From an uncultured Lachnospiraceae bacterium (GTDB lineage: Bacteria; Bacillota; Clostridia; Lachnospirales; Lachnospiraceae): a stretch of 63,995 nucleotides of DNA. The translations under genes and the position numbers were made by a program. Every line of letters begins with the position of its first letter. Positions within the stretch are counted from its first letter, which is position 1. This document shows, in pieces, positions 1 through 63,995 of this stretch. The stretch is from positions 1 to 63,995 of the forward strand of contig CANRLR010000014.1 in the NCBI GenBank assembly GCA_947631505.1, written 5' to 3'. A model generated the notes under the pieces. It ran no database searches. It saw only the letters and a program-made list of their open reading frames with translations, and was not told the origin of the DNA.

Positions 1-23
1 TCGCTCAGAAACAAAATAGCCAA

Positions 24-75
24 CGTGAATAAATTCACGTGTGAAAAATATGCTATCAAGCAGATTTTTCACACT
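24..75. repeat. Dispersed palindromic repeat, copy 1
   Basis: A short dyad (ACGTGAAT-AA-ATTCACGT, about 25-40) is followed at once by a 36-nt hairpin at 39-74 with arms GTGTGAAAAATATGCT and AGCAGATTTTTCACAC and loop ATCA. The hairpin has one mismatch. A second, perfect copy lies at 50065-50100 in the same orientation, also preceded by palindromes and followed by a related CTCC-containing tail. The element may continue beyond the left edge. No coding potential is seen. Confidence 0.7.
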
Positions 76-120
76 ATCCTCCGTTCCGATAAAATATTAC
101 GATTAATTTTACTAAATCAG

Positions 121-149
121 TTGACAGATTCTCTTTCTTTTGATAGAAT
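121..149 (+). promoter_or_regulatory. Sigma-A promoter of tRNA-Thr
   Basis: TTGACA (121-126), a 17-nt spacer and TAGAAT (144-149) give a near-consensus promoter. The expected start near 156 lies just ahead of the tRNA. Confidence 0.8.
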
Positions 150-174
150 ATCAATTCGTAAGGTTTCTTACAAT

Positions 175-247
175 GCTGTTATAGCTCAGGTGGTAGAGCG
201 TCGCCTTGGTAAGGCGGAGGTCACGGGTTCGAGTCCCGTTAACAGCT
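175..247 (+). tRNA. tRNA-Thr(GGT)
   Basis: The full cloverleaf can be drawn. The acceptor GCTGTTA pairs with TAACAGC, the anticodon loop is TTGGTAA (anticodon GGT, reading ACC), and the T-arm has GGTTCGAGTCC. It is a single gene with its own promoter, followed directly by a T-run and convergent with sigH. Confidence 0.97.
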
Positions 248-264
248 TTTTTTCATGCCTATTT

Positions 265-879
265 TTATTCCCACATTCCACTGAGCTTCTTTTTTATTCT
301 TTGCAGGGCATTATCCACCGATTTCCCGCTTTTCCCAAGTATTTTTGCAATCTGCTGATAATTATGCCCATCAATATATAGTTTTACTACATTACATTCA
401 AAGCTACTGAGGCTTTCTTCCATCTTCCGTTCCATATCCGTTACATTTTCCCGGTCAATCAGTATGTCTTCCGGATTCATGAGCTCGGTAGGCAATAAAG
501 TATCTGCCAGCGTTTCCCGGCTGGAATTGCCTACTTCACGCTCCGTTGGGGTATACAGCGATATGTAACTGTTCAGCGGTGAATTTTTCAAACGGTTTGC
601 TCCTTTGATTACATTATACAGCTGATGCTCGATGCAAAGTCCGGCAAATGCTGCAAAGGAACTCTGTCTCTTCGCGTCATATTCACGAATTGCCTTATAC
701 AGAGCAATCATTCCCTCTTGAATCAAATCATCATTTTCACCGCCAATTAGGTATAAAGTCCTAGCCTTTTTTCTCACTAACGGCTTATATTTTTCCAGTA
801 AATAATCTGTTGCCGCATCCTCTCCCCTGTGAGAGAGCTGAATCAATTCCTCATCCGTGCAGTTCTTATACTGATGCAC
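265..879 (-). CDS. sigH: RNA polymerase sigma factor SigH
   Basis: This is a 204-residue sigma-70 family protein matching the size and layout of the sporulation/transition-phase factor sigma-H. Region 2 carries the core-binding and -10 recognition segment (DDLIQEGMIALYKAIREYD, about residues 50-70). A C-terminal region 4 helix-turn-helix (YQQIAKILGKSGKSVDNAL) reads the -35 element. In Bacillus and Clostridium SigH starts spo0A and early sporulation transcription. The start is a GTG at 877-879 that overlaps the rlmB stop as TAGTG, so the two genes are translationally coupled. The order mrnC-rlmB-sigH is the classical Firmicute one. The downstream neighbour is the convergent tRNA-Thr instead of secE-nusG. 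Confidence 0.88.
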   Translation of the reverse strand: MHQYKNCTDEELIQLSHRGEDAATDYLLEKYKPLVRKKARTLYLIGGENDDLIQEGMIALYKAIREYDAKRQSSFAAFAGLCIEHQLYNVIKGANRLKNSPLNSYISLYTPTEREVGNSSRETLADTLLPTELMNPEDILIDRENVTDMERKMEESLSSFECNVVKLYIDGHNYQQIAKILGKSGKSVDNALQRIKKKLSGMWE

Positions 880-1646
880 TATTTTTTAGCCTCCCTCTGT
901 CTGACGACCTCAAATGCCAAAACACCTGCTGCTACTGATGCATTGAGTGAGTCAATGTCCCCTTTCATAGGAATCGATGCCACATAATCGCAATGCTCTT
1001 TTACCAGACGGCTGACACCAGTTCCTTCGTTTCCAATGACAAGTCCAAGAGAGCCGGTTAAGTTCGTCCGATACATGACCTCTCCCTCCATATCCGCACA
1101 GGCAAACCACATTCCTCGTTCTTTCAGTTCTTCCATTGTTGTCACAAGATTGGTCACTTTCGCAACCGGTGTGTAATGGACCGCTCCTGCTGATGCCTTG
1201 ACAACGGCAGCAGTCAAACCAACCGCACGACGTTTCGGAATAATCACTCCATGAGCCCCGGCCAGATTGGCAGTACGGATTATCGCCCCTAAATTATGTG
1301 GGTCCTCAATGCCATCCAGAACAAAGAAAAATGGAGCTTCTCCTTTCTTTTCTGCCAGAGCAAACATGTCTTCTATGGTACTGTAATGAAATGCTGACAT
1401 ATTCGCAATGACACCCTGATGACGTCCGGTCTCGCTCATATGGTCTAAGCGGTCTTTCGGAACAAAATCTACCATAACGCCCGCCTTTTTTGCCTCTCGC
1501 AAAATCGTCAGGACAGGACCATCCTTACATCCCTTCTGTATCAGAAGCCGCTCCACCAATTGTCCTGCACGAAATGCCTCCAGAACGCTATGACGGCCCT
1601 CGAGCCTATTCTCATTCTGCTGCATTTCATTTTTCTTTTCTTCCAT
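879..1646 (-). CDS. rlmB: 23S rRNA 2'-O-methyltransferase, RlmB/TrmH (SPOUT) family
   Basis: This 255-residue protein belongs to the SpoU/TrmH family of knotted methyltransferases and is most like RlmB, which methylates the ribose of G2251 of 23S rRNA. The N-terminal substrate-binding part (GRHSVLEAFRAG, about 18-29) is followed by the three SPOUT motifs. Motif 1 is DPHNLGAIIRTANLAG, motif 2 is VIGNEGTGVSRLV, and motif 3 is PMKGDIDSLNASVAAGVLAFE with the conserved Asn and Ser. The ATG at 1644-1646 has a GGAATGGAGG ribosome-binding site at 1653-1662, which lies inside the end of mrnC. The gene overlaps mrnC by 20 nt upstream and sigH by 1 nt downstream. Confidence 0.92.
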   Translation of the reverse strand: MEEKKNEMQQNENRLEGRHSVLEAFRAGQLVERLLIQKGCKDGPVLTILREAKKAGVMVDFVPKDRLDHMSETGRHQGVIANMSAFHYSTIEDMFALAEKKGEAPFFFVLDGIEDPHNLGAIIRTANLAGAHGVIIPKRRAVGLTAAVVKASAGAVHYTPVAKVTNLVTTMEELKERGMWFACADMEGEVMYRTNLTGSLGLVIGNEGTGVSRLVKEHCDYVASIPMKGDIDSLNASVAAGVLAFEVVRQREAKK

Positions 1647-2085
1647 GAGAAACCTCCATTCCTGTCTTATCCATTGCCAGCTTCAACAGCTCTATGGCAC
1701 GCTTTGTATTCCCTGTCAGATATAAATAGCCGAACAATGCTTCCAATCCGGTAGCATTGCGGTAATCATGAATATCGGCATGTTTTGCTACTGATGATGT
1801 CTTAGCATTCCGTCCGTGACGGTAAGCTGCCAGTTCTTCCTCTGTCAGATCCTCCACGATTGCCATCATCAGCTTCGCCTGAGCACCTGCATTGACCAGT
1901 CCGCTGGCTGCCTTATGAAGATTTTTCACCGGACCACCTAATGATTCAATAATCAGTGTCCGAATCAGTATTTCAAAAACTGCATCTCCTAAGTAGGCTA
2001 ATTTGAGAGGGGCATACGTCCGAACATCTACTTCCTCTTTCGGAAAAAATGTATGTATCTCTTCTAATAAACTTTTCTCAATCAT
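1627..2085 (-). CDS. mrnC: Mini-ribonuclease III (MrnC)
   Basis: This 152-residue protein is a lone RNase III catalytic domain without a double-stranded RNA-binding domain. That is the hallmark of Mini-III, which matures 23S rRNA precursors in Bacillus. The catalytic signature (LAYLGDAVFEILIR, about residues 29-42) and the second acidic cluster (ATGLEALFGYLYL, about 111-123) are both present. It heads the mrnC-rlmB-sigH transcription unit. The cysS gene that usually precedes it is not here; a divergent P-type ATPase takes its place. A good sigma-A promoter sits at 2152-2180. Confidence 0.92.
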   Translation of the reverse strand: MIEKSLLEEIHTFFPKEEVDVRTYAPLKLAYLGDAVFEILIRTLIIESLGGPVKNLHKAASGLVNAGAQAKLMMAIVEDLTEEELAAYRHGRNAKTSSVAKHADIHDYRNATGLEALFGYLYLTGNTKRAIELLKLAMDKTGMEVSHGRKEK

Positions 2086-2151
2086 AAACTATCGTTTCAC
2101 TTTCCTTTTTTACTATCTGCCTTCACACCTGCATGAATTAATTACCTCCTT

Positions 2152-2180
2152 ATTCTAACAGTTTCTTCCCATCTGTGCAA
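2152..2180 (-). promoter_or_regulatory. Promoter of mrnC-rlmB-sigH
   Basis: On the minus strand TTGCAC (2180-2175), a 17-nt spacer and TAGAAT (2157-2152) form a sigma-A promoter. Its -35 box is about 20 bp from that of the divergent ATPase promoter, so the two could share regulators. Confidence 0.65.
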
Positions 2181-2199
2181 GAAAGTCTTATTCTTTTCG

Positions 2200-2228
2200 T
2201 TGACCGGGCTTTTTTTGTGATATATACT
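2200..2228 (+). promoter_or_regulatory. Promoter of the P-type ATPase gene
   Basis: TTGACC (2200-2205), a 17-nt spacer and TATACT (2223-2228) precede the ATG at 2257, which has GGAGG six bases upstream of it. Confidence 0.7.
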
Positions 2229-2256
2229 GTACTTATCACATACACGGAGGTCGCCT

Positions 2257-4413
2257 ATGAATACATCCAGAACAAAAGGACAGATTATCCTGTCCCATAC
2301 TATAACCTATTTTAACCTTCTCAACCTTGTTCTGGCAGGTCTTGTTATTGTGTCCGGACAATATAAAAACATGCTTTTTATGGGTGTTGTCATCGCCAAC
2401 TCTCTGATCGGAATTATTCAGGAGCTCCGGGTAAAACGTCTCATTGATGCACTTTCTGTCATTACCGCTACCAAGGTAAAAATCGTGCGGGAAAAATCCC
2501 TTGACCTGATTCCTATTGAAGAGCTGCGTACAGGAGACATCATTGAGATTTCCACCGGAGACCAGCTGGTGGCAGACTGTGTTGTCACATCATCTTCCGG
2601 TCTGGAATTAAATGAATCGTTACTGACCGGAGAATCTGTCCCGGTTCTCAAGAAGAAAGGAGATTCTCTTTTGTCCGGAACCTTTGTCACTGCAGGAACC
2701 GGACGCGCCGAAGTGATTCATGTCGGCACCGATAATTATGCTTCGCAGTTAGTGGCAAAGGCACGCACGAAAAAGCGTGCCACTTCTGAAATGCAGAATG
2801 CCATAAAAAAAATCATCCGTTATGTCAGTTATGCGCTCATTCCGATCGGCTTACTTCTCTTTTATATCCAGTACATTAAGGTAGGAGCCGGTTTGTCCGA
2901 TTCTCTAGTCAGCACAGTAGCCGGAGTTCTTGGCATGATTCCAGAGGGACTCGTTCTCCTTACTAGTGTTTCCTTTATCCTTGGTGTCGGACGGCTTGCC
3001 AGAAAAAAAGCTCTTGTTCAGGAAATGGAAGCCATTGAAGCTCTGGCACGGGTCAACGTCCTCTGTCTTGATAAAACCGGCACGATTACCACTGGCAGGC
3101 TCACCGTAGATTCCATTCTTCCACTGAGCCATTATGCAGACAGTACAATTGAAACAATTATGAATGGATTCGTTTTTGCGTTTTCTGAGACAAACGCCAC
3201 GACAAAGGCATTACAGGACTATTTCAAGGATACCAGACCCTATGAAATTATCGATTCTGTCCCTTTTAGTTCCCAAAGAAAATTCATGGGCGTCACGTTT
3301 ACCGATGCCGGTTCCTTTGTCCTTGGTGCCGCTGATTTTCTCTGTCACGACCTTTCTGTAATCCGAACAGCACAGCGTTATGAAAAACAAGGATACCGGG
3401 TTCTTTTACTGGCTTCCTGTGACTCTCTCTGCACTTCCAAGGAAGGACTTTCTGGTGTAACACCTTATTCTCTGTTTATTCTTTCTGATGAAATAAAACA
3501 AGATGCACCTGAGATTTTCCGGTTCTTCTCCTCTCAGGGCGTTGATATTAAAATTATTTCCGGTGACTCTGCTGCCACCGTATCCGCTGTGGGACTTCGT
3601 GCCGGTGTACATGGTGCTGAACACTACATAGATGCCACAGAACTTCCTCATGATTTTACAGCACTCTGTGAAATAGTAAATAACTACACAATCTTCGGAC
3701 GGGTCTCTCCTGAACAGAAGCAGCAGCTTGTCAAAGCATTGCAGCACAAAGGGAAGATTGTAGGTATGGTAGGTGATGGTGTCAATGATGTCCTTGCACT
3801 CAAAGATTCCGACTGTGGTATTGCAATGGCTAACGGTTCGGATGCCGCCAGACAAACCGCTCATATTGTTCTGTTAGATTCGGACTTTTCCTCTATGAGA
3901 AATATTGTAAAAGAAGGACGGACTGTCATTGCCAACATAGAGCGTGTCAGTGCGCTTTATCTGACAAAAACAATTTATTCCATCCTTCTCTGTGTTCTGT
4001 TCATTATTTTAAGAAAGAACTACCCTTTTATTCCGATTCAACTCAGCTTAATCGGAGCAACTGCCATTGGACTGCCAAGCTTTCTTCTCACACTGGAGCA
4101 AAATGACAAGGTAACCACTGGCGGATTTTTCCGGCATGTTCTGCGAATCTCTTTACCGGCAGCCCTGATTCTGACGGCAGCCCTTTTGTGCATTCAATTT
4201 CTTGCCTCACCGCTTGACCTTGCCCCGATAATGATAAGCACCTTAAATCTTCTGATCGGTGGTATCGTAAGCCTAAGTGTCGTTGCCATTGTCTGCCGCC
4301 CGTTCACAAAAAGAAGGGCAGCCCTCTGTATCGGTATCACGATTCTTTTCTTTGGTGCTGTTCTCCTTATGCCAAAATTTTTCAATATTCTTCCACTTTG
4401 GAAAATCATGTAA
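2257..4413 (+). CDS. Cation-translocating P-type ATPase, CtpE-like
   Basis: This is a 718-residue ion-pumping ATPase of the membrane. It has no N-terminal heavy-metal-binding domain. Two N-terminal helices lead to the actuator domain with LLTGESVP (about 127-134). Two more helices follow, the second holding PEGLVLLTS, and then the phosphorylation motif DKTGT (about residue 272). The hinge GDGVNDVLALKDSD and about six C-terminal helices end the protein. The PEGLVLLTS helix resembles the mycobacterial CtpE/YoaB branch, which has been linked to calcium, more than the CopA or KdpB branches. The ion is therefore an inference. It is a single-gene unit with its own promoter and overlaps the convergent acetyltransferase by 8 nt. 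Confidence 0.9.
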   Translation: MNTSRTKGQIILSHTITYFNLLNLVLAGLVIVSGQYKNMLFMGVVIANSLIGIIQELRVKRLIDALSVITATKVKIVREKSLDLIPIEELRTGDIIEISTGDQLVADCVVTSSSGLELNESLLTGESVPVLKKKGDSLLSGTFVTAGTGRAEVIHVGTDNYASQLVAKARTKKRATSEMQNAIKKIIRYVSYALIPIGLLLFYIQYIKVGAGLSDSLVSTVAGVLGMIPEGLVLLTSVSFILGVGRLARKKALVQEMEAIEALARVNVLCLDKTGTITTGRLTVDSILPLSHYADSTIETIMNGFVFAFSETNATTKALQDYFKDTRPYEIIDSVPFSSQRKFMGVTFTDAGSFVLGAADFLCHDLSVIRTAQRYEKQGYRVLLLASCDSLCTSKEGLSGVTPYSLFILSDEIKQDAPEIFRFFSSQGVDIKIISGDSAATVSAVGLRAGVHGAEHYIDATELPHDFTALCEIVNNYTIFGRVSPEQKQQLVKALQHKGKIVGMVGDGVNDVLALKDSDCGIAMANGSDAARQTAHIVLLDSDFSSMRNIVKEGRTVIANIERVSALYLTKTIYSILLCVLFIILRKNYPFIPIQLSLIGATAIGLPSFLLTLEQNDKVTTGGFFRHVLRISLPAALILTAALLCIQFLASPLDLAPIMISTLNLLIGGIVSLSVVAIVCRPFTKRRAALCIGITILFFGAVLLMPKFFNILPLWKIM

Positions 4414-5257
4414 TATCATTAATATAACAACGGACCGGTTCTGCCTGTTTTCCATCGGTATACCGATACATAATCATTGGTTTTTCCTGTGGTATCCGGC
4501 TTAACCAGTCCTTTTTTACATGAGAGATAAAATAACTGTCTGCCACATTGACAGCATCCTGCTCCAAATAATACAAGAGCGTCAGCAGGGTGTCTTCCGC
4601 CCTTTCCCGGATCGTAATAAGTTCCGTCACTTCCGGGACTTCCTCCTCCCGTATCACATGGCAAACGGCAGCCGGAACATCGTTTTCCCAAAAGGTCACA
4701 AGTTCTCCGCCTAATGCCTGTAATTCTCTATCCACCTCATCATAATACATCGGACTGTGTTCTAAATAAAGCTCAAAACCTTCCTCCTGTAACCGCCTAT
4801 CCGCCCAGCAGGATATGGTCTCTTTCCGGCGGCCGGACAACTCTCTCCAGAGCAGCACCTCAAACCGCTTCTCTCCTGCTCCCTCTGCTCTCGTTGTTAC
4901 TCTGTCATAAACAGGAATAAAGCCGAGCGATTCATACACCTTCGGATTTTCCGGTGAAAGAAAAACAAGTTCAATGCCATCACGCTGTCTGTCTACTATG
5001 GCACGTTCCAATAATTTTTTCATCCGGTGCCTGTGGCGGTATTTTTCTGCGGTGGCTACCCCCACAATATATTCTACCTGCTGAATCTCCTGCCTGAAAA
5101 ATCCTTGATAAGGAGTAAAAAAAGCCATTGATGCCAGTTCCTGATTTTCATGATCCGTAAAAATCTTACTTCGCCCTGCCTTTGTCTTAAAGTAAAAATC
5201 CATATAGCATTCTGTGTCACCAAATGCCTCCCGCCAAAGTCTGCGCAGTTCTTCCAT
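4406..5257 (-). CDS. GNAT family N-acetyltransferase
   Basis: This 283-residue protein has an N-terminal GNAT fold. The acetyl-CoA-binding motif A is VGVATAEKYRHRHRMKKLL (about 66-84), followed by SPENPKVYESLGFIPVYD, the typical beta5-helix4 region. The C-terminal half is a second acetyltransferase-like lobe of the Eis/YkwB type. The substrate cannot be read from sequence. The ATG overlaps the ispF stop (TAATG), so it is probably coupled to ispF. The 3' end overlaps the convergent ATPase gene by 8 nt. Confidence 0.8.
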   Translation of the reverse strand: MEELRRLWREAFGDTECYMDFYFKTKAGRSKIFTDHENQELASMAFFTPYQGFFRQEIQQVEYIVGVATAEKYRHRHRMKKLLERAIVDRQRDGIELVFLSPENPKVYESLGFIPVYDRVTTRAEGAGEKRFEVLLWRELSGRRKETISCWADRRLQEEGFELYLEHSPMYYDEVDRELQALGGELVTFWENDVPAAVCHVIREEEVPEVTELITIRERAEDTLLTLLYYLEQDAVNVADSYFISHVKKDWLSRIPQEKPMIMYRYTDGKQAEPVRCYINDIT

Positions 5258-5736
5258 TACTTATTTCCTTCCCGCAAAAGACAGATTGCCTGAGAGGAAA
5301 TTCCCTCACCGGTTCCTGTAAAGCCAAGGCCCTCCTCTGTCGTTGCCTTAACATTAATCTGAGAGACCGGAACCGCTAATGCCGTTGCAATATTCTCTCT
5401 CATCGCCTCAATATACGGACGCATTTTGGGCTGCTGTGCAATAATGGTAGCATCTACATTCTCTACCTCATATCCCGCTTTCTTTATAAGTTCCCGTACA
5501 CATTCCAGTAAAGAAATACTGGAAGCCCCTTTATAGGCAGCATCCGTATCCGGGAAGTGTTTCCCGATATCTCCTAATGCAGCAGCGCCAAGCAGTGCGT
5601 CCATAATGGCATGAAGCAACACATCAGCATCGGAGTGCCCCAGCAATCCTAATTCATAGTCAATCTTTACGCCGCCTAAAATTAAATCCCGTTCCGGCAC
5701 CAGACGGTGTACATCATATCCCATTCCAACTCTCAT
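5257..5736 (-). CDS. ispF: 2-C-methyl-D-erythritol 2,4-cyclodiphosphate synthase
   Basis: This 159-residue enzyme makes the cyclic diphosphate of the MEP isoprenoid pathway, working as a cytosolic trimer. The zinc and active-site motif GYDVHRL is at residues 5-11, [20 protein letters not shown] follows, and the C-terminal [17 protein letters not shown] is typical. I place the start at the ATG of 5734-5736 with a purine-rich ribosome-binding site. An open frame continues 40 codons upstream, but it runs through a terminator and into tRNA-Met. Coupled downstream to the acetyltransferase. Confidence 0.95.
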
Positions 5737-5784
5737 GTTCTTTTCCTTTTCCTTTCTCACAAAGATTGCATACTTTTCCATACA

Positions 5785-5817
5785 AGAAAACCCCTCGAAG
5801 ACTGGCTCCAAGGGGTT
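5785..5817 (-). terminator. Terminator of the tRNA-Val/tRNA-Met unit
   Basis: On the minus strand AACCCCT pairs with AGGGGTT across a 15-nt loop, and TTCTTGTAT follows. It lies between tRNA-Met and ispF. Confidence 0.75.
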
Positions 5818-5823
5818 CGGTAG

Positions 5824-5897
5824 TAGCGGAAACTGGATTTGAACCAGCGACACCACGGGTATGAACCGTGTGCTCTTGCCAACTGAGCTATTCCGCC
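5824..5897 (-). tRNA. tRNA-Met(CAT)
   Basis: The 5' end GGCGGAATAGCTCAG and acceptor 3' strand TTCCGCTA fit elongator tRNA-Met. The anticodon loop is TTCATAC. Initiator identity is unlikely because the first pair is G-U and not the mismatch typical of initiator tRNA. A tRNA-Ile2 (lysidine type) is the alternative. Confidence 0.92.
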
Positions 5898-5962
5898 ATC
5901 CAATTTGTCAAGAGCAATGTCTTGACATATATAAATAAGCCTTCCTTTCGGAAAGACTTGAA

Positions 5963-6035
5963 TGGGACCTACAGGGCTCGAACCTGTGACCCCCTGCTTG
6001 TAAGGCAGGTGCTCTCCCAGCTGAGCTAAGATCCC
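5963..6035 (-). tRNA. tRNA-Val(TAC)
   Basis: The acceptor GGGATCT pairs with AGGTCCC. The anticodon loop is CTTACAA (anticodon TAC), and the T-arm contains GGTTCGAGCCC. It is the first gene of a two-tRNA unit with tRNA-Met. Confidence 0.96.
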
Positions 6036-6060
6036 ATGTCCTAACGAAAACGACTTCTTT

Positions 6061-6088
6061 ATTATATCAGATTATGTCTGTTTGTCAA
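6061..6088 (-). promoter_or_regulatory. Promoter of the tRNA-Val/tRNA-Met unit
   Basis: On the minus strand TTGACA, a 16-nt spacer and TATAAT form a near-perfect sigma-A promoter about 25 nt ahead of tRNA-Val. Confidence 0.85.
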
Positions 6089-6118
6089 CTACTTTTTCTA
6101 TTTTATTTTTGGATTTTG

Positions 6119-6147
6119 TTGACAAAGGCTTTCTTTTCCGATACCAT
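6119..6147 (+). promoter_or_regulatory. Promoter of the small export-family gene
   Basis: TTGACA (6119-6124), a 17-nt spacer and TACCAT (6142-6147) lie about 40 nt upstream of the ATG at 6189. Confidence 0.7.
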
Positions 6148-6188
6148 GGTAAATGGGTTGTCCCAAATACATCTTTAGGAGATTTAAC

Positions 6189-6665
6189 ATGTTTAGAAAA
6201 TATTTGATTGTTTTTTTGATTTCTATGGTTCCCATTGTAGAACTTCGTGGTGCTATTCCATTTGCTGTCGGTTTCGGCCTGCCACTTGTTCCATCCTATA
6301 TTTTATGCGTAATCGGAAATATGATACCCGTTCCTTTTATTTATCTTTTTGCCCGTAAAATCCTTGTGTGGGGATCAGATAAAAAATATATTGGTAATTT
6401 TTTTACATGGTGTCTCGAAAAAGGGGAGCGAGGTGGAAAAAAACTTCAGGCAAAAGCCGGACGTGGGCTTTTTGTTGCCCTTCTTCTTTTCATCGGAATC
6501 CCTCTTCCGGGAACCGGAGCATGGACCGGTACATTGGCTGCCAGCTTCCTTGATATGGAATTTAAGCCAACCGTTTTTGCCGCAATGGGCGGTGTTATCC
6601 TTGCCGGAATCATTATGGGACTGGCAAGTGCGGGCGTATTTAGTGCCATCACCGCACTCTTTTAA
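6189..6665 (+). CDS. Small multi-drug export family membrane protein (COG2426)
   Basis: This 158-residue integral membrane protein matches the COG2426/PF06695 family. It has an N-terminal hydrophobic helix, the conserved VPIVELRGAIPFAVGFGLP segment (about 14-32), and the central LPGTGAWTG motif followed by two glycine-rich helices. The family was named for drug export on thin evidence, so the substrate is unknown. I chose the ATG at 6189 because AGGAG lies eight bases upstream; an earlier ATG at 6153 lacks a ribosome-binding site. It is a single-gene unit whose 3' end overlaps the convergent phosphodiesterase gene by 17 nt. Confidence 0.85.
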   Translation: MFRKYLIVFLISMVPIVELRGAIPFAVGFGLPLVPSYILCVIGNMIPVPFIYLFARKILVWGSDKKYIGNFFTWCLEKGERGGKKLQAKAGRGLFVALLLFIGIPLPGTGAWTGTLAASFLDMEFKPTVFAAMGGVILAGIIMGLASAGVFSAITALF

Positions 6666-7137
6666 TTTCAATATGGATTTCACCTTTGTCATCAATCTCC
6701 AAAACTGCGTAGGTAGGTGTAAAATCTGACTGCCGTGGTCTGGATATGCTGCCGGGATTCAAAAGTGTGAGGTTGCTGCTCTGCTCAACAAATGGAATAT
6801 GGGTATGTCCGAACAGAACAATATCTGCCTCCTGTTCCAGCCCCCAGTATTTCAAGGTATCCATTTCACCACTATGCATTAAATAACGGTGCCCATGGCA
6901 CATTGCTATTTTTTTCCCGGAAAAAACGGTTACAATAGAATCTCTCAACTCACCCGAATAATCACAATTCCCCTTAACAATACAGACTGGGTGCGGTGTT
7001 GCCTGACGCAGCCGCTCTTCGTCTCCGCAAATATCTCCGCAGTGAAAGACTGCTTCTGCTTTTGGATATTGTTTTATAATCTCCAGTGTCCTTTTGATAC
7101 GGCCATGAGAATCACTAAATATAAGTGCCTGCTTCAT
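6649..7137 (-). CDS. YfcE/MJ0936-type metallophosphoesterase
   Basis: This 162-residue calcineurin-like phosphodiesterase has all the metal-binding motifs in order: SDSHG (8-12), CGDICGDEE, KGNCDY, CHGH and GHTH (about residues 110-113). Relatives hydrolyse small phosphodiesters in the cytosol; the natural substrate is uncertain. It is the last gene of the rlmL-rdgB-yfcE unit, and its ATG overlaps the rdgB stop as TAATG. The pairing with RdgB, a house-cleaning pyrophosphatase, is common in Firmicutes. Confidence 0.92.
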   Translation of the reverse strand: MKQALIFSDSHGRIKRTLEIIKQYPKAEAVFHCGDICGDEERLRQATPHPVCIVKGNCDYSGELRDSIVTVFSGKKIAMCHGHRYLMHSGEMDTLKYWGLEQEADIVLFGHTHIPFVEQSSNLTLLNPGSISRPRQSDFTPTYAVLEIDDKGEIHIEIKRVR

Positions 7138-7739
7138 TAAACTGTCCCCTTTTTCTTTAAAATCTCTACCATTTTCCGAATGGCAATTCCACGGTGACTG
7201 ATTTTATTTTTTTCTTCCGGTGGCAGTTCCCCGGTCGTGCATCCTCTCTCTGGTAGAAAAAAGATCGGATCATAGCCGAATCCATTTTCTCCCTTTGGTT
7301 CATAGGCTAATTTCCCTTCTATAATCCCTGTTGCCGTATCGATCGTTCCATCCGGATACGCACAGGCAATCACACAGACAAACCGGGCATCTCTCTTCTC
7401 CTCCGGAACTCCTTCGCAACGACGTAACAGCTCTGCATTTTTTATCGAATACGGTGTATCCTCCCCCATATAGCGTGCGGAATAAATACCGGGTTCTTTA
7501 TTCAGTGCATCCACCTCAAATCCGGAATCATCCGCCAGAACCATTTCTCCCGTAGCCTCCATCACCGTCTTTGCCTTAATAATTGCATTTTCTTCGAAGG
7601 TCCTGCCGTCCTCTATAATCTCGACCGTAACATCCATATCCTTCATGGAAAGAATCTCATATTCCTCTCCCAGCATCTGACGGAATTCATTGACCTTCCC
7701 TTGATTTCCTGTCGCAAACACCAACCGTTTTTTACTCAT
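7137..7739 (-). CDS. rdgB: XTP/dITP diphosphatase (RdgB/HAM1)
   Basis: This 200-residue enzyme removes ITP, dITP and XTP from the nucleotide pool, so deaminated purines are not built into DNA or RNA. Visible motifs are FATGNQGKVNEF near the N-terminus, ADDSGFEVDAL with the catalytic acid, the ENGFGYDPIF substrate loop and SHRGIA near the end. Length is normal. The start overlaps rlmL by 8 nt and the stop overlaps the next gene by 1 nt, so translation of all three is coupled. Confidence 0.96.
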   Translation of the reverse strand: MSKKRLVFATGNQGKVNEFRQMLGEEYEILSMKDMDVTVEIIEDGRTFEENAIIKAKTVMEATGEMVLADDSGFEVDALNKEPGIYSARYMGEDTPYSIKNAELLRRCEGVPEEKRDARFVCVIACAYPDGTIDTATGIIEGKLAYEPKGENGFGYDPIFFLPERGCTTGELPPEEKNKISHRGIAIRKMVEILKKKGTV

Positions 7740-8922
7740 ATTCCTTTTTCTCCTTTTCTGTGTCGCATTTTCTTGGTGGTTTCTGTCCCATATACTGATA
7801 CAAATAGGTTTTCATCATGCCATTATATATTTTCCGGTTCTTCGTCGCTTTTTTCCGCGAACCCCCGGCTGCAATCGCTTTCTGTGCATCCTCATAGCCG
7901 CTCAGAAGAAAAAAGGACCATGTTGCATTATCGGACATCACTTTTCCCACCGTCTGATATAATTGGTACATCTCTTCTTTAGTGGAAAGACGTTCTCCAT
8001 AAGGCGGATTGCTAATAACAAATCCGTATTTCTTGGGATTACTAAAATCCTTCACATCCCTTTTTTGAAAGTGAATATGCTTGTCCACACCTGCCAGAGC
8101 CGCATTGGCTCTGGCCATTTTCAGCACTTCATCACTAATATCATACCCCTGAATATGCAGATCCACATCGGTACGGATTCTCTCATCTGCCTCTTCCACA
8201 GCATCATACCATATTTTTTTAGGAATCAGATTCGTCCAGGTCTCCGCCGTAAATTCCCGGTTCAGCCCCGGTGCCATATCCAGTGCAATCATTGCCGCCT
8301 CAATGGGAATCGTTCCGCTTCCACAAAAAGGATCAACTAAAATCCGGTCTGAATGCCACGGTGACAAAAGAATCATTGCAGCAGCCAGTGTTTCTGTCAC
8401 TGGTGCCGGTGCGGTGAATTTACGGTATCCCCTCTTATGAAGCGATTCCCCTGTCGTATCAATACCAATTGTCACCACATCCTTTACAATGCTGATCCGC
8501 AGCGGATACGATGCCCCGCTCTCCTCAAACCAATCGGTGTGATAGGTCTGTTTCATCCGCTCTACCATTGCCTTTTTCACGATTTTCTGAATATCCGGAG
8601 GACTGAATAATTTACTGCTGACGGAATTCGCCTTTGTCACCCAGAATCTTCCGTCCCGTGGGATGTAATCTTCCCACGGAACAGCCTTGACTCCCTCAAA
8701 CAGTTCATCAAACGTAACCGCCTTAAATTGTGACATTTTCAGAAGAACTCTTTCCGTTGTCCGAAGAAAAAGATTGGCTCGGGCAATGGCTTCTACATCC
8801 CCTTCAAAGGTAACTTTACCGTTCTCTACTTGTGTTATTTCATATCCTAAGTCTGCAATTTCTCTTTTCAGAACCGCCTCCATGCCAAAATGGCAGGGAC
8901 AAATTAATTCAAAGCGTCTCAT
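7732..8922 (-). CDS. THUMP-domain 23S rRNA guanine-N2 methyltransferase, RlmL-like
   Basis: This 396-residue protein has an N-terminal ferredoxin-like/THUMP RNA-binding half (about 1-160) and a C-terminal Rossmann methyltransferase. S-adenosylmethionine motif I is VDPFCGSGTIPIEAA (about 200-214), and the catalytic motif IV is NPPYGER (about 308-314). This matches the stand-alone N-terminal part of RlmL (YpsC in Bacillus), predicted to methylate G2445 of 23S rRNA. The target is inferred from the family. It heads the rlmL-rdgB-yfcE unit. Confidence 0.9.
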   Translation of the reverse strand: MRRFELICPCHFGMEAVLKREIADLGYEITQVENGKVTFEGDVEAIARANLFLRTTERVLLKMSQFKAVTFDELFEGVKAVPWEDYIPRDGRFWVTKANSVSSKLFSPPDIQKIVKKAMVERMKQTYHTDWFEESGASYPLRISIVKDVVTIGIDTTGESLHKRGYRKFTAPAPVTETLAAAMILLSPWHSDRILVDPFCGSGTIPIEAAMIALDMAPGLNREFTAETWTNLIPKKIWYDAVEEADERIRTDVDLHIQGYDISDEVLKMARANAALAGVDKHIHFQKRDVKDFSNPKKYGFVISNPPYGERLSTKEEMYQLYQTVGKVMSDNATWSFFLLSGYEDAQKAIAAGGSRKKATKNRKIYNGMMKTYLYQYMGQKPPRKCDTEKEKKEYE

Positions 8923-8995
8923 TGATTTCTCCCATCATTGGTATCTTTTTTCTTTATTATAGAATAAGGGCTTCTTTTACGTCAACGTCTTTTTT

Positions 8996-9292
8996 CTATC
9001 TCTTCCGTTTCACCGACTCATATCCCCCCGCCACACTATACGCCTGTTGTCCCCGTTTTACCAAAGTTCTTGCCGCGGCCAGACTGTGATTCCCATAATC
9101 ACAGTAAAAAACTACTCTTCCATAGCTGGTCATTTCCGCCAGATGTGCTTCCAGTTCCTCGTAAGGAATATTCCATGCTCCCGTTATGTGCCCTTTTGCA
9201 TAATCTGTCCTGTCCCGCAAATCAACTAATAATGTATCGCTGTTGTATATATATTTGGAAACCTGTTCCCATGACATAATCTGTGGTCTCAT
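8996..9292 (-). CDS. Rhodanese-like domain protein
   Basis: This 98-residue protein is a single rhodanese fold. It has LLVDLRDRTDYAKGHITGAWNIPYEEL in the first half (cited by its central DRTDYAKGHI) and the active-site loop FYCDYGNHSLAAA with the cysteine in place (about residue 68). Such small proteins carry persulfide sulfur in the cytosol. The acceptor is unknown. The ATG has AAAAAGGA upstream. It stands alone between rlmL and a terminator at 9395-9422. Confidence 0.85.
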   Translation of the reverse strand: MRPQIMSWEQVSKYIYNSDTLLVDLRDRTDYAKGHITGAWNIPYEELEAHLAEMTSYGRVVFYCDYGNHSLAAARTLVKRGQQAYSVAGGYESVKRKR

Positions 9293-9394
9293 GAAAAAAT
9301 CCTTTTTCTTACACCTTATTCAAATCAAATGTCAAATAGAACCAAGAGCGGTTTTCTTGTAAAAAAAACGTCGGATTTTCCTATCAGATAAAAG

Positions 9395-9422
9395 AAAAAG
9401 CCGGTTTGACAACCGGCTTTTT
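9395..9422 (-). terminator. Strong terminator downstream of the Asn/Ser-rich gene
   Basis: A perfect 12-bp stem AAAAAGCCGGTT / AACCGGCTTTTT closes a TGAC loop. It ends in a T-run on both strands, so it can work in either direction. Confidence 0.92.
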
Positions 9423-9457
9423 CAATCGTTCTTCTTAATGCTGCCTGACTTGCTGAG

Positions 9458-9646
9458 TTATCTGCAGTTTGAAGAATTACGGGAAGAATTCTTGCTGCTG
9501 TTCGAAGCATTGCTGCTGTTACGGGTATTGCTTGCATTGCTTGTATTTGAAGCATTCTTTGAAGCATTCTTCGTCGTATTCTTTGTTGCATTCTTTGTCG
9601 TGTTCTTATTGGATTCGTTAAAATCATCTAAAAAATTCTTAGCCAT
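9458..9646 (-). CDS. Small Asn/Ser/Lys/Thr-rich protein, possibly sporulation-related
   Basis: This 62-residue protein has a short normal start (MAKNFLDDFNESN) and then a low-complexity tail of N, S, K, T and A built from repeated near-identical codon blocks (KNTTKN, KNASKNAS and NTSNAS types). It ends in NCR. I do not recognise a family. That it is real is supported by AGGAGG eight bases before the ATG, by a strong terminator downstream, and by a sigma-F/G-like promoter (9686-9714). The amino-acid bias and the promoter suggest a forespore product, but this is inference. The longer frames in the other phases are shadows of the repeat. Confidence 0.7.
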   Translation of the reverse strand: MAKNFLDDFNESNKNTTKNATKNTTKNASKNASNTSNASNTRNSSNASNSSKNSSRNSSNCR

Positions 9647-9685
9647 TTTTTCTGCCTCCTGTATACATTTGAATTGTTACAGAAG

Positions 9686-9714
9686 TAGTATTCCACGACA
9701 TCCGCTTTTTATTC
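9686..9714 (-). promoter_or_regulatory. Sigma-F/G-like sporulation promoter
   Basis: On the minus strand GAATA (9714-9710), a 17-nt spacer and AATACTA (9692-9686) resemble the forespore consensus GHATR-N17/18-CATWHTA with one mismatch. No convincing sigma-A promoter is seen in the same gap. Start would be near 9680, giving a short leader. Confidence 0.45.
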
Positions 9715-9727
9715 TCAATGAAATTTA

Positions 9728-10591
9728 TCAAGCTTTTCCAACAGAACCAAATAATTCCATTTTTTCTTTTACGGTCTTTTTGATTGCTTCTGTACCAGGA
9801 GCCAAAAGCTTACGAGGATCAAATCCTTTTCCCTCCAAGTCCTTTCCTTCCTCAATATATTTACGGGTTGCTTCTTGGAAAGAAAGCTGGCACTCAGTAT
9901 TTACATTAATTTTGGAAACGCCGAGAGAAATTGCTTTCTGAATCATATCTGCCGGAATTCCCGTACCGCCATGAAGCACCAATGGCATCGTTCCGGTTTT
10001 CTGCTGAACGGCATCCAATGTCTCAAAGCTGAGTCCTGCCCAGTTTTCCGGATATTTACCGTGAATATTTCCAATCCCTGCTGCAAGCATTGTTACACCA
10101 AGATCTGCAATCATCTTGCATTCATCTGGATCCGCACATTCACCAGCACCTACTACACCATCTTCTTCACCGCCAATGGAGCCGACTTCAGCCTCAATCG
10201 ACATTCCTTTGTCTTTACAAATGGCAACTAATTCCTTTGTCTTTGCCACATTCTCTTCAATCGGATAATGAGAACCGTCGAACATAATAGAAGAGAATCC
10301 TGCTTCAATACAAGCCTTTGCTCCCTCATAGCTTCCATGGTCAAGATGCAGAGCAACCGGCACCGTAATGTTCAGCTCTTCCAGCATTCCATTTACCATG
10401 CCTACTACGGTCTTATAACCGCACATATACTTTCCTGCACCCTCAGACACACCAAGAATTACTGGGGATTTAAGCTCCTCTGCGGTAAGCAGGATTGCTT
10501 TTGTCCATTCTAGGTTATTAATGTTGAACTGACCGACTGCATACTTTCCAGCCTTTGCTTTTGTAAGCATTTCTTCTGCTGATACTAACAT
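9728..10591 (-). CDS. fba: Class II fructose-bisphosphate aldolase
   Basis: This 287-residue zinc enzyme splits fructose 1,6-bisphosphate into DHAP and glyceraldehyde 3-phosphate. Zinc ligands sit in LHLDHGSY (about 81-88), GNIHGKY and LVLHGGTGIP (about 206-215). AEVGSIGGEEDGV carries the conserved catalytic region. The C-terminal NVNTECQLSF and KKLLAPGTEAI-type segment fit the FbaA-type A subclass of Firmicutes, so fructose 1,6-bisphosphate is the likely substrate over tagatose. The ATG follows ACGGAGG. A PilZ gene lies upstream on the same strand. Confidence 0.95.
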   Translation of the reverse strand: MLVSAEEMLTKAKAGKYAVGQFNINNLEWTKAILLTAEELKSPVILGVSEGAGKYMCGYKTVVGMVNGMLEELNITVPVALHLDHGSYEGAKACIEAGFSSIMFDGSHYPIEENVAKTKELVAICKDKGMSIEAEVGSIGGEEDGVVGAGECADPDECKMIADLGVTMLAAGIGNIHGKYPENWAGLSFETLDAVQQKTGTMPLVLHGGTGIPADMIQKAISLGVSKINVNTECQLSFQEATRKYIEEGKDLEGKGFDPRKLLAPGTEAIKKTVKEKMELFGSVGKA

Positions 10592-10637
10592 AATACATTC
10601 CTCCGTATTCTTTTTTCTATTTTAAAACAAATTGACA

Positions 10638-11282
10638 TCAAACTTTTTTACCTGCCAAATGTTCCATTTGCTTCTGATTAATATAATGCCCAATCATTTT
10701 ATTTTTTTTCAACAGGATACATCCATATAACATCCTGCCATCCGGCAAAGACATTTTGCGGATAATTTTCCCATACAAGGGCAGTTCATAAACTTTGTCC
10801 TCCATTCTTGCCGGATATACCATGGATACAAAAGCACCATCTGCCCCCTCTAATTCCTCTGGATAAATAAAGGAAAAACCACTATTGCTTAAATCCTTTA
10901 ACACAACAACCCGTTCGATAGATTTCTGTCCGATACGGGCATGAAGCTCTTCTCCAATAAATATACGGTATTCACTGCGACGGTTAAATTCCTTCCCTTT
11001 GCAGCTGCCTTCTGCTGTATAATATATATTTCGCTTGTACCGAATACAGGTCATATCTGCATTCTTCCATATAATCGGCTTTTCATCCTGACGTATCAGT
11101 AAAATATCGACTGAAATATTGTTTCCTTGTACATTCAGCAGTTTCCCATCTTTCCGTATCGGCTCAAAAAGAACTTCCTTTCTATGATGTAATGCAACAT
11201 TACTGTCAAACTCAAATACTTTTTCGTCAATTGTAATAATTAATTTTACAGAAACTCCTTTATCTAAATCTGAGAGTAACAC
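10638..11282 (-). CDS. PilZ-domain c-di-GMP-binding protein, YcgR-like
   Basis: This 214-residue protein has an N-terminal YcgR-type beta barrel (about 1-95) and a C-terminal PilZ domain. The two c-di-GMP-binding motifs are intact: RRSEYR (RxxxR, about 101-106) and DLSNSGFSF (D-x-S-x-x-G, about 129-137). Such proteins slow flagella or change surface behaviour when c-di-GMP rises. No flagellar gene is in view, so the target is unknown. The start is a GTG at 11280-11282 with AAAGGAG upstream. A -10-like box lies just before the gene in the AT-rich stretch 11300-11345. Confidence 0.85.
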   Translation of the reverse strand: MLLSDLDKGVSVKLIITIDEKVFEFDSNVALHHRKEVLFEPIRKDGKLLNVQGNNISVDILLIRQDEKPIIWKNADMTCIRYKRNIYYTAEGSCKGKEFNRRSEYRIFIGEELHARIGQKSIERVVVLKDLSNSGFSFIYPEELEGADGAFVSMVYPARMEDKVYELPLYGKIIRKMSLPDGRMLYGCILLKKNKMIGHYINQKQMEHLAGKKV

Positions 11283-11390
11283 AGCAGCGTCTTCTCCTTT
11301 CGTTGCCTCATATTATATAGAATAACATAATTGCGTAATTTTCGCAACAGAAGTTTGCACGGTTTGTGTCTACAGCCGTTCCCAATTCAT

Positions 11391-11416
11391 AAAAAAAAGA
11401 ACATCCGAAGATGTTC
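11391..11416 (-). terminator. Terminator of the five-tRNA unit
   Basis: On the minus strand GAACATC-TTCG-GATGTTC forms a tetraloop hairpin followed by eight T residues. It is a textbook intrinsic terminator 11 nt after tRNA-Gln. Confidence 0.93.
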
Positions 11417-11426
11417 CATGCATTAA

Positions 11427-11498
11427 CTGGGCTAGCTGGATTCGAACCAGCGAATGTAGGAGTCAAAGTCCTATGCCTTACCCCTTGGCGATAGCCCA
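11427..11498 (-). tRNA. tRNA-Gln(TTG)
   Basis: The acceptor TGGGCTA pairs with TAGCCCA, the anticodon loop is CTTTGAC (anticodon TTG), and the T-arm is intact. It is the last gene of the cluster. Confidence 0.96.
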
Positions 11499-11514
11499 TC
11501 ATCCCATTCGGGAG

Positions 11515-11589
11515 GGTGGGTAATGGGATTCGAACCCACGGCCTTCAGAGCCACAATCTGACGCGCTAACCAACTGCGCTATACCCACC
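11515..11589 (-). tRNA. tRNA-His(GTG)
   Basis: The anticodon loop is TTGTGGC (anticodon GTG). The extra 5' G pairs with C73, as required for histidyl tRNA. The acceptor is GGTGGGTA with TACCCACC. Confidence 0.97.
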
Positions 11590-11624
11590 ATAGAGGATTG
11601 CCAGTAATAAGGCTATTCCTACAA

Positions 11625-11698
<74 letters not shown>

Positions 11699-11727
11699 GT
11701 AGCAACGTTTGTTGCGATAAACGGGCG

Positions 11728-11762
11728 AATACCCCCGCAAGCGAGTAAATACCCCGCAAGCG
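11728..11762. repeat. Short tandem repeat in the tRNA-Gly/tRNA-Arg spacer
   Basis: AATACCCCCGCAAGCG (11728-11743) is repeated as AATACCCCGCAAGCG (11748-11762), and the second copy overlaps the 3' end of tRNA-Gly. It looks like a local duplication of the tRNA 3' flank. Confidence 0.7.
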
Positions 11763-11829
11763 GGTGATGGGAATCGAACCCACGTATCTAGCTTGGAAGG
11801 CTAGTGTTCTACCATTGAACTACACCCGC
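11759..11829 (-). tRNA. tRNA-Gly(TCC)
   Basis: The acceptor GCGGGTG pairs with CACCCGC, and the anticodon loop is CTTCCAA (anticodon TCC). It is second in the cluster. Confidence 0.96.
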
Positions 11830-11879
11830 AAGGGATTATATGCAATTATGCAAAATGACTGTCCGAAAACAGTCATTAA

Positions 11880-11954
11880 TCGGGGTGACAGGATTCGAAC
11901 CTGCGGCCTCTTGATCCCAAATCAAGCGCTCTAGCCAAGCTGAGCCACACCCCG
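11880..11954 (-). tRNA. tRNA-Pro(TGG)
   Basis: The acceptor CGGGGTG pairs with CACCCCG, with discriminator A. The anticodon loop is TTTGGGA (anticodon TGG). It is the first gene of the five-tRNA unit. Confidence 0.96.
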
Positions 11955-11996
11955 TTTTAGAGGCTTTTTACGTCTCAAAGCCACGACGCAAAACCT

Positions 11997-12025
11997 ATTA
12001 TATTATACAAAACAATGCTTGTCAA
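11997..12025 (-). promoter_or_regulatory. Promoter of the five-tRNA unit
   Basis: On the minus strand TTGACA, a 17-nt spacer and TATAAT match the sigma-A consensus exactly. It lies in the gap after hisC, about 45 nt before tRNA-Pro. Confidence 0.92.
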
Positions 12026-12043
12026 CATCTTTTTTTCACATTT

Positions 12044-13099
12044 TTAAAGTATTTTATCCAAAGCGTCAAATAAAGAGATCATCTGTTCATCAGTTCCGAC
12101 AGTAATACGGAGATAATCTTTAATTCTCTCCCCATTAAAGTGACGGACAAAGATTTTTTCTCTTCTCAATTTTTCAAATATTTCCTGCCCGGAAACACCC
12201 GGTTTTTTGGCAAAAAGGAAATTTGTCCGGGAATCAAGAACCTCAAACCCTCTCTTTTCCAATTCTGCTTTTGTCCATTTTCTTGTTGCCACTACCTGCT
12301 TCAACCGTTCCTGAAAATAATCTTCATCCCTAAGGGAAGCCGCACCGATACGGATAGATGCCGTTGTCATCGTATAGGAATTGATTGATTCCTTTACATC
12401 TGTCATCGCCTGTATCAGGCGTCTGTTTCCCATCGCGAACCCGATTCTCATTCCGGCAAGGGAACGGGATTTAGAATAAGTACGCACAACTAAAAGATTT
12501 TCATAGGTATCCAGCAGCGGAAGCACTGTTTCCCCTCCAAAGTCCACATACGCTTCATCTATTATTACAATCACGTCTGGATTTGACCGGATAATCTCTT
12601 CTAACTCTGAACGCTTCATCCCAAGTGAGGTCGGTGCATTCGGATTTGCAATAACAATACCGCCATTTTCCTTTTTATAATCCTCTGCACGAATACGAAA
12701 ATCCTCATCTAAAGCAGGACATTCATAAGGAATCCGGTAAACATCTGCCCAGACCGGATAAAAAGAGTAGGTAACATCCGGGAACAAAATCGGCTTATCC
12801 GAGTTAAAAAAGGTAAGAAAGGCTAAGGAAAGCACATCATCTGAGCCAACTCCTACAAAGACCTGCCCCTCTTCCAGACCATAATAGGTTTCCAGTCCGC
12901 GTACTAATTCTGTCGCTGAAGGATCCGGATAAAGAGCAAAACGAGTTACATCCAGCTCTTGAAATGTTTCATATACGCCCGGTGACGGTGGATATGGATT
13001 CTCATTGGTATTTAATTTAATGATTCCTGTTCCCTGAGGCTGCTCTCCCGGCACATAGGGTGTCACCTTACGAATATTGTCTTCCCATTTGTTTGTCAT
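12044..13099 (-). CDS. hisC: Histidinol-phosphate aminotransferase-type PLP enzyme
   Basis: This 351-residue fold-type I aminotransferase matches HisC, which forms histidinol phosphate from imidazole acetol phosphate. Visible motifs are KLNTNENPYPPSP (about 26-38), the PLP-binding IIDEAYVDFGG, and RTYSKSRSLAGMRIGFA with the Schiff-base lysine. No other his gene is nearby, so it may be an orphan copy or serve aromatic amino acids as well. The start is the ATG at 13097-13099, with GGAGG five bases before it; an upstream in-frame TTG would place that GGAGG inside the gene. Confidence 0.9.
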   Translation of the reverse strand: MTNKWEDNIRKVTPYVPGEQPQGTGIIKLNTNENPYPPSPGVYETFQELDVTRFALYPDPSATELVRGLETYYGLEEGQVFVGVGSDDVLSLAFLTFFNSDKPILFPDVTYSFYPVWADVYRIPYECPALDEDFRIRAEDYKKENGGIVIANPNAPTSLGMKRSELEEIIRSNPDVIVIIDEAYVDFGGETVLPLLDTYENLLVVRTYSKSRSLAGMRIGFAMGNRRLIQAMTDVKESINSYTMTTASIRIGAASLRDEDYFQERLKQVVATRKWTKAELEKRGFEVLDSRTNFLFAKKPGVSGQEIFEKLRREKIFVRHFNGERIKDYLRITVGTDEQMISLFDALDKIL

Positions 13100-13127
13100 A
13101 TTTTCCTCCAAAGTCTTTTATACACAT

Positions 13128-13156
13128 AATTTACTCCATTCCGTCAGTTCTGTCAA
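13128..13156 (-). promoter_or_regulatory. Promoter of hisC
   Basis: On the minus strand TTGACA (13156-13151), a 17-nt spacer and TAAATT (13133-13128) lie about 30 nt before the start codon. Confidence 0.7.
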
Positions 13157-13183
13157 CATAAGATTATGTCTCGCTTTCCCGCA

Positions 13184-14839
13184 CTAATTATCCGTAATAC
13201 TGGCATAAGCATCTACAATACCATATCCCCACTCTGTATTAGGAAAAGGCTCTCCCCGCTGTACGGCACCACGGATGAAGATTTCCCTTAACATAATACC
13301 ATTAATAAAAAACCTGCTATAACGCTGCATGAACAAGGCTCCCACTCCGGCAGAAAAAGCTGCTGCCACACCTGTTCCTGTCATTGTCCCATAACGGTTT
13401 CTTGGATAAGGTCCGGTCAAATTAACACCGGGTGCTACTACTTCCGGCTTGACTTTCCCTGTTACCGTAAATCCTCTGCCTGCCTGCAGATAAAGAGAAT
13501 CCTCTACCACATCATAGGCAGAGACCGTAATCGTATAAGTACCGGTTCCCGAACTGGATATGGTGGTATCGGGATTTGGCTCCAGAAATACGACCTCTTC
13601 TGTCAAAAACTGACGGATCGGAAGCCATATATGAAAACCGGGCATCTCGTAATCTGCCGTTGTTCTAATTTTCCATATACCGGTCTTAGGTGAAATAAAT
13701 CTCATTGATACGACCTGTTCGTTAGAAATCTCCTGCGACTGTCCAAAGTACAATTCTACCACCGTGTTCTCTGTACTGAAACGTATCGTTCTCCGTTCTC
13801 CAATCATTACCTGTATTCCCGTATAGCTTTCTCCGCTCGGTGATGTAAAATCCAATTGCAGCTTCCCCGGTGACCTCCACCATAATTGAGCCATAAATCC
13901 GTCTAAACTACGCTCTACATTTATATTGATGGTGTCCTCCTTCCGGTTAATCAGATGATGATGTCTCGCATTCCCCTCATTTCCTGCACAGGCAATCATA
14001 GCCACTCCGGTCACCGCGGTGTACCGTTCCATGAACTGAGAGAGATAAGAGCCACCCTCATGGCTCCCCATATTACTTCCCAGACCGATGCATATAATCA
14101 CAGGTTTTCTCTCCCGCTGTGCCACATTCATAATATGGGCAATTCCTGTTAAAATATCATTTTCCTGATAAGCGGGAACATCTGACGGAATGCTGTAATA
14201 ATCCCGATATACCTGTTTGGCCTGTTTACATTTGACAATAACCAGTTCTGCCAGAGGAGCAACTCCTGAAAAACCTTCACTTCGCTTTTCATTCCCTGCC
14301 GCCACTCCGGCAAGAAATGTACCATGGCCATTTTCATCCCGGGTTTCCACTACCTCAAAGGGATTGTCTGCTGCCAGTGCCTGATCGATCTCATCCCTCT
14401 CATAAACACGCCCATAAGGAAAACTGTCACTTCCATCCCCTGACTCATTTGTCTGGTCCCAAATGGAAACGATCCTCGTCGTGTTATCTGCATTAATAAA
14501 AGCTTCATGGGTATAGTCAATTCCTGTATCCACAAATCCAATCAGCACGCCCTGTCCATATAAATCAAGATAAGGCTGTCTGCGTATCCGCAGGACTCCA
14601 CTGTCCTCCAGTGCTTCCTCACTCATCAGACCATATACGTTCGGAATTGTATTAAACCCATATCGTTCAATCGCCTCACTATTAATAACACTGGTTTCCC
14701 GATAAATAATTGCCTGAATGTTATCCAGTGGAAGATAACAGTCCGGCTGGTACAGCTGTCGGACATTTTCCTCACCCGGGTAATTATTGATCAGAAAATC
14801 CAATACATTTTCTGAAAATACGGCTTCTCTGCAAGTCAT
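13184..14839 (-). CDS. Csp-like S8 subtilase with catalytic Ser replaced by Gly
   Basis: This 551-residue protein has the layout of clostridial Csp subtilases: a short N-terminal prodomain-like region (about 1-95), then the S8 domain with a long jelly-roll-like insertion (about 300-440). The aspartate of VDTGIDY (D104) and the histidine of NGHGTFLAG (H172) are in place. At the nucleophile site, where GTS is expected, the sequence reads GTG (Gly490; codon GGT at 13372-13370). The frame is open and the fold motifs around it are kept, so this looks like an inactive homologue and not a decayed gene. In C. difficile, Csp pseudoproteases (CspA, CspC) control CspB and spore germination. No signal peptide is seen. 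The ATG at 14837-14839 has GGAATGGAGG upstream. It is divergent from tetR. Confidence 0.85.
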   Translation of the reverse strand: MTCREAVFSENVLDFLINNYPGEENVRQLYQPDCYLPLDNIQAIIYRETSVINSEAIERYGFNTIPNVYGLMSEEALEDSGVLRIRRQPYLDLYGQGVLIGFVDTGIDYTHEAFINADNTTRIVSIWDQTNESGDGSDSFPYGRVYERDEIDQALAADNPFEVVETRDENGHGTFLAGVAAGNEKRSEGFSGVAPLAELVIVKCKQAKQVYRDYYSIPSDVPAYQENDILTGIAHIMNVAQRERKPVIICIGLGSNMGSHEGGSYLSQFMERYTAVTGVAMIACAGNEGNARHHHLINRKEDTININVERSLDGFMAQLWWRSPGKLQLDFTSPSGESYTGIQVMIGERRTIRFSTENTVVELYFGQSQEISNEQVVSMRFISPKTGIWKIRTTADYEMPGFHIWLPIRQFLTEEVVFLEPNPDTTISSSGTGTYTITVSAYDVVEDSLYLQAGRGFTVTGKVKPEVVAPGVNLTGPYPRNRYGTMTGTGVAAAFSAGVGALFMQRYSRFFINGIMLREIFIRGAVQRGEPFPNTEWGYGIVDAYASITDN

Positions 14840-14915
14840 AATTTCCTCCATTCCGAAATATTGCCATTCTTTCTATTTTATTCTTCGGAACGATTGTCCT
14901 ATGCAGCCCTTTTCT

Positions 14916-14974
14916 TTTCCCGTTTCTTTGTGCTATAATTAACTTAATGCCTTTTGTGTAAATTGAAACGGAAA
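14916..14974. promoter_or_regulatory. tetR promoter region with flanking inverted repeat
   Basis: A TATAAT box (14934-14939) precedes the tetR GTG by about 50 nt; its -35 box is weak. Imperfect inverted arms TTCCCGTTTC (near 14917) and GAAACGGAAA (14965-14974) bracket the box. They could be an autoregulatory TetR site, which is only an inference. Confidence 0.4.
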
Positions 14975-14987
14975 TAGGAGGGATTGT

Positions 14988-15584
14988 GTGAAAAATCATC
15001 CGACGATAGCAGCCGAAATACAAGACGAGAGATATCATGTGGCAGACGAAGCCATCTATGATGCATTCTTTTTAGTTCTAAAAGAGAAAGATTTAGAAAA
15101 AATTACAGTTTCTGACGTGATAAAAAGAGCCGGAATTGTACGAAGTACATTCTATAATCATTATGAAAATATTCCCGCTCTCATAACTGCCGTGGAAGAT
15201 AAAACAATTCAGGATATATTTTCCCTTATGGAAACATTTCATCCTAAAAATGATAAAGATATGTGTAAATCCTATTTTCTGACCATTTGCAATTACACTT
15301 TGACCAATCCATTTTTAGCCACTCTCCTTGGTAGTCCGCGGGTAGATGCTTTTTTTGAGAAAATGATGACTATGTTCCACCGCTATGTATCACAGGTCAC
15401 TCAAAGCACAACTGCCTCTCTGCACAGCAAAGAGGAAATATCCTATCTGATTGCGTGCGCGATCGGAAGTACCCTCGGTGTTCTTCATAAATGGACCAGA
15501 GATAATTTCCAATTGCCCGCTGAAACGATTGCCGATATTCTGACGCAGTCCTTTATTGCAGGAGTTCTCCCTTTCCTGTCATAA
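14988..15584 (+). CDS. TetR/AcrR family transcriptional regulator
   Basis: This 198-residue protein has an N-terminal TetR helix-turn-helix (about 20-65). The recognition part is ITVSDVIKRAGIVRSTFYNHYEN, of which the VRSTFYNHY segment is typical. The C-terminal part is an all-helical ligand-binding domain of the TetR_C_7/DUF type. The start is a GTG at 14988-14990, with AGGAGGG five bases before it. It is divergent from the subtilase and convergent with the ligase of the condensation-ACP-ligase operon, 62 nt away. It could control either; no ligand can be named. Confidence 0.88.
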   Translation: MKNHPTIAAEIQDERYHVADEAIYDAFFLVLKEKDLEKITVSDVIKRAGIVRSTFYNHYENIPALITAVEDKTIQDIFSLMETFHPKNDKDMCKSYFLTICNYTLTNPFLATLLGSPRVDAFFEKMMTMFHRYVSQVTQSTTASLHSKEEISYLIACAIGSTLGVLHKWTRDNFQLPAETIADILTQSFIAGVLPFLS

Positions 15585-15612
15585 CACGACGGCTTCCGTT
15601 TGAGCCGTCGTG
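15585..15612. terminator. Hairpin between tetR and the ligase gene
   Basis: A perfect 10-bp stem CACGACGGCT / AGCCGTCGTG lies right after the tetR stop. The T-run is poor, so it is a probable terminator for the two convergent genes and not a certain one. Confidence 0.6.
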
Positions 15613-15646
15613 CCTGTGCAGACCTGCTAGTGTACTGTCTCTTAAA

Positions 15647-17176
15647 CTAGTCAATCATAGCTTCCTGTCTCTTAATTTTCTTGGTCGAGCTTCTGGCAAA
15701 CGGATTTTTTCTTACGACCAGCCCCGTAATCTGGCGATAGGTAGGCTGATTTTTATTATATTCATCCAAAAAGGCCTGCAATGCTGCCTGCGTCTGCTCC
15801 TCATTCAGAGCCTTCGCTGCAACCACTTCCTGATCTGGATAAATTCTTGCTGTAAGTCCGTTTTTCTCTCCTGTTACAATAACCTCTCCTACAAACTCAC
15901 CAAGAGCTAATTTGTTTTCAATTTCCTCTGGAGAAATGTTTTCTCCATTGGAAAGTATAATCAAGTTCTTTACACGACCGTTGATAAATAGAAACCCGTC
16001 ATCATCCAAGTACCCTTTATCTCCGGTATGAAGCCAGCCATCCTTCAGCGTTTCTGCTGTTTCTTCCGGCATCTTGTAATAACCTTTCATCACACTGCTG
16101 CCTTTTACCAGAATCTCTCCGTTATCAAATGCAACCTCCACATTGGACAGAGGTCTTCCAATGGAACCAGCCTTATGATCCTCCGGTGTATTGGAGCTGA
16201 TAACCGGTGAGCATTCTGACATCCCATATCCCTCATAAATGTCCACTCCGAATTCCGCAAATTTATCAATGTAATAGGGATCAAGATGAGCACCACCGAC
16301 AAATATAATGCTGAGCTTCCCGCCAAATACATTCTCTGCCAGAACCTTTTTCGGAATCGCAGTGTCTGCGGCAGCAAGTCTCTTGTATATTGTTTCTACC
16401 ATCATCGGAACCATGAGAACCACATCCGGCTTAAATATGCCCATGTTCCTCACCATATGCAAAAGAGAATCATTAATACATACCGTTGCCCCTAAGGAAA
16501 ATCCCTTGAGCCAGTCCATAACCAAACAAAACGCATGATGAATCGGAAGAACACTAAGCATTACACTTCCCGGCTCTCTTGTATAATTCACAGAAATTAC
16601 GTTTGCTGCCAAATTATTCTGTGTCAGCATGACCCCCTTGCTTTTCCCCGTTGTTCCTGATGTAAAAATTATCGTTGCCAGATCGTCCGGACCGGGTCTG
16701 TCCGAATCCCGGCCGGCTTTCTCAGAAGCTGCTTTCAGATCTGCCAGTGATTCAACCCGTTCATCGGATGTCTCTTCCTCCTGCAACAGCCAGATTTTCT
16801 TTATATGGGGACATCCCGCTATTACTGCGTCCAAAAGTGCGATTCCCTTCGGACTCAGAAAAAGTGCTTCGGAATCGGAACGATTCAGAAGGTCAATCAA
16901 GTCCTCAGCGGGAAGACCTGCATCTAACGGCACAGCTACCGTATTCCCTGTTATGATTCCCAGATAACTTTCAATCCACTCTACCGAACTGGTCCCGATA
17001 AGAGCAATGTGTGTTCCCTGAAAACCCTCTGCGAGCAGGCCTCTTCTCAACGCTGCCACATTTTTCATTATCCCGCAATAACTTCTCTCAAAGATTTCCT
17101 TTTTCTTTAACCACTTTACGGCCGGAATCTCTGAATATTTTTTTTCACTTTCTTCTAATATATCTCGAATCAGCAT
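15647..17176 (-). CDS. AMP-forming acyl/aminoacyl ligase (ANL family)
   Basis: This 509-residue ANL enzyme activates a carboxylic acid as an adenylate and passes it to a thiol. The AMP-binding loop IIFTSGTTGKSKG (about 172-184), the YGMSECSPV motif (about 321-329), the GWLHTGD hinge, GRVKNLII and a C-terminal lysine in STKKIKR (A10-type, within ten residues of the end) are all present. It resembles acyl-CoA/acyl-ACP synthetases more than classical NRPS adenylation domains. Its direct neighbour is a free acyl carrier protein, so loading of that carrier is the simplest reading. The ATG at 17174-17176 has GGAGGTG upstream. It is the last gene of the three-gene operon. Confidence 0.88.
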   Translation of the reverse strand: MLIRDILEESEKKYSEIPAVKWLKKKEIFERSYCGIMKNVAALRRGLLAEGFQGTHIALIGTSSVEWIESYLGIITGNTVAVPLDAGLPAEDLIDLLNRSDSEALFLSPKGIALLDAVIAGCPHIKKIWLLQEEETSDERVESLADLKAASEKAGRDSDRPGPDDLATIIFTSGTTGKSKGVMLTQNNLAANVISVNYTREPGSVMLSVLPIHHAFCLVMDWLKGFSLGATVCINDSLLHMVRNMGIFKPDVVLMVPMMVETIYKRLAAADTAIPKKVLAENVFGGKLSIIFVGGAHLDPYYIDKFAEFGVDIYEGYGMSECSPVISSNTPEDHKAGSIGRPLSNVEVAFDNGEILVKGSSVMKGYYKMPEETAETLKDGWLHTGDKGYLDDDGFLFINGRVKNLIILSNGENISPEEIENKLALGEFVGEVIVTGEKNGLTARIYPDQEVVAAKALNEEQTQAALQAFLDEYNKNQPTYRQITGLVVRKNPFARSSTKKIKRQEAMID

Positions 17177-17234
17177 TCCTCTATTCACCTCCATACGAAA
17201 ATTGCGTTACCGTTACAAATCTTTTTTTCCTCTC

Positions 17235-17465
17235 TTATTGCAGCTGTTCCATTAATTCAAGTGCTTCTGCAATTGTATGAACCTGTAATACATCTTCCTG
17301 TTCCAGTTCAATGTCAAAAGTATCCTCCAGTTCTCCCAGGAATGACATAAAATCAAGAGAACTGAACCCTAAATCTTCCCGGAATCTCATATCCTGATTC
17401 ATTTCCTCCGGTTTTACCTCACAATACTGTGCTACTATCTTTTTAAACTGCATTTCCTTTGTCAT
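17235..17465 (-). CDS. Free-standing acyl/peptidyl carrier protein
   Basis: This is a 76-residue carrier protein. The phosphopantetheine attachment motif is DLGFSSLDF, with Ser36 as the modified residue. The acidic helix II region and total length are typical of ACPs. It is not the fatty-acid AcpP, because no fab genes are near. It sits between a ligase (59 nt downstream) and a condensation-domain protein (28 nt upstream) on the same strand, so it probably shuttles the activated acyl group between them. Confidence 0.92.
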   Translation of the reverse strand: MTKEMQFKKIVAQYCEVKPEEMNQDMRFREDLGFSSLDFMSFLGELEDTFDIELEQEDVLQVHTIAEALELMEQLQ

Positions 17466-17493
17466 AGTCTGTTTTTTCCCTTTCTGTCATTTT

Positions 17494-18879
17494 TTACACC
17501 TGCTCCATAATTTCTCCGATACTCATATCCGGCTCAGCAATTCCTTTAAAAAGAATACGCATCATATAATAATATAAAAGTTCCATATCATGCTCCTCTA
17601 AGTGGGCCGTCTGATAATGGAAAGAGAAATTCATTCCTCCGTTCTCAGTATGAGATACCGTCAAATACATTTTTTTCGTAGCCGCACCATTCGCAAACCA
17701 TTTGGAATGCTGCGGAATGTTAATAAGGTGAGGATTTTCCATTTTCACCGGCATCGGCTGGTATGTGAGATAACAGCTTTCATAAACGGTATCTTCCGGC
17801 GTATGATAACGTCTGCGCATTTCTTCCTGAATCCATGCAGGATCAAAATTGCTGTGCATATAAATTTTATTCTGAATATTCTGAATCTCATAAGCCGCTG
17901 CCAAAAATTCTGTTTCTGCCGGAATCACTGTCCGGCAGGGAAACATAATTGTCCGGCTTCCGCCAGATGTCCATTCATCATGGGTGGAACGTCTTGAAAT
18001 AAAATTCTGAATCGTAATATCCTCCTGCCCATTGTTTACCTTGGACAGATAAGTCCGGATTCCTAATAGTAACAGGTTTGTCATGGACAACTGATGATTC
18101 ATACAGAAATCCATCAGATTTTTCGTTGGCTCCGGCTCCAGAATGTAATCCTTTACCTCCACAAATAAATTTTTCTTTTCAATATCGGCCGCTCTCAGAT
18201 TTTTTTGATTATGCCGTTTCCTTGACTCCTCCAAAACAGAAGATCCCTGAATATCTGAGTATAAAGGCTCTCCCAACATATCCAGCTGTTCTTCCCAGAA
18301 CCTCTTATCCTTTGAAAAGCGTTTCTCATTTCCCGCCCTTTTCAAATCCTTTTTGAGAACCTCTTCATAATCTGCCAATTCCTTAGGAAATTGCGAGCAG
18401 AACCGATAATGGGTATAGAGCTGCATTAAGTCATTAATCATTACTACCAGACCGCAGGAATCAATCAGGCGGTGGTCCATATGAACAAAAAATCCATGAT
18501 ATCCCTCTGGAAGCTTTAGCATTGTCACATCGCACAATGGAATATCATCTCCATCAAAGGTTTCATACGCCCACTGCTGCATCAAATAATCTGCCTCCGC
18601 AAGACTCATGCCGGACAAATCCTTTAATGGAATATCTCTTGTTTCTTTCTCCACAACATATTGTTTTACCTCCCCGTTCTCATCGGGTTTTGTAAAGCGG
18701 ACTCTCATGCAGCCATAACGCTCAAATTCTAACTGAATACATTTTTTTAACAATCCAAAATCCAATGGGGATTTTAATGATGCTACAACACTGACACCAG
18801 ACACCTGCTGCGTCTTGTAAGTCTGTATCCAGCTGTGATGCATTTTTTGCGCTGCTGTTAAAGGATAATATTCTCTCAT
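17494..18879 (-). CDS. Free-standing NRPS-type condensation domain protein
   Basis: This 461-residue protein spans one condensation-domain fold (CoA-dependent acyltransferase superfamily). The N-terminal YYPLTAAQ motif, the RFW-x-EQL segment (about 205-211) and a second half with an IQNFISRRS-type floor loop are visible. The catalytic HHxxxDG motif appears as DHRLIDS (135-141). The second histidine and the aspartate are kept, while the first histidine and glycine are changed. It could join the ACP-bound acyl group to an amine or alcohol; the acceptor is unknown. The ATG at 18877-18879 has AGGAGG six bases upstream. It is the first gene of the operon, with a perfect dyad about 100 nt upstream. 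Confidence 0.82.
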   Translation of the reverse strand: MREYYPLTAAQKMHHSWIQTYKTQQVSGVSVVASLKSPLDFGLLKKCIQLEFERYGCMRVRFTKPDENGEVKQYVVEKETRDIPLKDLSGMSLAEADYLMQQWAYETFDGDDIPLCDVTMLKLPEGYHGFFVHMDHRLIDSCGLVVMINDLMQLYTHYRFCSQFPKELADYEEVLKKDLKRAGNEKRFSKDKRFWEEQLDMLGEPLYSDIQGSSVLEESRKRHNQKNLRAADIEKKNLFVEVKDYILEPEPTKNLMDFCMNHQLSMTNLLLLGIRTYLSKVNNGQEDITIQNFISRRSTHDEWTSGGSRTIMFPCRTVIPAETEFLAAAYEIQNIQNKIYMHSNFDPAWIQEEMRRRYHTPEDTVYESCYLTYQPMPVKMENPHLINIPQHSKWFANGAATKKMYLTVSHTENGGMNFSFHYQTAHLEEHDMELLYYYMMRILFKGIAEPDMSIGEIMEQV

Positions 18880-18982
18880 GCGTAACCTCCTCTTTTCTTC
18901 TTCCATGAAGTTATCACAATTTATTTTTATTTACCAGTCCCTCTGGGACTTAACATACAGTTTACCCAAAATTGACCGAGAC

Positions 18983-19014
18983 TTATCAAACAGTTCTGAA
19001 AAAGTGTTTGATAA
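18983..19014. promoter_or_regulatory. Perfect 10-bp dyad upstream of the condensation gene
   Basis: TTATCAAACA (18983-18992) and TGTTTGATAA (19005-19014) are separated by 12 nt. There is no T-run, and the dyad lies in the presumed promoter region of the operon. It is a candidate operator, perhaps for the nearby TetR protein, but no matching copy is seen at tetR itself. Confidence 0.45.
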
Positions 19015-19029
19015 AAAACTTTCCTATAC

Positions 19030-19071
19030 AATGAAAAAGAGGCTAATCAACCGATCTGCCTCTTTTTCATT
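19030..19071. terminator. Terminator of the clpX-hydrolase unit
   Basis: A 14-bp perfect stem, AATGAAAAAGAGGC with GCCTCTTTTTCATT, closes a 14-nt loop and overlaps the hydrolase stop codon. It ends in a T-rich arm on the minus strand and separates the hydrolase from the condensation operon. Confidence 0.85.
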
Positions 19072-20035
19072 TATCATATTTTCCGAAAAATTCTAACAGT
19101 TTCCTCCTGTATAGCCCCGGAGCTGCGTAGGCACTGCAAAGATGCCTTGCCCCCGGTACTATGACCAGTTCTTTTGGTGCCCGGCACAAGGAATAATTAT
19201 AAATCGAGTTTCCCGGTCTCACAAAAGAATCTTCTTCGCCATGAAAAAATAGAACCGGTCTCTTATTTTTCTTCAATGCTTCTGCAGTATCCGCTTCTTT
19301 CATGCCGAATCCGCCTAAGAACCTGCAGAACAAATTTACCCGGAACAGCAGTAGATCAATCCAGTGCAAATGAAACCAGCCGGATGCCATATCCTGAAGC
19401 TGTCCCTTCATAGAACGAAAGCCACAGTCCGCAATAAGCCCTCTCACATCTTTTGGCAGTCTCAGCCCGGATGCCATGAGCACCGAGGCTGCTCCCATCG
19501 ATTCTCCATAGAGGTAAATGGGCAGTCTGTCCTTATTTTTCCGTGCTATATAATACGTCCATCTCTGTATATCATACTGTTCCCTTGCTCCAAAGGTAAT
19601 ATATCCGCCTTCGCTGTCCCCACAGCATCTCTCATCAATAAAAAGCAGATGGCAATGATTTTCATGAAGAAATTTCGCCGTATTGGCAAAATCTCCGAAC
19701 CCACTGCCTTTATAACCATGACATAACAGAACAAATCTCTCTGCGTTCTCCGCTGGCAGATAAAGCCCATGCAGCTTCAGGCCATCTACGCTCCAGATAT
19801 AACAGTCCCGCATATTCTGCCTCTGGCACCATGCCTTGCCGGCCTCGTATTCTTTTTCAAATTTGTATCTTGGATGATTGATTCTCATCTGCGTTAATTG
19901 TATTTTTTTCTTCGGATTCTGACCCTTTTTCCTATTGCTACGCACCATGACTTCAAAAAATGACCAGCCGGCCATCATAAAAATTCCGGCTGACACAGCG
20001 GCTGTGCCCATGATTCGAATCACTTTATTTTTCAA
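19067..20035 (-). CDS. Membrane-anchored alpha/beta hydrolase
   Basis: This 322-residue protein has one N-terminal membrane helix (about 6-29) and then an alpha/beta hydrolase domain. The oxyanion region is LLCHGYKGSG (about 103-112), the nucleophile elbow is YGESMGA (serine about 178), the acid is in HGEEDSFV and the histidine in GARHLC. The triad is complete. The domain probably faces the outside or the wall side. It starts 9 nt after the clpX stop, so it is read from the clpX unit. Substrate unknown; esterase or peptidase are both possible. Confidence 0.85.
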   Translation of the reverse strand: MKNKVIRIMGTAAVSAGIFMMAGWSFFEVMVRSNRKKGQNPKKKIQLTQMRINHPRYKFEKEYEAGKAWCQRQNMRDCYIWSVDGLKLHGLYLPAENAERFVLLCHGYKGSGFGDFANTAKFLHENHCHLLFIDERCCGDSEGGYITFGAREQYDIQRWTYYIARKNKDRLPIYLYGESMGAASVLMASGLRLPKDVRGLIADCGFRSMKGQLQDMASGWFHLHWIDLLLFRVNLFCRFLGGFGMKEADTAEALKKNKRPVLFFHGEEDSFVRPGNSIYNYSLCRAPKELVIVPGARHLCSAYAAPGLYRRKLLEFFGKYDK

Positions 20036-20044
20036 ACTTTCACC

Positions 20045-21433
20045 TTACTGCCCCCGCATCAAAATAGCCGGTGCACCTTTCCCTTCAATGTAATCTTTTG
20101 TGATTACCACTTTTCCAATCATCTCATCTTTCGGAATCTCATACATAATATCCATCATAAACTGCTCGATAATAGAGCGGAGTGCCCTTGCTCCTGTCTT
20201 TTTCGCTGCTGCCTTTCTCGCCACGGCACGAAGTGCCTCCTCTTCAAACTCCAGATCCACCTCATCCATCTGAAGCAATTTCTGGTACTGCTTCACAATG
20301 GCATTACGGGGCTTTGTAAGCACCTCCACCAATAAATCCTCATCCATTGCCTCAAGAGAAAATACAATCGGAAGACGGCCGATAAATTCGGGAATCAATC
20401 CATATTCACGAATATCTTCCGTTTCGACTCTGGCAAATAAATCTTTATCATGGTCATATTTATCGCGAAGTTCAGAGCCGAATCCCATCGTTCCCTGTTT
20501 CGTCAGGCGTTTCTTAATAATATCTTCCAGTCCGGGAAACGCTCCGCCGCAGATAAATAAAATATGACTGGTATTTACCGTTGTCATCGGCACCATAGCA
20601 TTTTTATTAGTCGCTCCTACCGGAACCTCGATATCCGCTCCCTCAAGAAGTTTCAATAATGCCTGCTGAACAGACTCACCGCTGACATCCCTTGTGTTTG
20701 CATTTTGCTTTTTTGCAATTTTGTCGATCTCATCAATATATACAATTCCCCGCTCTGCCAGCTCTACATCATTGTCCGCATTGGCAAGCAGTTTAGAGAT
20801 AACACTTTCCACATCATCACCGATATAACCAGCCTCTGTCAAGGCAGTAGCATCCGTAATAGCAAGCGGTACCTGTAACAGACGTGCCATCGTTTTCACC
20901 ATAAAGGTCTTTCCACTTCCCGTTGGCCCAAGCAACAGCATATTCGACTTTTCAATCTCAACACCGGGAGCTTCACTGTTTTCTCTTTGTTTCTCTGCCA
21001 ATACCCGTTTGTAGTGGTTATATACACCAACTGCCAATATTTTCTTTGCCCGCTCCTGCCCCATAACGTATTCATCCAGATTTCCTTTAATAACATGAGG
21101 TGCCGGCAATTGATTAATATCTAATACTGGTTTTTCCTTTTTTTCTTTTTTCTTTGTCTTTACTTTATGACGTTCCTGAAATTCCGTAGGCGGCTCCATT
21201 CCCATCGCACCAAGGTTGATTATCTCCATACCCGGTATCTGCGGCATTCCCTGCATTCCGATCTGGTCAAATGTTTTTTGCATACAGTCCGAACAGATTG
21301 TAATATTATTCGGAATCGTAATCATTTTATCCACTTTACTCTCGGGACGGTGACACATATAACAAATTCGTTCATAACCCCCATTGTTATTATCATCCTT
21401 TTTTTCAACATCATCTATATTGTTTTCACTCAT
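20045..21433 (-). CDS. clpX: ATP-dependent Clp protease ATP-binding subunit ClpX
   Basis: This 462-residue AAA+ unfoldase feeds proteins to ClpP. The N-terminal zinc-binding domain has CYMC and CSDC pairs (about 22-50). Walker A is LGPTGSGKT (about 168-176), Walker B IVYIDEIDKIAKK, and the ClpP-contacting and sensor regions (IPEFIGRLPIVF) are present. clpP is not adjacent. The start is the ATG at 21431-21433, with a GGAATGGAGG ribosome-binding site; an earlier in-frame ATG has none. A short acidic Asn-rich insert follows the start. The gene is followed closely by the alpha/beta hydrolase gene. Confidence 0.96.
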   Translation of the reverse strand: MSENNIDDVEKKDDNNNGGYERICYMCHRPESKVDKMITIPNNITICSDCMQKTFDQIGMQGMPQIPGMEIINLGAMGMEPPTEFQERHKVKTKKKEKKEKPVLDINQLPAPHVIKGNLDEYVMGQERAKKILAVGVYNHYKRVLAEKQRENSEAPGVEIEKSNMLLLGPTGSGKTFMVKTMARLLQVPLAITDATALTEAGYIGDDVESVISKLLANADNDVELAERGIVYIDEIDKIAKKQNANTRDVSGESVQQALLKLLEGADIEVPVGATNKNAMVPMTTVNTSHILFICGGAFPGLEDIIKKRLTKQGTMGFGSELRDKYDHDKDLFARVETEDIREYGLIPEFIGRLPIVFSLEAMDEDLLVEVLTKPRNAIVKQYQKLLQMDEVDLEFEEEALRAVARKAAAKKTGARALRSIIEQFMMDIMYEIPKDEMIGKVVITKDYIEGKGAPAILMRGQ

Positions 21434-21463
21434 GCTATCCCTCCATTCCGCAGCATTACTTAT

Positions 21464-21527
21464 AATAAGCCCCATCGGATTTCTTTACGATGGGACTTAT
21501 TATACACGATTCTATTCAATTAGTAAA
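21464..21527 (-). promoter_or_regulatory. clpX promoter overlapped by a 14-bp dyad
   Basis: On the minus strand TTTACT (21527-21522), a 17-nt spacer and TATAAT (21504-21499) form a plausible promoter. A 14-bp inverted repeat (arms 21464-21477 and 21488-21501, one mismatch) overlaps the -10 box and start site. It could be a repressor site for clpX or a weak htrA terminator. Confidence 0.5.
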
Positions 21528-21538
21528 TACTTTCACAC

Positions 21539-23032
21539 TTACCATGGAAGAATTTGGTTATCACTTCCATTTCCCTGATTCGGATAAGAATTGGAATTAT
21601 TCTCATCCTCTGCTCCATTGTCTAAGCCCTCTAAGGTTTCTTTTGTCTTCAGTGTTACTTTTACTTCCTTCTCTTTGTACTCGCCATCATCACTTCTTTT
21701 TATTGTGACCGTAATATCAGTTCCTGCCTTTGTATTATTTACAATTTCCTGAACTTCATTAATGGTCTTGACTTCACGTCCATTAATTTTGGTAATGACA
21801 TCCCCTTGCTTAATGCCCGCTTTATAAGCAGCTCCGGTATCCGAAACGCCTGCAACATAAACACCGGTCGGGAAACCATAAGTTTCACTGATTGTATCCG
21901 TAACCGTCCGTCCGGTTATTCCCAAATAACCCTTTTCATTATTTTTCAATACCTGACGGTTCATCAATTCATTAATTATAGTAACCGCATCACTCATCGG
22001 AATCGCATAACCCATACCCTCAACCGTACTGTTCCCATAAGAAAAATACTTGGAAGAATTAATACCAATTACATTTCCGTTTGTATCAATTAAAGCTCCG
22101 CCGCTGTTTCCCGGATTAATCGCTGCATCTGTCTGCATCAATATCTGTGATGTGCTCTTTCCACTATTGTCCTGAGCGGAAACTTCGCGGTTCTTGGCAC
22201 TGATATAACCAACTGTCACTGACTGTCCATAACCAAGTGCATTTCCGATGGCAATTACCATCTGACCGACCTTTGCATCATCTGAATTACCAAGTGCTGC
22301 CACTTTTATACTCTTTTTGGTCGATTCCTTTAAGGATTTGACCGGGACCGTAAGCACTGCCAAATCATTGGATTCACTTGTTCCCTTTACTTCTGCGACC
22401 ACACTTTCACCGTCATTGAACTGAACGGTAATTTTGTCAGCATCTGCCACCACATGATTGTTAGTCACAATGAGAAGCTGGTCATTGTCCTGTTTTACAA
22501 TAAAACCAGAGCCCGCTCCTTCGGAAGAATACGTCTGTCCAAAATAGGACTGCTGTGTGCTTTTTTCTGTAATCGCCACAATCGCAGGCATCACATTCTC
22601 CACAATACCAGATACATCGGATACACCAACAGCAGCACCGGATACTGTTGCCACGGAAAGATTACTTTCCGCTGTACTTCCGATATCGGAAGAAGAATTT
22701 CCGGTAATTCCATTTAACAAGGCATTCAATCCAAAAAAGCAGGCAGCCGCCACAACCCCGAATACTACTGCACTCAGTATCACTTTTGACATGCCCATTC
22801 CTTTTTTTTCTTTCTCTTTCTGCTTCTTTGGTTCTATATTCTGAAAACGATACGTGTTATCTCCGGATGGCATTGGCTGAGGCTGCGGTGATACCGGAAC
22901 CTCCTGCTGTGTCTGTGATTCGGCACTTACCGATTGTTCCTGCTGTACCTGCTGTTCTGTGCTGTCCGGCTGTTCCGGAGCATTTTGCAGAACAAATCCT
23001 GTTTCCTGATTTACATTATTATTTTCGTCCAT
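21539..23032 (-). CDS. htrA: HtrA/DegP-type membrane serine protease
   Basis: This 497-residue S1C protease starts with a long cytosolic Gln/Pro/Ser-rich tail (about 1-80), followed by one membrane helix (about 85-110). The trypsin-like domain outside the membrane has histidine in VTNNHVVADA, aspartate in SNDLAVL and serine in PGNSGGALI. One PDZ domain follows (about 365-455) and the C-terminus is acidic and Asn-rich. It degrades or refolds damaged exported proteins. The start is the ATG at 23030-23032 with AAAGGG upstream; an ATG seven codons earlier has no site. It stands just upstream of clpX, so protein quality control genes are neighbours. Confidence 0.93.
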   Translation of the reverse strand: MDENNNVNQETGFVLQNAPEQPDSTEQQVQQEQSVSAESQTQQEVPVSPQPQPMPSGDNTYRFQNIEPKKQKEKEKKGMGMSKVILSAVVFGVVAAACFFGLNALLNGITGNSSSDIGSTAESNLSVATVSGAAVGVSDVSGIVENVMPAIVAITEKSTQQSYFGQTYSSEGAGSGFIVKQDNDQLLIVTNNHVVADADKITVQFNDGESVVAEVKGTSESNDLAVLTVPVKSLKESTKKSIKVAALGNSDDAKVGQMVIAIGNALGYGQSVTVGYISAKNREVSAQDNSGKSTSQILMQTDAAINPGNSGGALIDTNGNVIGINSSKYFSYGNSTVEGMGYAIPMSDAVTIINELMNRQVLKNNEKGYLGITGRTVTDTISETYGFPTGVYVAGVSDTGAAYKAGIKQGDVITKINGREVKTINEVQEIVNNTKAGTDITVTIKRSDDGEYKEKEVKVTLKTKETLEGLDNGAEDENNSNSYPNQGNGSDNQILPW

Positions 23033-23130
23033 GAGAATACGCCCTTTCTTCATAAGTTAATGATTATTATAGTCATTAATTGTGTTAAGAATGTGAAAAA
23101 ATGAATCGGATTGCAACGAAAAAAATATTA

Positions 23131-23159
23131 TTGTGAAATGTCATAAAATGGTATATACT
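23131..23159 (+). promoter_or_regulatory. Promoter of the sugar-phosphate transferase gene
   Basis: TTGTGA (23131-23136), a 17-nt spacer and TATACT (23154-23159) lie about 75 nt before the start codon. Confidence 0.65.
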
Positions 23160-23234
23160 TGTATTATTAAACTTTGGTAAGAAAAAACATTCTTATCTTA
23201 TTCAATACAACCTACAGAAAGGGCGGTTTTCGCA

Positions 23235-24665
23235 TTGATTAAGGGAAATCAAAAACTACTCAATCTTTTTCGGATATTAATTGATACAGCAATTATTATT
23301 TTTTCATTTGTTCTTGCATATTATCTCCGTTTCGATGAGGAACATAGTTTTCTTATTCTATGGGGATGGGTAAAAGCACCTGTCGGCTTATATGGCAATC
23401 TGCTTTCCTATATGCAGATGCTGTTTACTTTAGTTCCATGCTATCTGGCTTCCTACTATTTTTTCCATTTATATGATCCCGCCAGAGTAAAGAGCCGCCG
23501 TTTCGAATTCTGGGGCATTATTAAGTCAAATCTTGTCGGCATTTTCTACTGTGTGGCTCTGTTATATTTTTTGAACCAAAAGGATTATGCCCGTTATTTT
23601 ATTGTCATATTTGTGATTACGAATTTTATTTTGAGCCTGCTGTTCCGTTTGATTACAACAACACTTCTGCGCAAGCTCCGCCGCAAGGGCATGAATCAGA
23701 AACACATTCTCCTTTTAGGATACAGCCGTGCAGCAGAAAGTTATATCGACCGTCTGCTGGCTCATCCGGAATGGGGATATTCCATCCACGGAATTTTGGA
23801 CAACCACAAGCCTATGGGGCACTCTTACCGTGACATTCATGTAATCGGAAGAATTGAAAGTCTGGAAACTATGTTAGGTGAAAATGATTATGATGAAATC
23901 GTTATTACCCTCGGCATCAATCATTATGATTCGTTAGAAGGCATTGTTACCGTTACGGAAAAATCCGGTGTCCACACGAAATTTGTCCCGGATTACAATA
24001 ACATTATTCCAACAAGACCTTATACTGAAGATTTAGATGGACTGCCTGTCATTCACGTGCGGAAGCTGCCACTGACCAACTCCTTCAACTGTTTTATCAA
24101 ACGTGTCATTGATCTGGTCGGTTCCATACTTTTAATTATTTTGTTCTCCATTCCAATGCTTGTCGTTGCTGTTATTATCAAAGCGACGTCACCGGGACCA
24201 TTGATTTTCAAACAGGAACGTGTCGGGCTTCATAACAAACCGTTCTTTATGTTCAAATTCCGTTCTATGGAAGTACAGGATTCCTCCAAAGAAAAACAAG
24301 CATGGACCGTACAAAATGATCCTCGTGTGACACCGATCGGAAAATTTATCCGTAGGACAAGTCTGGATGAACTGCCACAGTTCTTCAATGTACTCCGCGG
24401 TGAGATGAGTCTTGTCGGGCCTCGCCCGGAGCGTCCGTTCTGGGTAGAAAAGTTCAAGGAAGAAATTCCCCGTTATATGATCAAACACCAGACAAAGCCG
24501 GGAATTACCGGCTGGGCTCAGGTAAATGGATATCGTGGGGACACCTCTATTCGGATGAGAATTGACTGTGACTTATATTATATTGAAAACTGGTCACTGA
24601 GTCTGGATATTAAAATATTGTTCCTGACAATTTTTAAGGGATTTGTAAATAAAAATGCCTATTAA
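23235..24665 (+). CDS. Undecaprenyl-phosphate sugar phosphotransferase (WbaP/WcaJ family)
   Basis: This 476-residue membrane enzyme transfers a sugar 1-phosphate to undecaprenyl phosphate, the first step of capsule or exopolysaccharide building. Four N-terminal membrane helices (about 10-135) and a nucleotide-binding-like cytosolic domain (about 150-270) precede the catalytic domain. That domain has the re-entrant helix RVIDLVGSILLI, the KFRSM motif, SLDELPQFFNVLRGEMSLVG-type region and VGPRPERP. The start appears to be a TTG at 23235, with AAAGGGCGG upstream. No other polysaccharide genes are near, so it is an orphan priming transferase. It ends 4 nt from the convergent helicase. Confidence 0.92.
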   Translation: MIKGNQKLLNLFRILIDTAIIIFSFVLAYYLRFDEEHSFLILWGWVKAPVGLYGNLLSYMQMLFTLVPCYLASYYFFHLYDPARVKSRRFEFWGIIKSNLVGIFYCVALLYFLNQKDYARYFIVIFVITNFILSLLFRLITTTLLRKLRRKGMNQKHILLLGYSRAAESYIDRLLAHPEWGYSIHGILDNHKPMGHSYRDIHVIGRIESLETMLGENDYDEIVITLGINHYDSLEGIVTVTEKSGVHTKFVPDYNNIIPTRPYTEDLDGLPVIHVRKLPLTNSFNCFIKRVIDLVGSILLIILFSIPMLVVAVIIKATSPGPLIFKQERVGLHNKPFFMFKFRSMEVQDSSKEKQAWTVQNDPRVTPIGKFIRRTSLDELPQFFNVLRGEMSLVGPRPERPFWVEKFKEEIPRYMIKHQTKPGITGWAQVNGYRGDTSIRMRIDCDLYYIENWSLSLDIKILFLTIFKGFVNKNAY

Positions 24666-24669
24666 GTTC

Positions 24670-27090
24670 TCATTCTTTCCAGAATTCCCGCAATGACTGC
24701 ACCATAGTGTCACAGTTGACCACTTCATAAGGATACCATTCTCTTGGGAAAAGTTCCAAATAAGAACGATTTAAGAACCGTTCATCGAGCAGGAGAATGG
24801 CTCCTTTATCTTCCGCTGTTCGGATCACACGTCCTCCTGCCTGAAATACCTTATTTACTCCGGGATACAGATAGGCATATTCAAATCCGTTCCCCTTCCG
24901 TTCGTCATAATAAGTCTTGAACAGTTCCCGTTCGTTACAGACCATCGGCAGTCCCGTCCCCACAATAACGGCACCTATCAAACGGTCTTCTTTTAAATCA
25001 ATTCCTTCACTAAAAATTCCACCCATAACACAACAGCCGATTATGCTGACCTCATCTTCCTTCTCAAAGCTCTGTAAAAATTCTTCCTTTTCTTCTTCCC
25101 GCATATCACTGCTCTGCACAAGAAAACGCTCATTTTCTTTTGGCTCCATACGGGTCATTACTTCGTCCATGAAACGGTACGAGGGAAAAAAGATAAGATA
25201 ATTTCCCTGTCTTGCTGCCACGAACTTTTGGATATACTGTGCAATCCGCTCATATTCCTCTGGTCCCCGTCTTGTATATTTACTGGTGACATCTCTGGCA
25301 ATCAGAACCTTTCGCTGTTCCGGCAAAAAGGAGGAAGTCGCATATACGGCATTATCCTCCTTCGTTCCCGCCAGCTGCTCCTTATAATACCGGATCGGAA
25401 GCAGGGTTGCAGAGAACAGAACCGCACTCCGCCCCCGCTCCATCACTTCCTTTAACCGCTCTGACGGATCCATACACTGTAATTTAACACGAAAGTTTCC
25501 TTCCCTGTCATAGTCCGTATAGATTCTGTATTTATCATCTAAATTTTCTAAAAAGGAAGAAAATTTTCTTACATTAAAGTAAAAGTCCAGCATTGTTTCT
25601 CGTTCGGGCAATACGGAATAATCTTTGGCAAATAATTCATAATGAGACAAGATACGAAGGAGCTGAAACTCAAAGGCTCCTACATCCGGCAGCACTTCAA
25701 ATTCATCACATCCATGCTTCCATTGAAGCATCGTCCGGTTCGCTGCCTCTAGGGATTTCTCAAATTTTCTAAGATTATATTGCACCTCCGGGCGCTTCTC
25801 ATGCCGCCTGACTGCCTTTACAATCCGGTTTACTGCCAAAAAATCTTCCTTTACTAATCTGGCACTGAACATTTCTCTTCCCCGCTCAACCAGATTGTGA
25901 GCTTCATCAATTAAAAAAATCATGTTCCCCTTCTTTTCCTGAGAGAAAAAACGCCGCAAATATACATTCGGATCAAAAACATAATTGTAATCACAAATAA
26001 CGGCATCCGCAAAAAGTGCCGCATCCAGCGTCATTTCAAAAGGGCACACCTGATGCTTTTCCGCATAGGAAAGAATAATTTCTCTTGTCAGTTTTTCTTC
26101 CCTTGTCAGCATATCATATACCGCATCGTTAATTCGGTCATAATGGCCTCCCGCCCGTTCGCAATCCCCGGGATTACACATAATTTTATCCAGCACACAG
26201 ACCTTTTCTTTTGCCGTTATAGTAATTGGCTTGAATGCCAGATCCTGTTCACAGAGCAGCGAAAAGCATTCCTCGGCCACTGTACGGGTAATGGTCTTTG
26301 CCGTCAGATAAAAAATGCGGTCGCTGATTCCCTCCCCCATTGCTTTCACGGAAGGGAACACCGTCGTAATCGTCTTGCCGACCCCTGTAGGAGCTTCAAT
26401 GAATAACTTTTTCTTTTCCTCAATGGTATGATATGTCACCGCCGCCAATTCTTTTTGCCCCGGTCGGTAATCAAAGGGAAACACTAATTTCTGAATGGAC
26501 TCATTTCTCTTTTTCTTCCAGTCATATTCGTATACCGCCCATTTTTCATATCCCTCGACTAAGTCAGTAAACCACTGTACAATGTCTTTTCTCGTCCAAG
26601 TTTCGTTGAACCGCTGAATGATTTCCGTTTCCATATTACAGTACGTCATCTGCACTTCGATTTCAGACAGATTTTCTTCCTCTGCTACTATATAGGCATA
26701 ACAAAGTGCCTGTGCTCTGTGAACATACACCGGCTCTTTCATTTCTTTTACATCCTGATACACGCCTTTAATTTCATCGACCATAACGCGGTTTTTTTCA
26801 CGGAAAATACCGTCCGCACGTCCTTCTATTTTTAACAGGAAATCGTTCCCGTATTGTTTGCTCTGCATTTTCTGCATCGTAAAAAGAGAGACCTCTGCTT
26901 CATAACCAAGTCCCATGCTTTTTTGGATTTTTCTGTGAATTTTACTTCCTAACTGCATTGCCTCCGTATTCTGCGTTCCCGAACCGGAAACAGTGATATC
27001 ACCGCTGCGAAACATAAATTCCACAAGGTTCCGCACAGAAATTTTAATGATTTCCGTCTCGTTCTTGACGGTTTCTTTTTTTTCTTTCAT
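24670..27090 (-). CDS. XPD/DinG-like Fe-S helicase with RecB/Cas4-like N-terminal domain
   Basis: This 806-residue protein fuses two parts. Residues about 15-150 look like a RecB/Cas4 nuclease core: histidine in SKIHRKIQ (H52), aspartate in EGRADGIF (D93) and VDEIKG (E106-x-K108). Residues about 185-800 form a superfamily 2 XPD/DinG helicase, with APTGVGKT, four cysteines between motifs (KVC, MCNPGDC and VCPFE) for an iron-sulfur cluster, IDEAHNL, and the C-terminal GGIFSEGIDL and AGGRVIR motifs. Role in DNA repair is inferred. The start is set at the ATG of 27088-27090 because homologues begin near ISVRNLVEF; no clear ribosome-binding site is seen, and an open frame continues upstream across the ECF gene start. 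Confidence 0.85.
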   Translation of the reverse strand: MKEKKETVKNETEIIKISVRNLVEFMFRSGDITVSGSGTQNTEAMQLGSKIHRKIQKSMGLGYEAEVSLFTMQKMQSKQYGNDFLLKIEGRADGIFREKNRVMVDEIKGVYQDVKEMKEPVYVHRAQALCYAYIVAEEENLSEIEVQMTYCNMETEIIQRFNETWTRKDIVQWFTDLVEGYEKWAVYEYDWKKKRNESIQKLVFPFDYRPGQKELAAVTYHTIEEKKKLFIEAPTGVGKTITTVFPSVKAMGEGISDRIFYLTAKTITRTVAEECFSLLCEQDLAFKPITITAKEKVCVLDKIMCNPGDCERAGGHYDRINDAVYDMLTREEKLTREIILSYAEKHQVCPFEMTLDAALFADAVICDYNYVFDPNVYLRRFFSQEKKGNMIFLIDEAHNLVERGREMFSARLVKEDFLAVNRIVKAVRRHEKRPEVQYNLRKFEKSLEAANRTMLQWKHGCDEFEVLPDVGAFEFQLLRILSHYELFAKDYSVLPERETMLDFYFNVRKFSSFLENLDDKYRIYTDYDREGNFRVKLQCMDPSERLKEVMERGRSAVLFSATLLPIRYYKEQLAGTKEDNAVYATSSFLPEQRKVLIARDVTSKYTRRGPEEYERIAQYIQKFVAARQGNYLIFFPSYRFMDEVMTRMEPKENERFLVQSSDMREEEKEEFLQSFEKEDEVSIIGCCVMGGIFSEGIDLKEDRLIGAVIVGTGLPMVCNERELFKTYYDERKGNGFEYAYLYPGVNKVFQAGGRVIRTAEDKGAILLLDERFLNRSYLELFPREWYPYEVVNCDTMVQSLREFWKE

Positions 27091-27120
27091 AATCACAGTA
27101 TACGATAGAAAAAAATTTCT

Positions 27121-27149
27121 TGCAACACTTTCCGGGTGTCGTTCGTCTA
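27121..27149 (+). promoter_or_regulatory. ECF-type promoter upstream of the sigma factor gene
   Basis: TGCAAC (27121-27126), a 17-nt spacer and CGTCTA (27144-27149) resemble the TGAAAC/CGTC pattern of extracytoplasmic-function promoters. This suggests autoregulation. Confidence 0.55.
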
Positions 27150-27196
27150 ATCTATGTAACACGGTGATGAGGGGAAAGTTATTATTATAGCGTGTC

Positions 27197-27222
27197 GGAG
27201 ATATCAGATTTTTGATATCTCC
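27197..27222. repeat. Perfect 10-bp inverted repeat in the ECF gene leader
   Basis: GGAGATATCA (27197-27206) and TGATATCTCC (27213-27222) enclose a 6-nt loop, 21 nt before the start codon. In RNA it would form a stable hairpin close to the ribosome-binding site. There is no terminator T-run. Confidence 0.6.
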
Positions 27223-27243
27223 AAGGCACAGAAAGAGGTTGTC

Positions 27244-27759
27244 ATGACAAATACCGAATGGATTTTGGTAGGGCAGGCAAAAAAGGGCGATGCCCACGCA
27301 TTTGCTCTTTTGTATGAGCGGTTCTATACCGACTTATATCATTTTGCCCTATGTTTTTTAAAGAATCAACAGGATGCGGAAGATGCCGTTAGTTCTTCCG
27401 TTCTAAAAGCATATGAAAATTTACCGAATCTAAGAAAGAACGATTCCTTTAAGAGCTGGCTTTTTCAGATTACAGTGAATGAATGCCGGAACCAGAAAAA
27501 AAAGCAGAGTACCTATTTGGAGGATACTTCCCTGCCAGAGCCTTCTGCCATGGAATCCGGATTCCAATACTTAGAGGTAGAAGAATATTTATCTCTTCTT
27601 TCTAATGAGGAACGGCTGATTGTTACTCTGAGCGTTTTTGGCGGTTACAACAGTAAAGAAATCGCAGGGCTGGTACATAAGCGGGAGGGCAGCGTCCGCT
27701 CCATCAAAAGCCGTGCCTTTGCCCGCATGCGGAATCAACTGAGCAGAACAGCAAATTAA
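27244..27759 (+). CDS. ECF-type sigma-70 family RNA polymerase sigma factor
   Basis: This 171-residue protein has sigma region 2 (about 12-80, with FALLYERFYTDLYHFALCFLKN and the QDAEDAVSSSVLKAYENL core-binding segment). Region 4 follows (about 110-165) with the helix-turn-helix NSKEIAGLVHKREGSVRSIKSRA. There is no region 3, as expected for ECF factors. The ATG has AAAGAGG five bases before it. The next gene starts 23 nt downstream and encodes a membrane protein with a cytosolic N-terminus, the usual position of an anti-sigma partner. Confidence 0.9.
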   Translation: MTNTEWILVGQAKKGDAHAFALLYERFYTDLYHFALCFLKNQQDAEDAVSSSVLKAYENLPNLRKNDSFKSWLFQITVNECRNQKKKQSTYLEDTSLPEPSAMESGFQYLEVEEYLSLLSNEERLIVTLSVFGGYNSKEIAGLVHKREGSVRSIKSRAFARMRNQLSRTAN

Positions 27760-27782
27760 ACAATATGAATGGGAGGCAAACT

Positions 27783-29789
27783 ATGAATAATCAAGATATA
27801 AAAGATACTATCCGAATGGCAGCAGATGAAATTCCTGTCCCGGATTCTTTAACACCCGGAGAAATTGAAAAAAAAGTGAAAGACCATCCGCAAAAACACC
27901 CACGAATTTTATTTATGAACAGAAGGGTTCTTATGGCTGCCGCCAGCTTTCTCCTTTTGGCAGTTGTCGGTTTTGGTGTACTGCCAAAAATGACAGCACT
28001 GTTTCAAGGGGATTCGGATGAGATTGTTGTTACGGAAGAGTATGTCACAGAAACAAAAGAAAGCAAATCCATGCCGGAAGACTATGAAGAACTTTGTAAA
28101 CACATTAAGAATAGGAACCAATCGAGATACTATGAATCGTTCGGTTCCGGTGGCGGGGCAGCAGCTGATGTTGCAGAATCTTCCGCATCAGAAAACTCAT
28201 TATCAGATTCCATAGAATACGGAGCTTCATCTTCCCAGACAGATACTTCCTATTCGGAAACAGACTTGCAGGTAAAAGGAATTATGGAGGCAGACATAGT
28301 AAAAACCGATGGTTCAAACATTTATGCCCTGTCCGGTATGGAAAACGGATTTCGAGTTCGGATTTATTCGGTCAATGGTGCTGACGTAAAGAAAATTTCC
28401 ACGATTCAATTAAAAAAATCTTCTTGTTCCGAGATGTATTTAGAGGGGAAAACTTTAATCCTTCTCTGTACGGACTGGGGCAGTACAGACACCGGAAATG
28501 AGAAACAATCTGCAACGGAAGACGACTACGTAACGACCTGCTCTGATGTATATCCAACAAATCAGACGACCAATATCCGTTTTTATGATGTGTCAGCACC
28601 GAAAAATCCCAGAGAGCTGCGTTGTATGTCACAGAGCGGAAACTACAGCACGTCCCGAATCAGCGGCGGATACCTTTATACCTTCAGCAACTACTATATT
28701 TACGATTCGGATCTGTCTACGAAAGAGTTAGCAAAATTTGTACCACGGGCTGCGGACAGTTATATTCCGGCGGATAAAATCAGAATTACCAGCAAGGACA
28801 GTACCGGCTATATGGTCATGACTTCCCTTAACATTTCCGACCCGCAGGACTTTACCGATTCCGCTGCCCTTCTCGGCGGAGGCGATACCCAGTATATGAA
28901 CAGCAATCATATCTATACGGTCGAGAATTACTACGAAAAGAACACTGATAAGTCAATTATCACCAAATACACCTATGCGGACGGGCATTTCACCTATAAT
29001 GGCAAAGCAAAGGTAAGGGGCAGTCTCGGGGATTCCTACTATATGCACGAATATAACAATAATTTTGTCTTTGTGTATACCAATTATTCGGAGAAAACAG
29101 ATACTACCACCAATGGTCTATGTGTACTGAATGATAAAATGGAACTCATTGGACAGATCAAAAATCTTGGCATCAATGAAGAGATTTATGCCTCGTACTT
29201 TATTGACAACATGGCATATTTTGTCACGTTCCGCAACACCGACCCTGTTTTTGCTGTGGATGTCAGTAATCCGAAAAAGCCAAAACTCCGCTCAGAGTTA
29301 AAACTTCCGGGATTTTCCTCTTATCTCCATTCCTTTGGAGACAATATGCTCCTTGGAATCGGGAACGGAAGTCCTTATGGAAACGCTACGGATTATGCCA
29401 AGCTTTCCCTTTTTTCCATTGATAAAAATAATACGTTAAAAGAAATTGACACAGTATTCCCAAGACGGGAATATTCTACGGAGCATTACGCCGACAGCAA
29501 TCATAAATGCGTGTTTGTTGATGAAGAACGAAGACTGGTAGGATTTTTGCTTGAACGCCCTTATGAAAATTTACCCAACACCACGGATAAGCATTTAGGT
29601 GAATATGTTGTATACAAAGAGAAGGACGGTAAGCTAAAGGAAGTTCTGTCCTGTCCGCTCACAATGGATCTGGATGAGACCGGCATTCATATACGCGGAC
29701 TTCGGATTGGAGATTATTTCTATATTGTGCTGCCTGAAAAGGGGAAGATTAAAGTTTATGATATGAATACGTGGAAAAAGGCAAAGTAA
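27783..29789 (+). CDS. Membrane-anchored beta-propeller protein, probable ECF partner
   Basis: This 668-residue protein has a short cytosolic segment (1-46), one membrane helix (about 49-68), a Ser/Glu-rich linker (about 75-150) and a large outer domain. The outer domain fits the COG4880/Beta_propel family, with repeated blade-like segments such as NIRFYDVSAPKNPRELRCM and AVDVSNPKKPKLRSEL. The cytosolic segment is short for a zinc-type anti-sigma domain and has no HxxxCxxC motif. Even so, the position right after an ECF gene argues that it senses an outside signal for that sigma factor. The ATG at 27783 has GGGAGG upstream. Confidence 0.8.
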   Translation: MNNQDIKDTIRMAADEIPVPDSLTPGEIEKKVKDHPQKHPRILFMNRRVLMAAASFLLLAVVGFGVLPKMTALFQGDSDEIVVTEEYVTETKESKSMPEDYEELCKHIKNRNQSRYYESFGSGGGAAADVAESSASENSLSDSIEYGASSSQTDTSYSETDLQVKGIMEADIVKTDGSNIYALSGMENGFRVRIYSVNGADVKKISTIQLKKSSCSEMYLEGKTLILLCTDWGSTDTGNEKQSATEDDYVTTCSDVYPTNQTTNIRFYDVSAPKNPRELRCMSQSGNYSTSRISGGYLYTFSNYYIYDSDLSTKELAKFVPRAADSYIPADKIRITSKDSTGYMVMTSLNISDPQDFTDSAALLGGGDTQYMNSNHIYTVENYYEKNTDKSIITKYTYADGHFTYNGKAKVRGSLGDSYYMHEYNNNFVFVYTNYSEKTDTTTNGLCVLNDKMELIGQIKNLGINEEIYASYFIDNMAYFVTFRNTDPVFAVDVSNPKKPKLRSELKLPGFSSYLHSFGDNMLLGIGNGSPYGNATDYAKLSLFSIDKNNTLKEIDTVFPRREYSTEHYADSNHKCVFVDEERRLVGFLLERPYENLPNTTDKHLGEYVVYKEKDGKLKEVLSCPLTMDLDETGIHIRGLRIGDYFYIVLPEKGKIKVYDMNTWKKAK

Positions 29790-29876
29790 GGATTGCAATC
29801 CGATTCATTTCATGTTACAGTTGTCCTATCGAATGGGACTACGGCCCAAATAACTTTTCAGGGAGGACAATATTGT

Positions 29877-30278
29877 ATGACTGATTTTGACTACAGCCAA
29901 TTAGAGGAAGAGGTAACCTTAACATTAGAAACTGAGGACGGTGAACGCATTGATTTAGAAATGCTGTTTGTTTTTGAATACGAAGACCAAGACTATGCAG
30001 CTTTTCTTGAAAGCGAAAATGAAGACAACGTTGTATATTTCTTTGCCGTGAATCCTAGACAGAAGAAAAACGATGAAGTCGAGCTGGATTTTGAATACAT
30101 TGATGATGAGGATCTGGCAACAGAACTTCTGAACATTTTCCAACAGATTGTAGACGCTGGTGCGGATGAAGAAGCAGACCTTGCGGACCTTGATTTGGAA
30201 GATGTCTCTGGTGAAGAGGAGGAAGACGACGAGGAAGATAAAAAGTGGGATGAATTCATCCATAAGAAGCTGCATTAA
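29877..30278 (+). CDS. DUF1292 family acidic protein
   Basis: This 133-residue, very acidic protein matches DUF1292, a small family of unknown function in Firmicutes. The core LTLETEDGERIDLEMLFVFEYEDQDYAAFL (cited by DGERIDLEML, about 19-28) is followed by a C-terminal tail of Asp and Glu and a KKWDEFIHKKLH end. The start is the ATG at 29877, with GGGAGG upstream; the frame stays open a further 28 codons upstream without a site. It follows the beta-propeller gene and ends at a strong terminator. Confidence 0.8.
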   Translation: MTDFDYSQLEEEVTLTLETEDGERIDLEMLFVFEYEDQDYAAFLESENEDNVVYFFAVNPRQKKNDEVELDFEYIDDEDLATELLNIFQQIVDAGADEEADLADLDLEDVSGEEEEDDEEDKKWDEFIHKKLH

Positions 30279-30302
30279 TAAGAACTCATTATCTTTATCG
30301 TT

Positions 30303-30328
30303 ATGGGGGTGTCTAAAGACGCCCCCAT
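30303..30328. terminator. Terminator between the DUF1292 gene and the Cys-rich gene
   Basis: ATGGGGGTGTC pairs with GACGCCCCCAT across a TAAA loop, with AT-rich flanks on both sides. It can serve both converging units. Confidence 0.8.
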
Positions 30329-30346
30329 ATAATAATCGCCTATATC

Positions 30347-30517
30347 CTACTCCTGTTTGGGAAGCTTTCCGCAGGCATTGCAATCCCCATTACAGCGATT
30401 GCAATCCTGCTCCTCATTTTCTTCTTTATTATGTGCCACATAACACAGAACAACAATACAGGCACATACAATTAACATAACAATACCCAATTTAATGATA
30501 GAGGAAACGGTAAACAT
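30347..30517 (-). CDS. Small single-pass membrane protein with Cys-rich tail
   Basis: This 56-residue protein has one hydrophobic helix (about 5-27, itself with three cysteines) and a polar tail with the spacing DCNRCNGDCNACGK. It looks like the FeoB-associated Cys-rich class, but no feoB is nearby. The tail could bind a metal ion. The ATG at 30515-30517 has AAAGGAG seven bases upstream, right after the stop of the preceding gene, so the two are coupled. Confidence 0.7.
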   Translation of the reverse strand: MFTVSSIIKLGIVMLIVCACIVVLCYVAHNKEENEEQDCNRCNGDCNACGKLPKQE

Positions 30518-30531
30518 AACTTTTCTCCTTT

Positions 30532-31119
30532 CTATTGCTTGCTCTTTTCTACCCAATACTGCTGCATCTTCTCCATGCTCTCAAAAAAGTGACCGCTATA
30601 CCGGTCAAAATGAAGAGACAACGGTTCTTTTTTCACTTCTCCCGTAGATTTCTCAGTATAGGAAATATCCGCAGTGACAATATAATATTCCGGTTCTTTC
30701 TCTCCATCCGGAACCGGCCCCTCCTTTTTGGATACCGTGCCTACTTCCTTAAACTGTTTTCCATCTTCCTGTAAATGCTCTTCAAAATATACCTTCATAT
30801 TCTCCTGTGCCATCATGTCCATATAGCGGTAATATGGACAGAACTGATGCGCAATACTAAAGATAAGACATCCTGCCACCACCGCACTCATTCGGATAAT
30901 CCATCGTGCAGCCCGCTTTTCCTGAAGCCACTTCTTGTCAACAAACCAGAACCAGAACGGGCATACGAGAACAGCCGCTACGGCATATGGCCAGTACACC
31001 TCCATTACCATAACAAACATAATAGCATAAATCATAACAAGAAAACTATATAAACTTATCAAGGCTCCTGCCACTTTTGATACAATTGTTTTTACTTTAC
31101 TCTTCACGGTATCCCTCAT
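30532..31119 (-). CDS. Uncharacterised membrane protein
   Basis: This 195-residue protein is not recognised. It has three hydrophobic segments in its first half (about 16-38, 42-60 and 74-92). A soluble C-terminal domain (about 95-195) has alternating beta-type sequence (EYYIVTADISYTEKSTG). The soluble part may lie outside the cell. The start is taken as the ATG at 31117-31119; a GTG four codons later is an alternative. It lies between the C_GCAxxG_C_C gene and the small Cys-rich gene, all on the minus strand. Confidence 0.65.
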   Translation of the reverse strand: MRDTVKSKVKTIVSKVAGALISLYSFLVMIYAIMFVMVMEVYWPYAVAAVLVCPFWFWFVDKKWLQEKRAARWIIRMSAVVAGCLIFSIAHQFCPYYRYMDMMAQENMKVYFEEHLQEDGKQFKEVGTVSKKEGPVPDGEKEPEYYIVTADISYTEKSTGEVKKEPLSLHFDRYSGHFFESMEKMQQYWVEKSKQ

Positions 31120-31158
31120 TTCCTTTCATTTCGTACATTCATAAAAATCTGCCACGTT

Positions 31159-31632
31159 TCATGTAAGATTAAAATATTCTGCCAGCACATCGCAGGCATC
31201 CCCAATTAATTCCGGACATGGACGTTTCTTATAATATTCCTCCGTCCTCGGCTCCGGTGCTGCCCCGGTGCGGTATTCCTGACTGACGCAGGACTCTTTT
31301 TCTTTCAGCCCTAACAACTGGGCACATATGATACTTCCATTTTTTTCTTCAAATAGACCGGCTAATTTCTGAACCGTTTCGTAATTATATTTTTTTCCCT
31401 CTATATCTTTTGGATTGGCACTTCCTGTCAGCATTCCCGCCACCATGAACATACCGGATACTGCACCGCACACCTGACGGAGCCGTGCCATACCGCCGCC
31501 AAAGGACTGGGACATTTTCAGCAATGACTCGGTGTCCATATCAAATAAGTCCGCATGGGCAAGAACAATTGCCTGCGTACAGTTGTAACCATCATAAAAA
31601 TATTGCATTGCCTGTTCTCTTCTTGATCTCAT
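31159..31632 (-). CDS. C_GCAxxG_C_C family protein
   Basis: This 157-residue protein matches the redox-associated C_GCAxxG_C_C family. The conserved cysteines are all present: YNCTQA (about 18), QVCGAVSG (about 55, the GCAxxG-like site), IICAQLLGL (about 101) and the C-terminal CPELIGDAC pair. The family is linked to electron transfer or metal handling, but no reaction is established. It starts 4 nt after the radA stop and is probably cotranscribed with radA. Confidence 0.85.
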   Translation of the reverse strand: MRSRREQAMQYFYDGYNCTQAIVLAHADLFDMDTESLLKMSQSFGGGMARLRQVCGAVSGMFMVAGMLTGSANPKDIEGKKYNYETVQKLAGLFEEKNGSIICAQLLGLKEKESCVSQEYRTGAAPEPRTEEYYKKRPCPELIGDACDVLAEYFNLT

Positions 31633-31636
31633 TCCA

Positions 31637-32998
31637 CTAAATCTCCAATTCCCGAATATGCTTTACCCCAACTAATTTTACATTGCCTATATCTAAATTT
31701 GCCGCTTTTATAATAGACTGGCGGTTGCTCTCCGGCAGCACAACAGTAGTATAGCCGGTTTTTATCGCTTCTGCCACACGCCGTTCTGCCTGAGATACAG
31801 CACGGACTTCACCTACTAGACCAACCTCGCCAAAAAGCACTGTTTTGCTGTCAAGGCTTCGTCCATAATGGCTGGATAAAAGTGCCGCCACTAATGCCAG
31901 ATCCAATGCCGGTTCTGACACCCGCATACCTCCTGCCACATTGACATAGGCATCACAATCTCCCAAATGAAGTCCCAGTCTTTTTTCTAACACCGCCATG
32001 AGAAGATTTACCCGGTTATAATCCGTTCCTACCGCCGTCCGTCTTGGCATAGGAAAACTGGTATGACAAACCAGCGCCTGTACCTCGATAAGGAATGGAC
32101 GGCTTCCCTCCATCGTACATACTACAACGGAGCCTGCCTCATTTTCCAGCCTTCCCTGCATCAGATATTCGGAAGGATTTGCCACCTCCACAAGTCCCTG
32201 ATTCCGCATCTCAAAAACGCCCACTTCATTCGTAGAACCAAAACGGTTCTTCACCCCACGGAGCATCCGGTACATTGCCGTTTTATCTCCCTCAAAATAC
32301 AGCACCGTATCGACCATATGCTCTAACATTCTCGGCCCGGCTACATTTCCCTCTTTTGTCACATGGCCAACAATAAAAATGGTAATATTCCTGCTTTTGG
32401 CCAGATGCAGTAATGTTGCCGTTATCTCCCGAACCTGACTGACACTGCCGGGTGCTGCATCGACCGTTTCCTCCAACATCGTCTGTATCGAATCCACGAT
32501 AACAACTTCCGGCAGAACTTCCTCTACTGCCTGTAATACCGTTCCCATACAGGTCTCAGAAAAAAGATACAAGTCATCGGTAAATTCTCCGATTCTCTCC
32601 GCCCTCATTTTTATCTGTCGGGCAGATTCCTCTCCCGACACATACAATACTTTCATTTTCTGCTGTGAAAGTGTCCGGCACATTTGCAGTAACAGGGTTG
32701 ATTTTCCGATCCCCGGATCACCTCCTACTAAAATCAGAGAGCCCGGCACAATGCCGCCGCCAAGAACCCGGTCAAGTTCCTGTATCCCTGTGGTTTTCCG
32801 GCTTTCCTCCTGCGTTTCAATTTCATTCACTCTCGATGGCCTGCCAGCAGAAGATATCGTACGTGACACTTTTCCCCCCTTTGCTGACGGAGCCTCTGTT
32901 AATGTATTCCATTCGTGGCATCCAGGACACTGCCCCTGCCATTTTGTCACCTCATAGCCACACTCTTTACAATAAAACAGTGTCTTCCCCTTTGCCAT
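31637..32998 (-). CDS. radA: DNA repair protein RadA
   Basis: This 453-residue RecA-like branch-migration ATPase helps process recombination intermediates. In order: a C4 zinc finger (CKECG and CPGCHEW, about 9-30), Walker A VGGDPGIGKST (about 91-101), the RadA signature KNRFGSTNEVG (about 251-261) and a C-terminal Lon-protease-like domain. The ATG at 32996-32998 has GGAATGGAGG upstream. The C_GCAxxG_C_C gene follows after 4 nt. Confidence 0.96.
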   Translation of the reverse strand: MAKGKTLFYCKECGYEVTKWQGQCPGCHEWNTLTEAPSAKGGKVSRTISSAGRPSRVNEIETQEESRKTTGIQELDRVLGGGIVPGSLILVGGDPGIGKSTLLLQMCRTLSQQKMKVLYVSGEESARQIKMRAERIGEFTDDLYLFSETCMGTVLQAVEEVLPEVVIVDSIQTMLEETVDAAPGSVSQVREITATLLHLAKSRNITIFIVGHVTKEGNVAGPRMLEHMVDTVLYFEGDKTAMYRMLRGVKNRFGSTNEVGVFEMRNQGLVEVANPSEYLMQGRLENEAGSVVVCTMEGSRPFLIEVQALVCHTSFPMPRRTAVGTDYNRVNLLMAVLEKRLGLHLGDCDAYVNVAGGMRVSEPALDLALVAALLSSHYGRSLDSKTVLFGEVGLVGEVRAVSQAERRVAEAIKTGYTTVVLPESNRQSIIKAANLDIGNVKLVGVKHIRELEI

Positions 32999-33046
32999 AG
33001 TTCCTCCATTCCAAAACGCTTCTTGTGTTCAACAAGTAATGCGACA

Positions 33047-33076
33047 AAAGCACCGGTACAGATTAACCGGTGCTTT
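33047..33076 (-). terminator. Terminator of the 137-residue protein gene
   Basis: AAAGCACCGGT pairs with ACCGGTGCTTT over an 8-nt loop; TTGTCGC follows on the minus strand. It lies 20 nt after the stop at 33096. Confidence 0.85.
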
Positions 33077-33095
33077 CATTACTCTCACTCATCCT

Positions 33096-33509
33096 TTAGC
33101 ACTTTACAATTTTTACACTTGCTTTTGTACCTTCATCCAGCTCCAGACTGGCATTTAACTTTCCTCCGACATTCGTTGGAATTCTGCCGGCGGAAACACC
33201 GTTTACAACTAATTTGTACTCTGCGGAAGGTTCCATCTCAAGTGTGAAACTAATATCCCCTGCTGCTTCCACTTCAAATTCTGCTACTTCTGAATCTCCT
33301 TTAAAATTTGTAACCGCAGAACCCGGAACTGACTCATATACCAATGTTCCGTTCTTTTCTAATTTGGTAATTTCTTTGAAGGTCTTAATTTTATAACTTG
33401 CACCTTCATAATGAAAATCTGCCTTTTTCGTCTTGGTATCCAACTGATAATTTCCAAAACTTAATGCTCCATTATCTTCTTTCCGAATCAGTTCTTCTAC
33501 AACACTCAT
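33096..33509 (-). CDS. Conserved Lachnospiraceae small protein
   Basis: This 137-residue protein starts MSVVEELIRKEDNGALSFG and is beta-rich throughout, with no signal peptide or membrane helix. From memory, close relatives in Lachnospiraceae are often labelled endosialidase. I see no catalytic motif to support that name, so I do not adopt it. The ATG has GGAGG nine bases upstream, and its own terminator shows it is a single-gene unit next to clpC. Confidence 0.75.
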   Translation of the reverse strand: MSVVEELIRKEDNGALSFGNYQLDTKTKKADFHYEGASYKIKTFKEITKLEKNGTLVYESVPGSAVTNFKGDSEVAEFEVEAAGDISFTLEMEPSAEYKLVVNGVSAGRIPTNVGGKLNASLELDEGTKASVKIVKC

Positions 33510-33620
33510 CCCAGTGTCCTCCTTCGTTTTCTATCGTTGTGTGCGGGCACACACTTGAGCCATATCCCCCGGCTCTCCCTCATTTGCTACTATTAGTATA
33601 CAATATATGTCATCGTTTTT

Positions 33621-36086
33621 CTATATATTTTTTGTAAACTTTTGTACACAGACGCTGTCATCCTTCATCGATACGAGAACCTCATCCCCCATATGAATTT
33701 CTCCGGCAAGAACGGCCTCGGCAATAACATCTTCCACTTCCGTCTGAAGAGCACGGCGGATCGGTCTTGCCCCGTAATCTTTATCAAAACCCTTCTTCGC
33801 CACAAAATCCATGACCGAATCCTCTATGTGAAGTTCCATATCCATCTGTTTTTTCACCCGCTGTACAAAGCTTTTTACCATAATTGCCGCAATATCATGG
33901 ATATTCTCCTTATTCAGAGCATGGAATACGATCATTTCATCGACACGGTTGATAAATTCCGGCTTGAAGATACGTTTTACCTCTTCCATTACGCCTTCCT
34001 TCATCCTTTTATGGTTCTCTTCCTCACTGGCTGTCTGTCCGAACCCAAGTGTTTTGGGAGAAATAATTCGATTTGCTCCCGCATTGGAAGTCATGATAAT
34101 AATCGTATTTTTAAAATCTACCTTCCGTCCCTGTGCGTCGGTAATATGACCATCTTCCAATACCTGCAACAGCATATTGAACACATCCGGATGGGCTTTT
34201 TCAATCTCATCAAAGAGAATGACCGAGTACGGCTTCTGCCGTACCTTTTCACTTAATTGTCCACCCTCCTCATAACCGACATATCCCGGAGGGGAACCAA
34301 TCATTTTGGATACACTCTGCTTTTCCATATACTCTGACATATCGACACGGATCATCTCTTTTTCAGAGCCAAAAACAGCCTCTGCCAGAGTCTTGCTCAG
34401 TTCCGTTTTTCCCACACCGGTCGGGCCAAGAAATAGAAAAGAACCAATCGGACGTTTTGGATCTTTCAGCCCTACCCGTCCTCTTCGTATCGCACGGGAT
34501 ACCGCACTTACGGCTTCTTCCTGACCTACTACCCTTTCGTGAAGGGTCTCTTCCAGCTTCTTCAGCCGCTCCATCTCGGTCTCTTCCAGCTGTTGTACCG
34601 GAATGTGCGTCCACTTCGATACAATTTGAGCAATATGAGCCTTTGTAATCGTACGGGAAGCCTTCTTCCCATTTTTTTCTGCCTTTGCCCGCTCTTTTTC
34701 TAATTGTTCTTCATTTTCACGCTCTTCTTTGCGAATACTTAACACAAGCTCCATATCTCCGGCAATCAATGCTTTTTCCCTTGCCTGATAAAGTTCTTCT
34801 GCCCGGTCTTCGATCCGTTTCATTTTATTTGATTTACCAAGAATAGAATGCAGACGAAATCTGGCTGCTGCCTCATCCATTAAGTCAATCGCCTTGTCCG
34901 GCAGATAACGGTCATTGATATAACGTACGGACAAACTGACGGCCGCTTCAATGGCTTCGTCACTGATTATGACATGATGATAATCCTCATATTTACTGCG
35001 GAGTCCCTTCAACATCCCAATCGTCTGTGCCTCGGTAGGTTCTTCGATTACCACCGGCTGAAAACGCCGCTCCAGTGCGGCATCCTTTTCCACATGTTTA
35101 CGATATTCTTCTCTCGTAGTAGCACCGATTACCTGAATTTCTCCTCTGGCCAGTGCCGGCTTCAGAATATTGGAAGCATCAATTGCCCCTTCTGCTCCGC
35201 CGGCACCAATTATCGTATGAATTTCATCAATAAACAATAAAATGTTTCCTGCCTGAGCAGTTTCCTTTATCGCACGCTTAATGCGTTCCTCAAACTCCCC
35301 CCGGTATTTTGAACCAGCCACCATACCGGATAGATCAAGTGTCAATATTCGTTTCCCGGCAATCGAAGAAGGAACTTCTCCTCCCGCAATCCGGGCCGCC
35401 AGTCCCTCAGCAATTGCCGTCTTGCCAACTCCCGGCTCGCCGATGAGGCAGGGATTATTTTTGGTTCTTCGGCTGAGGATTTCAATCACACTATTGATTT
35501 CATCCTCACGGTTCAGCACCGGATCAATCCTGCCCTCTACAGCATACTGGTTCAAATCCCTTGCATACTGGTCTAATACCGGGGTTGCCGCAGCATTTTT
35601 CCGATTTTTATTCCGGCTTGCATTCAGTTCATTCTTCGCCGCTTCCAGATCTCCGCCAATGGTCATCACAATGTCCATATAAATTTTGCGGATATTCGCA
35701 TTGATGGATGTCAATATCTTAAAAGCTACACAGGTGGAATCTTTTAAAACCGCCATGAGCAGATGCTCTGTTCCCACTTTGGCAGATTCCAATCTTTCTG
35801 CTTCCTCCATGCTTTTTATAATCACATCTTCTAATTTCGGAGAAAGCTCACTCTCCATTTTATTCACAACTGAGCTTCCTTCTCCGCAATAATTTTCGAT
35901 GGCAAACTGCAGGGACTCTTTGTCCACATTATTTTCCTTTAACACTCTGGATGCTACTCCCGATACTGCGATCAGACCATATAACAGATGCTCTGTTCCT
36001 ATGGCGGCATGTCCCATTTTGGCAGCATATTTTGCACCCTTACTTAACGCCTTTTCCGCTTCCGCGGTATATTCACCTTTTTTCAA
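33621..36086 (-). CDS. clpC: ATP-dependent Clp protease ATP-binding subunit ClpC
   Basis: This 821-residue double AAA+ unfoldase works with ClpP. The N-terminal Clp repeat domain (about 1-145) comes first. Walker A1 is GEPGVGKT (about 208-215), the middle domain is short (about 410-460), and Walker A2 is GPTGVGKTELSK (about 549-560), followed by MTSNAG and the sensor-2 GARPIRR. The gene begins 23 nt after a gntR-type gene. ctsR, mcsA and mcsB, which precede clpC in Bacillus and many clostridia, are absent here. Confidence 0.95.
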   Translation of the reverse strand: MKKGEYTAEAEKALSKGAKYAAKMGHAAIGTEHLLYGLIAVSGVASRVLKENNVDKESLQFAIENYCGEGSSVVNKMESELSPKLEDVIIKSMEEAERLESAKVGTEHLLMAVLKDSTCVAFKILTSINANIRKIYMDIVMTIGGDLEAAKNELNASRNKNRKNAAATPVLDQYARDLNQYAVEGRIDPVLNREDEINSVIEILSRRTKNNPCLIGEPGVGKTAIAEGLAARIAGGEVPSSIAGKRILTLDLSGMVAGSKYRGEFEERIKRAIKETAQAGNILLFIDEIHTIIGAGGAEGAIDASNILKPALARGEIQVIGATTREEYRKHVEKDAALERRFQPVVIEEPTEAQTIGMLKGLRSKYEDYHHVIISDEAIEAAVSLSVRYINDRYLPDKAIDLMDEAAARFRLHSILGKSNKMKRIEDRAEELYQAREKALIAGDMELVLSIRKEERENEEQLEKERAKAEKNGKKASRTITKAHIAQIVSKWTHIPVQQLEETEMERLKKLEETLHERVVGQEEAVSAVSRAIRRGRVGLKDPKRPIGSFLFLGPTGVGKTELSKTLAEAVFGSEKEMIRVDMSEYMEKQSVSKMIGSPPGYVGYEEGGQLSEKVRQKPYSVILFDEIEKAHPDVFNMLLQVLEDGHITDAQGRKVDFKNTIIIMTSNAGANRIISPKTLGFGQTASEEENHKRMKEGVMEEVKRIFKPEFINRVDEMIVFHALNKENIHDIAAIMVKSFVQRVKKQMDMELHIEDSVMDFVAKKGFDKDYGARPIRRALQTEVEDVIAEAVLAGEIHMGDEVLVSMKDDSVCVQKFTKNI

Positions 36087-36109
36087 AATATCTGTCCTCC
36101 GATTAATGT

Positions 36110-36490
36110 CTATTTACGATATGAACCGTATTCGTCATAAATCTCATCCACCAGATGATGGACATCTTCTCTTGTAACATTTTTACATATTGCCTGTGCC
36201 AGAACAAGATCCAGCGTCTCTTTCAGCTCCACTTCCGCTTTTACCTGATCCATATCCACGGCAACGACAGCCCCCCGTCTCCGGTCCAGCTGAAGATAGC
36301 CTTCCTGCCGCAGCAAGGCATATGCTTTATTTACCGTATGCATATTAATCCCAATCTCATCTGCCATATCCCGTACAGACGGAAGGTTCTCCCCCTCTTG
36401 CAGCTCTGTCCTCACAATCGCACGGATAATCTGATTGCGAAGCTGAAGATAGAGAGCTTCATCACTATTAAAATCAATGGAAATATACAT
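36110..36490 (-). CDS. GntR family regulator, YtrA type
   Basis: This 126-residue protein has an N-terminal winged helix of the GntR family (about 10-75, with LQLRNQIIRAI, LPSVRDMADEIGINMHTVNKAY). A very short C-terminal helical tail follows instead of a ligand domain. That layout defines the YtrA subfamily, which often controls its own operon. Here it is upstream of clpC with a 23-nt gap and shares its promoter, so clpC control by this protein is likely. The ATG at 36488-36490 has AGGGGG upstream. Confidence 0.88.
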   Translation of the reverse strand: MYISIDFNSDEALYLQLRNQIIRAIVRTELQEGENLPSVRDMADEIGINMHTVNKAYALLRQEGYLQLDRRRGAVVAVDMDQVKAEVELKETLDLVLAQAICKNVTREDVHHLVDEIYDEYGSYRK

Positions 36491-36525
36491 TTGGACTGCC
36501 CCCTGTTTTGTCTTGTGCTAGAAAG

Positions 36526-36554
36526 AGTGTAACAAATATAGTATTAAAAATCAA
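36526..36554 (-). promoter_or_regulatory. Promoter of gntR-clpC
   Basis: On the minus strand TTGATT (36554-36549), a 17-nt spacer and TACACT (36531-36526) overlap the end of the upstream gene. No CIRCE or CtsR-type heptad repeat is seen next to it. Confidence 0.6.
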
Positions 36555-37833
36555 GAAAATCCGTTTCTTTTTTCTGTTCTTTTTTCCGCATTGCCATCTT
36601 CAGCATAGCAATCAGCATACACAGAACTAAAAGAATTAATCCGACAATAATTCCGAGAAGAATGTAATTGGAAAAAGTCGGAGCCGTTGTGCTGCTTTTT
36701 TTACCGGCACTCTTATTTACTTTTTCGATCATACTTCCCGTGTAACGCTGTAATGTCTTTTCCAGACGGTCAAATTGATAAAATGTTGCTTTTCCGGAGG
36801 GGCCTTTTAAATACAGGATCAAATAATTATTCTCCAAATCGTTTTCCATTGTAAATGCCGGCACTGTCACACCGTTCAAATCAATATTGGACTGTACATA
36901 ACCTGCCGGAATATTTTTCAGCTGTGCAGTATCCAGTACCTCAAATTCATACTGATTGGACAGAAAGATCTGGTCATTTTTCTTCGTTACATGAAAGGAA
37001 ATATCATTCGTATCTTTTACTTCTCCCTTTTCTCTCTCCGCAGTCTGTGCTGCTGTCTCTCTCGTTACCGCAATGCGGTACACATTTTTCCCGCCATCTT
37101 CTGCCGTGACAACAATCTGCATATCATTTATCCCGGTCTGTAACTTCTCATTTCCCATCGGCTGAACACGGGATTTCCCATCCTCTGTCTCAAAGCTGAT
37201 ATAGAGAATATCCGTATTGCAGTCTACTGTGGCGGCATACTCTGTAATTTCCGGTGAAAATTGCGGCTGAAATGCAAGAGCAGATGTTTTAAGCGTCTTT
37301 AACCGATTATTTTTACTGAGAACAGGCTCCGGTGTTGCTACCGGAACCTCTGTGGCTTTCACCGGGGCCTTATCCGCTCTTTTTTTCGACACCGTAACTT
37401 CAAGACGGTTGCTGGATACGGAGAGCCCTTCTCCGTCTTGATCGGTCACGTTTGCTGTACCATCGACCGAAAATGCTGCCCTTCCATTTTTAATCGCTGC
37501 AAATTGCAGGGAAAAGGTCTTTTTTTTCGTTGCCGTCTCGTTTCCTGTCGAAGATACTGTCAGGACACCACCGGAGGCAGATACCTTTTTCCCGCCCTTT
37601 TGAAACTGCAGGATATCCGAATCAAAGTTGATTCTGAACTCTGCGTCCAAAAAGGAGCTTTCCGATGTCACCTGACATACTACAGTAAAAGTATCCCCCT
37701 TTTTGACTTGACTATTTGCTGTTGTAAACTGTATGACACAGCCGGATGCCTCTGCCTTTGCCGGAGATACTGCTTGTGTTAAAAGCATGATAACAGACAA
37801 TGTAAACAGTGTACTCAAAATCGCTCTCTTCAC
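36544..37833 (-). CDS. Exported cohesin-like / cadherin-like domain protein with C-terminal anchor
   Basis: This 429-residue protein has a signal peptide (about 1-28) and a cohesin-like beta sandwich (about 31-150, with GDTFTVVCQVTSESSFLDAEF). A linker (about 155-170) follows, then a cadherin-like beta-sandwich domain (about 173-258, with NRLKTLKTSALAFQPQF and EITEYAATVD), a further domain, and a membrane helix (about 390-412) with a basic tail. It is thus held in the membrane with its domains outside. The start is a GTG at 37831-37833 with AAAGGAGG upstream. It lies 14 nt after the glucosaminidase gene and is probably read together with it. Confidence 0.78.
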   Translation of the reverse strand: MKRAILSTLFTLSVIMLLTQAVSPAKAEASGCVIQFTTANSQVKKGDTFTVVCQVTSESSFLDAEFRINFDSDILQFQKGGKKVSASGGVLTVSSTGNETATKKKTFSLQFAAIKNGRAAFSVDGTANVTDQDGEGLSVSSNRLEVTVSKKRADKAPVKATEVPVATPEPVLSKNNRLKTLKTSALAFQPQFSPEITEYAATVDCNTDILYISFETEDGKSRVQPMGNEKLQTGINDMQIVVTAEDGGKNVYRIAVTRETAAQTAEREKGEVKDTNDISFHVTKKNDQIFLSNQYEFEVLDTAQLKNIPAGYVQSNIDLNGVTVPAFTMENDLENNYLILYLKGPSGKATFYQFDRLEKTLQRYTGSMIEKVNKSAGKKSSTTAPTFSNYILLGIIVGLILLVLCMLIAMLKMAMRKKEQKKETDFLDF

Positions 37834-37847
37834 AGAGAAACCTCCTT

Positions 37848-39719
37848 TTATTGTGGTGCCATGCAGGCGGATGCCGGCATATTCTCAAATATTGGAATCG
37901 AGAATACCAAAGGCGAAGAATCCATTGTTCCCGCATAAGCATTTTTTGTTTTAATTGCCTCCGAATAAGCAGCCTCCACATTCGTCATATATTGATGTTC
38001 ATACCGTTCATTCGGTGTCAGATTAAATTTCTGCAAATATCCGGTATTCTGTCCCCGGTTGATGTACTTTGTACCGATATACTGGGCTCCTCCCACAATC
38101 GAACGGTACGGGTCCGTCCACGGTCTCAGATAAGTCGTACCGGATTTTGCCCATTTCAATCCATTCAATGCCGGATTGGAACTGCTGGTAGCTCCAATGT
38201 TATAAAAATTGTAAATACCCGGATATGCAGCATTGGTTCCTGTCACCGCAATGCTTGTTGTTGTGGCACTCGTCACGACTTCCTGTTTTACGCGGGATGC
38301 CAGATGATACGGGCTTACTCCTGAACTCTTTGCTGCTGCCAAAAAGGCATTCGTATAAGTCATTGACTTTGAAGCCCCTGTATCCAAGTCCTTATAGTTA
38401 AAGGATTTTCCGGCAAACGGCGTATTTTTCAAAATCGTATTAATTCCGGATGCCACCTGATACTGGGACTGGTATTCCAAAGATTCAAACATAAAAATAT
38501 TTCTCTCGTTGATAAAATTACGCGGATCCATATAGTAGCTGATTGCTGCTTTCGATGCTGCGACCCATGTACTTCCGTCAAAAACCTTCCACGTTCCGGT
38601 CGCAGCGTCATAAGCCCCCTCTTCCTTTGATTTCCATGCTGCTGATTTGGAATTGGAGATCAGGTTCACTCCCAATTTACATTCTGCTGTAACGGCATCG
38701 TTCCAGTTAATACCCGGACGATAGGCCACGAACTGCCAATATGGATATTTTTGATGCAGGATTCGTAAATTCACTTTGTAAGAATCCGGGAATCCCTGAC
38801 TCGTCATATATTTTTCAAAGTCCTTATCGGACATTGCTGTCACTTTTACTTTCTTGGTTTTTTTCGTCTTGGCCAGCTTTACATACTTGGAACTGACATA
38901 ACCGTTTACTGTCTTACCGTCATAATCAAAGTAAATCCGATACCATTTTGTCTTGCCGGACATCTTTTCTTTCCCGATCTTGACGGTACTTCCTTTTTTC
39001 ACCTTTATAATCTTTCCCTTGCTCTTTTTATAAGGTGCACTTGCCCCTGCCTTTGTATGCACTTTTGCCGCTGATTTCAAATTATAAATAGTCGCATTTA
39101 CCTTTTTCTTTAACTTCATTTTTACATATATATTTCGAAGATACCCGGTTCTTGTTTTCTTTTTATAAGTAAATTTCACCTTGAACCATTTCTTATTCTT
39201 TTTAAGTGATTCACCTACAATCGTTACCTTCTTTTTCTTTGATAACGAGACCGTTTTTTTGGATACCTTTAAATATTTTCCACCGGCCTTTTTATATACC
39301 TTCACCTTTTTGGAAGTCGTTGCCGCAACCGAAATCGGCTGATAAGTCGTTTCTGTACGATAAGACACCACTGGCTGCGGTATTGCTGTCGGAACCGGTG
39401 TCGGTGTCGGTGTTGCCGGACTATCTAATGCCACATAACTGGAACTTACATATCCTGTTGCCTTTGTTCCGTCTGCTTTTGTATAAGAAATCTGATACCA
39501 GCCGGTCTGTGTCTGTAAGACCGTTACCTTCGCACCATTGGATAAGGTGTCAATAATACCGTACGTTGTTCCTGCTCCGCTCCGCACATTCAATGTACTG
39601 CTGACAACAACCGTTCCTGTCTGATTCGCTGCATAACCGGAATCCCGGTTAATCGCTAATCCCCCTCCGATGAATAATGCAAAAAATAATGTAAACCAAA
39701 CTATTTTCCTGTTTTTCAT
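37848..39719 (-). CDS. Exported SH3-domain N-acetylglucosaminidase (cell wall hydrolase)
   Basis: This 623-residue protein has a signal peptide (about 1-31) and an SH3b domain (about 35-98, with LNVRSGAGTTYG). A PT-rich linker follows, then a very lysine-rich stretch of two or three further SH3-like repeats (about 135-310). The C-terminal glucosaminidase domain (about 330-600) contains the typical ASRVKQEVV region with the catalytic glutamate and a YPGIYNFYNIGA segment. It should cut the glycan strands of peptidoglycan, as the LytD/LytB type does. The ATG at 39717-39719 has GGAATGGAGG upstream. It follows a methyltransferase gene by 20 nt. Confidence 0.88.
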   Translation of the reverse strand: MKNRKIVWFTLFFALFIGGGLAINRDSGYAANQTGTVVVSSTLNVRSGAGTTYGIIDTLSNGAKVTVLQTQTGWYQISYTKADGTKATGYVSSSYVALDSPATPTPTPVPTAIPQPVVSYRTETTYQPISVAATTSKKVKVYKKAGGKYLKVSKKTVSLSKKKKVTIVGESLKKNKKWFKVKFTYKKKTRTGYLRNIYVKMKLKKKVNATIYNLKSAAKVHTKAGASAPYKKSKGKIIKVKKGSTVKIGKEKMSGKTKWYRIYFDYDGKTVNGYVSSKYVKLAKTKKTKKVKVTAMSDKDFEKYMTSQGFPDSYKVNLRILHQKYPYWQFVAYRPGINWNDAVTAECKLGVNLISNSKSAAWKSKEEGAYDAATGTWKVFDGSTWVAASKAAISYYMDPRNFINERNIFMFESLEYQSQYQVASGINTILKNTPFAGKSFNYKDLDTGASKSMTYTNAFLAAAKSSGVSPYHLASRVKQEVVTSATTTSIAVTGTNAAYPGIYNFYNIGATSSSNPALNGLKWAKSGTTYLRPWTDPYRSIVGGAQYIGTKYINRGQNTGYLQKFNLTPNERYEHQYMTNVEAAYSEAIKTKNAYAGTMDSSPLVFSIPIFENMPASACMAPQ

Positions 39720-39739
39720 GATACCCTCCATTCCATTTT

Positions 39740-40459
39740 TCAACGCCGTGCTGCCAGATAGACCCGTTCGCACGATGCCGGTTCCAAACTTGTCACATCA
39801 TAAAAACCACATTCAGCAAGCCATTTCTTTACCATATCTGTATGATAGGCCCGCTGTTCATGAATTTCCTCGAACCGTTCGAACAGATCACTTCCCGGCT
39901 GCCGTCTGAATATCGTTAACGAATATTCATTCACCGCTTCTTCCTCATAAAAATAATTTTCCCATATACAGGTCATATCTTCTCCGTGCTCCACTCTCAC
40001 TCTGTTCCCGAGCATCTGCCGGAAGCAATCGGCCGTCTTTAAATCAAATATGAAATATCCGCCCGGCACCAGTGATTGATAAACACGTAAAAAGGTCTTT
40101 TTCATCTCCTGCTCTTCGAGCAGGTAATTCATAGAATCACACAAGCTAATGACCGCATCCACTGTCATTCCAAGCTCCAGTTCTGTCATATCCTGTTGTA
40201 TATACAATATATCAGAACCTGTCTGCTCTGTCTTTGCCAATGCCTGTGCCAGCATATCGGCAGACAAGTCTACACCAATCATATCATATCCTGCTCTGGC
40301 AAACAACTCTGTCATTGTTCCGGTTCCACAGCCGAGCTCACAAATTCTTCCCTGTGTGATATTTCTTTCTTTTAAAAATTGATGGATTCGTTCAAACCAT
40401 TCTCCATAAGGAATCTCCTCCATCATGCAATCATAAATTTTGGCAAATTCCTCATACAT
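39740..40459 (-). CDS. Class I SAM-dependent methyltransferase
   Basis: This 239-residue Rossmann methyltransferase has motif I ELGCGTGTMTELFA (about 41-54), VDLSADML (about 64-71), DAVISLCDSMNYL and PGGYFIFDLKT. It resembles small-molecule methyltransferases of the UbiE/YjhP type; no substrate is evident. The ATG at 40457-40459 has AAGGAGG upstream and overlaps the addA stop by 8 nt, so it is cotranscribed with addBA. A longer frame upstream lies inside addA. Confidence 0.85.
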   Translation of the reverse strand: MYEEFAKIYDCMMEEIPYGEWFERIHQFLKERNITQGRICELGCGTGTMTELFARAGYDMIGVDLSADMLAQALAKTEQTGSDILYIQQDMTELELGMTVDAVISLCDSMNYLLEEQEMKKTFLRVYQSLVPGGYFIFDLKTADCFRQMLGNRVRVEHGEDMTCIWENYFYEEEAVNEYSLTIFRRQPGSDLFERFEEIHEQRAYHTDMVKKWLAECGFYDVTSLEPASCERVYLAARR

Positions 40460-43400
40460 TCTGACAAACCTCCTTGCAGCGAATTTCTTTGCCAAGAGAA
40501 AAAGAATATAAAATACAGTCCACCACTGGTTCATGCAGCATCTCTTCCAATGCCTTTTTGTATAATATCATCTGTGTGCGATAGCGCTGTACCAGCTCAT
40601 CCTCCTGACCCGGCTTTAAGGAATCCGTTTTATAATCCATCAATACGATCCCTTCCTTTGTTTCATAATAGCCGTCAATAATTCCCTGAACCAATACAGA
40701 ATCCGTCTCCGTTCTCTCTGGAAAAATCTCACAGGCAGGTTTTCCCATAACAAAAGGCTGCTCCCTGTGAAGCCCCCCCTCTTCATCGGCTTTTTTCATC
40801 GCCTGCCCAAGAGAGGAATGAAAGAACTGATACAACCTCCTGCTATTTAATACCGTGCGCTCTTCTTCCCGCAAACGGCCGCTCTGAATCAGCCGGGTAA
40901 TTTCCTCTTCGATTTCATCCGTACTGTCGGTATGGGAAAAATCAATGGCTGCCATTACCTGATGCCAGATTGTTCCATAAGCAGCCCCCTGATATTTGTC
41001 AGCTTCTTCTTTTTCCTCTTTCATAAAAGAAGGAACCGGCATTTCTTCTTCCTCTTCCTCATGAGTCAGAACTGTAAAATCTGTTAATTCCATCTCTTCC
41101 ATGGATTTTACCTTCAGATCTGACACCGATACCTTCACCGGCAATGGTTCTTTTTCTACGGATTCTGTTAATTCCATTTCTTTCAAAAGATTCCGTAGTT
41201 TACTATGATACAGGATAGATGTGTCAAAATTATTAAATGCTTCCGCCTCCACCCGCTCCTGTGCTTTTTCAGACACTGCCTGATCGAGAAGTTCATCCGG
41301 TTCGATTGAATTCACACAAAACCAGTCCGGCTCTTCCAGAGCCACCGGAAGAACCATATCCAGATAATGGTTCATCCTTCTCCGAAATAAATAACTTATT
41401 TTTTGTGCTGAAACTTCCTTGGCCGAACCAATTAAAATTAATTTCTCCTTCGCACGCGTCATTGCCACATATAACACCCTCAGCTCCTCTCCCAGATCCT
41501 CCTTCTCATTCTGCTGTCTTAAAAACTTTCGATAGAGAGTATCCTTCACCGTCCGCTGCTCATTGTCTACAATTTTGGCGGCAATTCCGAGCCGGGAATG
41601 AATGGTCAGAAATCCCCCATCCCTGCCTCCCAGTTTCTTCCCCATTCCAAGAATCATACAGATCGGAAATTCCAGACCTTTGCTTTTATGTATCGTCATA
41701 ATACGGATAACATTTTCCTCATCTCCCGCAATATTCACCTCACCCATTTCCTCCTGTTGTTCACGGATCCGGTGAATGTAATGCACAAACTGGTGTAAAC
41801 CATGATACGTTGTCCCATCGAATTCTCTCGCCTGTTCCATCAGACTATCCATGTTGGCAATGCGTTGTTTTCCGTCCCGCATCATCTGCACTGTTTCATA
41901 TATTCCTGTGGCATCATAGATATCCTGTATCAATTCTGCCACTGTAGCATAAGTAGTCTTATTCCGCATCGCAGCAAGGGTATCCAAAAAAAACTGAACC
42001 TTTTCCTGAATCACATGGTTTCTTTCCGCTTCCTCTAATGCCACATACTCTGTCAGGGATTGATAAAGCGGAATACTGCGGTATTCTGCCCGAATCTCTG
42101 CCAGCTCTTCCTCCGTGATATCAAACATCGGACTGCACAGAACTCCCGCCAACGGGATATCATTTCGCGGATTATCAATGATTTGCAGCATCTGAGACAT
42201 CAGGGTAATTTCCCTTGTATCATAAAAGCCCTGCGTATGCTCCATGACTACCGGCATTCCCGCCTCTGTAAGTACATCAAAAATACTCTGTCCGATTCCC
42301 TTCACACTCCGCACAAGTATAACGATATCACGATATTCCACAGGCCTCAGTCCGTTCTCTTCTACATATAATGGATGGTCCGGATTCATCAGGTCCCGGA
42401 TTTTTTCCACCGCAAGCCTTGCTTCATATTCAATATCCTTATTGTTCAATAAAATAGAAACATCAATTTTCTCCCCTGCTCTTTTATCGGTTCTTTCAAA
42501 GCTTCTTCCCATCCGCAGACAAGCAGCCTCATCATATTCCACGCCACCGATATCTTCTTTCATCACCCGTTCGAACACGGCATTGCTTCCCATTAAAACC
42601 GCATTCCGGCTTCGGAAATTCTGATGCAGGTCAATTCTCCGTCCTGCCCTGTTATCCGTCCCATATCGTTTCATTTTCTCCACAAAGAGTTCCGGGCAGG
42701 CATTCCGAAACCGGTAAATGCTCTGCTTTACATCCCCCACCATAAAAAGATTGCACGTTCTTCCTTCCTTTTGCTTTGCTACCGCCGATAAAAGAGTTTC
42801 CTGAACCCGGTTGCTGTCCTGATACTCATCTATCATAATTTCTTCAAAATAATCTGCCAGTTCTTCTGCTGCCGCCGTTCTTTTATACCTTTTTTCCTCT
42901 TCCTCCCACTCCAACAGAATTTCTAAGGAAAGCTGTTCCAAGTCGTTAAAATCAACTACTCCCCGTTCTCTCTTTCTTGTCGTATACAGGGAATGGAATT
43001 CGAGAGTAAGCTGAATCAAAGTCAAAATCTTTCCCCGCATCGCCGCCAGATCTTCTAATTGCTCCTCCACACTCTGACGGAAATAATCATCCGACAGCTT
43101 AATTATCATATCCTTACAGGCATTCCGCCGCTTTTTTACATTTTCCCGTAATTCCGGCAGCACACTGTCGTCCTTCTTCGCCGACATCCGCCCGAACGAT
43201 ACCCCGGACAAACAGTTCTGGTACTCCTCATAGGTGGAGAGCGATGACAGCGAATCACAAATTTCTACAATTTCTTCCACATTACCGGCATACATATATG
43301 GCCCTGCCGGCTCTTCACACAGAGTCAGAAGAATTGCTGCCTCTTCTCGAATTCCCTTTATCGTATGACGGCATTCTGACAATAAATTTTCACAGAAAAC

Positions 43401-44033
43401 AGACTGTTCCCACTCTTCCTTCGTATTGATCGAAAGCGTTTCTTCCATTTCCTTCAGCCACTTCCTTGGAAAAGGTTCACTCATCGCCTTGTTATATAAT
43501 TCCAAAATCATCTCTTCCAGTGCCGAATCCGAACGGTTGAACATATTCATTGATACGAAATCAAGAAAGGACTCCTCACCTTTTTCATAGGCTTCTTCCA
43601 GCAGTTCTTTTAACACCTCTTTCTGCATCAGGGCAAGTTCGCTGTTCGTTCCCTGACGATAGGCAGGATCAAAACCAATCCGGTGAAAATAATTCTGTAT
43701 CATATATCCACAAAAGCTGTGAACTGTAGAAATATGTGCCGATGGCAGTAATCCCAGCTGGCGCTGCAGATGAGGCTGGTCCGGATTTTCTGCCAGTGCC
43801 TTTTCGATTCTCTCCCGGAGCCGGTCTTTCATCTGTGCTGCTGCCGCTTTTGTAAAGGTTACTACAACGAACTGGTCCACCTGAACCGGATGTTCCTTAT
43901 CGGTAATGCGGTTGAAAATCCGCTCCACTAATACAGCCGTCTTTCCGGAACCGGCTGCTGCTGAAACAAGAATATTCTGCCCTCTTTGCTCGATTATTTT
44001 TTTTTGGTCTGACGTCCATTGTATTTCACTCAT
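40452..44033 (-). CDS. addA: ATP-dependent helicase/nuclease subunit A
   Basis: This 1193-residue subunit of AddAB unwinds and cuts double-strand ends for RecA loading, the Firmicute counterpart of RecBCD. The UvrD-type helicase has Walker A SAAAGSGKTAVLVERI (near 25-40), QDSNRVQE and GDVKQSIYRFR motifs, and a C-terminal VLYVAMTRAKEKL. The nuclease domain at the end has VLMDYKTDSLK. The ATG at 44031-44033 has GGGAGG six bases upstream and overlaps addB by 8 nt. Length is normal. Confidence 0.96.
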   Translation of the reverse strand: MSEIQWTSDQKKIIEQRGQNILVSAAAGSGKTAVLVERIFNRITDKEHPVQVDQFVVVTFTKAAAAQMKDRLRERIEKALAENPDQPHLQRQLGLLPSAHISTVHSFCGYMIQNYFHRIGFDPAYRQGTNSELALMQKEVLKELLEEAYEKGEESFLDFVSMNMFNRSDSALEEMILELYNKAMSEPFPRKWLKEMEETLSINTKEEWEQSVFCENLLSECRHTIKGIREEAAILLTLCEEPAGPYMYAGNVEEIVEICDSLSSLSTYEEYQNCLSGVSFGRMSAKKDDSVLPELRENVKKRRNACKDMIIKLSDDYFRQSVEEQLEDLAAMRGKILTLIQLTLEFHSLYTTRKRERGVVDFNDLEQLSLEILLEWEEEEKRYKRTAAAEELADYFEEIMIDEYQDSNRVQETLLSAVAKQKEGRTCNLFMVGDVKQSIYRFRNACPELFVEKMKRYGTDNRAGRRIDLHQNFRSRNAVLMGSNAVFERVMKEDIGGVEYDEAACLRMGRSFERTDKRAGEKIDVSILLNNKDIEYEARLAVEKIRDLMNPDHPLYVEENGLRPVEYRDIVILVRSVKGIGQSIFDVLTEAGMPVVMEHTQGFYDTREITLMSQMLQIIDNPRNDIPLAGVLCSPMFDITEEELAEIRAEYRSIPLYQSLTEYVALEEAERNHVIQEKVQFFLDTLAAMRNKTTYATVAELIQDIYDATGIYETVQMMRDGKQRIANMDSLMEQAREFDGTTYHGLHQFVHYIHRIREQQEEMGEVNIAGDEENVIRIMTIHKSKGLEFPICMILGMGKKLGGRDGGFLTIHSRLGIAAKIVDNEQRTVKDTLYRKFLRQQNEKEDLGEELRVLYVAMTRAKEKLILIGSAKEVSAQKISYLFRRRMNHYLDMVLPVALEEPDWFCVNSIEPDELLDQAVSEKAQERVEAEAFNNFDTSILYHSKLRNLLKEMELTESVEKEPLPVKVSVSDLKVKSMEEMELTDFTVLTHEEEEEEMPVPSFMKEEKEEADKYQGAAYGTIWHQVMAAIDFSHTDSTDEIEEEITRLIQSGRLREEERTVLNSRRLYQFFHSSLGQAMKKADEEGGLHREQPFVMGKPACEIFPERTETDSVLVQGIIDGYYETKEGIVLMDYKTDSLKPGQEDELVQRYRTQMILYKKALEEMLHEPVVDCILYSFSLGKEIRCKEVCQNV

Positions 44034-47000
44034 CCAGTACCTCCCAAACTTCCTCATCTTTCATCGGCGGGCACTCTCTCTTGCTCTCCGCAAGCTCCTG
44101 CTTTTCCATTCCACATATTCCACGCAGCCCGCAATAATCACATCCACCGGCATTTCCCATCTCGTATGGCGCCGCCTGAATTTCTCCCGCATAGATCCGG
44201 TTGCCAAACTCTCTCATCTTTTCTCTCGTATGCTTCATCAACCGCTCAAACTGCCCGGTGGATAAAATATGGGAATAGGCAGAAAATTCCCCGCTCCGTT
44301 TTGTCACACTGACCGGAACAACACGCGAAGAAGCTCCCGGAATAACGGCACCGTCCTTTGCCAGATTCCTATCCACAGCTTCCAGAATCTGTGGATCATC
44401 ATTGGCATAGCCGGTACAGCACATTTCCTTTAACATACGTCCGGTATGCTCCTCTTTCGATTCCGCTTTATACTCCAGTTCCGGCTCCTTCATCTGATAG
44501 TACAGCATTGCCGCCGGAACGATTGGCTCCCCCGGATGTTCTTTTTCCTCTAACTCCATCGCTGCTGTCATATAAGCTACCAGCTGCAGCTGTAATCCAT
44601 AATACACTTTGTCCAGCGATAAATCCTGACTGCCGCTTTTGTAATCCAGAACCTTTACGAGGTGCCCGCCCTCTTTGTCACACGTGTCAACACGGTCGAT
44701 CTGTCCCGACAAAATCATGTCTTTCTCTGCATCCAGAGAAATTTTCATGCACTGCAGATCATCCTGCCCGGGAAATCTTTTTTCCGACCATGTCTGTGTA
44801 AATTCTCCCTCTTTCATCTGGCTCCATAAGGCAAAAAGGGCACTTTCCATCACGCGCTGCATCCGGGTTATTGCAAATTCCACACGTTTACTTTGAAAAA
44901 ACATATTATCCTTGTAATCTGAAAGAACAAATTCCAGTGACTCCTTTGCCAAGAGAGGAATTTCCTCCTCTTCCAAATCCTGCCATTGCCTTTTTTGCTT
45001 CTCCAGCTCATGGGAAATGTGTTCCATGACACCGTGAAATACATTCCCATAATCATAGCTTTCTACTGTAAATTCCTCCCTTTCCCTCAAGCCCAGTCCA
45101 AATATAATAAAGTGGGCATAAGGACATCTTGCAAACTGCTCCAGCCTTGTAATACTTCCCAGAATTTTATCCCCATATAATTTTTCTGAGACTTCTTTCG
45201 ATAATCGGGATTTCCCTTTGCTGTTCTCTCTTATTTTCCAAAAATGCTTTAGAACCCCCGGTTGTTTCCTCTCATAATAAGCTGCCAGCTCCCACCATGC
45301 CATGTCGAATCGGAACTTTCCCTCTGCCAGTCCGGTTATCAGATAGCTCTTCCCTTTATCAGAACCAAGAATCTGCCGGAGGGACTTCTCCGTTTTTTCC
45401 TCTTCTGTCTTATCCCATCCGCCAAATAATTGCCGAATCTTATGAATCAGATAGGACGGCCTTTTACTCTCTCCCGTCCCATTCATTTTCGAGTAGGTCA
45501 GAATCAATTGCTCCGATGGTTTTGTCAATGCCAGATACAGGTAAAATTGTTCCCGGTAAGCCGCCTCTTCTGTTGTCGGTGCCAGTTCAATTCCGCTCTC
45601 TGCAATCCTTAGCCTCTCGCTCTCTGACAGAATTCCCGGTGCTCCCTTTTTTTTCGGAATCCGGTCATCATTGACTCCCATAAAAAACAGAACTTTCACA
45701 TTTTTCAAACGGGTTCTTTCTACATCGCCAATGATCACCTGCCCCTTTGAAGGCGGCACAAATCCAAGAAGCCCCTCGGAAATTCCGGCAGACAGTATCT
45801 CTTCATATTCCTGAAAGGTTACAACCTCATCCCCAAGTAATTCCACCAGTTCATCCAGCAGTTCCATCATCAGCCGATAAATCCTTTTATATTCCCTTGC
45901 CATGATGGGATTGCCCTCTTGTTCGAACTGGCCGCTCTTCTCTTTTATTTTGTCATAACAGTCATTGTGAATCAAAAGTCCGTATATAATTTGAGAAAAT
46001 TGCTGCACTGTCTTTTTCCCGCCTCTCAGTGCTGTCATGGTTTCCCGAATGGAATCCACCAGCCGCTGACGGTATGTATTCACTAAAACAATATCGACTG
46101 TTTCTACCGGACTTTCCCATTCCGCAGAATAAGAACGGAAGCCCCTTCTTCCTCTTGCCAGCACATAATTTTCCAAGATATCTGTTTCCTCTGCACTTAA
46201 TGGGGACAGACCACATCTTAAAAACCGAAAGGTGCTTTCATAATCCATTCCCTTCCGGTACATTTCCATAAACGACAGCACATATTCGGAGAGAGCATTT
46301 GCCCCGATGCTTTTTTTATAATCCATAAAATATGGTATGTTCAGGCGATGCAGTTCCTTTGCCAGAGACTGCTCATAGGCAGCAATATCACCCGTCACAA
46401 CGGCAAAGTCATCGTACGAATAACCACGCTCCTTTTTCAGCCACCAAATCATCCTTGCCACATAAGCAGATTCCTCTGTTTCCTTTCGGCATACATGGAT
46501 TCGGATATCTTCTGGTGTTCCCTCCCACACAGGTGTGCCATAAGCAAAAATATGTTTTTCCAAAAATTGAAGCTCTTTGCTCCGTCGTAACCGGTATGGA
46601 ATTTTCTCTTTTCCCATTCCTGTTTCAATTGGCGGTTCTATGCCTGTATTCACCTCAATTGCCAGCTTCGACAGCTTCGACATTGTATCATTGCTCATTG
46701 AAAACACCGGTCTCCGCTTTCCGGTCCGGTCGGTTGTCACGGTCACGTACATCCGGTCGCAGAGCCGCAGAAGCTCCCGCAGCAACTCATACTGCACCGG
46801 AGTAAAACCAGTGAAACCGTCCAGACAGATCACACTATTTTGAATAAAAGAAATGGACGATATCACACTCGTAAGCTGAGAAACTAATTCCTCCGCCATC
46901 ATGTAAGTATCACCCATTTTTTCTTTTAGTTCATGATAAATCAGACGCAGATCCTGTAGCTTTAAGGCCATAAGACTCTCTTTTCCCAATGCCTGTTCCA

Positions 47001-47424
47001 TTTTATCAAAATCTTCCTCTTCTATGGCATACTGCATTAACTCACAGAGGAAAGATTTGCATTCGTCAAGAAAGCCGGGTTTAAAAAATCCCCGCTTGAA
47101 ATATTTTAAATTATTTTTTTGCTCTGCAAATACTTTCCGCAGAAGCATCATTTTCCCCATATCTTCCAATATTGTCTTGCGAAGAACCGGCACTTCTTCA
47201 AAGGCACGGTATGCCAGTCTGTGAAAGCTAAGGACATCTACGTTCAGAATTCCGCCCCGTCCGCTAAAATCTACCAGCGTTTTCTGCGTCTCCAACGTGA
47301 ACTGGTCAGGAACAAGAACAATATATTTTTGATTTGGATGTTCTGTGGCTTCCTTACTAATCATACGATATAGTGTAGTGCTCTTACCACTGCCGGAGCC
47401 ACCGGTTATAAATTGTAACGACAT
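44026..47424 (-). CDS. addB: ATP-dependent helicase/nuclease subunit B
   Basis: This 1132-residue partner of AddA has an N-terminal P-loop (TGGSGSGKSTTLYRM, about 7-21). A C-terminal RecB-family nuclease (VLDYKSGSQ) is framed by iron-sulfur cysteines: one in ARCPYAHF and three in GCDYCGLRGIC near the end. It should hold the Chi-recognition site by homology to Bacillus AddB. It heads the addB-addA-methyltransferase unit and is divergent from the gene at 47530. Confidence 0.95.
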   Translation of the reverse strand: MSLQFITGGSGSGKSTTLYRMISKEATEHPNQKYIVLVPDQFTLETQKTLVDFSGRGGILNVDVLSFHRLAYRAFEEVPVLRKTILEDMGKMMLLRKVFAEQKNNLKYFKRGFFKPGFLDECKSFLCELMQYAIEEEDFDKMEQALGKESLMALKLQDLRLIYHELKEKMGDTYMMAEELVSQLTSVISSISFIQNSVICLDGFTGFTPVQYELLRELLRLCDRMYVTVTTDRTGKRRPVFSMSNDTMSKLSKLAIEVNTGIEPPIETGMGKEKIPYRLRRSKELQFLEKHIFAYGTPVWEGTPEDIRIHVCRKETEESAYVARMIWWLKKERGYSYDDFAVVTGDIAAYEQSLAKELHRLNIPYFMDYKKSIGANALSEYVLSFMEMYRKGMDYESTFRFLRCGLSPLSAEETDILENYVLARGRRGFRSYSAEWESPVETVDIVLVNTYRQRLVDSIRETMTALRGGKKTVQQFSQIIYGLLIHNDCYDKIKEKSGQFEQEGNPIMAREYKRIYRLMMELLDELVELLGDEVVTFQEYEEILSAGISEGLLGFVPPSKGQVIIGDVERTRLKNVKVLFFMGVNDDRIPKKKGAPGILSESERLRIAESGIELAPTTEEAAYREQFYLYLALTKPSEQLILTYSKMNGTGESKRPSYLIHKIRQLFGGWDKTEEEKTEKSLRQILGSDKGKSYLITGLAEGKFRFDMAWWELAAYYERKQPGVLKHFWKIRENSKGKSRLSKEVSEKLYGDKILGSITRLEQFARCPYAHFIIFGLGLREREEFTVESYDYGNVFHGVMEHISHELEKQKRQWQDLEEEEIPLLAKESLEFVLSDYKDNMFFQSKRVEFAITRMQRVMESALFALWSQMKEGEFTQTWSEKRFPGQDDLQCMKISLDAEKDMILSGQIDRVDTCDKEGGHLVKVLDYKSGSQDLSLDKVYYGLQLQLVAYMTAAMELEEKEHPGEPIVPAAMLYYQMKEPELEYKAESKEEHTGRMLKEMCCTGYANDDPQILEAVDRNLAKDGAVIPGASSRVVPVSVTKRSGEFSAYSHILSTGQFERLMKHTREKMREFGNRIYAGEIQAAPYEMGNAGGCDYCGLRGICGMEKQELAESKRECPPMKDEEVWEVLDE

Positions 47425-47529
47425 ATTTTATCATTCCCTGTTATGTATTTTTGGTCTATCCTTTTCCCGATCTGCATACAATATAGTAAGCATGGATTTA
47501 TACCTCATATCCAAAGGAGGATTACCCTC

Positions 47530-48012
47530 ATGGCAAAGACCAAAATTGTTGTCATTCAAATGAAAGAACTGATTTATACAGCCATTTTTGCAGGACTCGG
47601 TATCCTGCTGATCGTTTTACTCATTATTATGTTTTTCCCATCCAGAGAGGAAAAAAATAAAACAAGTGATGCTTCCGCAGAAAGTATTTATACCCCGGGT
47701 GTCTACAACTCGCAGATCGCCCTTGGAGATTCCACATTGAACTTAGAAATTGTGGTAGATGCAGACCAGATCAAGTCGGTATCCTTTGTAAATCTGGAAG
47801 AGTCCGTTACGACCATGTATCCGCTGATCAAGCCTTCCCTTTCCGCCATTGAAGAGGAGCTTATCAAGGGTACCGATATCAACGACATTCCTTTATCTGA
47901 AAAAAGTAAATATACCGAAACCCTTTTAATAGAAGGCATTAAAACAGCGTTAAACAAAGCCGTGGCAAACAAGGCTGCACTCCAGCTGTCAGAGAGAACA
48001 TCATCCCTTTAA
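47530..48012 (+). CDS. Membrane-anchored protein with degenerate FMN-bind-like domain
   Basis: This 160-residue protein has one N-terminal membrane helix (about 15-38) and an outer domain. The outer domain (YTPGVYNSQIALGDSTLNLEIVV onward, cited by YTPGVYNSQI) resembles the FMN_bind fold, ending in TETLLIEGIKTALNKA. The SGAT threonine used for covalent flavin attachment in that family is missing at the expected place (SEKSKYTETLL). It may be a non-flavin relative; this is inference. The ATG at 47530 has AAAGGAGG upstream. It overlaps nadE convergently by 12 nt. Confidence 0.65.
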   Translation: MAKTKIVVIQMKELIYTAIFAGLGILLIVLLIIMFFPSREEKNKTSDASAESIYTPGVYNSQIALGDSTLNLEIVVDADQIKSVSFVNLEESVTTMYPLIKPSLSAIEEELIKGTDINDIPLSEKSKYTETLLIEGIKTALNKAVANKAALQLSERTSSL

Positions 48013-49956
48013 GGACTGTTCAATCTGTGCCAGTTCTTCCTTCCACAAGGCATCACTGGCATCACTCGGCATACGCAAATCCCCCCTTGGGGAAACCGAT
48101 ACCGTACCTACCTTCGGACCATCCGGCAGACAGGACCGTTTAAATTGCTGCCGGAAAAAACGGTGGCAGAACGTAGAAAGCCATTGGTAAATGGTTTCTT
48201 TGTCGTACTCGTTTTCAAATGCATAGACCGCCAAACGAAATATTTTGGATGGGGTAAAGCCACATCGAAGCACATAATACAGGAAAAAATCGTGTAGCTC
48301 ATACGGGCCTACAATATCTTCTGTTCTCTGTGCGATTTCTCCTTCCCTTGGTGGTAAAAGTTCAGGGCTTACCGGTGTATCCAGCACATCATACAGTGCT
48401 TTTTTTAACTTTGCATTTTCCGCTGTATCTGCATAATATTGTACCAAATAGCGGACAAGAGTTTTCGGCACCGAGCAGTTCACACCATACATGGACATAT
48501 GATCACCATTGTAAGTTGCCCATCCTAAGGCAAGCTCGGACATATCACCCGTTCCGATTACCATACCATTTACTTGGTTTGCTACATCCATCAGAATCTG
48601 GGTACGCTCTCTTGCCTGTCCATTTTCATAAGTGATATCCTGCATTTCAGGATTGTGTCCGATATCACGGAAATGAATATTCACTGCTTCTTCAATACGA
48701 ATTTCCCGGAGAGTCGTTCCCAGTTCCCTTGCCAACGTCACTGCATTGTCATAAGTCCGGTTCGTCGTTCCAAAACAAGGCATTGTCACGCTTTCGATAC
48801 CTTCGTGGGAAAGCCCTAAGCGGTCAAAAGCACGAATGGTAACTAACAGCGCTAATGTGGAATCTAAACCACCGGACAAGCCGATTACTGCATTTTTGCA
48901 TCCGGTATGCTTGAGCCTCTTTGCCAGACCTGCTGATTGTATATTCAAAATTTCATCACAGCGCTCTTCCCGATGGGATTTGGAGGATGGCACAAAAGGG
49001 GTCTTCTCCACTCTTCTTGTCAGTTTCGTTTCTTCCTGATTCCCGAGAATAAAACGGATTCGCTCAAATCCGCTTTTCGTATCTTCGTGCTGGAGCACGA
49101 AAGTATTCATTTTTCTTCGCTCATTCCGTAGTCTCGCCAGATCCACTTCCGTTATTAAATTTTTTTGTTCCGCAAAAGGTTTTGACTCTTCCAGAAAGAT
49201 ACCATTCTCCACGATCATGTTGTGTCCGGCAAAGACCATGTCCTGTGTCGATTCCCCTTCACCGGCATCGGCATAAAGGTAGGCGGATAACGTTCTTGCT
49301 GACTGGTTTTTCACTAATTCCCTGCGATATCCCGCCTTTCCGGTCAGTTCATCACTGGCGGATAAATTGATAAGGATCTTTGCTCCCTGAACCGCCAGCT
49401 CGCCCGATGGCGGAGCAGGCACCCAAAGGTCCTCGCACAATTCAATTCCAAAAGAAAAATCTGCCCAATTATCATTTTCAAATATTATTTTCGTACCAAT
49501 CGGTACTTTATAATTTTCTTCTCTATCAGCAAAGATATGCCGGTCATTCTCCCCCTGCCACGGAGCAAACTGCCTTAATTCATAAAATTCTCCATAGTTC
49601 GGCACATGGCTTTTCGGTATGATACCGAGTATCTCACCTTTGCAGATGACAACAGCGACATTATACAGACGTCCCCGGTGCTCCAGCGGCATACCAAGAA
49701 CAGAAACAAGATTCCATTTTTTTGTTTCTTTCACATAGGTAAATAATTCTCTTTCTGCCCCCTGTAACAGCGTATCCTGCAAAAATAGATCATGACAGGT
49801 ATATCCCGTCAGCGAAAACTCAGGAAAAGCAAGAAGTTTTACACCCTGTTCTGCCATTTCCCCTGCTATTTTTACCATTTGTTCCCGATTGAATTTACAA
49901 TCTGCTACTTTCAGCTCCGGTGTAGAAACCGCAACCTTTACAAATCCGTCTTTCAT
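48001..49956 (-). CDS. nadE: Glutamine-dependent NAD+ synthetase
   Basis: This 651-residue enzyme makes NAD+ from the adenylated deamido form with glutamine as nitrogen donor. The N-terminal nitrilase-type glutaminase has its triad in FPEFSLTGY (Glu), PKSHVPNYGEFYE (Lys) and ELCEDLWVP (Cys). The C-terminal synthetase has the PP-loop GLSGGLDSTLALL (about 360-372). The ATG at 49954-49956 has GGAGA upstream; longer frames run into a hairpin-rich spacer. The 3' end overlaps the convergent gene by 12 nt. Confidence 0.95.
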   Translation of the reverse strand: MKDGFVKVAVSTPELKVADCKFNREQMVKIAGEMAEQGVKLLAFPEFSLTGYTCHDLFLQDTLLQGAERELFTYVKETKKWNLVSVLGMPLEHRGRLYNVAVVICKGEILGIIPKSHVPNYGEFYELRQFAPWQGENDRHIFADREENYKVPIGTKIIFENDNWADFSFGIELCEDLWVPAPPSGELAVQGAKILINLSASDELTGKAGYRRELVKNQSARTLSAYLYADAGEGESTQDMVFAGHNMIVENGIFLEESKPFAEQKNLITEVDLARLRNERRKMNTFVLQHEDTKSGFERIRFILGNQEETKLTRRVEKTPFVPSSKSHREERCDEILNIQSAGLAKRLKHTGCKNAVIGLSGGLDSTLALLVTIRAFDRLGLSHEGIESVTMPCFGTTNRTYDNAVTLARELGTTLREIRIEEAVNIHFRDIGHNPEMQDITYENGQARERTQILMDVANQVNGMVIGTGDMSELALGWATYNGDHMSMYGVNCSVPKTLVRYLVQYYADTAENAKLKKALYDVLDTPVSPELLPPREGEIAQRTEDIVGPYELHDFFLYYVLRCGFTPSKIFRLAVYAFENEYDKETIYQWLSTFCHRFFRQQFKRSCLPDGPKVGTVSVSPRGDLRMPSDASDALWKEELAQIEQSLKG

Positions 49957-49989
49957 TCTAATCTCCATTTCGAAGCACAAGCGTAGGAA

Positions 49990-50060
49990 GCACGGGCAAA
50001 AATCAACGTTGTTGTTTTTGCCCTGTGCATCATTACTATTTGTGGTGCTTGGGCACAAAT
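49990..50060. repeat. Two tandem palindromes upstream of nadE
   Basis: A stem at about 49990-50028 (GCACGGGCAAAA with TTTTGCCCTGTGC, one bulge) is followed by ATTTGTG / CACAAAT at 50038-50060. With the next hairpin they form a chain of three palindromes between nadE and the 6S RNA terminator. One or more may act as a transcript end or leader fold for nadE. Confidence 0.6.
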
Positions 50061-50064
50061 AGTG

Positions 50065-50100
50065 GTGTGAAAAATATGCTATCAAGCATATTTTTCACAC
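50065..50100. repeat. Dispersed palindromic repeat, copy 2
   Basis: This is a perfect 16-bp hairpin with loop ATCA: GTGTGAAAAATATGCT and AGCATATTTTTCACAC. It matches the copy at 39-74 except for one base. Both copies are followed by a short CT(A/C)CTCC-like tail, and both are preceded by other palindromes. Confidence 0.8.
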
Positions 50101-50128
50101 TAATCTCCTATCAATGAGGTCAAACAAA

Positions 50129-50149
50129 GGGCAGCGAAAACCGCTGCCC
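50129..50149 (-). terminator. Terminator of the 6S-like RNA gene
   Basis: On the minus strand GGGCAGCG pairs with CGCTGCCC over a short T-rich loop, followed by TTTGTTTG. It is placed right after the predicted RNA. Confidence 0.85.
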
Positions 50150-50159
50150 CCAAAATCTT

Positions 50160-50380
50160 TCGTATAATCCCCAAAATGCCGGCTCCTGATTTTTGACTCC
50201 TAGCTAATTGCTAGGTGGGCAACCGCATGTAGCCTTCAGCCTTCCGTTGCTATGTCACCATAGTACCCACAGATGAGCAGTGACGGCCCGACATCCAACT
50301 CCAGATATAGGAATCCCGTTTAAAGTATTGTAGGTTCAAAAATTCAGAAGGTATCGAACATTTCAGGATACGTTTTTTAT
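50160..50380 (-). ncRNA. ssrS: Probable 6S RNA
   Basis: No open frame of note fills this stretch, yet it has a strong promoter and a terminator. Its two ends can pair into a long closing stem: 5' side GTATCCTGAAATGT and 3' side GGCATTTTGGGGATTATAC. From memory these ends resemble those of E. coli 6S RNA (TGAGATGTTCG at the 5' side, GGCATCTCGGAGATT at the 3' side). Internal hairpins include CTATG-GTGA-CATAG, and GTGGG pairs with CCCAC around the centre. 6S RNA binds sigma-A polymerase in stationary phase. The size of about 200-220 nt fits. No riboswitch consensus that I know matches. Confidence 0.7.
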
Positions 50381-50386
50381 ACTTAT

Positions 50387-50415
50387 AGTATACTGAAAAA
50401 ATCGAAATATATCAA
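50387..50415 (-). promoter_or_regulatory. Promoter of the 6S-like RNA
   Basis: On the minus strand TTGATA (50415-50410), a 17-nt spacer and TATACT (50392-50387) form a strong sigma-A promoter. The predicted start near 50380 fits the 5' end of the closing stem. Confidence 0.85.
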
Positions 50416-50458
50416 GAAATATTTGCAGAATTTTCTGGAAATTTCTTATATTTTTTCC

Positions 50459-52804
50459 TTATTTGATTTTAATCTTTCTTGCCTTACTATAACCACTGAC
50501 AAATTGCTTGCCTTTCTTTGAATGATAGGCTTTCACCCGGATATAATACGTCGTTTTTTTCTGCAGTCCACGCATGCCGAAACGATTGCCAGATGTAATA
50601 TATTCCTGTGTTTTTGACTTTTTAAAAGATGCACTGGTAGAGACATAAAGATAATATCCGCTTACCGATTGCTTAGAAGAAAACTCCATTCGCAGTGTAG
50701 TTCCCTTTTTCTTTAATTTCTTAATTTTAGGTGCAGCCGGAACAATTGAAAAATGCAGGGTACGCGTTCCTTTATAGTTCCCCTGTCCCTTTATTACAAT
50801 GGACGCTTTTCCTATATCTATGTTTTTCTTATATGTGACAGTATAATCTCTACCTTTTTTCATTTTTACAGTGCCATTTTTCAATACCAGTCCGGCTGTC
50901 ACTTTTTTATGGACTCCTTTATACGTCTTCGTTTTCTTGTACTTACAGGTAATGCTTTTTACGGAACGTTTCTTTATCGTAAATGTTGCTTTTACGGTTC
51001 CCTTGTAGTTTCCCTTCCCCTTTACGGTCACCACAGCCTTGCCCGGATTTTTATTCTTTTCAAAGGATACTTTGTAATCCGTTTTCTGAATTTCCTTTCC
51101 GCTGTCTTTGAGGGTATAATTGTCCCTGATCGCTTTACCGGTATAAGCTTTGGATTTCGATACACGAAGCATACTCTTTTTCATTGCTTTTTTCGCAACC
51201 GGAACCGGAATACGAACAATTACGGATTTATAAATCTTTGAATCTGCCGGCACATATTTGGCACGATATCCGGAATTCCCATACACAGGAACAATTGTAT
51301 GATCCACCCATGACCAGTGAGCCGGAAGCTTCACTGCCGACAAAGTCCGTGTCGGTGAATAAACAGAGGAAGAAATTACCGGTTTCGTCACGGTCGGCAT
51401 CAATTTCGGCACAAAACTGCCAGAAGACCCGGCAATATAACCGGAATAGTTCGCAGTCTTTACCATCGCAATCAGGCGGCAGCCAATATCTTCACGTGTC
51501 ACCTTATAAGTGGCAGAGACAGCACCTGAAATGAGAGTTGCGCCATCCACTGTTGTAATTTCATTACTGTCGTCAGCCAGCTTTTTCAGCGAATCTATTT
51601 CTACTGTATCCTCCTCTTCTTCCTCTTCTTCGTCGTCTTCCTCCGAATCCTCTTCGTCATCCGAATCATCCGCCACCAGATCATCCTCTTTGGCACCTCC
51701 GGATTCATCTACCGTTTCTTCCCATTCAGCCATATCCTCACTCAAGCGAATCCGATACCACTGATAAGTAATCTCACCGGGATCAACGGAATCAAATACG
51801 GGCTCTGCTTTCAGTTCCCCATCTACAACCGGTTTTCCTGTTATATTAACACTGCCCTTTAATTCCATTTTATTCGTAGAAAATGCATCATTGGAAATTA
51901 CCACATCCGATTTGTTTCCTGCCTCATCTTCCATATAAGCATAAATTACATACTCCGTCTGCGGGGACAGACCTTTCAGATATATAGGAGTCTCTTTGCC
52001 CTTTTCCAGCCTGCCATAGCCCACAATTCCATAATTGGCTGCCACATTTTTCTTTATCAGATCCGTTGTCACATCCTCTTTATTCGGGAAATAATCGGCC
52101 GGTACCACCATATAGTAGAACATACCTGCCTCACTTCCCATAATGCCAGCATCTGCCGTTGTATCCATCTCACTGTTATTCCCATAAAGGGAAGTAATGA
52201 CCGGTCTTGTAAAGTCTGCCCGAATCACAGTAGTTTTTGGAGTCTGGTCAATTGCCCTGCGTGTCGCATCCTCTTTATTGGAACGAAGATAATAGGTAAT
52301 GACATTTTCACCCTCTTTTAATTCTTTTGTTTCCAGTTTTTCACTCCAGCTGTCTTCATCCTTAAAATCACTACTGATCAAATACCCTTCCGGTGCAGGT
52401 ATAATTGCCGGTCCCGGCTCCGTACAGATTTGGGTCTCGTCATCTACTTTCGCTGTCGTCGTATATTGCCGCACTTCAAATTCCGGGGCATTTTCCGCCA
52501 ATTTTATCGTCTCCAGCCCCTGCGATGGTGTTCCTTTTAAAACATATTTTTGCATTCCGACCTCTTCACCTGCAATGTTCAATTCCCAGGCAGAAGAAGG
52601 AATTGACGTTTTTTCTGATAAAGAATAGTGTTCATCCTCAAGAAATGTTTTTGTCTGTCCATAATATTTCCATTGTTTCGCAAAGGGGGTAAGAATTATA
52701 CTCTTCGCTCCCTCTGTTGCCGCGCGCCCTCTCACCTCGGGCATCGTTATTATAAATGCCGCCATCAGGATGAGAGCTATTGCTCTTTTTCCGATTTTCA
52801 CCAT
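50459..52804 (-). CDS. Large exported Ig-like repeat protein with acidic insert
   Basis: This 781-residue protein has a signal peptide (about 1-28), then beta-rich domains (about 35-330). A highly acidic run of Asp and Glu (about 385-410) follows, and then a lysine-rich part with at least two copies of a module ending in GKGNYKGT or GQGNYKGT (about 560-700). A C-terminal fibronectin type III domain (about 700-781, YYLYVSTSASF and TTYYIRVKAYH) closes it. No sortase motif or anchor helix is seen, so attachment may be through charge or other wall polymers. Function as adhesin is a guess. The ATG at 52802-52804 has GAGGAG upstream. Confidence 0.78.
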   Translation of the reverse strand: MVKIGKRAIALILMAAFIITMPEVRGRAATEGAKSIILTPFAKQWKYYGQTKTFLEDEHYSLSEKTSIPSSAWELNIAGEEVGMQKYVLKGTPSQGLETIKLAENAPEFEVRQYTTTAKVDDETQICTEPGPAIIPAPEGYLISSDFKDEDSWSEKLETKELKEGENVITYYLRSNKEDATRRAIDQTPKTTVIRADFTRPVITSLYGNNSEMDTTADAGIMGSEAGMFYYMVVPADYFPNKEDVTTDLIKKNVAANYGIVGYGRLEKGKETPIYLKGLSPQTEYVIYAYMEDEAGNKSDVVISNDAFSTNKMELKGSVNITGKPVVDGELKAEPVFDSVDPGEITYQWYRIRLSEDMAEWEETVDESGGAKEDDLVADDSDDEEDSEEDDEEEEEEEDTVEIDSLKKLADDSNEITTVDGATLISGAVSATYKVTREDIGCRLIAMVKTANYSGYIAGSSGSFVPKLMPTVTKPVISSSVYSPTRTLSAVKLPAHWSWVDHTIVPVYGNSGYRAKYVPADSKIYKSVIVRIPVPVAKKAMKKSMLRVSKSKAYTGKAIRDNYTLKDSGKEIQKTDYKVSFEKNKNPGKAVVTVKGKGNYKGTVKATFTIKKRSVKSITCKYKKTKTYKGVHKKVTAGLVLKNGTVKMKKGRDYTVTYKKNIDIGKASIVIKGQGNYKGTRTLHFSIVPAAPKIKKLKKKGTTLRMEFSSKQSVSGYYLYVSTSASFKKSKTQEYITSGNRFGMRGLQKKTTYYIRVKAYHSKKGKQFVSGYSKARKIKIK

Positions 52805-52887
52805 GGATATTCTCCTCTCTCTAATACTGTATAACACAATTTTGACACTTTTATTATATTATATAATTCCTCATTTTACAATTTTTT

Positions 52888-54351
52888 TTAATCCGAAAAA
52901 GAAGAATCCGAAGTTTCCGGAAATTCTATGATAAAACAGGTTCCTTTCTTCTCATCGCTTTCTACCCTGATGTTTCCGTTATGGCGTTTCACAATGTGAT
53001 CTGCCACCACCAGTCCCAGACCGGAGCCGTCTTTCTCTCCATGATTACTGGCACGGTAGAATTTTTCAAAGATATGTTCCCATTCCTCTTTGGGAATCAC
53101 ACTGCCATAATCCCTCACAGTCGTTATAATTGTTTCTTCTTTTCTCTCAATATATACGTCAATTGAGGTTTCCTCGTCACTGTATTTCACCGCATTCTGC
53201 AGCAAAATCAAAAAGAGCTGCCGGATTCTGTCATAATCCCCCATGATCAGGGAACAGGCATCGCTATACTCTACCGTCCCTGTTAGTTTCTTTTCTGCCA
53301 TAAGAATCCGAATGCTCCGCATGGCATCCTGTGCCACCGCAATTACATTCAGCACTTCCATATTCAGTTCATAATCCGGATTCTGCATACGGGATAAAAT
53401 GAGCAGATCTGACACTAACCGTTCCATGCTGCCACATTCATTTTGGATACGCTCCACATATTCTCTCTGCTTTTCCGGCTCCTTCACGTAGCCATCCACC
53501 AACGTATCCGCATATCCTTTCACCACAGCAATCGGCGTACGAAGTTCATGGGAAACATTGGAGAAAAAGTCCCGGCGGTTCTGCTCAATACTCTCCCTGT
53601 ATTGTTCCGCTTCCACCAGCCGGTCTGATAACGTGTCCATACTTTCCGCCAGTGAACCCAGTTCATCCCGTCTCACAATGCCTGTCTTATGTCCATATTT
53701 TCCCGCCGCCAGCACTAATGCTGCCTCTTTTATTTTTATAATCGGCCGGACAAGCATACGGGAGAAAAAGATTGCCACGATCAATGCCATCAAAAGCCCT
53801 ACTGCGGCACAGACTGCCATGTATTTCTCATATTGAATAATAATATTTTCCTGCATTTCCATCGGTCCGGATACAACAACTGCTCCAATGACATCTCCAC
53901 TGTTATTACGAATCGGGGCAGCAAGATGCAGCATTGTCTTCTGATATATTTTATCGTAATCGCTATAATTTTTTCTTATCCCCTCATAGGCAGAATTTAG
54001 TATATTTTGTGTTTCGACCGGCATAATAATCTGCTCAATATCCACATTTGTATAAGCATCGTCTAATGCAGGTTCAGCACCGGGATTTGTCACTATCCAT
54101 ATATCAATATCCTGATAGGTTCCAAAATCCTCTAACGCCATCAAATAATTAATAAATGTATCCGTCTCGCTGTTCTGCACCGCCTGTGCAGTACGCTTGG
54201 CAACACCACTGGCTAAATCACCCAGCTGCTGTTTATAGGCACCTACAATGTTCGTCCGGTTAAATCTCGTAAACATCAAGCCAATCAAAATCGTAAACAC
54301 CATAAGAACAACGCTAAAGGAAATAAATACACGCCAAAATATTTTCTTCAT
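52888..54351 (-). CDS. Sensor histidine kinase of a two-component system
   Basis: This 487-residue kinase has two membrane helices (about 8-28 and 176-196) around an outer sensor domain of about 145 residues. HAMP (about 197-250) follows, then the phosphoacceptor box FFSNVSHELRTP (histidine about 272) and the ATPase domain with LLQNAVKYSDE, DYGSVIP and DGSGLGLVVADHI. The outer domain is likely a PAS-like fold. The signal is unknown. The gene is 29 nt after its response regulator. GGAATGGAAGGG precedes the ATG. Confidence 0.93.
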   Translation of the reverse strand: MKKIFWRVFISFSVVLMVFTILIGLMFTRFNRTNIVGAYKQQLGDLASGVAKRTAQAVQNSETDTFINYLMALEDFGTYQDIDIWIVTNPGAEPALDDAYTNVDIEQIIMPVETQNILNSAYEGIRKNYSDYDKIYQKTMLHLAAPIRNNSGDVIGAVVVSGPMEMQENIIIQYEKYMAVCAAVGLLMALIVAIFFSRMLVRPIIKIKEAALVLAAGKYGHKTGIVRRDELGSLAESMDTLSDRLVEAEQYRESIEQNRRDFFSNVSHELRTPIAVVKGYADTLVDGYVKEPEKQREYVERIQNECGSMERLVSDLLILSRMQNPDYELNMEVLNVIAVAQDAMRSIRILMAEKKLTGTVEYSDACSLIMGDYDRIRQLFLILLQNAVKYSDEETSIDVYIERKEETIITTVRDYGSVIPKEEWEHIFEKFYRASNHGEKDGSGLGLVVADHIVKRHNGNIRVESDEKKGTCFIIEFPETSDSSFSD

Positions 54352-54380
54352 TGTTCCCTTCCATTCCGTCTCAAATCCAT

Positions 54381-55070
54381 CTATACGTTCAATTCAAATT
54401 TGTAACCCAGTCCCCAGATTGTCTTGATCTCCCAATCGGGATGCTCTACTTTGTCCAATTTGGCACGAAGTCTTTTAATATGGGAATCTACTGTCCGGCT
54501 GTCTCCGAAATAATCCTGTCCCCATAAACTGTCGAGCAGATTGTCACGGGTAAATACTTTGCTCGGATTTCCGGCTAATATCCACATTGTCTCTACTTCC
54601 TTTTTGCTCATAGGAAGCTTCTCCGCTCCCACATATACCGTGTATGCTTCAATGTTAATTGTCAGATCACTGATATTCAACACCTTTTTCTCTTCTGTCA
54701 CATCACTTCGTCCCATTCGGCGGAGCACCGCCCGCACACGTGCCATTACCTCGTTCGCATTAAATGGTTTTACTACATAATCATCTGCCCCGATATCTAA
54801 TCCCATAACACGTTCGTAATCCTCACCCTTTGCTGTCACAAGTATAATCGGAACATCGGATTCCTGCCGAATTTTCTCACAGACTCTGTATCCATCCATT
54901 CCCGGCATCATAACATCCAAAAGAATAACTGAAGGATTCGTCTTCTTGAACATCTCCAATGCCTCAAATCCGTCTTTCGCCACAATCGGCTCAAACCCCT
55001 CTTTGGCTACATAAGTGCCCAAAACCTCACGAATATCTTCGTTGTCATCCACGATAAGTATGCGCTGCAT
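54381..55070 (-). CDS. OmpR/PhoB family response regulator
   Basis: This 229-residue regulator has a receiver domain (about 1-115) with acidic pocket VDDNED, phosphoacceptor aspartate in VILLDVMMPGMDG (about residue 51) and the lysine in VTAKGEDYE. A winged-helix DNA-binding domain follows (about 130-225, with WILAGNPSKVFTRDNLLDSLWG and SRTVDSHIKRLRAKL). It is paired with the kinase 29 nt downstream. The ATG at 55068-55070 is preferred; an ATG four codons earlier overlaps its only possible ribosome-binding site. The neighbours are exported proteins, so an envelope role is plausible. Confidence 0.93.
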   Translation of the reverse strand: MQRILIVDDNEDIREVLGTYVAKEGFEPIVAKDGFEALEMFKKTNPSVILLDVMMPGMDGYRVCEKIRQESDVPIILVTAKGEDYERVMGLDIGADDYVVKPFNANEVMARVRAVLRRMGRSDVTEEKKVLNISDLTINIEAYTVYVGAEKLPMSKKEVETMWILAGNPSKVFTRDNLLDSLWGQDYFGDSRTVDSHIKRLRAKLDKVEHPDWEIKTIWGLGYKFELNV

Positions 55071-55104
55071 AATCTCACCCATTCCTTTCTTTGTATTTTT
55101 TCAT

Positions 55105-55133
55105 ATTATATTCTACTGGAAATCAGATTTCAA
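55105..55133 (-). promoter_or_regulatory. Promoter of the two-component operon
   Basis: On the minus strand TTGAAA, a 17-nt spacer and TATAAT lie about 35 nt before the response regulator start. Confidence 0.8.
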
Positions 55134-55223
55134 GTGTTTTAGGCAAAGTGACATTTTTGTGCCATAGGGCCATGATATTTTTATTGTACAAAGTAATCTT
55201 TACTTTGAGAACGGAGGGATTTT

Positions 55224-55907
55224 ATGAAGAAAAAAATATCCTTGCTTCTGGCATTTGTTCTTATTTTCAGCTTTGCTGTCAGCTTATTCGACAGCACAAT
55301 AACAAATGCTGCTGCAAAGAAACCAAAGTTAAACATAAAAAAACTGAATATGACTTTGAATTCTACCTTTACTCTTCGGACTTATAATTTGAAGAAAAAG
55401 CAAAAAGTCACGTATGTTTCCAGCAATCCTAATATTGCTACGGTAGAGGCCAAAGGTAAATCAGGAAAAAAAGTAACCGTTACGGCGGTTTCTGTCGGAA
55501 AATGTACGGTCAGTGCCACAGTTAAAAAAGGAAAAAAGGTAGTACGCCGGTTAAAATGTAAAATCAAGGTGTCACCTTCGGCGATCAGCATTAAATTTTT
55601 ACGAAAAAAGGTTTCCCTGCATACTAATAACAAGCTTCTTTTAAAGACGATAATTAAGCCGAATACCTCTTTGGAACAGCCGATTTATGAAAGTGATAAT
55701 GTAGAAGTTGCCACGGTAAATTCCCGCGGTGTAGTAACCGCAATTGCTCCCGGAACAGCTACCATTACGGCTACGCTGCTTTCTACCGGACAGACTGCCA
55801 CTTGTACCGTGACCGTTCGTGAAAGAAAGGAAAAACCGGAACTGACGGGAGAAGAAGATTCTTATCCCCACAAGAGAAACAGTTCTTGGGATGAAAACAT
55901 TGAATAG
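55224..55907 (+). CDS. Exported BIG2 (bacterial Ig-like) domain protein
   Basis: This 227-residue protein has a signal peptide (about 1-30, ending near TNAAA). Two BIG2-type domains follow (about 32-115 and 118-200), each with the typical VSSNPNIATVEAKG and VATVNSRGVVTAIAPGTATI endings, and a short charged tail. It has no anchor. The same family of domain occurs in the M14 peptidase next door. GGAGG precedes the ATG. It is divergent from the response regulator gene, and ends at a strong terminator. Confidence 0.85.
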   Translation: MKKKISLLLAFVLIFSFAVSLFDSTITNAAAKKPKLNIKKLNMTLNSTFTLRTYNLKKKQKVTYVSSNPNIATVEAKGKSGKKVTVTAVSVGKCTVSATVKKGKKVVRRLKCKIKVSPSAISIKFLRKKVSLHTNNKLLLKTIIKPNTSLEQPIYESDNVEVATVNSRGVVTAIAPGTATITATLLSTGQTATCTVTVRERKEKPELTGEEDSYPHKRNSSWDENIE

Positions 55908-55929
55908 ATGATCGGGACTTCAATAGACC

Positions 55930-55973
55930 GAGAAAAGCGGTGCTGGGACTTATGTCCCGGCACCGCTTTTCTC
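55930..55973 (+). terminator. Terminator of the BIG2 protein gene
   Basis: A 19-bp stem (one G-U pair) runs from GAGAAAAGCGGTGC to GCACCGCTTTTCTC with a short CTTATG loop. The T-rich arm is followed by the stretch before tRNA-Leu. Confidence 0.85.
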
Positions 55974-55990
55974 TACAGTCTTTTTTTCTA

Positions 55991-56073
55991 TGCGGAGTAT
56001 GGGACTTGAACCCACACGCCCTACGAGCACATGATCCTTAGTCATGCCTGTCTGCCAATTCCAGCAACTCCGC
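55991..56073 (-). tRNA. tRNA-Leu(AAG)
   Basis: The acceptor GCGGAGT pairs with ACTCCGC. The anticodon stem is CATGA/TCATG with loop CTAAGGA, so the anticodon reads AAG (codon CTT). A long variable arm confirms a class II tRNA. Confidence 0.92.
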
Positions 56074-56179
56074 ATACACGATTTGCTTTCTGTTAATATC
56101 AGTCAGCAAAAAATATTTTATCAAAAATTTGATTGTCTGTCAATTCTTTTCAAAAAAAAGTTTTCATATATTAAATTTT

Positions 56180-57895
56180 TTAGTATTCCGTCATAAACCA
56201 GCGGAACATCTTATTATTTTGTTTATAAATTTTCTTGAACTGGGAATGAGGCAGCGGACAGACAACATCTCCTGTTTCAATTGTAATGCTTGGAATTTCC
56301 TTTTTATACACGAGCCAGTCCGCAAAACCACCTGCTGCATCGGTACTGGCACTCTTTGGCATGAGCGCATACTTATTAAAAGAATTTATTTTTGCCGCCA
56401 GTTTTTCCAAATCCTCATGCAGTTTCCCTTCTACATTAAAGTCCCAATAAATGATACTTCCGGTAGAATGAAGGTTTAATACCACATCCGGCTCTATATC
56501 CTCTATAAATTTCACGAGTGCCTTTGTTTCTTTTTCACTCTCTGCCTTTTTCCCCGGATACCCCATATAATGAGCCTTCTTCTTTTTCTTTTCTTTTGTA
56601 AATCCGGCCGAAAAATTATCGTTCAAATTTACTCCTCTGGCATTCGCTTTCCAAGTTTTTGTGTGACCAATTTTTTTTACCTTCTTTCGGAGTTTCTTAT
56701 TATTGATTCCCTTGTAGCCATACTGTGAAATCGTCACACCATCTGGATTGTCCATCGGAAGAATATAAACACAGGTATTCCGAAACCTCTTTTTGAAATC
56801 CGGATAATCACGAAGAATTTCTTCTGCCTGCCGCATAATAATTTGTGTATTCTTCCACTCTCTGGCATGAATCGCAGCGTCAATCACTAATTTTTTCTTC
56901 GCATATCTGTTTCCGATCCGCAGACAATAGATTTCTCTTTTATCATAGGTCTTCCCTATGCTCGTCAAACCGGAACGGCTGGGGTATTTTCGGTGCAGTT
57001 CGTTCAGATCCTGTTTCATATCTTCATAATCATATAGTTTATCCTTGGAACTTACGATCCACGGTTCGACCTTTACCACTACTTTAATGCGTACCTGATT
57101 CTCTTTTGAGTCCTTTACTTTTGCGGTGACATAGGTTGTTCCTTTTTTTATTCCGGTAACAATCCCTTTTTTATTCACCTTTGCTTTCTTTTTATTCTCT
57201 ATCTTAATCGACAATTTACTTTTGGCATAGTCAAAGGATAGCTTCTGCTTATACCGCTCATACAAAGTAACTTTCTTTCCCGTCAGACAGGATAATTTCT
57301 TTTTGAAATAAATGTATATATACCGTTTCTCTCCGGTCGTCTTGGAAACAGCCTGTATTATCGTATAGGTTTTTTCCCCTTTTCCTTTCCGGTGACACTT
57401 TACAACTCCCTTGGCAGTGACAGTAACTGCTTTTTTTGTCACTTCCTTTTTGCTGCCGCCCCCATAAACCGAGAACTTTGTCGGATGGGACATCGTCAAT
57501 GTAACCACATCCGTTGCGTAAGTTGTAATTTTGTATACTTTCTTCCCCTTTATTTTACGGTACTTGATCCCCGTCTGGCCGCCCTTGCTATATTTTGCCT
57601 TTGGGCTCGTCAATTTATATACCGCGGGTGCAGGTGTATTCGTTGGCTGTAACGTTGGCTGTGCCGGCGCTTTCGTCGGTGTCGGTACCACTGTTGGCTG
57701 TACCGGAACGTTGGTTGGTTCTGGCTCATCGGATGGTTCTGCTGTCGGCCCAGCCGTTGGTGCTGGTTCACTGTCTCCCTCATAGGATGTTATGGACGCA
57801 CTTGCCCTATGCGGTACAAGGGGTGCTGTGATTTCCCCTAATAACATGCTTATCAAACCGAATACTATGATACATTTTACTCTATGTGTCGTCAT
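56180..57895 (-). CDS. Exported M14 zinc carboxypeptidase with Ig-like region
   Basis: This 571-residue protein has a signal peptide (about 1-34) and a long Pro/Thr/Glu linker (about 40-90). A lysine-rich BIG2-like region follows (about 95-278), then an M14 metallopeptidase domain (about 290-571). Zinc ligands are in IHAREW (His and Glu) and LNLHSTG (His). The substrate arginine and asparagine are in ARGVNLNDNF, and the catalytic glutamate is in ITIETGD. All key residues are kept. Peptidoglycan stem peptides are a likely target. The ATG at 57893-57895 has AAGGGG upstream. Confidence 0.88.
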   Translation of the reverse strand: MTTHRVKCIIVFGLISMLLGEITAPLVPHRASASITSYEGDSEPAPTAGPTAEPSDEPEPTNVPVQPTVVPTPTKAPAQPTLQPTNTPAPAVYKLTSPKAKYSKGGQTGIKYRKIKGKKVYKITTYATDVVTLTMSHPTKFSVYGGGSKKEVTKKAVTVTAKGVVKCHRKGKGEKTYTIIQAVSKTTGEKRYIYIYFKKKLSCLTGKKVTLYERYKQKLSFDYAKSKLSIKIENKKKAKVNKKGIVTGIKKGTTYVTAKVKDSKENQVRIKVVVKVEPWIVSSKDKLYDYEDMKQDLNELHRKYPSRSGLTSIGKTYDKREIYCLRIGNRYAKKKLVIDAAIHAREWKNTQIIMRQAEEILRDYPDFKKRFRNTCVYILPMDNPDGVTISQYGYKGINNKKLRKKVKKIGHTKTWKANARGVNLNDNFSAGFTKEKKKKKAHYMGYPGKKAESEKETKALVKFIEDIEPDVVLNLHSTGSIIYWDFNVEGKLHEDLEKLAAKINSFNKYALMPKSASTDAAGGFADWLVYKKEIPSITIETGDVVCPLPHSQFKKIYKQNNKMFRWFMTEY

Positions 57896-57954
57896 AGATG
57901 CCACCCCTTCTTTGAATTAGAATCCCTCTCTGCTGTTGCCGTTCTGTAATAGAA

Positions 57955-57980
57955 AGGAGTACCTCTCAAGAGATACTCCT
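57955..57980 (-). terminator. Terminator of the infC-rpmI-rplT operon
   Basis: On the minus strand AGGAGTATCT pairs with AGGTACTCCT over a short loop, followed by TTCT. It lies 35 nt after the rplT stop. Confidence 0.75.
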
Positions 57981-58014
57981 AAGTATATCTTTCCTGAATT
58001 ACAGATTCAAGAAT

Positions 58015-58371
58015 TTAAGCCAATTTACTTTTAGCAACTTCTACCAATGCAGCAAATCCTTCTGGATCACTGATTGCCATTTCAGAAAGCATTTTACGGT
58101 TCACATTCACTTCTGCTAATTTCAAACCATACATAAATTTGCTATAAGAAAGTCCGTTAATTCTAGCTGCAGCATTAATGCGGGCAATCCATAACTGTCT
58201 GAACTGTCTTTTCTTCTGCTTTCTACCAGTATATGACTCTTCCAGAGCACGCATTACAGACTGCTTTGCAACACGGTACTGTTTGCTTCTTGCACCTCTG
58301 TAACCCTTTGCTAATTTCAATACCCTTTTATGTTTTTTCTTTGCGTTCATTCCGCCTTTAATTCTAGCCAT
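58015..58371 (-). CDS. rplT: 50S ribosomal protein L20
   Basis: This 118-residue ribosomal protein has the basic N-terminal [25 protein letters not shown]-type extension (cited by [15 protein letters not shown]) and the globular [21 protein letters not shown] segment. L20 is needed to start assembly of the large subunit. In Bacillus it also represses its own operon by binding the infC leader. Third gene of infC-rpmI-rplT. Confidence 0.98.
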
Positions 58372-58395
58372 TTGTCATTTCCCTCCTTATTGCCA

Positions 58396-58599
58396 TTAGC
58401 TGTATGGCATAATTTTCTTCATTGTCTTTACATTCGTATCATCAACCAAAGTAGATTTTCTAAGATTTCTTTTTCTCTTTGTTGTCTTTTTGGTCAAGAT
58501 ATGGCTCTTGTTCGCCTTATTTCTTTTTAATTTACCAGTTCCTGTTACTTTGAAACGCTTAGCAGCGGCTCTTTTGGTTTTCATTTTCTGATTTGCCAT
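58396..58599 (-). CDS. rpmI: 50S ribosomal protein L35
   Basis: This 67-residue, very basic protein starts [20 protein letters not shown], typical of L35, and ends near KKIMPYS. It lies between infC (18 nt upstream) and rplT (24 nt downstream). The ATG has a TGGAGG site. Confidence 0.98.
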
Positions 58600-58617
58600 T
58601 ATTCTATTCCTCCATTA

Positions 58618-59124
58618 TTATTTTGTGGCTGATAAAAACATTACCATACTTCTTCCTTCCATCTTAGCAGGCTTGTCAACAGCTGCAACATCCTCCAATT
58701 GCTTAAAGAAAGAATCCAAAATGTCTTTTCCCACTTCCTTATGTGCCATCTCACGTCCGCGGAACCGAAGTGCCACTTTCACCTTAGCCCCTTTTTGAAG
58801 AAACTTCCGTGCCTGATTCACCTTCGTGTTCAAATCGTTCGTATCAATGTTCGGGGACAAACGAATCTCTTTCGTCTCAATTGTTTTCTGCTTTTTCTTT
58901 GCTTCTTTTGCTTTACGAGCCAGCTCATAACGATATTTACCATAATCGATAATTTTACATACCGGCGGCTTTGCTGTCGGAGCAATTTTTACCAAATCAA
59001 GGTTTGCATCTTTTGCCTTGAAATAGGCTTCTTTTGCCGACATGATACCTAACTGTTCGCCGTCTGGTCCTATCAGGCGGACTTCTTTGTCACGAATCTG
59101 CTCGTTAATCATTAAATCGCTTAT
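58618..59124 (-). CDS. infC: Translation initiation factor IF-3 (probable AUA start)
   Basis: This IF-3 is 168 residues if started at ATA (59124-59122), or 164 from the in-frame ATG at 59112. AGGAGG at 59138-59133 is 8 nt from the ATA but 20 nt from the ATG, so the ATA is the better start. The resulting N-terminus (M)SDLMINEQIRDKEVRLI also matches the IF-3 family. IF-3 is known to be made from rare AUU or AUA starts in many bacteria, by which it limits its own translation. The N-terminal domain, a lysine-rich linker (ARKAKEAKKKQK) and the C-terminal domain with RFRGREMAH are complete. Confidence 0.93.
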   Translation of the reverse strand: MSDLMINEQIRDKEVRLIGPDGEQLGIMSAKEAYFKAKDANLDLVKIAPTAKPPVCKIIDYGKYRYELARKAKEAKKKQKTIETKEIRLSPNIDTNDLNTKVNQARKFLQKGAKVKVALRFRGREMAHKEVGKDILDSFFKQLEDVAAVDKPAKMEGRSMVMFLSATK

Positions 59125-59139
59125 TGTTCTTACCTCCTA

Positions 59140-59330
59140 ATACATGTTAGTCTTCAAATAATACAAAAAAAATATGGATACTGTTTCTAAAAGCCAGCTA
59201 TCCACATAAATACACAATTCGTTTTTTGTTCAGAAAAATGTTTGGACCATTGACACGTGATAGCAATCTGTGTTACATTCTGCTATGTGACAAGGTGAGA
59301 GTGGATAACTCTGCTTTCATTAACGTGCAT
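59140..59330 (-). promoter_or_regulatory. L20-type leader of infC-rpmI-rplT
   Basis: About 190 nt of leader separates the promoter from infC. Two distant segments can pair (TTGTCACATAGCA near 59293-59281 with TGCTATCACGTGTCAA near 59267-59252), then a hairpin with T-run follows at 59164-59208. This is the layout of the Firmicute L20 leader, where L20 binding favours the terminator. Confidence 0.65.
59164..59208 (-). terminator. Attenuator in the infC leader
   Basis: On the minus strand ATGTGGATA pairs with TATCCATAT, with CTG/CAG extending the stem inwards, followed by eight T residues. It is upstream of infC, so it can act only as an attenuator. Confidence 0.8.
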
Positions 59331-59331
59331 T

Positions 59332-59360
59332 ATTGTAACACATACCTATCACAAAGTCAA
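59332..59360 (-). promoter_or_regulatory. Promoter of infC-rpmI-rplT
   Basis: On the minus strand TTGACT (59360-59355), a 17-nt spacer and TACAAT (59337-59332). The start near 59325 gives a leader of about 200 nt. Confidence 0.8.
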
Positions 59361-59385
59361 GGATTTTTTATATGGAGGAATCAAC

Positions 59386-59784
59386 ATGAACGGAACGGAT
59401 AAAATATTTTACATCATAGGACTTGTCCTCTTCGGTGGACTGATTCTTACCGCTATTTTGCAGGCAGCAGATATTCTCACTCTAACAGACCTTGATATGC
59501 CATGCTCCTTCCGCTCTGTTACCGGACTGTACTGCCCGGGATGCGGCGGAACTCATGCCGTATGCTCTTTAGCAAAAGGCCATATCCTCCAAAGTTTTCG
59601 TGAACATCCTTTTGTTCCCTACACCGCTCTTTGTTTCCTTATTTATCTTGTATGGAACACGATTGCCACAATAGAAGGCGGCAGAAAGTTTCGTTTTTTC
59701 CACTTTCATACCGCCTACGTTTATATTGGCATTGCCATTCTTCTCATCCAATGGATCGTTAAAAATATAATGCTCTTTTCCTAA
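59386..59784 (+). CDS. DUF2752 family membrane protein
   Basis: This 132-residue protein matches DUF2752. It has three hydrophobic segments (about 8-28, 72-92, 108-128) and the family signature CPGCGGTHAVCSLAKG (about 50-65). The paired cysteines suggest metal or redox chemistry, but no function is established. GGAGG precedes the ATG. Its 3' end overlaps the convergent DUF4190 gene by 4 nt. Confidence 0.85.
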   Translation: MNGTDKIFYIIGLVLFGGLILTAILQAADILTLTDLDMPCSFRSVTGLYCPGCGGTHAVCSLAKGHILQSFREHPFVPYTALCFLIYLVWNTIATIEGGRKFRFFHFHTAYVYIGIAILLIQWIVKNIMLFS

Positions 59785-60302
59785 TTCATATATCCTGTGT
59801 GGGAATATTTCATAATGTCTATATTGAAAAACTGCTGCATCCACTGATACACTTCTTCCTGATTATTCGGATCAATATTCTCAATACTGCGGAAGGTCTC
59901 TAAATTGAAAGCATCCCAGTTAATCATTGCCGCATAGGTAACAATCATTACAATGCCCATAATCAGCCCGAAAATACCTAGTCCCAGTCCGACAGCTCCC
60001 ATAATACGGACACTCTTTTTCCCTTTGATAACGCAGATCAATCCGAATATTGTACCAATCAGAGCCGGAATAACCGATAAGCCGTAAAACCAACAGCAAA
60101 GAACGGAAACTCCGCTTAATATAAGAGAAGCAATTGCTAATCCTAAATGTTTTTTCGGATTGTCCGATTCATTCTGCTGTGCCGGATCCGCCGACGGCAT
60201 ATACTCATAAGGTACCTGAGGCGGAATCGTTGCCGGTTCCGGACGTTCCACTGTCTGATTGTCAAAACGATTCGCTTCCTGATTCATATTTTCATTTTCC
60301 AT
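59781..60302 (-). CDS. DUF4190-type membrane protein
   Basis: This 173-residue protein has a Pro/Gln-rich cytosolic N-terminus (about 1-48) and a pair of hydrophobic regions (about 53-95 and 100-128) with the small-residue-rich DUF4190 pattern (LGLAIASLILSGVSVL). A soluble acidic C-terminus follows. The ATG has AAGGAGG eight bases before it. It is the last gene of the thrS unit and has a shorter relative directly upstream. Function unknown. Confidence 0.75.
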   Translation of the reverse strand: MENENMNQEANRFDNQTVERPEPATIPPQVPYEYMPSADPAQQNESDNPKKHLGLAIASLILSGVSVLCCWFYGLSVIPALIGTIFGLICVIKGKKSVRIMGAVGLGLGIFGLIMGIVMIVTYAAMINWDAFNLETFRSIENIDPNNQEEVYQWMQQFFNIDIMKYSHTGYMN

Positions 60303-60318
60303 CTTTCTATCCTCCTTT

Positions 60319-60621
60319 TTACATCAGCTGGCTAAATATTGTCATTGCCGTTACACCGGAATCTGCCACCGTGTTGTTGAGCAGTATAGTAAGGACCGCC
60401 ATGGTAATTCCCAGAGCTACTCCTACGGCTCCTACTACAATACCGGCAATTCCGGCATCCTTCTGACGCGGATTTTCTCCGCGGACTGCCAGAATCCCAA
60501 GAATGACAGCCACAATTCCGATAATAAATCCCATATACCACAAACAACAGCACAATATGGATAAAATGGATAAAATCAATGAAATAATTGCTTTCACATT
60601 TGTCTTATAATTTTCCTGCAT
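60319..60621 (-). CDS. Small DUF4190-like membrane protein
   Basis: This 100-residue protein has two hydrophobic segments (about 9-45 and 55-85) with NPRQKDAGIAGIVVGAVGVALGI, the DUF4190 style seen in the next gene. The ATG overlaps the thrS stop as TAATG, so its translation is coupled to thrS. It and the next gene look like a tandem pair of related membrane proteins. Function unknown. Confidence 0.75.
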   Translation of the reverse strand: MQENYKTNVKAIISLILSILSILCCCLWYMGFIIGIVAVILGILAVRGENPRQKDAGIAGIVVGAVGVALGITMAVLTILLNNTVADSGVTAMTIFSQLM

Positions 60622-62585
60622 TATTTTGCCCCCTCTGTTTCAATCTCTACTTTGCGAATTTCCTTCGTACGGATTTCTTTGCAAATCTCGTCAATAAAAG
60701 TATCCAGTGCCTTCTGTCCCTCATCTCCTTTGTAACGGCTGCGAACCGATACCACGCCTTCTTCTTCCTCTTTTTGTCCAACGACCAACATATATGGTAT
60801 TTTTTTCAGACGGGCTTCACGGATTTTATAACCAATCTTCTCGGAGCGTCCGTCCACACTGCACTCAATTCCGTTATTCTTGAGTTCTTCCTCCACCTTA
60901 TTGGCATATTCCAAATATTTTTCGGAAATCGGAAGCACACGGACCTGCTCTGGACAGAGCCATGTAGGAAATGCGCCTGCATATTTTTCGATCAGCCATG
61001 CCAGCGTTCTCTCATAACATCCAACCGAAGTTCTATGGATAATATAAGGACGCACTTTGTCACCCTTTTCATCAATATAATACATATCGAACTGTTCCGC
61101 AAGCAGAGCATCCCACTGAATCGTAATCATGGTATCTTCCTTACCATATACATTCTTCGCATTGATATCAATCTTTGGTCCGTAGAAAGCGGCTTCTCCT
61201 ACCTCTTCCGTGAACTCAATGTCCAGCTCCTGAAGCATCTGACGGATATGACCTTCCGTCTCTTCCCAGACTTCCGGCTCCCCGATATATTTTTCCCGGT
61301 TATCCGGATCCCATTTGGATAAGTGATACGTTACATCTTCCTCTACCCCAAGAGTCTGCAAGCAATACTGGGCAAGGGCAATACAATCTTTAAATTCCTG
61401 AACCATCTGGTCTGGTCTTACGATCAAATGCCCCTCAGAAATCGTAAACTGGCGTACACGGGTCAATCCATGCATTTCTCCTGAATCCTCATTACGGAAC
61501 AGCGTTGATGTCTCTCCATATCGGCAAGGCAGATCGCGGTAGGATTTCTGACTTGCTTTATATACATAGTATTGGAATGGGCAGGTCATCGGACGAAGGG
61601 CAAATACCTCTTTGTCTTTTTCTTCATCTCCGAGAACGAACATGCCATCTTTATAATGGTCCCAGTGTCCGGAAATCTTGTACAGATCTGACTTTGCCAT
61701 AATAGGGGTCTTCGTCCTCATATAGCCACGCTTTGTTTCTTCATCTTCAATCCACCGCTGCAGCTTCTGAACAATTTTTACACCGTTCGGCATAAGCAGC
61801 GGCAATCCCTGACCGATAACATCAACGGTTGTAAACAATTCCAGTTCACGTCCCAATTTATTGTGGTCACGTTTTTTAATATCTTCCAAATGCTCCAAAT
61901 AAGCATCCAGATCTGCTTTCTTCGTGTATGCAGTTCCATATACACGGGTAAGCATTTTATTTTTCTCACTTCCTCTCCAGTAAGCACCCGAAGAAGAAAT
62001 CAACTTCATCGCTTTCAGTGGTTTCGTGCTCATCAGGTGAGGGCCCGCACATAGGTCGACAAATTCCCCCTGCTGATAAAAGGAAATTTCTGCATCTTCC
62101 GGCAAATCCTCTATCAGCTCAACCTTATATGGCTCTTCTCTTTTTTTCATAAATTCGATAGCTTCCTTGCGTGGAAGAGTAAATCGTTCAAGAGCTGCCC
62201 CCTCTTTTACAATTTTCTTCATTTCCTTCTCAATCTTGTCAAGGGATTCTCTGTCCAAAGACTCCATATCAAAATCATAATAAAATCCCTCATCGATCGC
62301 TGGTCCAATGGCACATTTTGCATCCGGATATAATCTCTTGACTGCCTGAGCCAGAACGTGGGATGCCGTATGACGGTATGCTGCCTTTCCTGCATCGCTG
62401 TCAAAGGTCAGGATATTCAGTTCATGCTCTCCGTCTACTACGGTTCTCAAATCCACTACTGTTCCGTCTAATTCTGCCGCACACGCAACACGCGCCAATC
62501 CTTCACTGATATCCTTTGCAATATCAATAACAGACATTGCTTGGGAATATTCTTTGCTTGATCCGTCTTTTAATGTTACTTTCAT
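60621..62585 (-). CDS. thrS: Threonine--tRNA ligase
   Basis: This 654-residue class II synthetase charges tRNA-Thr. The TGS domain (about 1-60) comes first. The editing domain has HTASHVLAQAVKRL (about 72-85) and CAGPHL (about 182-187), with histidines and cysteine for zinc-like chemistry. The catalytic core has RPMTCPFQYYVYK, RYGETSTLFRNEDSGEMHGLTRVR (cited by ETSTLFRNED) and the C-terminal anticodon-binding domain. It is controlled by a T-box leader. GGAATGGAGG precedes the ATG. Two small membrane protein genes follow. Confidence 0.97.
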   Translation of the reverse strand: MKVTLKDGSSKEYSQAMSVIDIAKDISEGLARVACAAELDGTVVDLRTVVDGEHELNILTFDSDAGKAAYRHTASHVLAQAVKRLYPDAKCAIGPAIDEGFYYDFDMESLDRESLDKIEKEMKKIVKEGAALERFTLPRKEAIEFMKKREEPYKVELIEDLPEDAEISFYQQGEFVDLCAGPHLMSTKPLKAMKLISSSGAYWRGSEKNKMLTRVYGTAYTKKADLDAYLEHLEDIKKRDHNKLGRELELFTTVDVIGQGLPLLMPNGVKIVQKLQRWIEDEETKRGYMRTKTPIMAKSDLYKISGHWDHYKDGMFVLGDEEKDKEVFALRPMTCPFQYYVYKASQKSYRDLPCRYGETSTLFRNEDSGEMHGLTRVRQFTISEGHLIVRPDQMVQEFKDCIALAQYCLQTLGVEEDVTYHLSKWDPDNREKYIGEPEVWEETEGHIRQMLQELDIEFTEEVGEAAFYGPKIDINAKNVYGKEDTMITIQWDALLAEQFDMYYIDEKGDKVRPYIIHRTSVGCYERTLAWLIEKYAGAFPTWLCPEQVRVLPISEKYLEYANKVEEELKNNGIECSVDGRSEKIGYKIREARLKKIPYMLVVGQKEEEEGVVSVRSRYKGDEGQKALDTFIDEICKEIRTKEIRKVEIETEGAK

Positions 62586-62639
62586 TTTTTAACCTCCATT
62601 CCGAAGCGTTTCCGCTTCATTTTCTCACAATATAATGAT

Positions 62640-62922
62640 GTTGGGGGCAAAAGACCTTTTGACCCTGACATCACAAAATCAGAAAGAGCCCCGCCCCTTC
62701 TGTCTGTTCTGAAGGGACGAGACTCTGAAAATCTCGCGGTTCCACCCTTTTTGGCATTTACTATTCAAATACCCGGCTTCATTCATGACGATAACGGTGT
62801 CTGCCGAGCCGTATTAAGGCTACTCCGAGGTGGTGTTCAAACAGAAACTCATGAAAATGCTCTCAGCAAATACATTTCTCTCTGGCATGAGGGACTCTGT
62901 TCTACTGTCCTCATCAACGTGT
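62640..62922 (-). promoter_or_regulatory. T-box riboswitch of thrS
   Basis: The T-box sequence AGGGTGGAACCGCG is at 62748-62735. The Stem I region starts with the GATGAGGACAGTAG-type opening near 62910. The specifier codon is probably ACC (62834-62832), in the GAACACCACC segment, which fits threonine. A terminator hairpin follows. Uncharged tRNA-Thr should bind and allow read-through. Confidence 0.92.
62681..62726 (-). terminator. T-box-controlled terminator of thrS
   Basis: On the minus strand AGAGTCTCGTCCCTTC pairs with GAAGGGGCGGGGCTCT, with several G-U pairs, followed by TTTCTGATTTT. It overlaps the antiterminator side of the T-box. Confidence 0.85.
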
Positions 62923-62929
62923 TACCGTT

Positions 62930-62958
62930 ATTATATTCTTTTGAAATCAAAAAGTCAA
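62930..62958 (-). promoter_or_regulatory. Promoter of thrS
   Basis: On the minus strand TTGACT (62958-62953), a 17-nt spacer and TATAAT (62935-62930) give a near-consensus promoter ahead of the T-box. Confidence 0.88.
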
Positions 62959-62969
62959 TTGCTTTTTTG

Positions 62970-63193
62970 CATGGGTTTGTGTCAAGTAAATATTGGCACT
63001 TTTCTAATTCCCCATATTTCACACAGAACAAAACACTCGAACAGCCGCTCCCGCTCAGTCAATCACGTCACTAAGGATACACAGACTACGCGCACCTCTT
63101 AGTGACGTGATTGAAATACTGTTCTCATTGTTTTGTTTCTGCGTGAAATATGGCATAATTACAGATGTGCCGACTTTACTGGACAAAAACCAT
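62970..63193. repeat. Large imperfect palindrome between hsp20 and thrS
   Basis: Two arms of about 95-110 nt are inverted copies. The inner 16 bp are perfect (TCAATCACGTCACTAA near 63059-63074 with TTAGTGACGTGATTGA near 63098-63113). Farther out ATATTTCAC...AGAACAAAACA is matched by TGTTTTGTTTCTGCGTGAAATAT, and outermost ATGGGTTTGTGTCAAGTAAA by TTTACTGGACAAAAACCAT. There is an 8-nt indel and scattered mismatches. No gene lies in it. It resembles a MITE-like element or an inverted duplication of a promoter region. Confidence 0.7.
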
Positions 63194-63225
63194 CTTTCTC
63201 ATTACAGTTCTGCACGGAAAGGACA

Positions 63226-63702
63226 TCATCCCTCAATGGCAATATATTTCTTTTCTTCAACCTGTGGTTTCTTTTTCTCCACTTTCGGAATGGACAGTTT
63301 CAATACACCGCTTTCATACTTCGCATGGATTTCTTCCTGTTTCACATCCTCACCAACATAGAATGATCTGCTCATGCTGCCCGCATAACGCTCCCGGCGG
63401 ACAAATTTTCCCGTTTCTTCACTTTTTTCATCTTTTGAAAGTCCCTTCGCTGCACGGATTACCAAATATCCATCTTTCAGTTCCAAAGAAAGTTCATCTT
63501 TCTTGAATCCGGGCAAATCAATGTCTACCTCGAAATAATCGTCATGCTCCTGTACATCCGTTTTCATCATATTCACTGCATGACGTCCGTATAGCTTCTT
63601 CTGAGCCTTCTGCATTGCCCTGTCATCCCATACCGGAAAATCAAAAAAGTCATCAAAGAAATCATCAAATAAGTTCTCTCCAAAAATACTAGGTGTCAAC
63701 AT
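63226..63702 (-). CDS. Hsp20/alpha-crystallin small heat-shock protein
   Basis: This 158-residue chaperone holds unfolding proteins in large oligomers. A Phe/Asp-rich N-terminus (about 1-40) precedes the alpha-crystallin domain (about 45-140), with DVDLPG-type VDIDLPGFKKDEL, and a GVLKLSIPKVEKKK C-terminal beta strand (GVLxLxIPK signature). The charged tail ends EKKYIAIEG. AAAGGAG precedes the ATG. Its promoter is overlapped by a CIRCE element, so HrcA should repress it. Confidence 0.95.
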   Translation of the reverse strand: MLTPSIFGENLFDDFFDDFFDFPVWDDRAMQKAQKKLYGRHAVNMMKTDVQEHDDYFEVDIDLPGFKKDELSLELKDGYLVIRAAKGLSKDEKSEETGKFVRRERYAGSMSRSFYVGEDVKQEEIHAKYESGVLKLSIPKVEKKKPQVEEKKYIAIEG

Positions 63703-63754
63703 AAGTCATCTCTCCTTTTCTATTTAAAAACTCTGTTAACTTTGTTCTATTTGT

Positions 63755-63783
63755 GTTATAACACTATTATTAGCACTTGTCAA
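63755..63783 (-). promoter_or_regulatory. Promoter of hsp20
   Basis: On the minus strand TTGACA (63783-63778), a 17-nt spacer and TATAAC (63760-63755). The -35 box is inside the CIRCE spacer. Confidence 0.85.
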
Positions 63784-63796
63784 GGGTGAGTGCTAA
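63770..63796. promoter_or_regulatory. CIRCE element (HrcA operator)
   Basis: TTAGCACTT-N9-GAGTGCTAA matches the CIRCE consensus TTAGCACTC-N9-GAGTGCTAA with one mismatch. It overlaps the hsp20 -35 region. Confidence 0.95.
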
Positions 63797-63860
63797 TAAT
63801 TCACACAATTTTCACATTTTCTGACAAGATTATCAGCGTTTGCGACATTGATTTTCCTAT

Positions 63861-63904
63861 ACAACAAAAAGAACACTTCCCATGTGAAGTGTCCTTTTTG
63901 TTGT
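63861..63904. terminator. Bidirectional terminator after tRNA-Leu
   Basis: Arms ACAACAAAAAG...ACACTTC and GAAGTGT...CTTTTTGTTGT form a long stem with A and T runs on opposite sides. It terminates the tRNA-Leu unit on the minus strand. Confidence 0.85.
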
Positions 63905-63919
63905 ATGCCCTCTTTTTCA

Positions 63920-63995
63920 TGCTGGTAACCGGAATCGAACCGGTACGGGTGTCACCACCCACAGGATTTTAAGTCCTGGGCGTCTGCCAGTTCCG
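63920..63995 (-). tRNA. tRNA-Leu(TAA), cut by the window edge
   Basis: The T-arm (GGTTCGATTCC), long variable arm and anticodon loop CTTAAAA (anticodon TAA) are visible, with 3' end ...TTACCAGCA. The 5' acceptor strand lies beyond base 63995. Confidence 0.93.

Follow-up and report, generated by a model that had tools for sequence, protein, structure and literature searches.

A Csp-fold subtilase with glycine in place of its catalytic serine in an uncultured Lachnospiraceae bacterium

An uncultured Lachnospiraceae bacterium encodes a subtilase of the Csp fold whose catalytic nucleophile is dead. The gene (protein P0001, 551 amino acids) occupies positions 13184–14839 on the minus strand of the window, the whole 63,995-nucleotide stretch of DNA analysed here, and its product is a CspA/CspC-type S8 subtilase by profile and structure matches. 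In the alignment, the catalytic serine position is held by Gly490, encoded by GGT (13370–13372, minus strand). The function proposed for P0001, that of a non-catalytic CspA/CspC-like partner of a CspB-like protease, is inferred and carries about even confidence.

The reading frame is intact, running from an ATG at 14839 that is preceded by a GGAGG Shine-Dalgarno-like site read directly from the sequence (14845–14849, minus strand). A MAFFT alignment of 39 rows, P0001 and 38 relatives, places Gly490 in the serine column, where P0001 reads MTGTGVAAAFSAG and the CspA-type Csp L009 of the same genus reads MTGTSVAAALSAG. The remaining catalytic positions are retained on the minus strand: Asp104 of DTGID (14528–14530) and His172 of GHGT (14324–14326) fall in the columns of the triad Asp and His, and Asn287 of AGNEGN (13979–13981) in that of the oxyanion-hole Asn. 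An N-terminal prodomain of approximately residues 1–80 (14600–14839, minus strand, boundary approximate) is visible in the AF2 model, to which the CspC and CspA chains align from model residue 12–13. Secondary structure and the known Csp folds place a beta-rich insertion of approximately residues 294–405 (13625–13960, minus strand, boundary approximate) where Csps carry their jellyroll domain, described as a hallmark of these proteins (PMC12880746). P0001 shares the prodomain and jellyroll insertion of CspB, CspC and CspA; it has lost the catalytic Ser, the mark of a pseudoprotease, and lacks the complete Asp-His-Ser triad of the active CspB type.

A profile search recognizes the S8 subtilase domain (PF00082; 99.1 bits, cut-off 21.8), and the top structural matches are CspC and CspA of Clostridioides difficile and CspB of Clostridium perfringens. 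The initial annotation had described a Csp-like subtilase with an intact frame, a preserved Asp and His and a glycine nucleophile site, all of which is confirmed. Assignment to a named Csp is another matter. P0001 scores 281 bits against the CspBA NCBIfam model (cut-off 1250), matching its CspA half at positions 632–1091, and 255 bits against the CspC model (cut-off 675). Both are 'exception' models and apparently narrow; as the scores lie below both curated cut-offs, P0001 is given neither name.

Csp pseudoproteases have been described as a Peptostreptococcaceae trait in papers from 2019 and 2026 (PMC6636752, PMC12880746, in the parts of the text available). Two papers that mention both Csps and Lachnospiraceae say no more than that Csps are conserved there (PMC8401671, PMC7490687), and the accessible text of two papers says that Clostridiaceae and Lachnospiraceae make exclusively Csps with intact triads (PMC6636752), all predicted to be active (PMC12880746). 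P0001, together with five further glycine-bearing Csps described below, contradicts that intact-triad statement for Lachnospiraceae as it stands in the available text. Among the titles and abstract openings listed in one open collection of papers there is no earlier report of a Lachnospiraceae Csp pseudoprotease.

P0001 also differs from the characterized Csps in which residues it has kept. The C. difficile pseudoproteases are described as having lost two triad residues (PMC6636752), whereas P0001 has lost the Ser only. The triad positions of C. difficile CspC are given as D105, T170 and G485 (PMC6636752); its His is thus lost too (PDB 6MW4), while P0001 retains His172 at ∼26% identity. C. difficile CspA, a pseudoprotease and the best sequence match of P0001 in the PDB (1.3e-61; PDB 9PR9, 9PR8), carries Gln at the His position and Ala at the Ser position, where P0001 keeps His and has Gly. 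CspA is reportedly made as a fusion with CspB (PMC12880746), in contrast to P0001, a single protein whose CspB-like paralogue lies on another contig. The CspB of C. perfringens (PDB 4I0W) has an intact triad and is autoprocessed, a reaction shown to require the catalytic Ser (PMC3567191) that P0001 is without.

The active paralogue that the initial annotation had advised looking for does appear to exist, judged by its sequence. A search with P0001 recovers two further subtilases in the same genome: a shorter S8 protein of 308 amino acids (L003) and L002, in which all triad positions are intact. Against the CspBA model L002 scores 391 bits, over the CspB half (positions 5–520) and far below the cut-off; it lies on contig C11, the window csp being on contig C14. 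The two genes therefore stand in separate places and are not encoded together as in a cspBA-cspC locus, and the description of the pseudoprotease gene as standing alone, away from other csp genes, holds within the window and not for the genome. All 24 CspB-like rows from the genus retain Ser and His. The CspB-like gene of the window genome (L197:7522-9273) is found one gene from a sigK-like gene (region L197:7522-11426), and in another genome of the genus (G003) it sits directly behind, and overlaps, a sigK-like gene (L185:11272-12343).

The organism carries spoIVA and one GerA-family match. Across the 39 genus genomes, many of them incomplete assemblies, spoIVA is found in 25 and the csp orthologue in 21, each of them spoIVA-positive; the 14 spoIVA-negative genomes all lack the orthologue, a count that takes no account of phylogeny. 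Four spoIVA-positive genomes (G014, G029, G031 and G033) are without it, so some spore formers do without the orthologue.

A mechanism can be proposed by analogy with C. difficile, where a CspC:CspA heterodimer is reported whose proposed place of action is upstream of CspB and SleC (PMC12880746, accessible text). Selection would have kept the fold of P0001 in the window lineage after loss of the nucleophile. Probably unable to cleave its own prodomain, the protein would remain uncleaved, would presumably be packed into the spore, and may bind or regulate the CspB-like protease, the part that CspC and CspA are proposed to play towards CspB. The CspB-like protease would then activate a putative SleC-like cortex hydrolase. 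As it retains Asp, His and the oxyanion-hole Asn, P0001 may still bind a segment resembling a substrate while leaving it uncut, the least certain step of the scheme.

The glycine is shared beyond a single assembly. Among the 21 csp carriers of the genus set, two copies (in G013 and G030) are cut before the nucleophile site; Ser stands there in 17 of the 19 orthologues that cover it, and Gly in the other two. The second glycine copy, L010, belongs to Lachnoclostridium sp. UBA7215 (Lachnospiraceae; G003), an independent assembly with the same residue and the same codon, and it is the sister of P0001 (IQ-TREE support 99/96; 99% of 200 bootstrap trees). Gly490 is consequently a trait of this lineage rather than a one-off mutation, and its presence in a separate sister assembly rules out a sequencing error. 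The initial question of whether orthologues conserve the glycine has a divided answer: the sister does, and most of the genus does not. Ser in orthologues, which that annotation had named as a refutation, is thus found in 17 of the 19, but the glycine shared with the sister answers it. Because 17 of the 19 genus orthologues have Ser, the change is taken as separate from that in CspC, which is not part of the trees. Both glycine copies use GGT and the serine copies AGT (11) or AGC (6). The simplest account is a single A-to-G step from an AGY codon in the ancestor, before the window species and UBA7215 split.

Glycine-type Csps also recur across the family, taken as Lachnospiraceae. P0001 has matches in 262 of 397 family genomes at E ≤ 1e-20. 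The survey alignment combines 109 family places with 37 earlier rows, giving 146 rows (one a duplicate, 145 different). Lower-ranked places, a contig-end place (G039) and unlisted matches were left out of the 109, so the sample leans to close matches of P0001; all 109 rows resemble P0001 more closely than they do the CspB-like paralogue. Seven of the 146 rows are CspB-like and 139 CspA-type. In this sample, biased as it is to close matches, the nucleophile site of the CspA-type rows is Ser in 132, Gly in six (P0001, L010, L116, L136, L138 and L160) and Cys in one (L022). Asp, His and Asn are retained in all five uninterrupted glycine rows. Well-supported branches of a quick tree (SH-aLRT only) force three origins of Gly: P0001 with L010; L160 with L136 and L138 (support 100); and L116 alone. 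A change at position 495 was considered as a companion substitution, being Phe or His in 6/6 glycine rows, and is not convincing, as His or Phe also occurs there in 42/132 serine rows and the origins number only three. In one genome (G302; L172:6510-11398) a glycine csp lies 1.4 kb behind an intact csp and has the same orientation, which recalls the layout of the csp locus in C. difficile.

These counts bear on the best-surviving alternative, in which CspA-type catalysis is dispensable because the CspB-like enzyme does the cutting, and the Ser was lost neutrally while an old structural or chaperone role continued unchanged, with no new regulation. Ser codons are AGY in 119 of 139 serine rows, one transition away from Gly. 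Ser-to-Gly is thus an easy mutation from a common codon, repeated glycines need no special cause, and a selective choice of Gly over Ala is unneeded. All three origins, moreover, lie in the CspA type, while the CspB-like Ser is invariant in the genus sample. Against neutral loss, the Ser of 132 of the 139 CspA-type rows implies that activity is normally selected for, and each uninterrupted glycine row has kept its Asp, His and Asn. Neutral loss is rather unlikely, and a partner role for P0001 remains the preferred reading.

Several measures address constraint on the window gene. In a codon branch model (12 taxa, 439 codons, overall omega 0.088), omega is 0.074 on the window branch and 0.089 on the others (p = 0.59). 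Constraint is relaxed on the UBA7215 branch (0.254, background 0.084, p = 0.0007) and mildly so when the two glycine branches are taken with their stem (0.129, background 0.083, p = 0.028). All omega values are rough because synonymous sites are saturated (0.5–4.6 neutral changes per codon). The window branch length, 0.24, falls among the ten serine rows of its clade, which span 0.016–0.31. Departures from columns invariant in nine of ten representative serine rows average 11.1 for P0001 and 12.1 for L010; the serine rows range from 0 to 12, which places P0001 at their upper end. This position and the relaxed glycine branches weigh against the proposed partner role. The window csp has remained constrained since the loss of Ser, with the reservation that omega is rough, and such purifying selection fits the non-catalytic job first suggested for a protein without its nucleophile.

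The promoter motif points the other way. A sigma-E-like -10 motif, C[AG]TANANT, precedes the start by 28–39 nt in 11 of the 13 genus copies compared with the window's (near-identical ones omitted, L009 included), against a mean of 0.63 and a maximum of 4 over 300 rounds of shuffling. It is a feature of the genus only, as one of seven more distant csp upstream regions has a match. Within 150 nt of the window csp start the motif is absent, and the single match in UBA7215 falls 63 nt before the start, within the reading frame of clpX. Sigma-70 promoters and terminators around the window csp show no excess over shuffles. The missing motif counts against simple conservation of sporulation control. 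It could instead suit an early decay, in which the gene lost its Ser and then its sporulation promoter on the way to becoming a pseudogene, and the sister copy, relaxed and interrupted, would agree. The intact 551-codon frame, the low omega of the window branch and its ordinary length speak against decay, which we consider unlikely for the window copy.

The surroundings of the gene have changed as well. The closest conserved upstream neighbour of csp is a clpX-like gene in 16 of the 19 other genus genomes compared, with a gap of at most ∼0.8 kb, and hisC is usually downstream; G035, G037 and G021 are without clpX in the 5-kb flank, and G023 was left out of the comparison. The positional orthologue in this clpX-csp-hisC order, L009 of HAN043, is 68% identical to P0001 and has both the Ser nucleophile and the upstream -10 motif, neither of which P0001 has. 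In the window, hisC remains downstream (12044–13111, minus strand) and the ClpX-family ATPase gene, the ancestral upstream neighbour, lies at 20045–21484 (minus strand). The two neighbours now enclose three additional genes, encoding a divergent TetR regulator (14988–15584, plus strand), an AMP-binding ligase (15647–17194, minus strand) and a condensation-domain protein (17494–18906, minus strand). These genes (14988–18906) possibly form a small biosynthetic unit. With the three-gene insertion lying between clpX and csp, csp sits in its ancestral slot and the TetR gene is the newcomer, which rules out a relocated csp gene. The neighbouring TetR gene, offered by the initial annotation as context for csp, is not native to the locus.

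The insertion raises another alternative, that P0001 was taken over for a non-spore role regulated by the TetR/ligase cassette. The three inserted upstream genes and the absent genus -10 motif would be expected under such a capture. The organism nonetheless has spoIVA and GerA, the structural model keeps the whole Csp fold, and no other link between csp and the cassette was found, making capture quite improbable. That P0001 remains proteolytic by way of a different nucleophile or an alternative alignment is very improbable indeed despite its Asp, His and Asn, since none of its Ser, Cys or Thr residues aligns at 490, a shifted alignment sought for a usable serine yields none, and Thr489 is the usual Thr of GTS, found in 92 of 132 serine rows.

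A separate observation concerns csp genes that are physically interrupted. Nine such genes in eight genomes, chosen because csp is interrupted, comprise seven of CspA type and two of CspB type. The CspA-type genes are cut exactly at the catalytic DTG (L052:551-12949 in G003, L020:1400-6410, L176:3992-13910, L053, L177, L178 and L022), and the CspB-like genes at the same codons (L185:8377-11706 in G003; L186:5191-6546 in G011). The glycine csp of UBA7215 is among them, split between DTG and GID of the Asp motif by a 10.8-kb element that holds three large serine recombinases; both csp genes of this genome are interrupted. In four genes both halves lie on one contig, around elements of 10.8, 8.2, 3.3 and 1.6 kb. 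Serine recombinases are found inside L052, L020 and L176, the three CspA-type genes with both halves. The 1.6-kb element in the CspB-like gene of UBA7215 has no recombinase among ORFs of at least 100 amino acids and would need one supplied in trans. Hemerythrin and receiver domain proteins are encoded in the 1.6-kb and 3.3-kb elements (L185:9804-11162, L020:3442-4842). One interrupted C-half (L022:132-1547) carries Cys (TGT) at the catalytic Ser position.

Within the nine loci, an attL-like motif, GAT[AT]CNGGGGA[AG][CT]G[AT]GTTA, occurs at seven N-halves and an attR-like motif, TAACANNAGAGGG[AG]AT, at six C-halves. In the 397 family genomes an attL pattern has three matches, all at csp N-halves, and the reversed control pattern has none among the matches listed. 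Comparable elements already known are skin (in sigK), SP-beta (in spsM), gin (in gerE; PMC5595907) and yin (in yabG), as far as the accessible sources describe them. The interruptions are, by this analogy, candidate sporulation-gene intervening elements of the skin/gin kind situated in germination genes. The titles and abstract openings listed in the same open collection mention no intervening element in a csp gene, and 'csp' is absent from the main text of PMC5595907.

If functional, the glycine-type Csps would be natural, independent replicates of the step from germination protease to regulator, and would let one ask what a dead Csp does with its His still present. We tentatively suggest, as a possibility that may well not hold, that in Lachnospiraceae a division of labour like that of C. 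difficile, between one cutting CspB and dead CspA/CspC-type sensors, has at least three independent origins, all through Ser-to-Gly in a CspA-type protein. If true, soluble pseudoprotease germinant receptors would be a recurrent invention of spore formers rather than a peculiarity of Peptostreptococcaceae.
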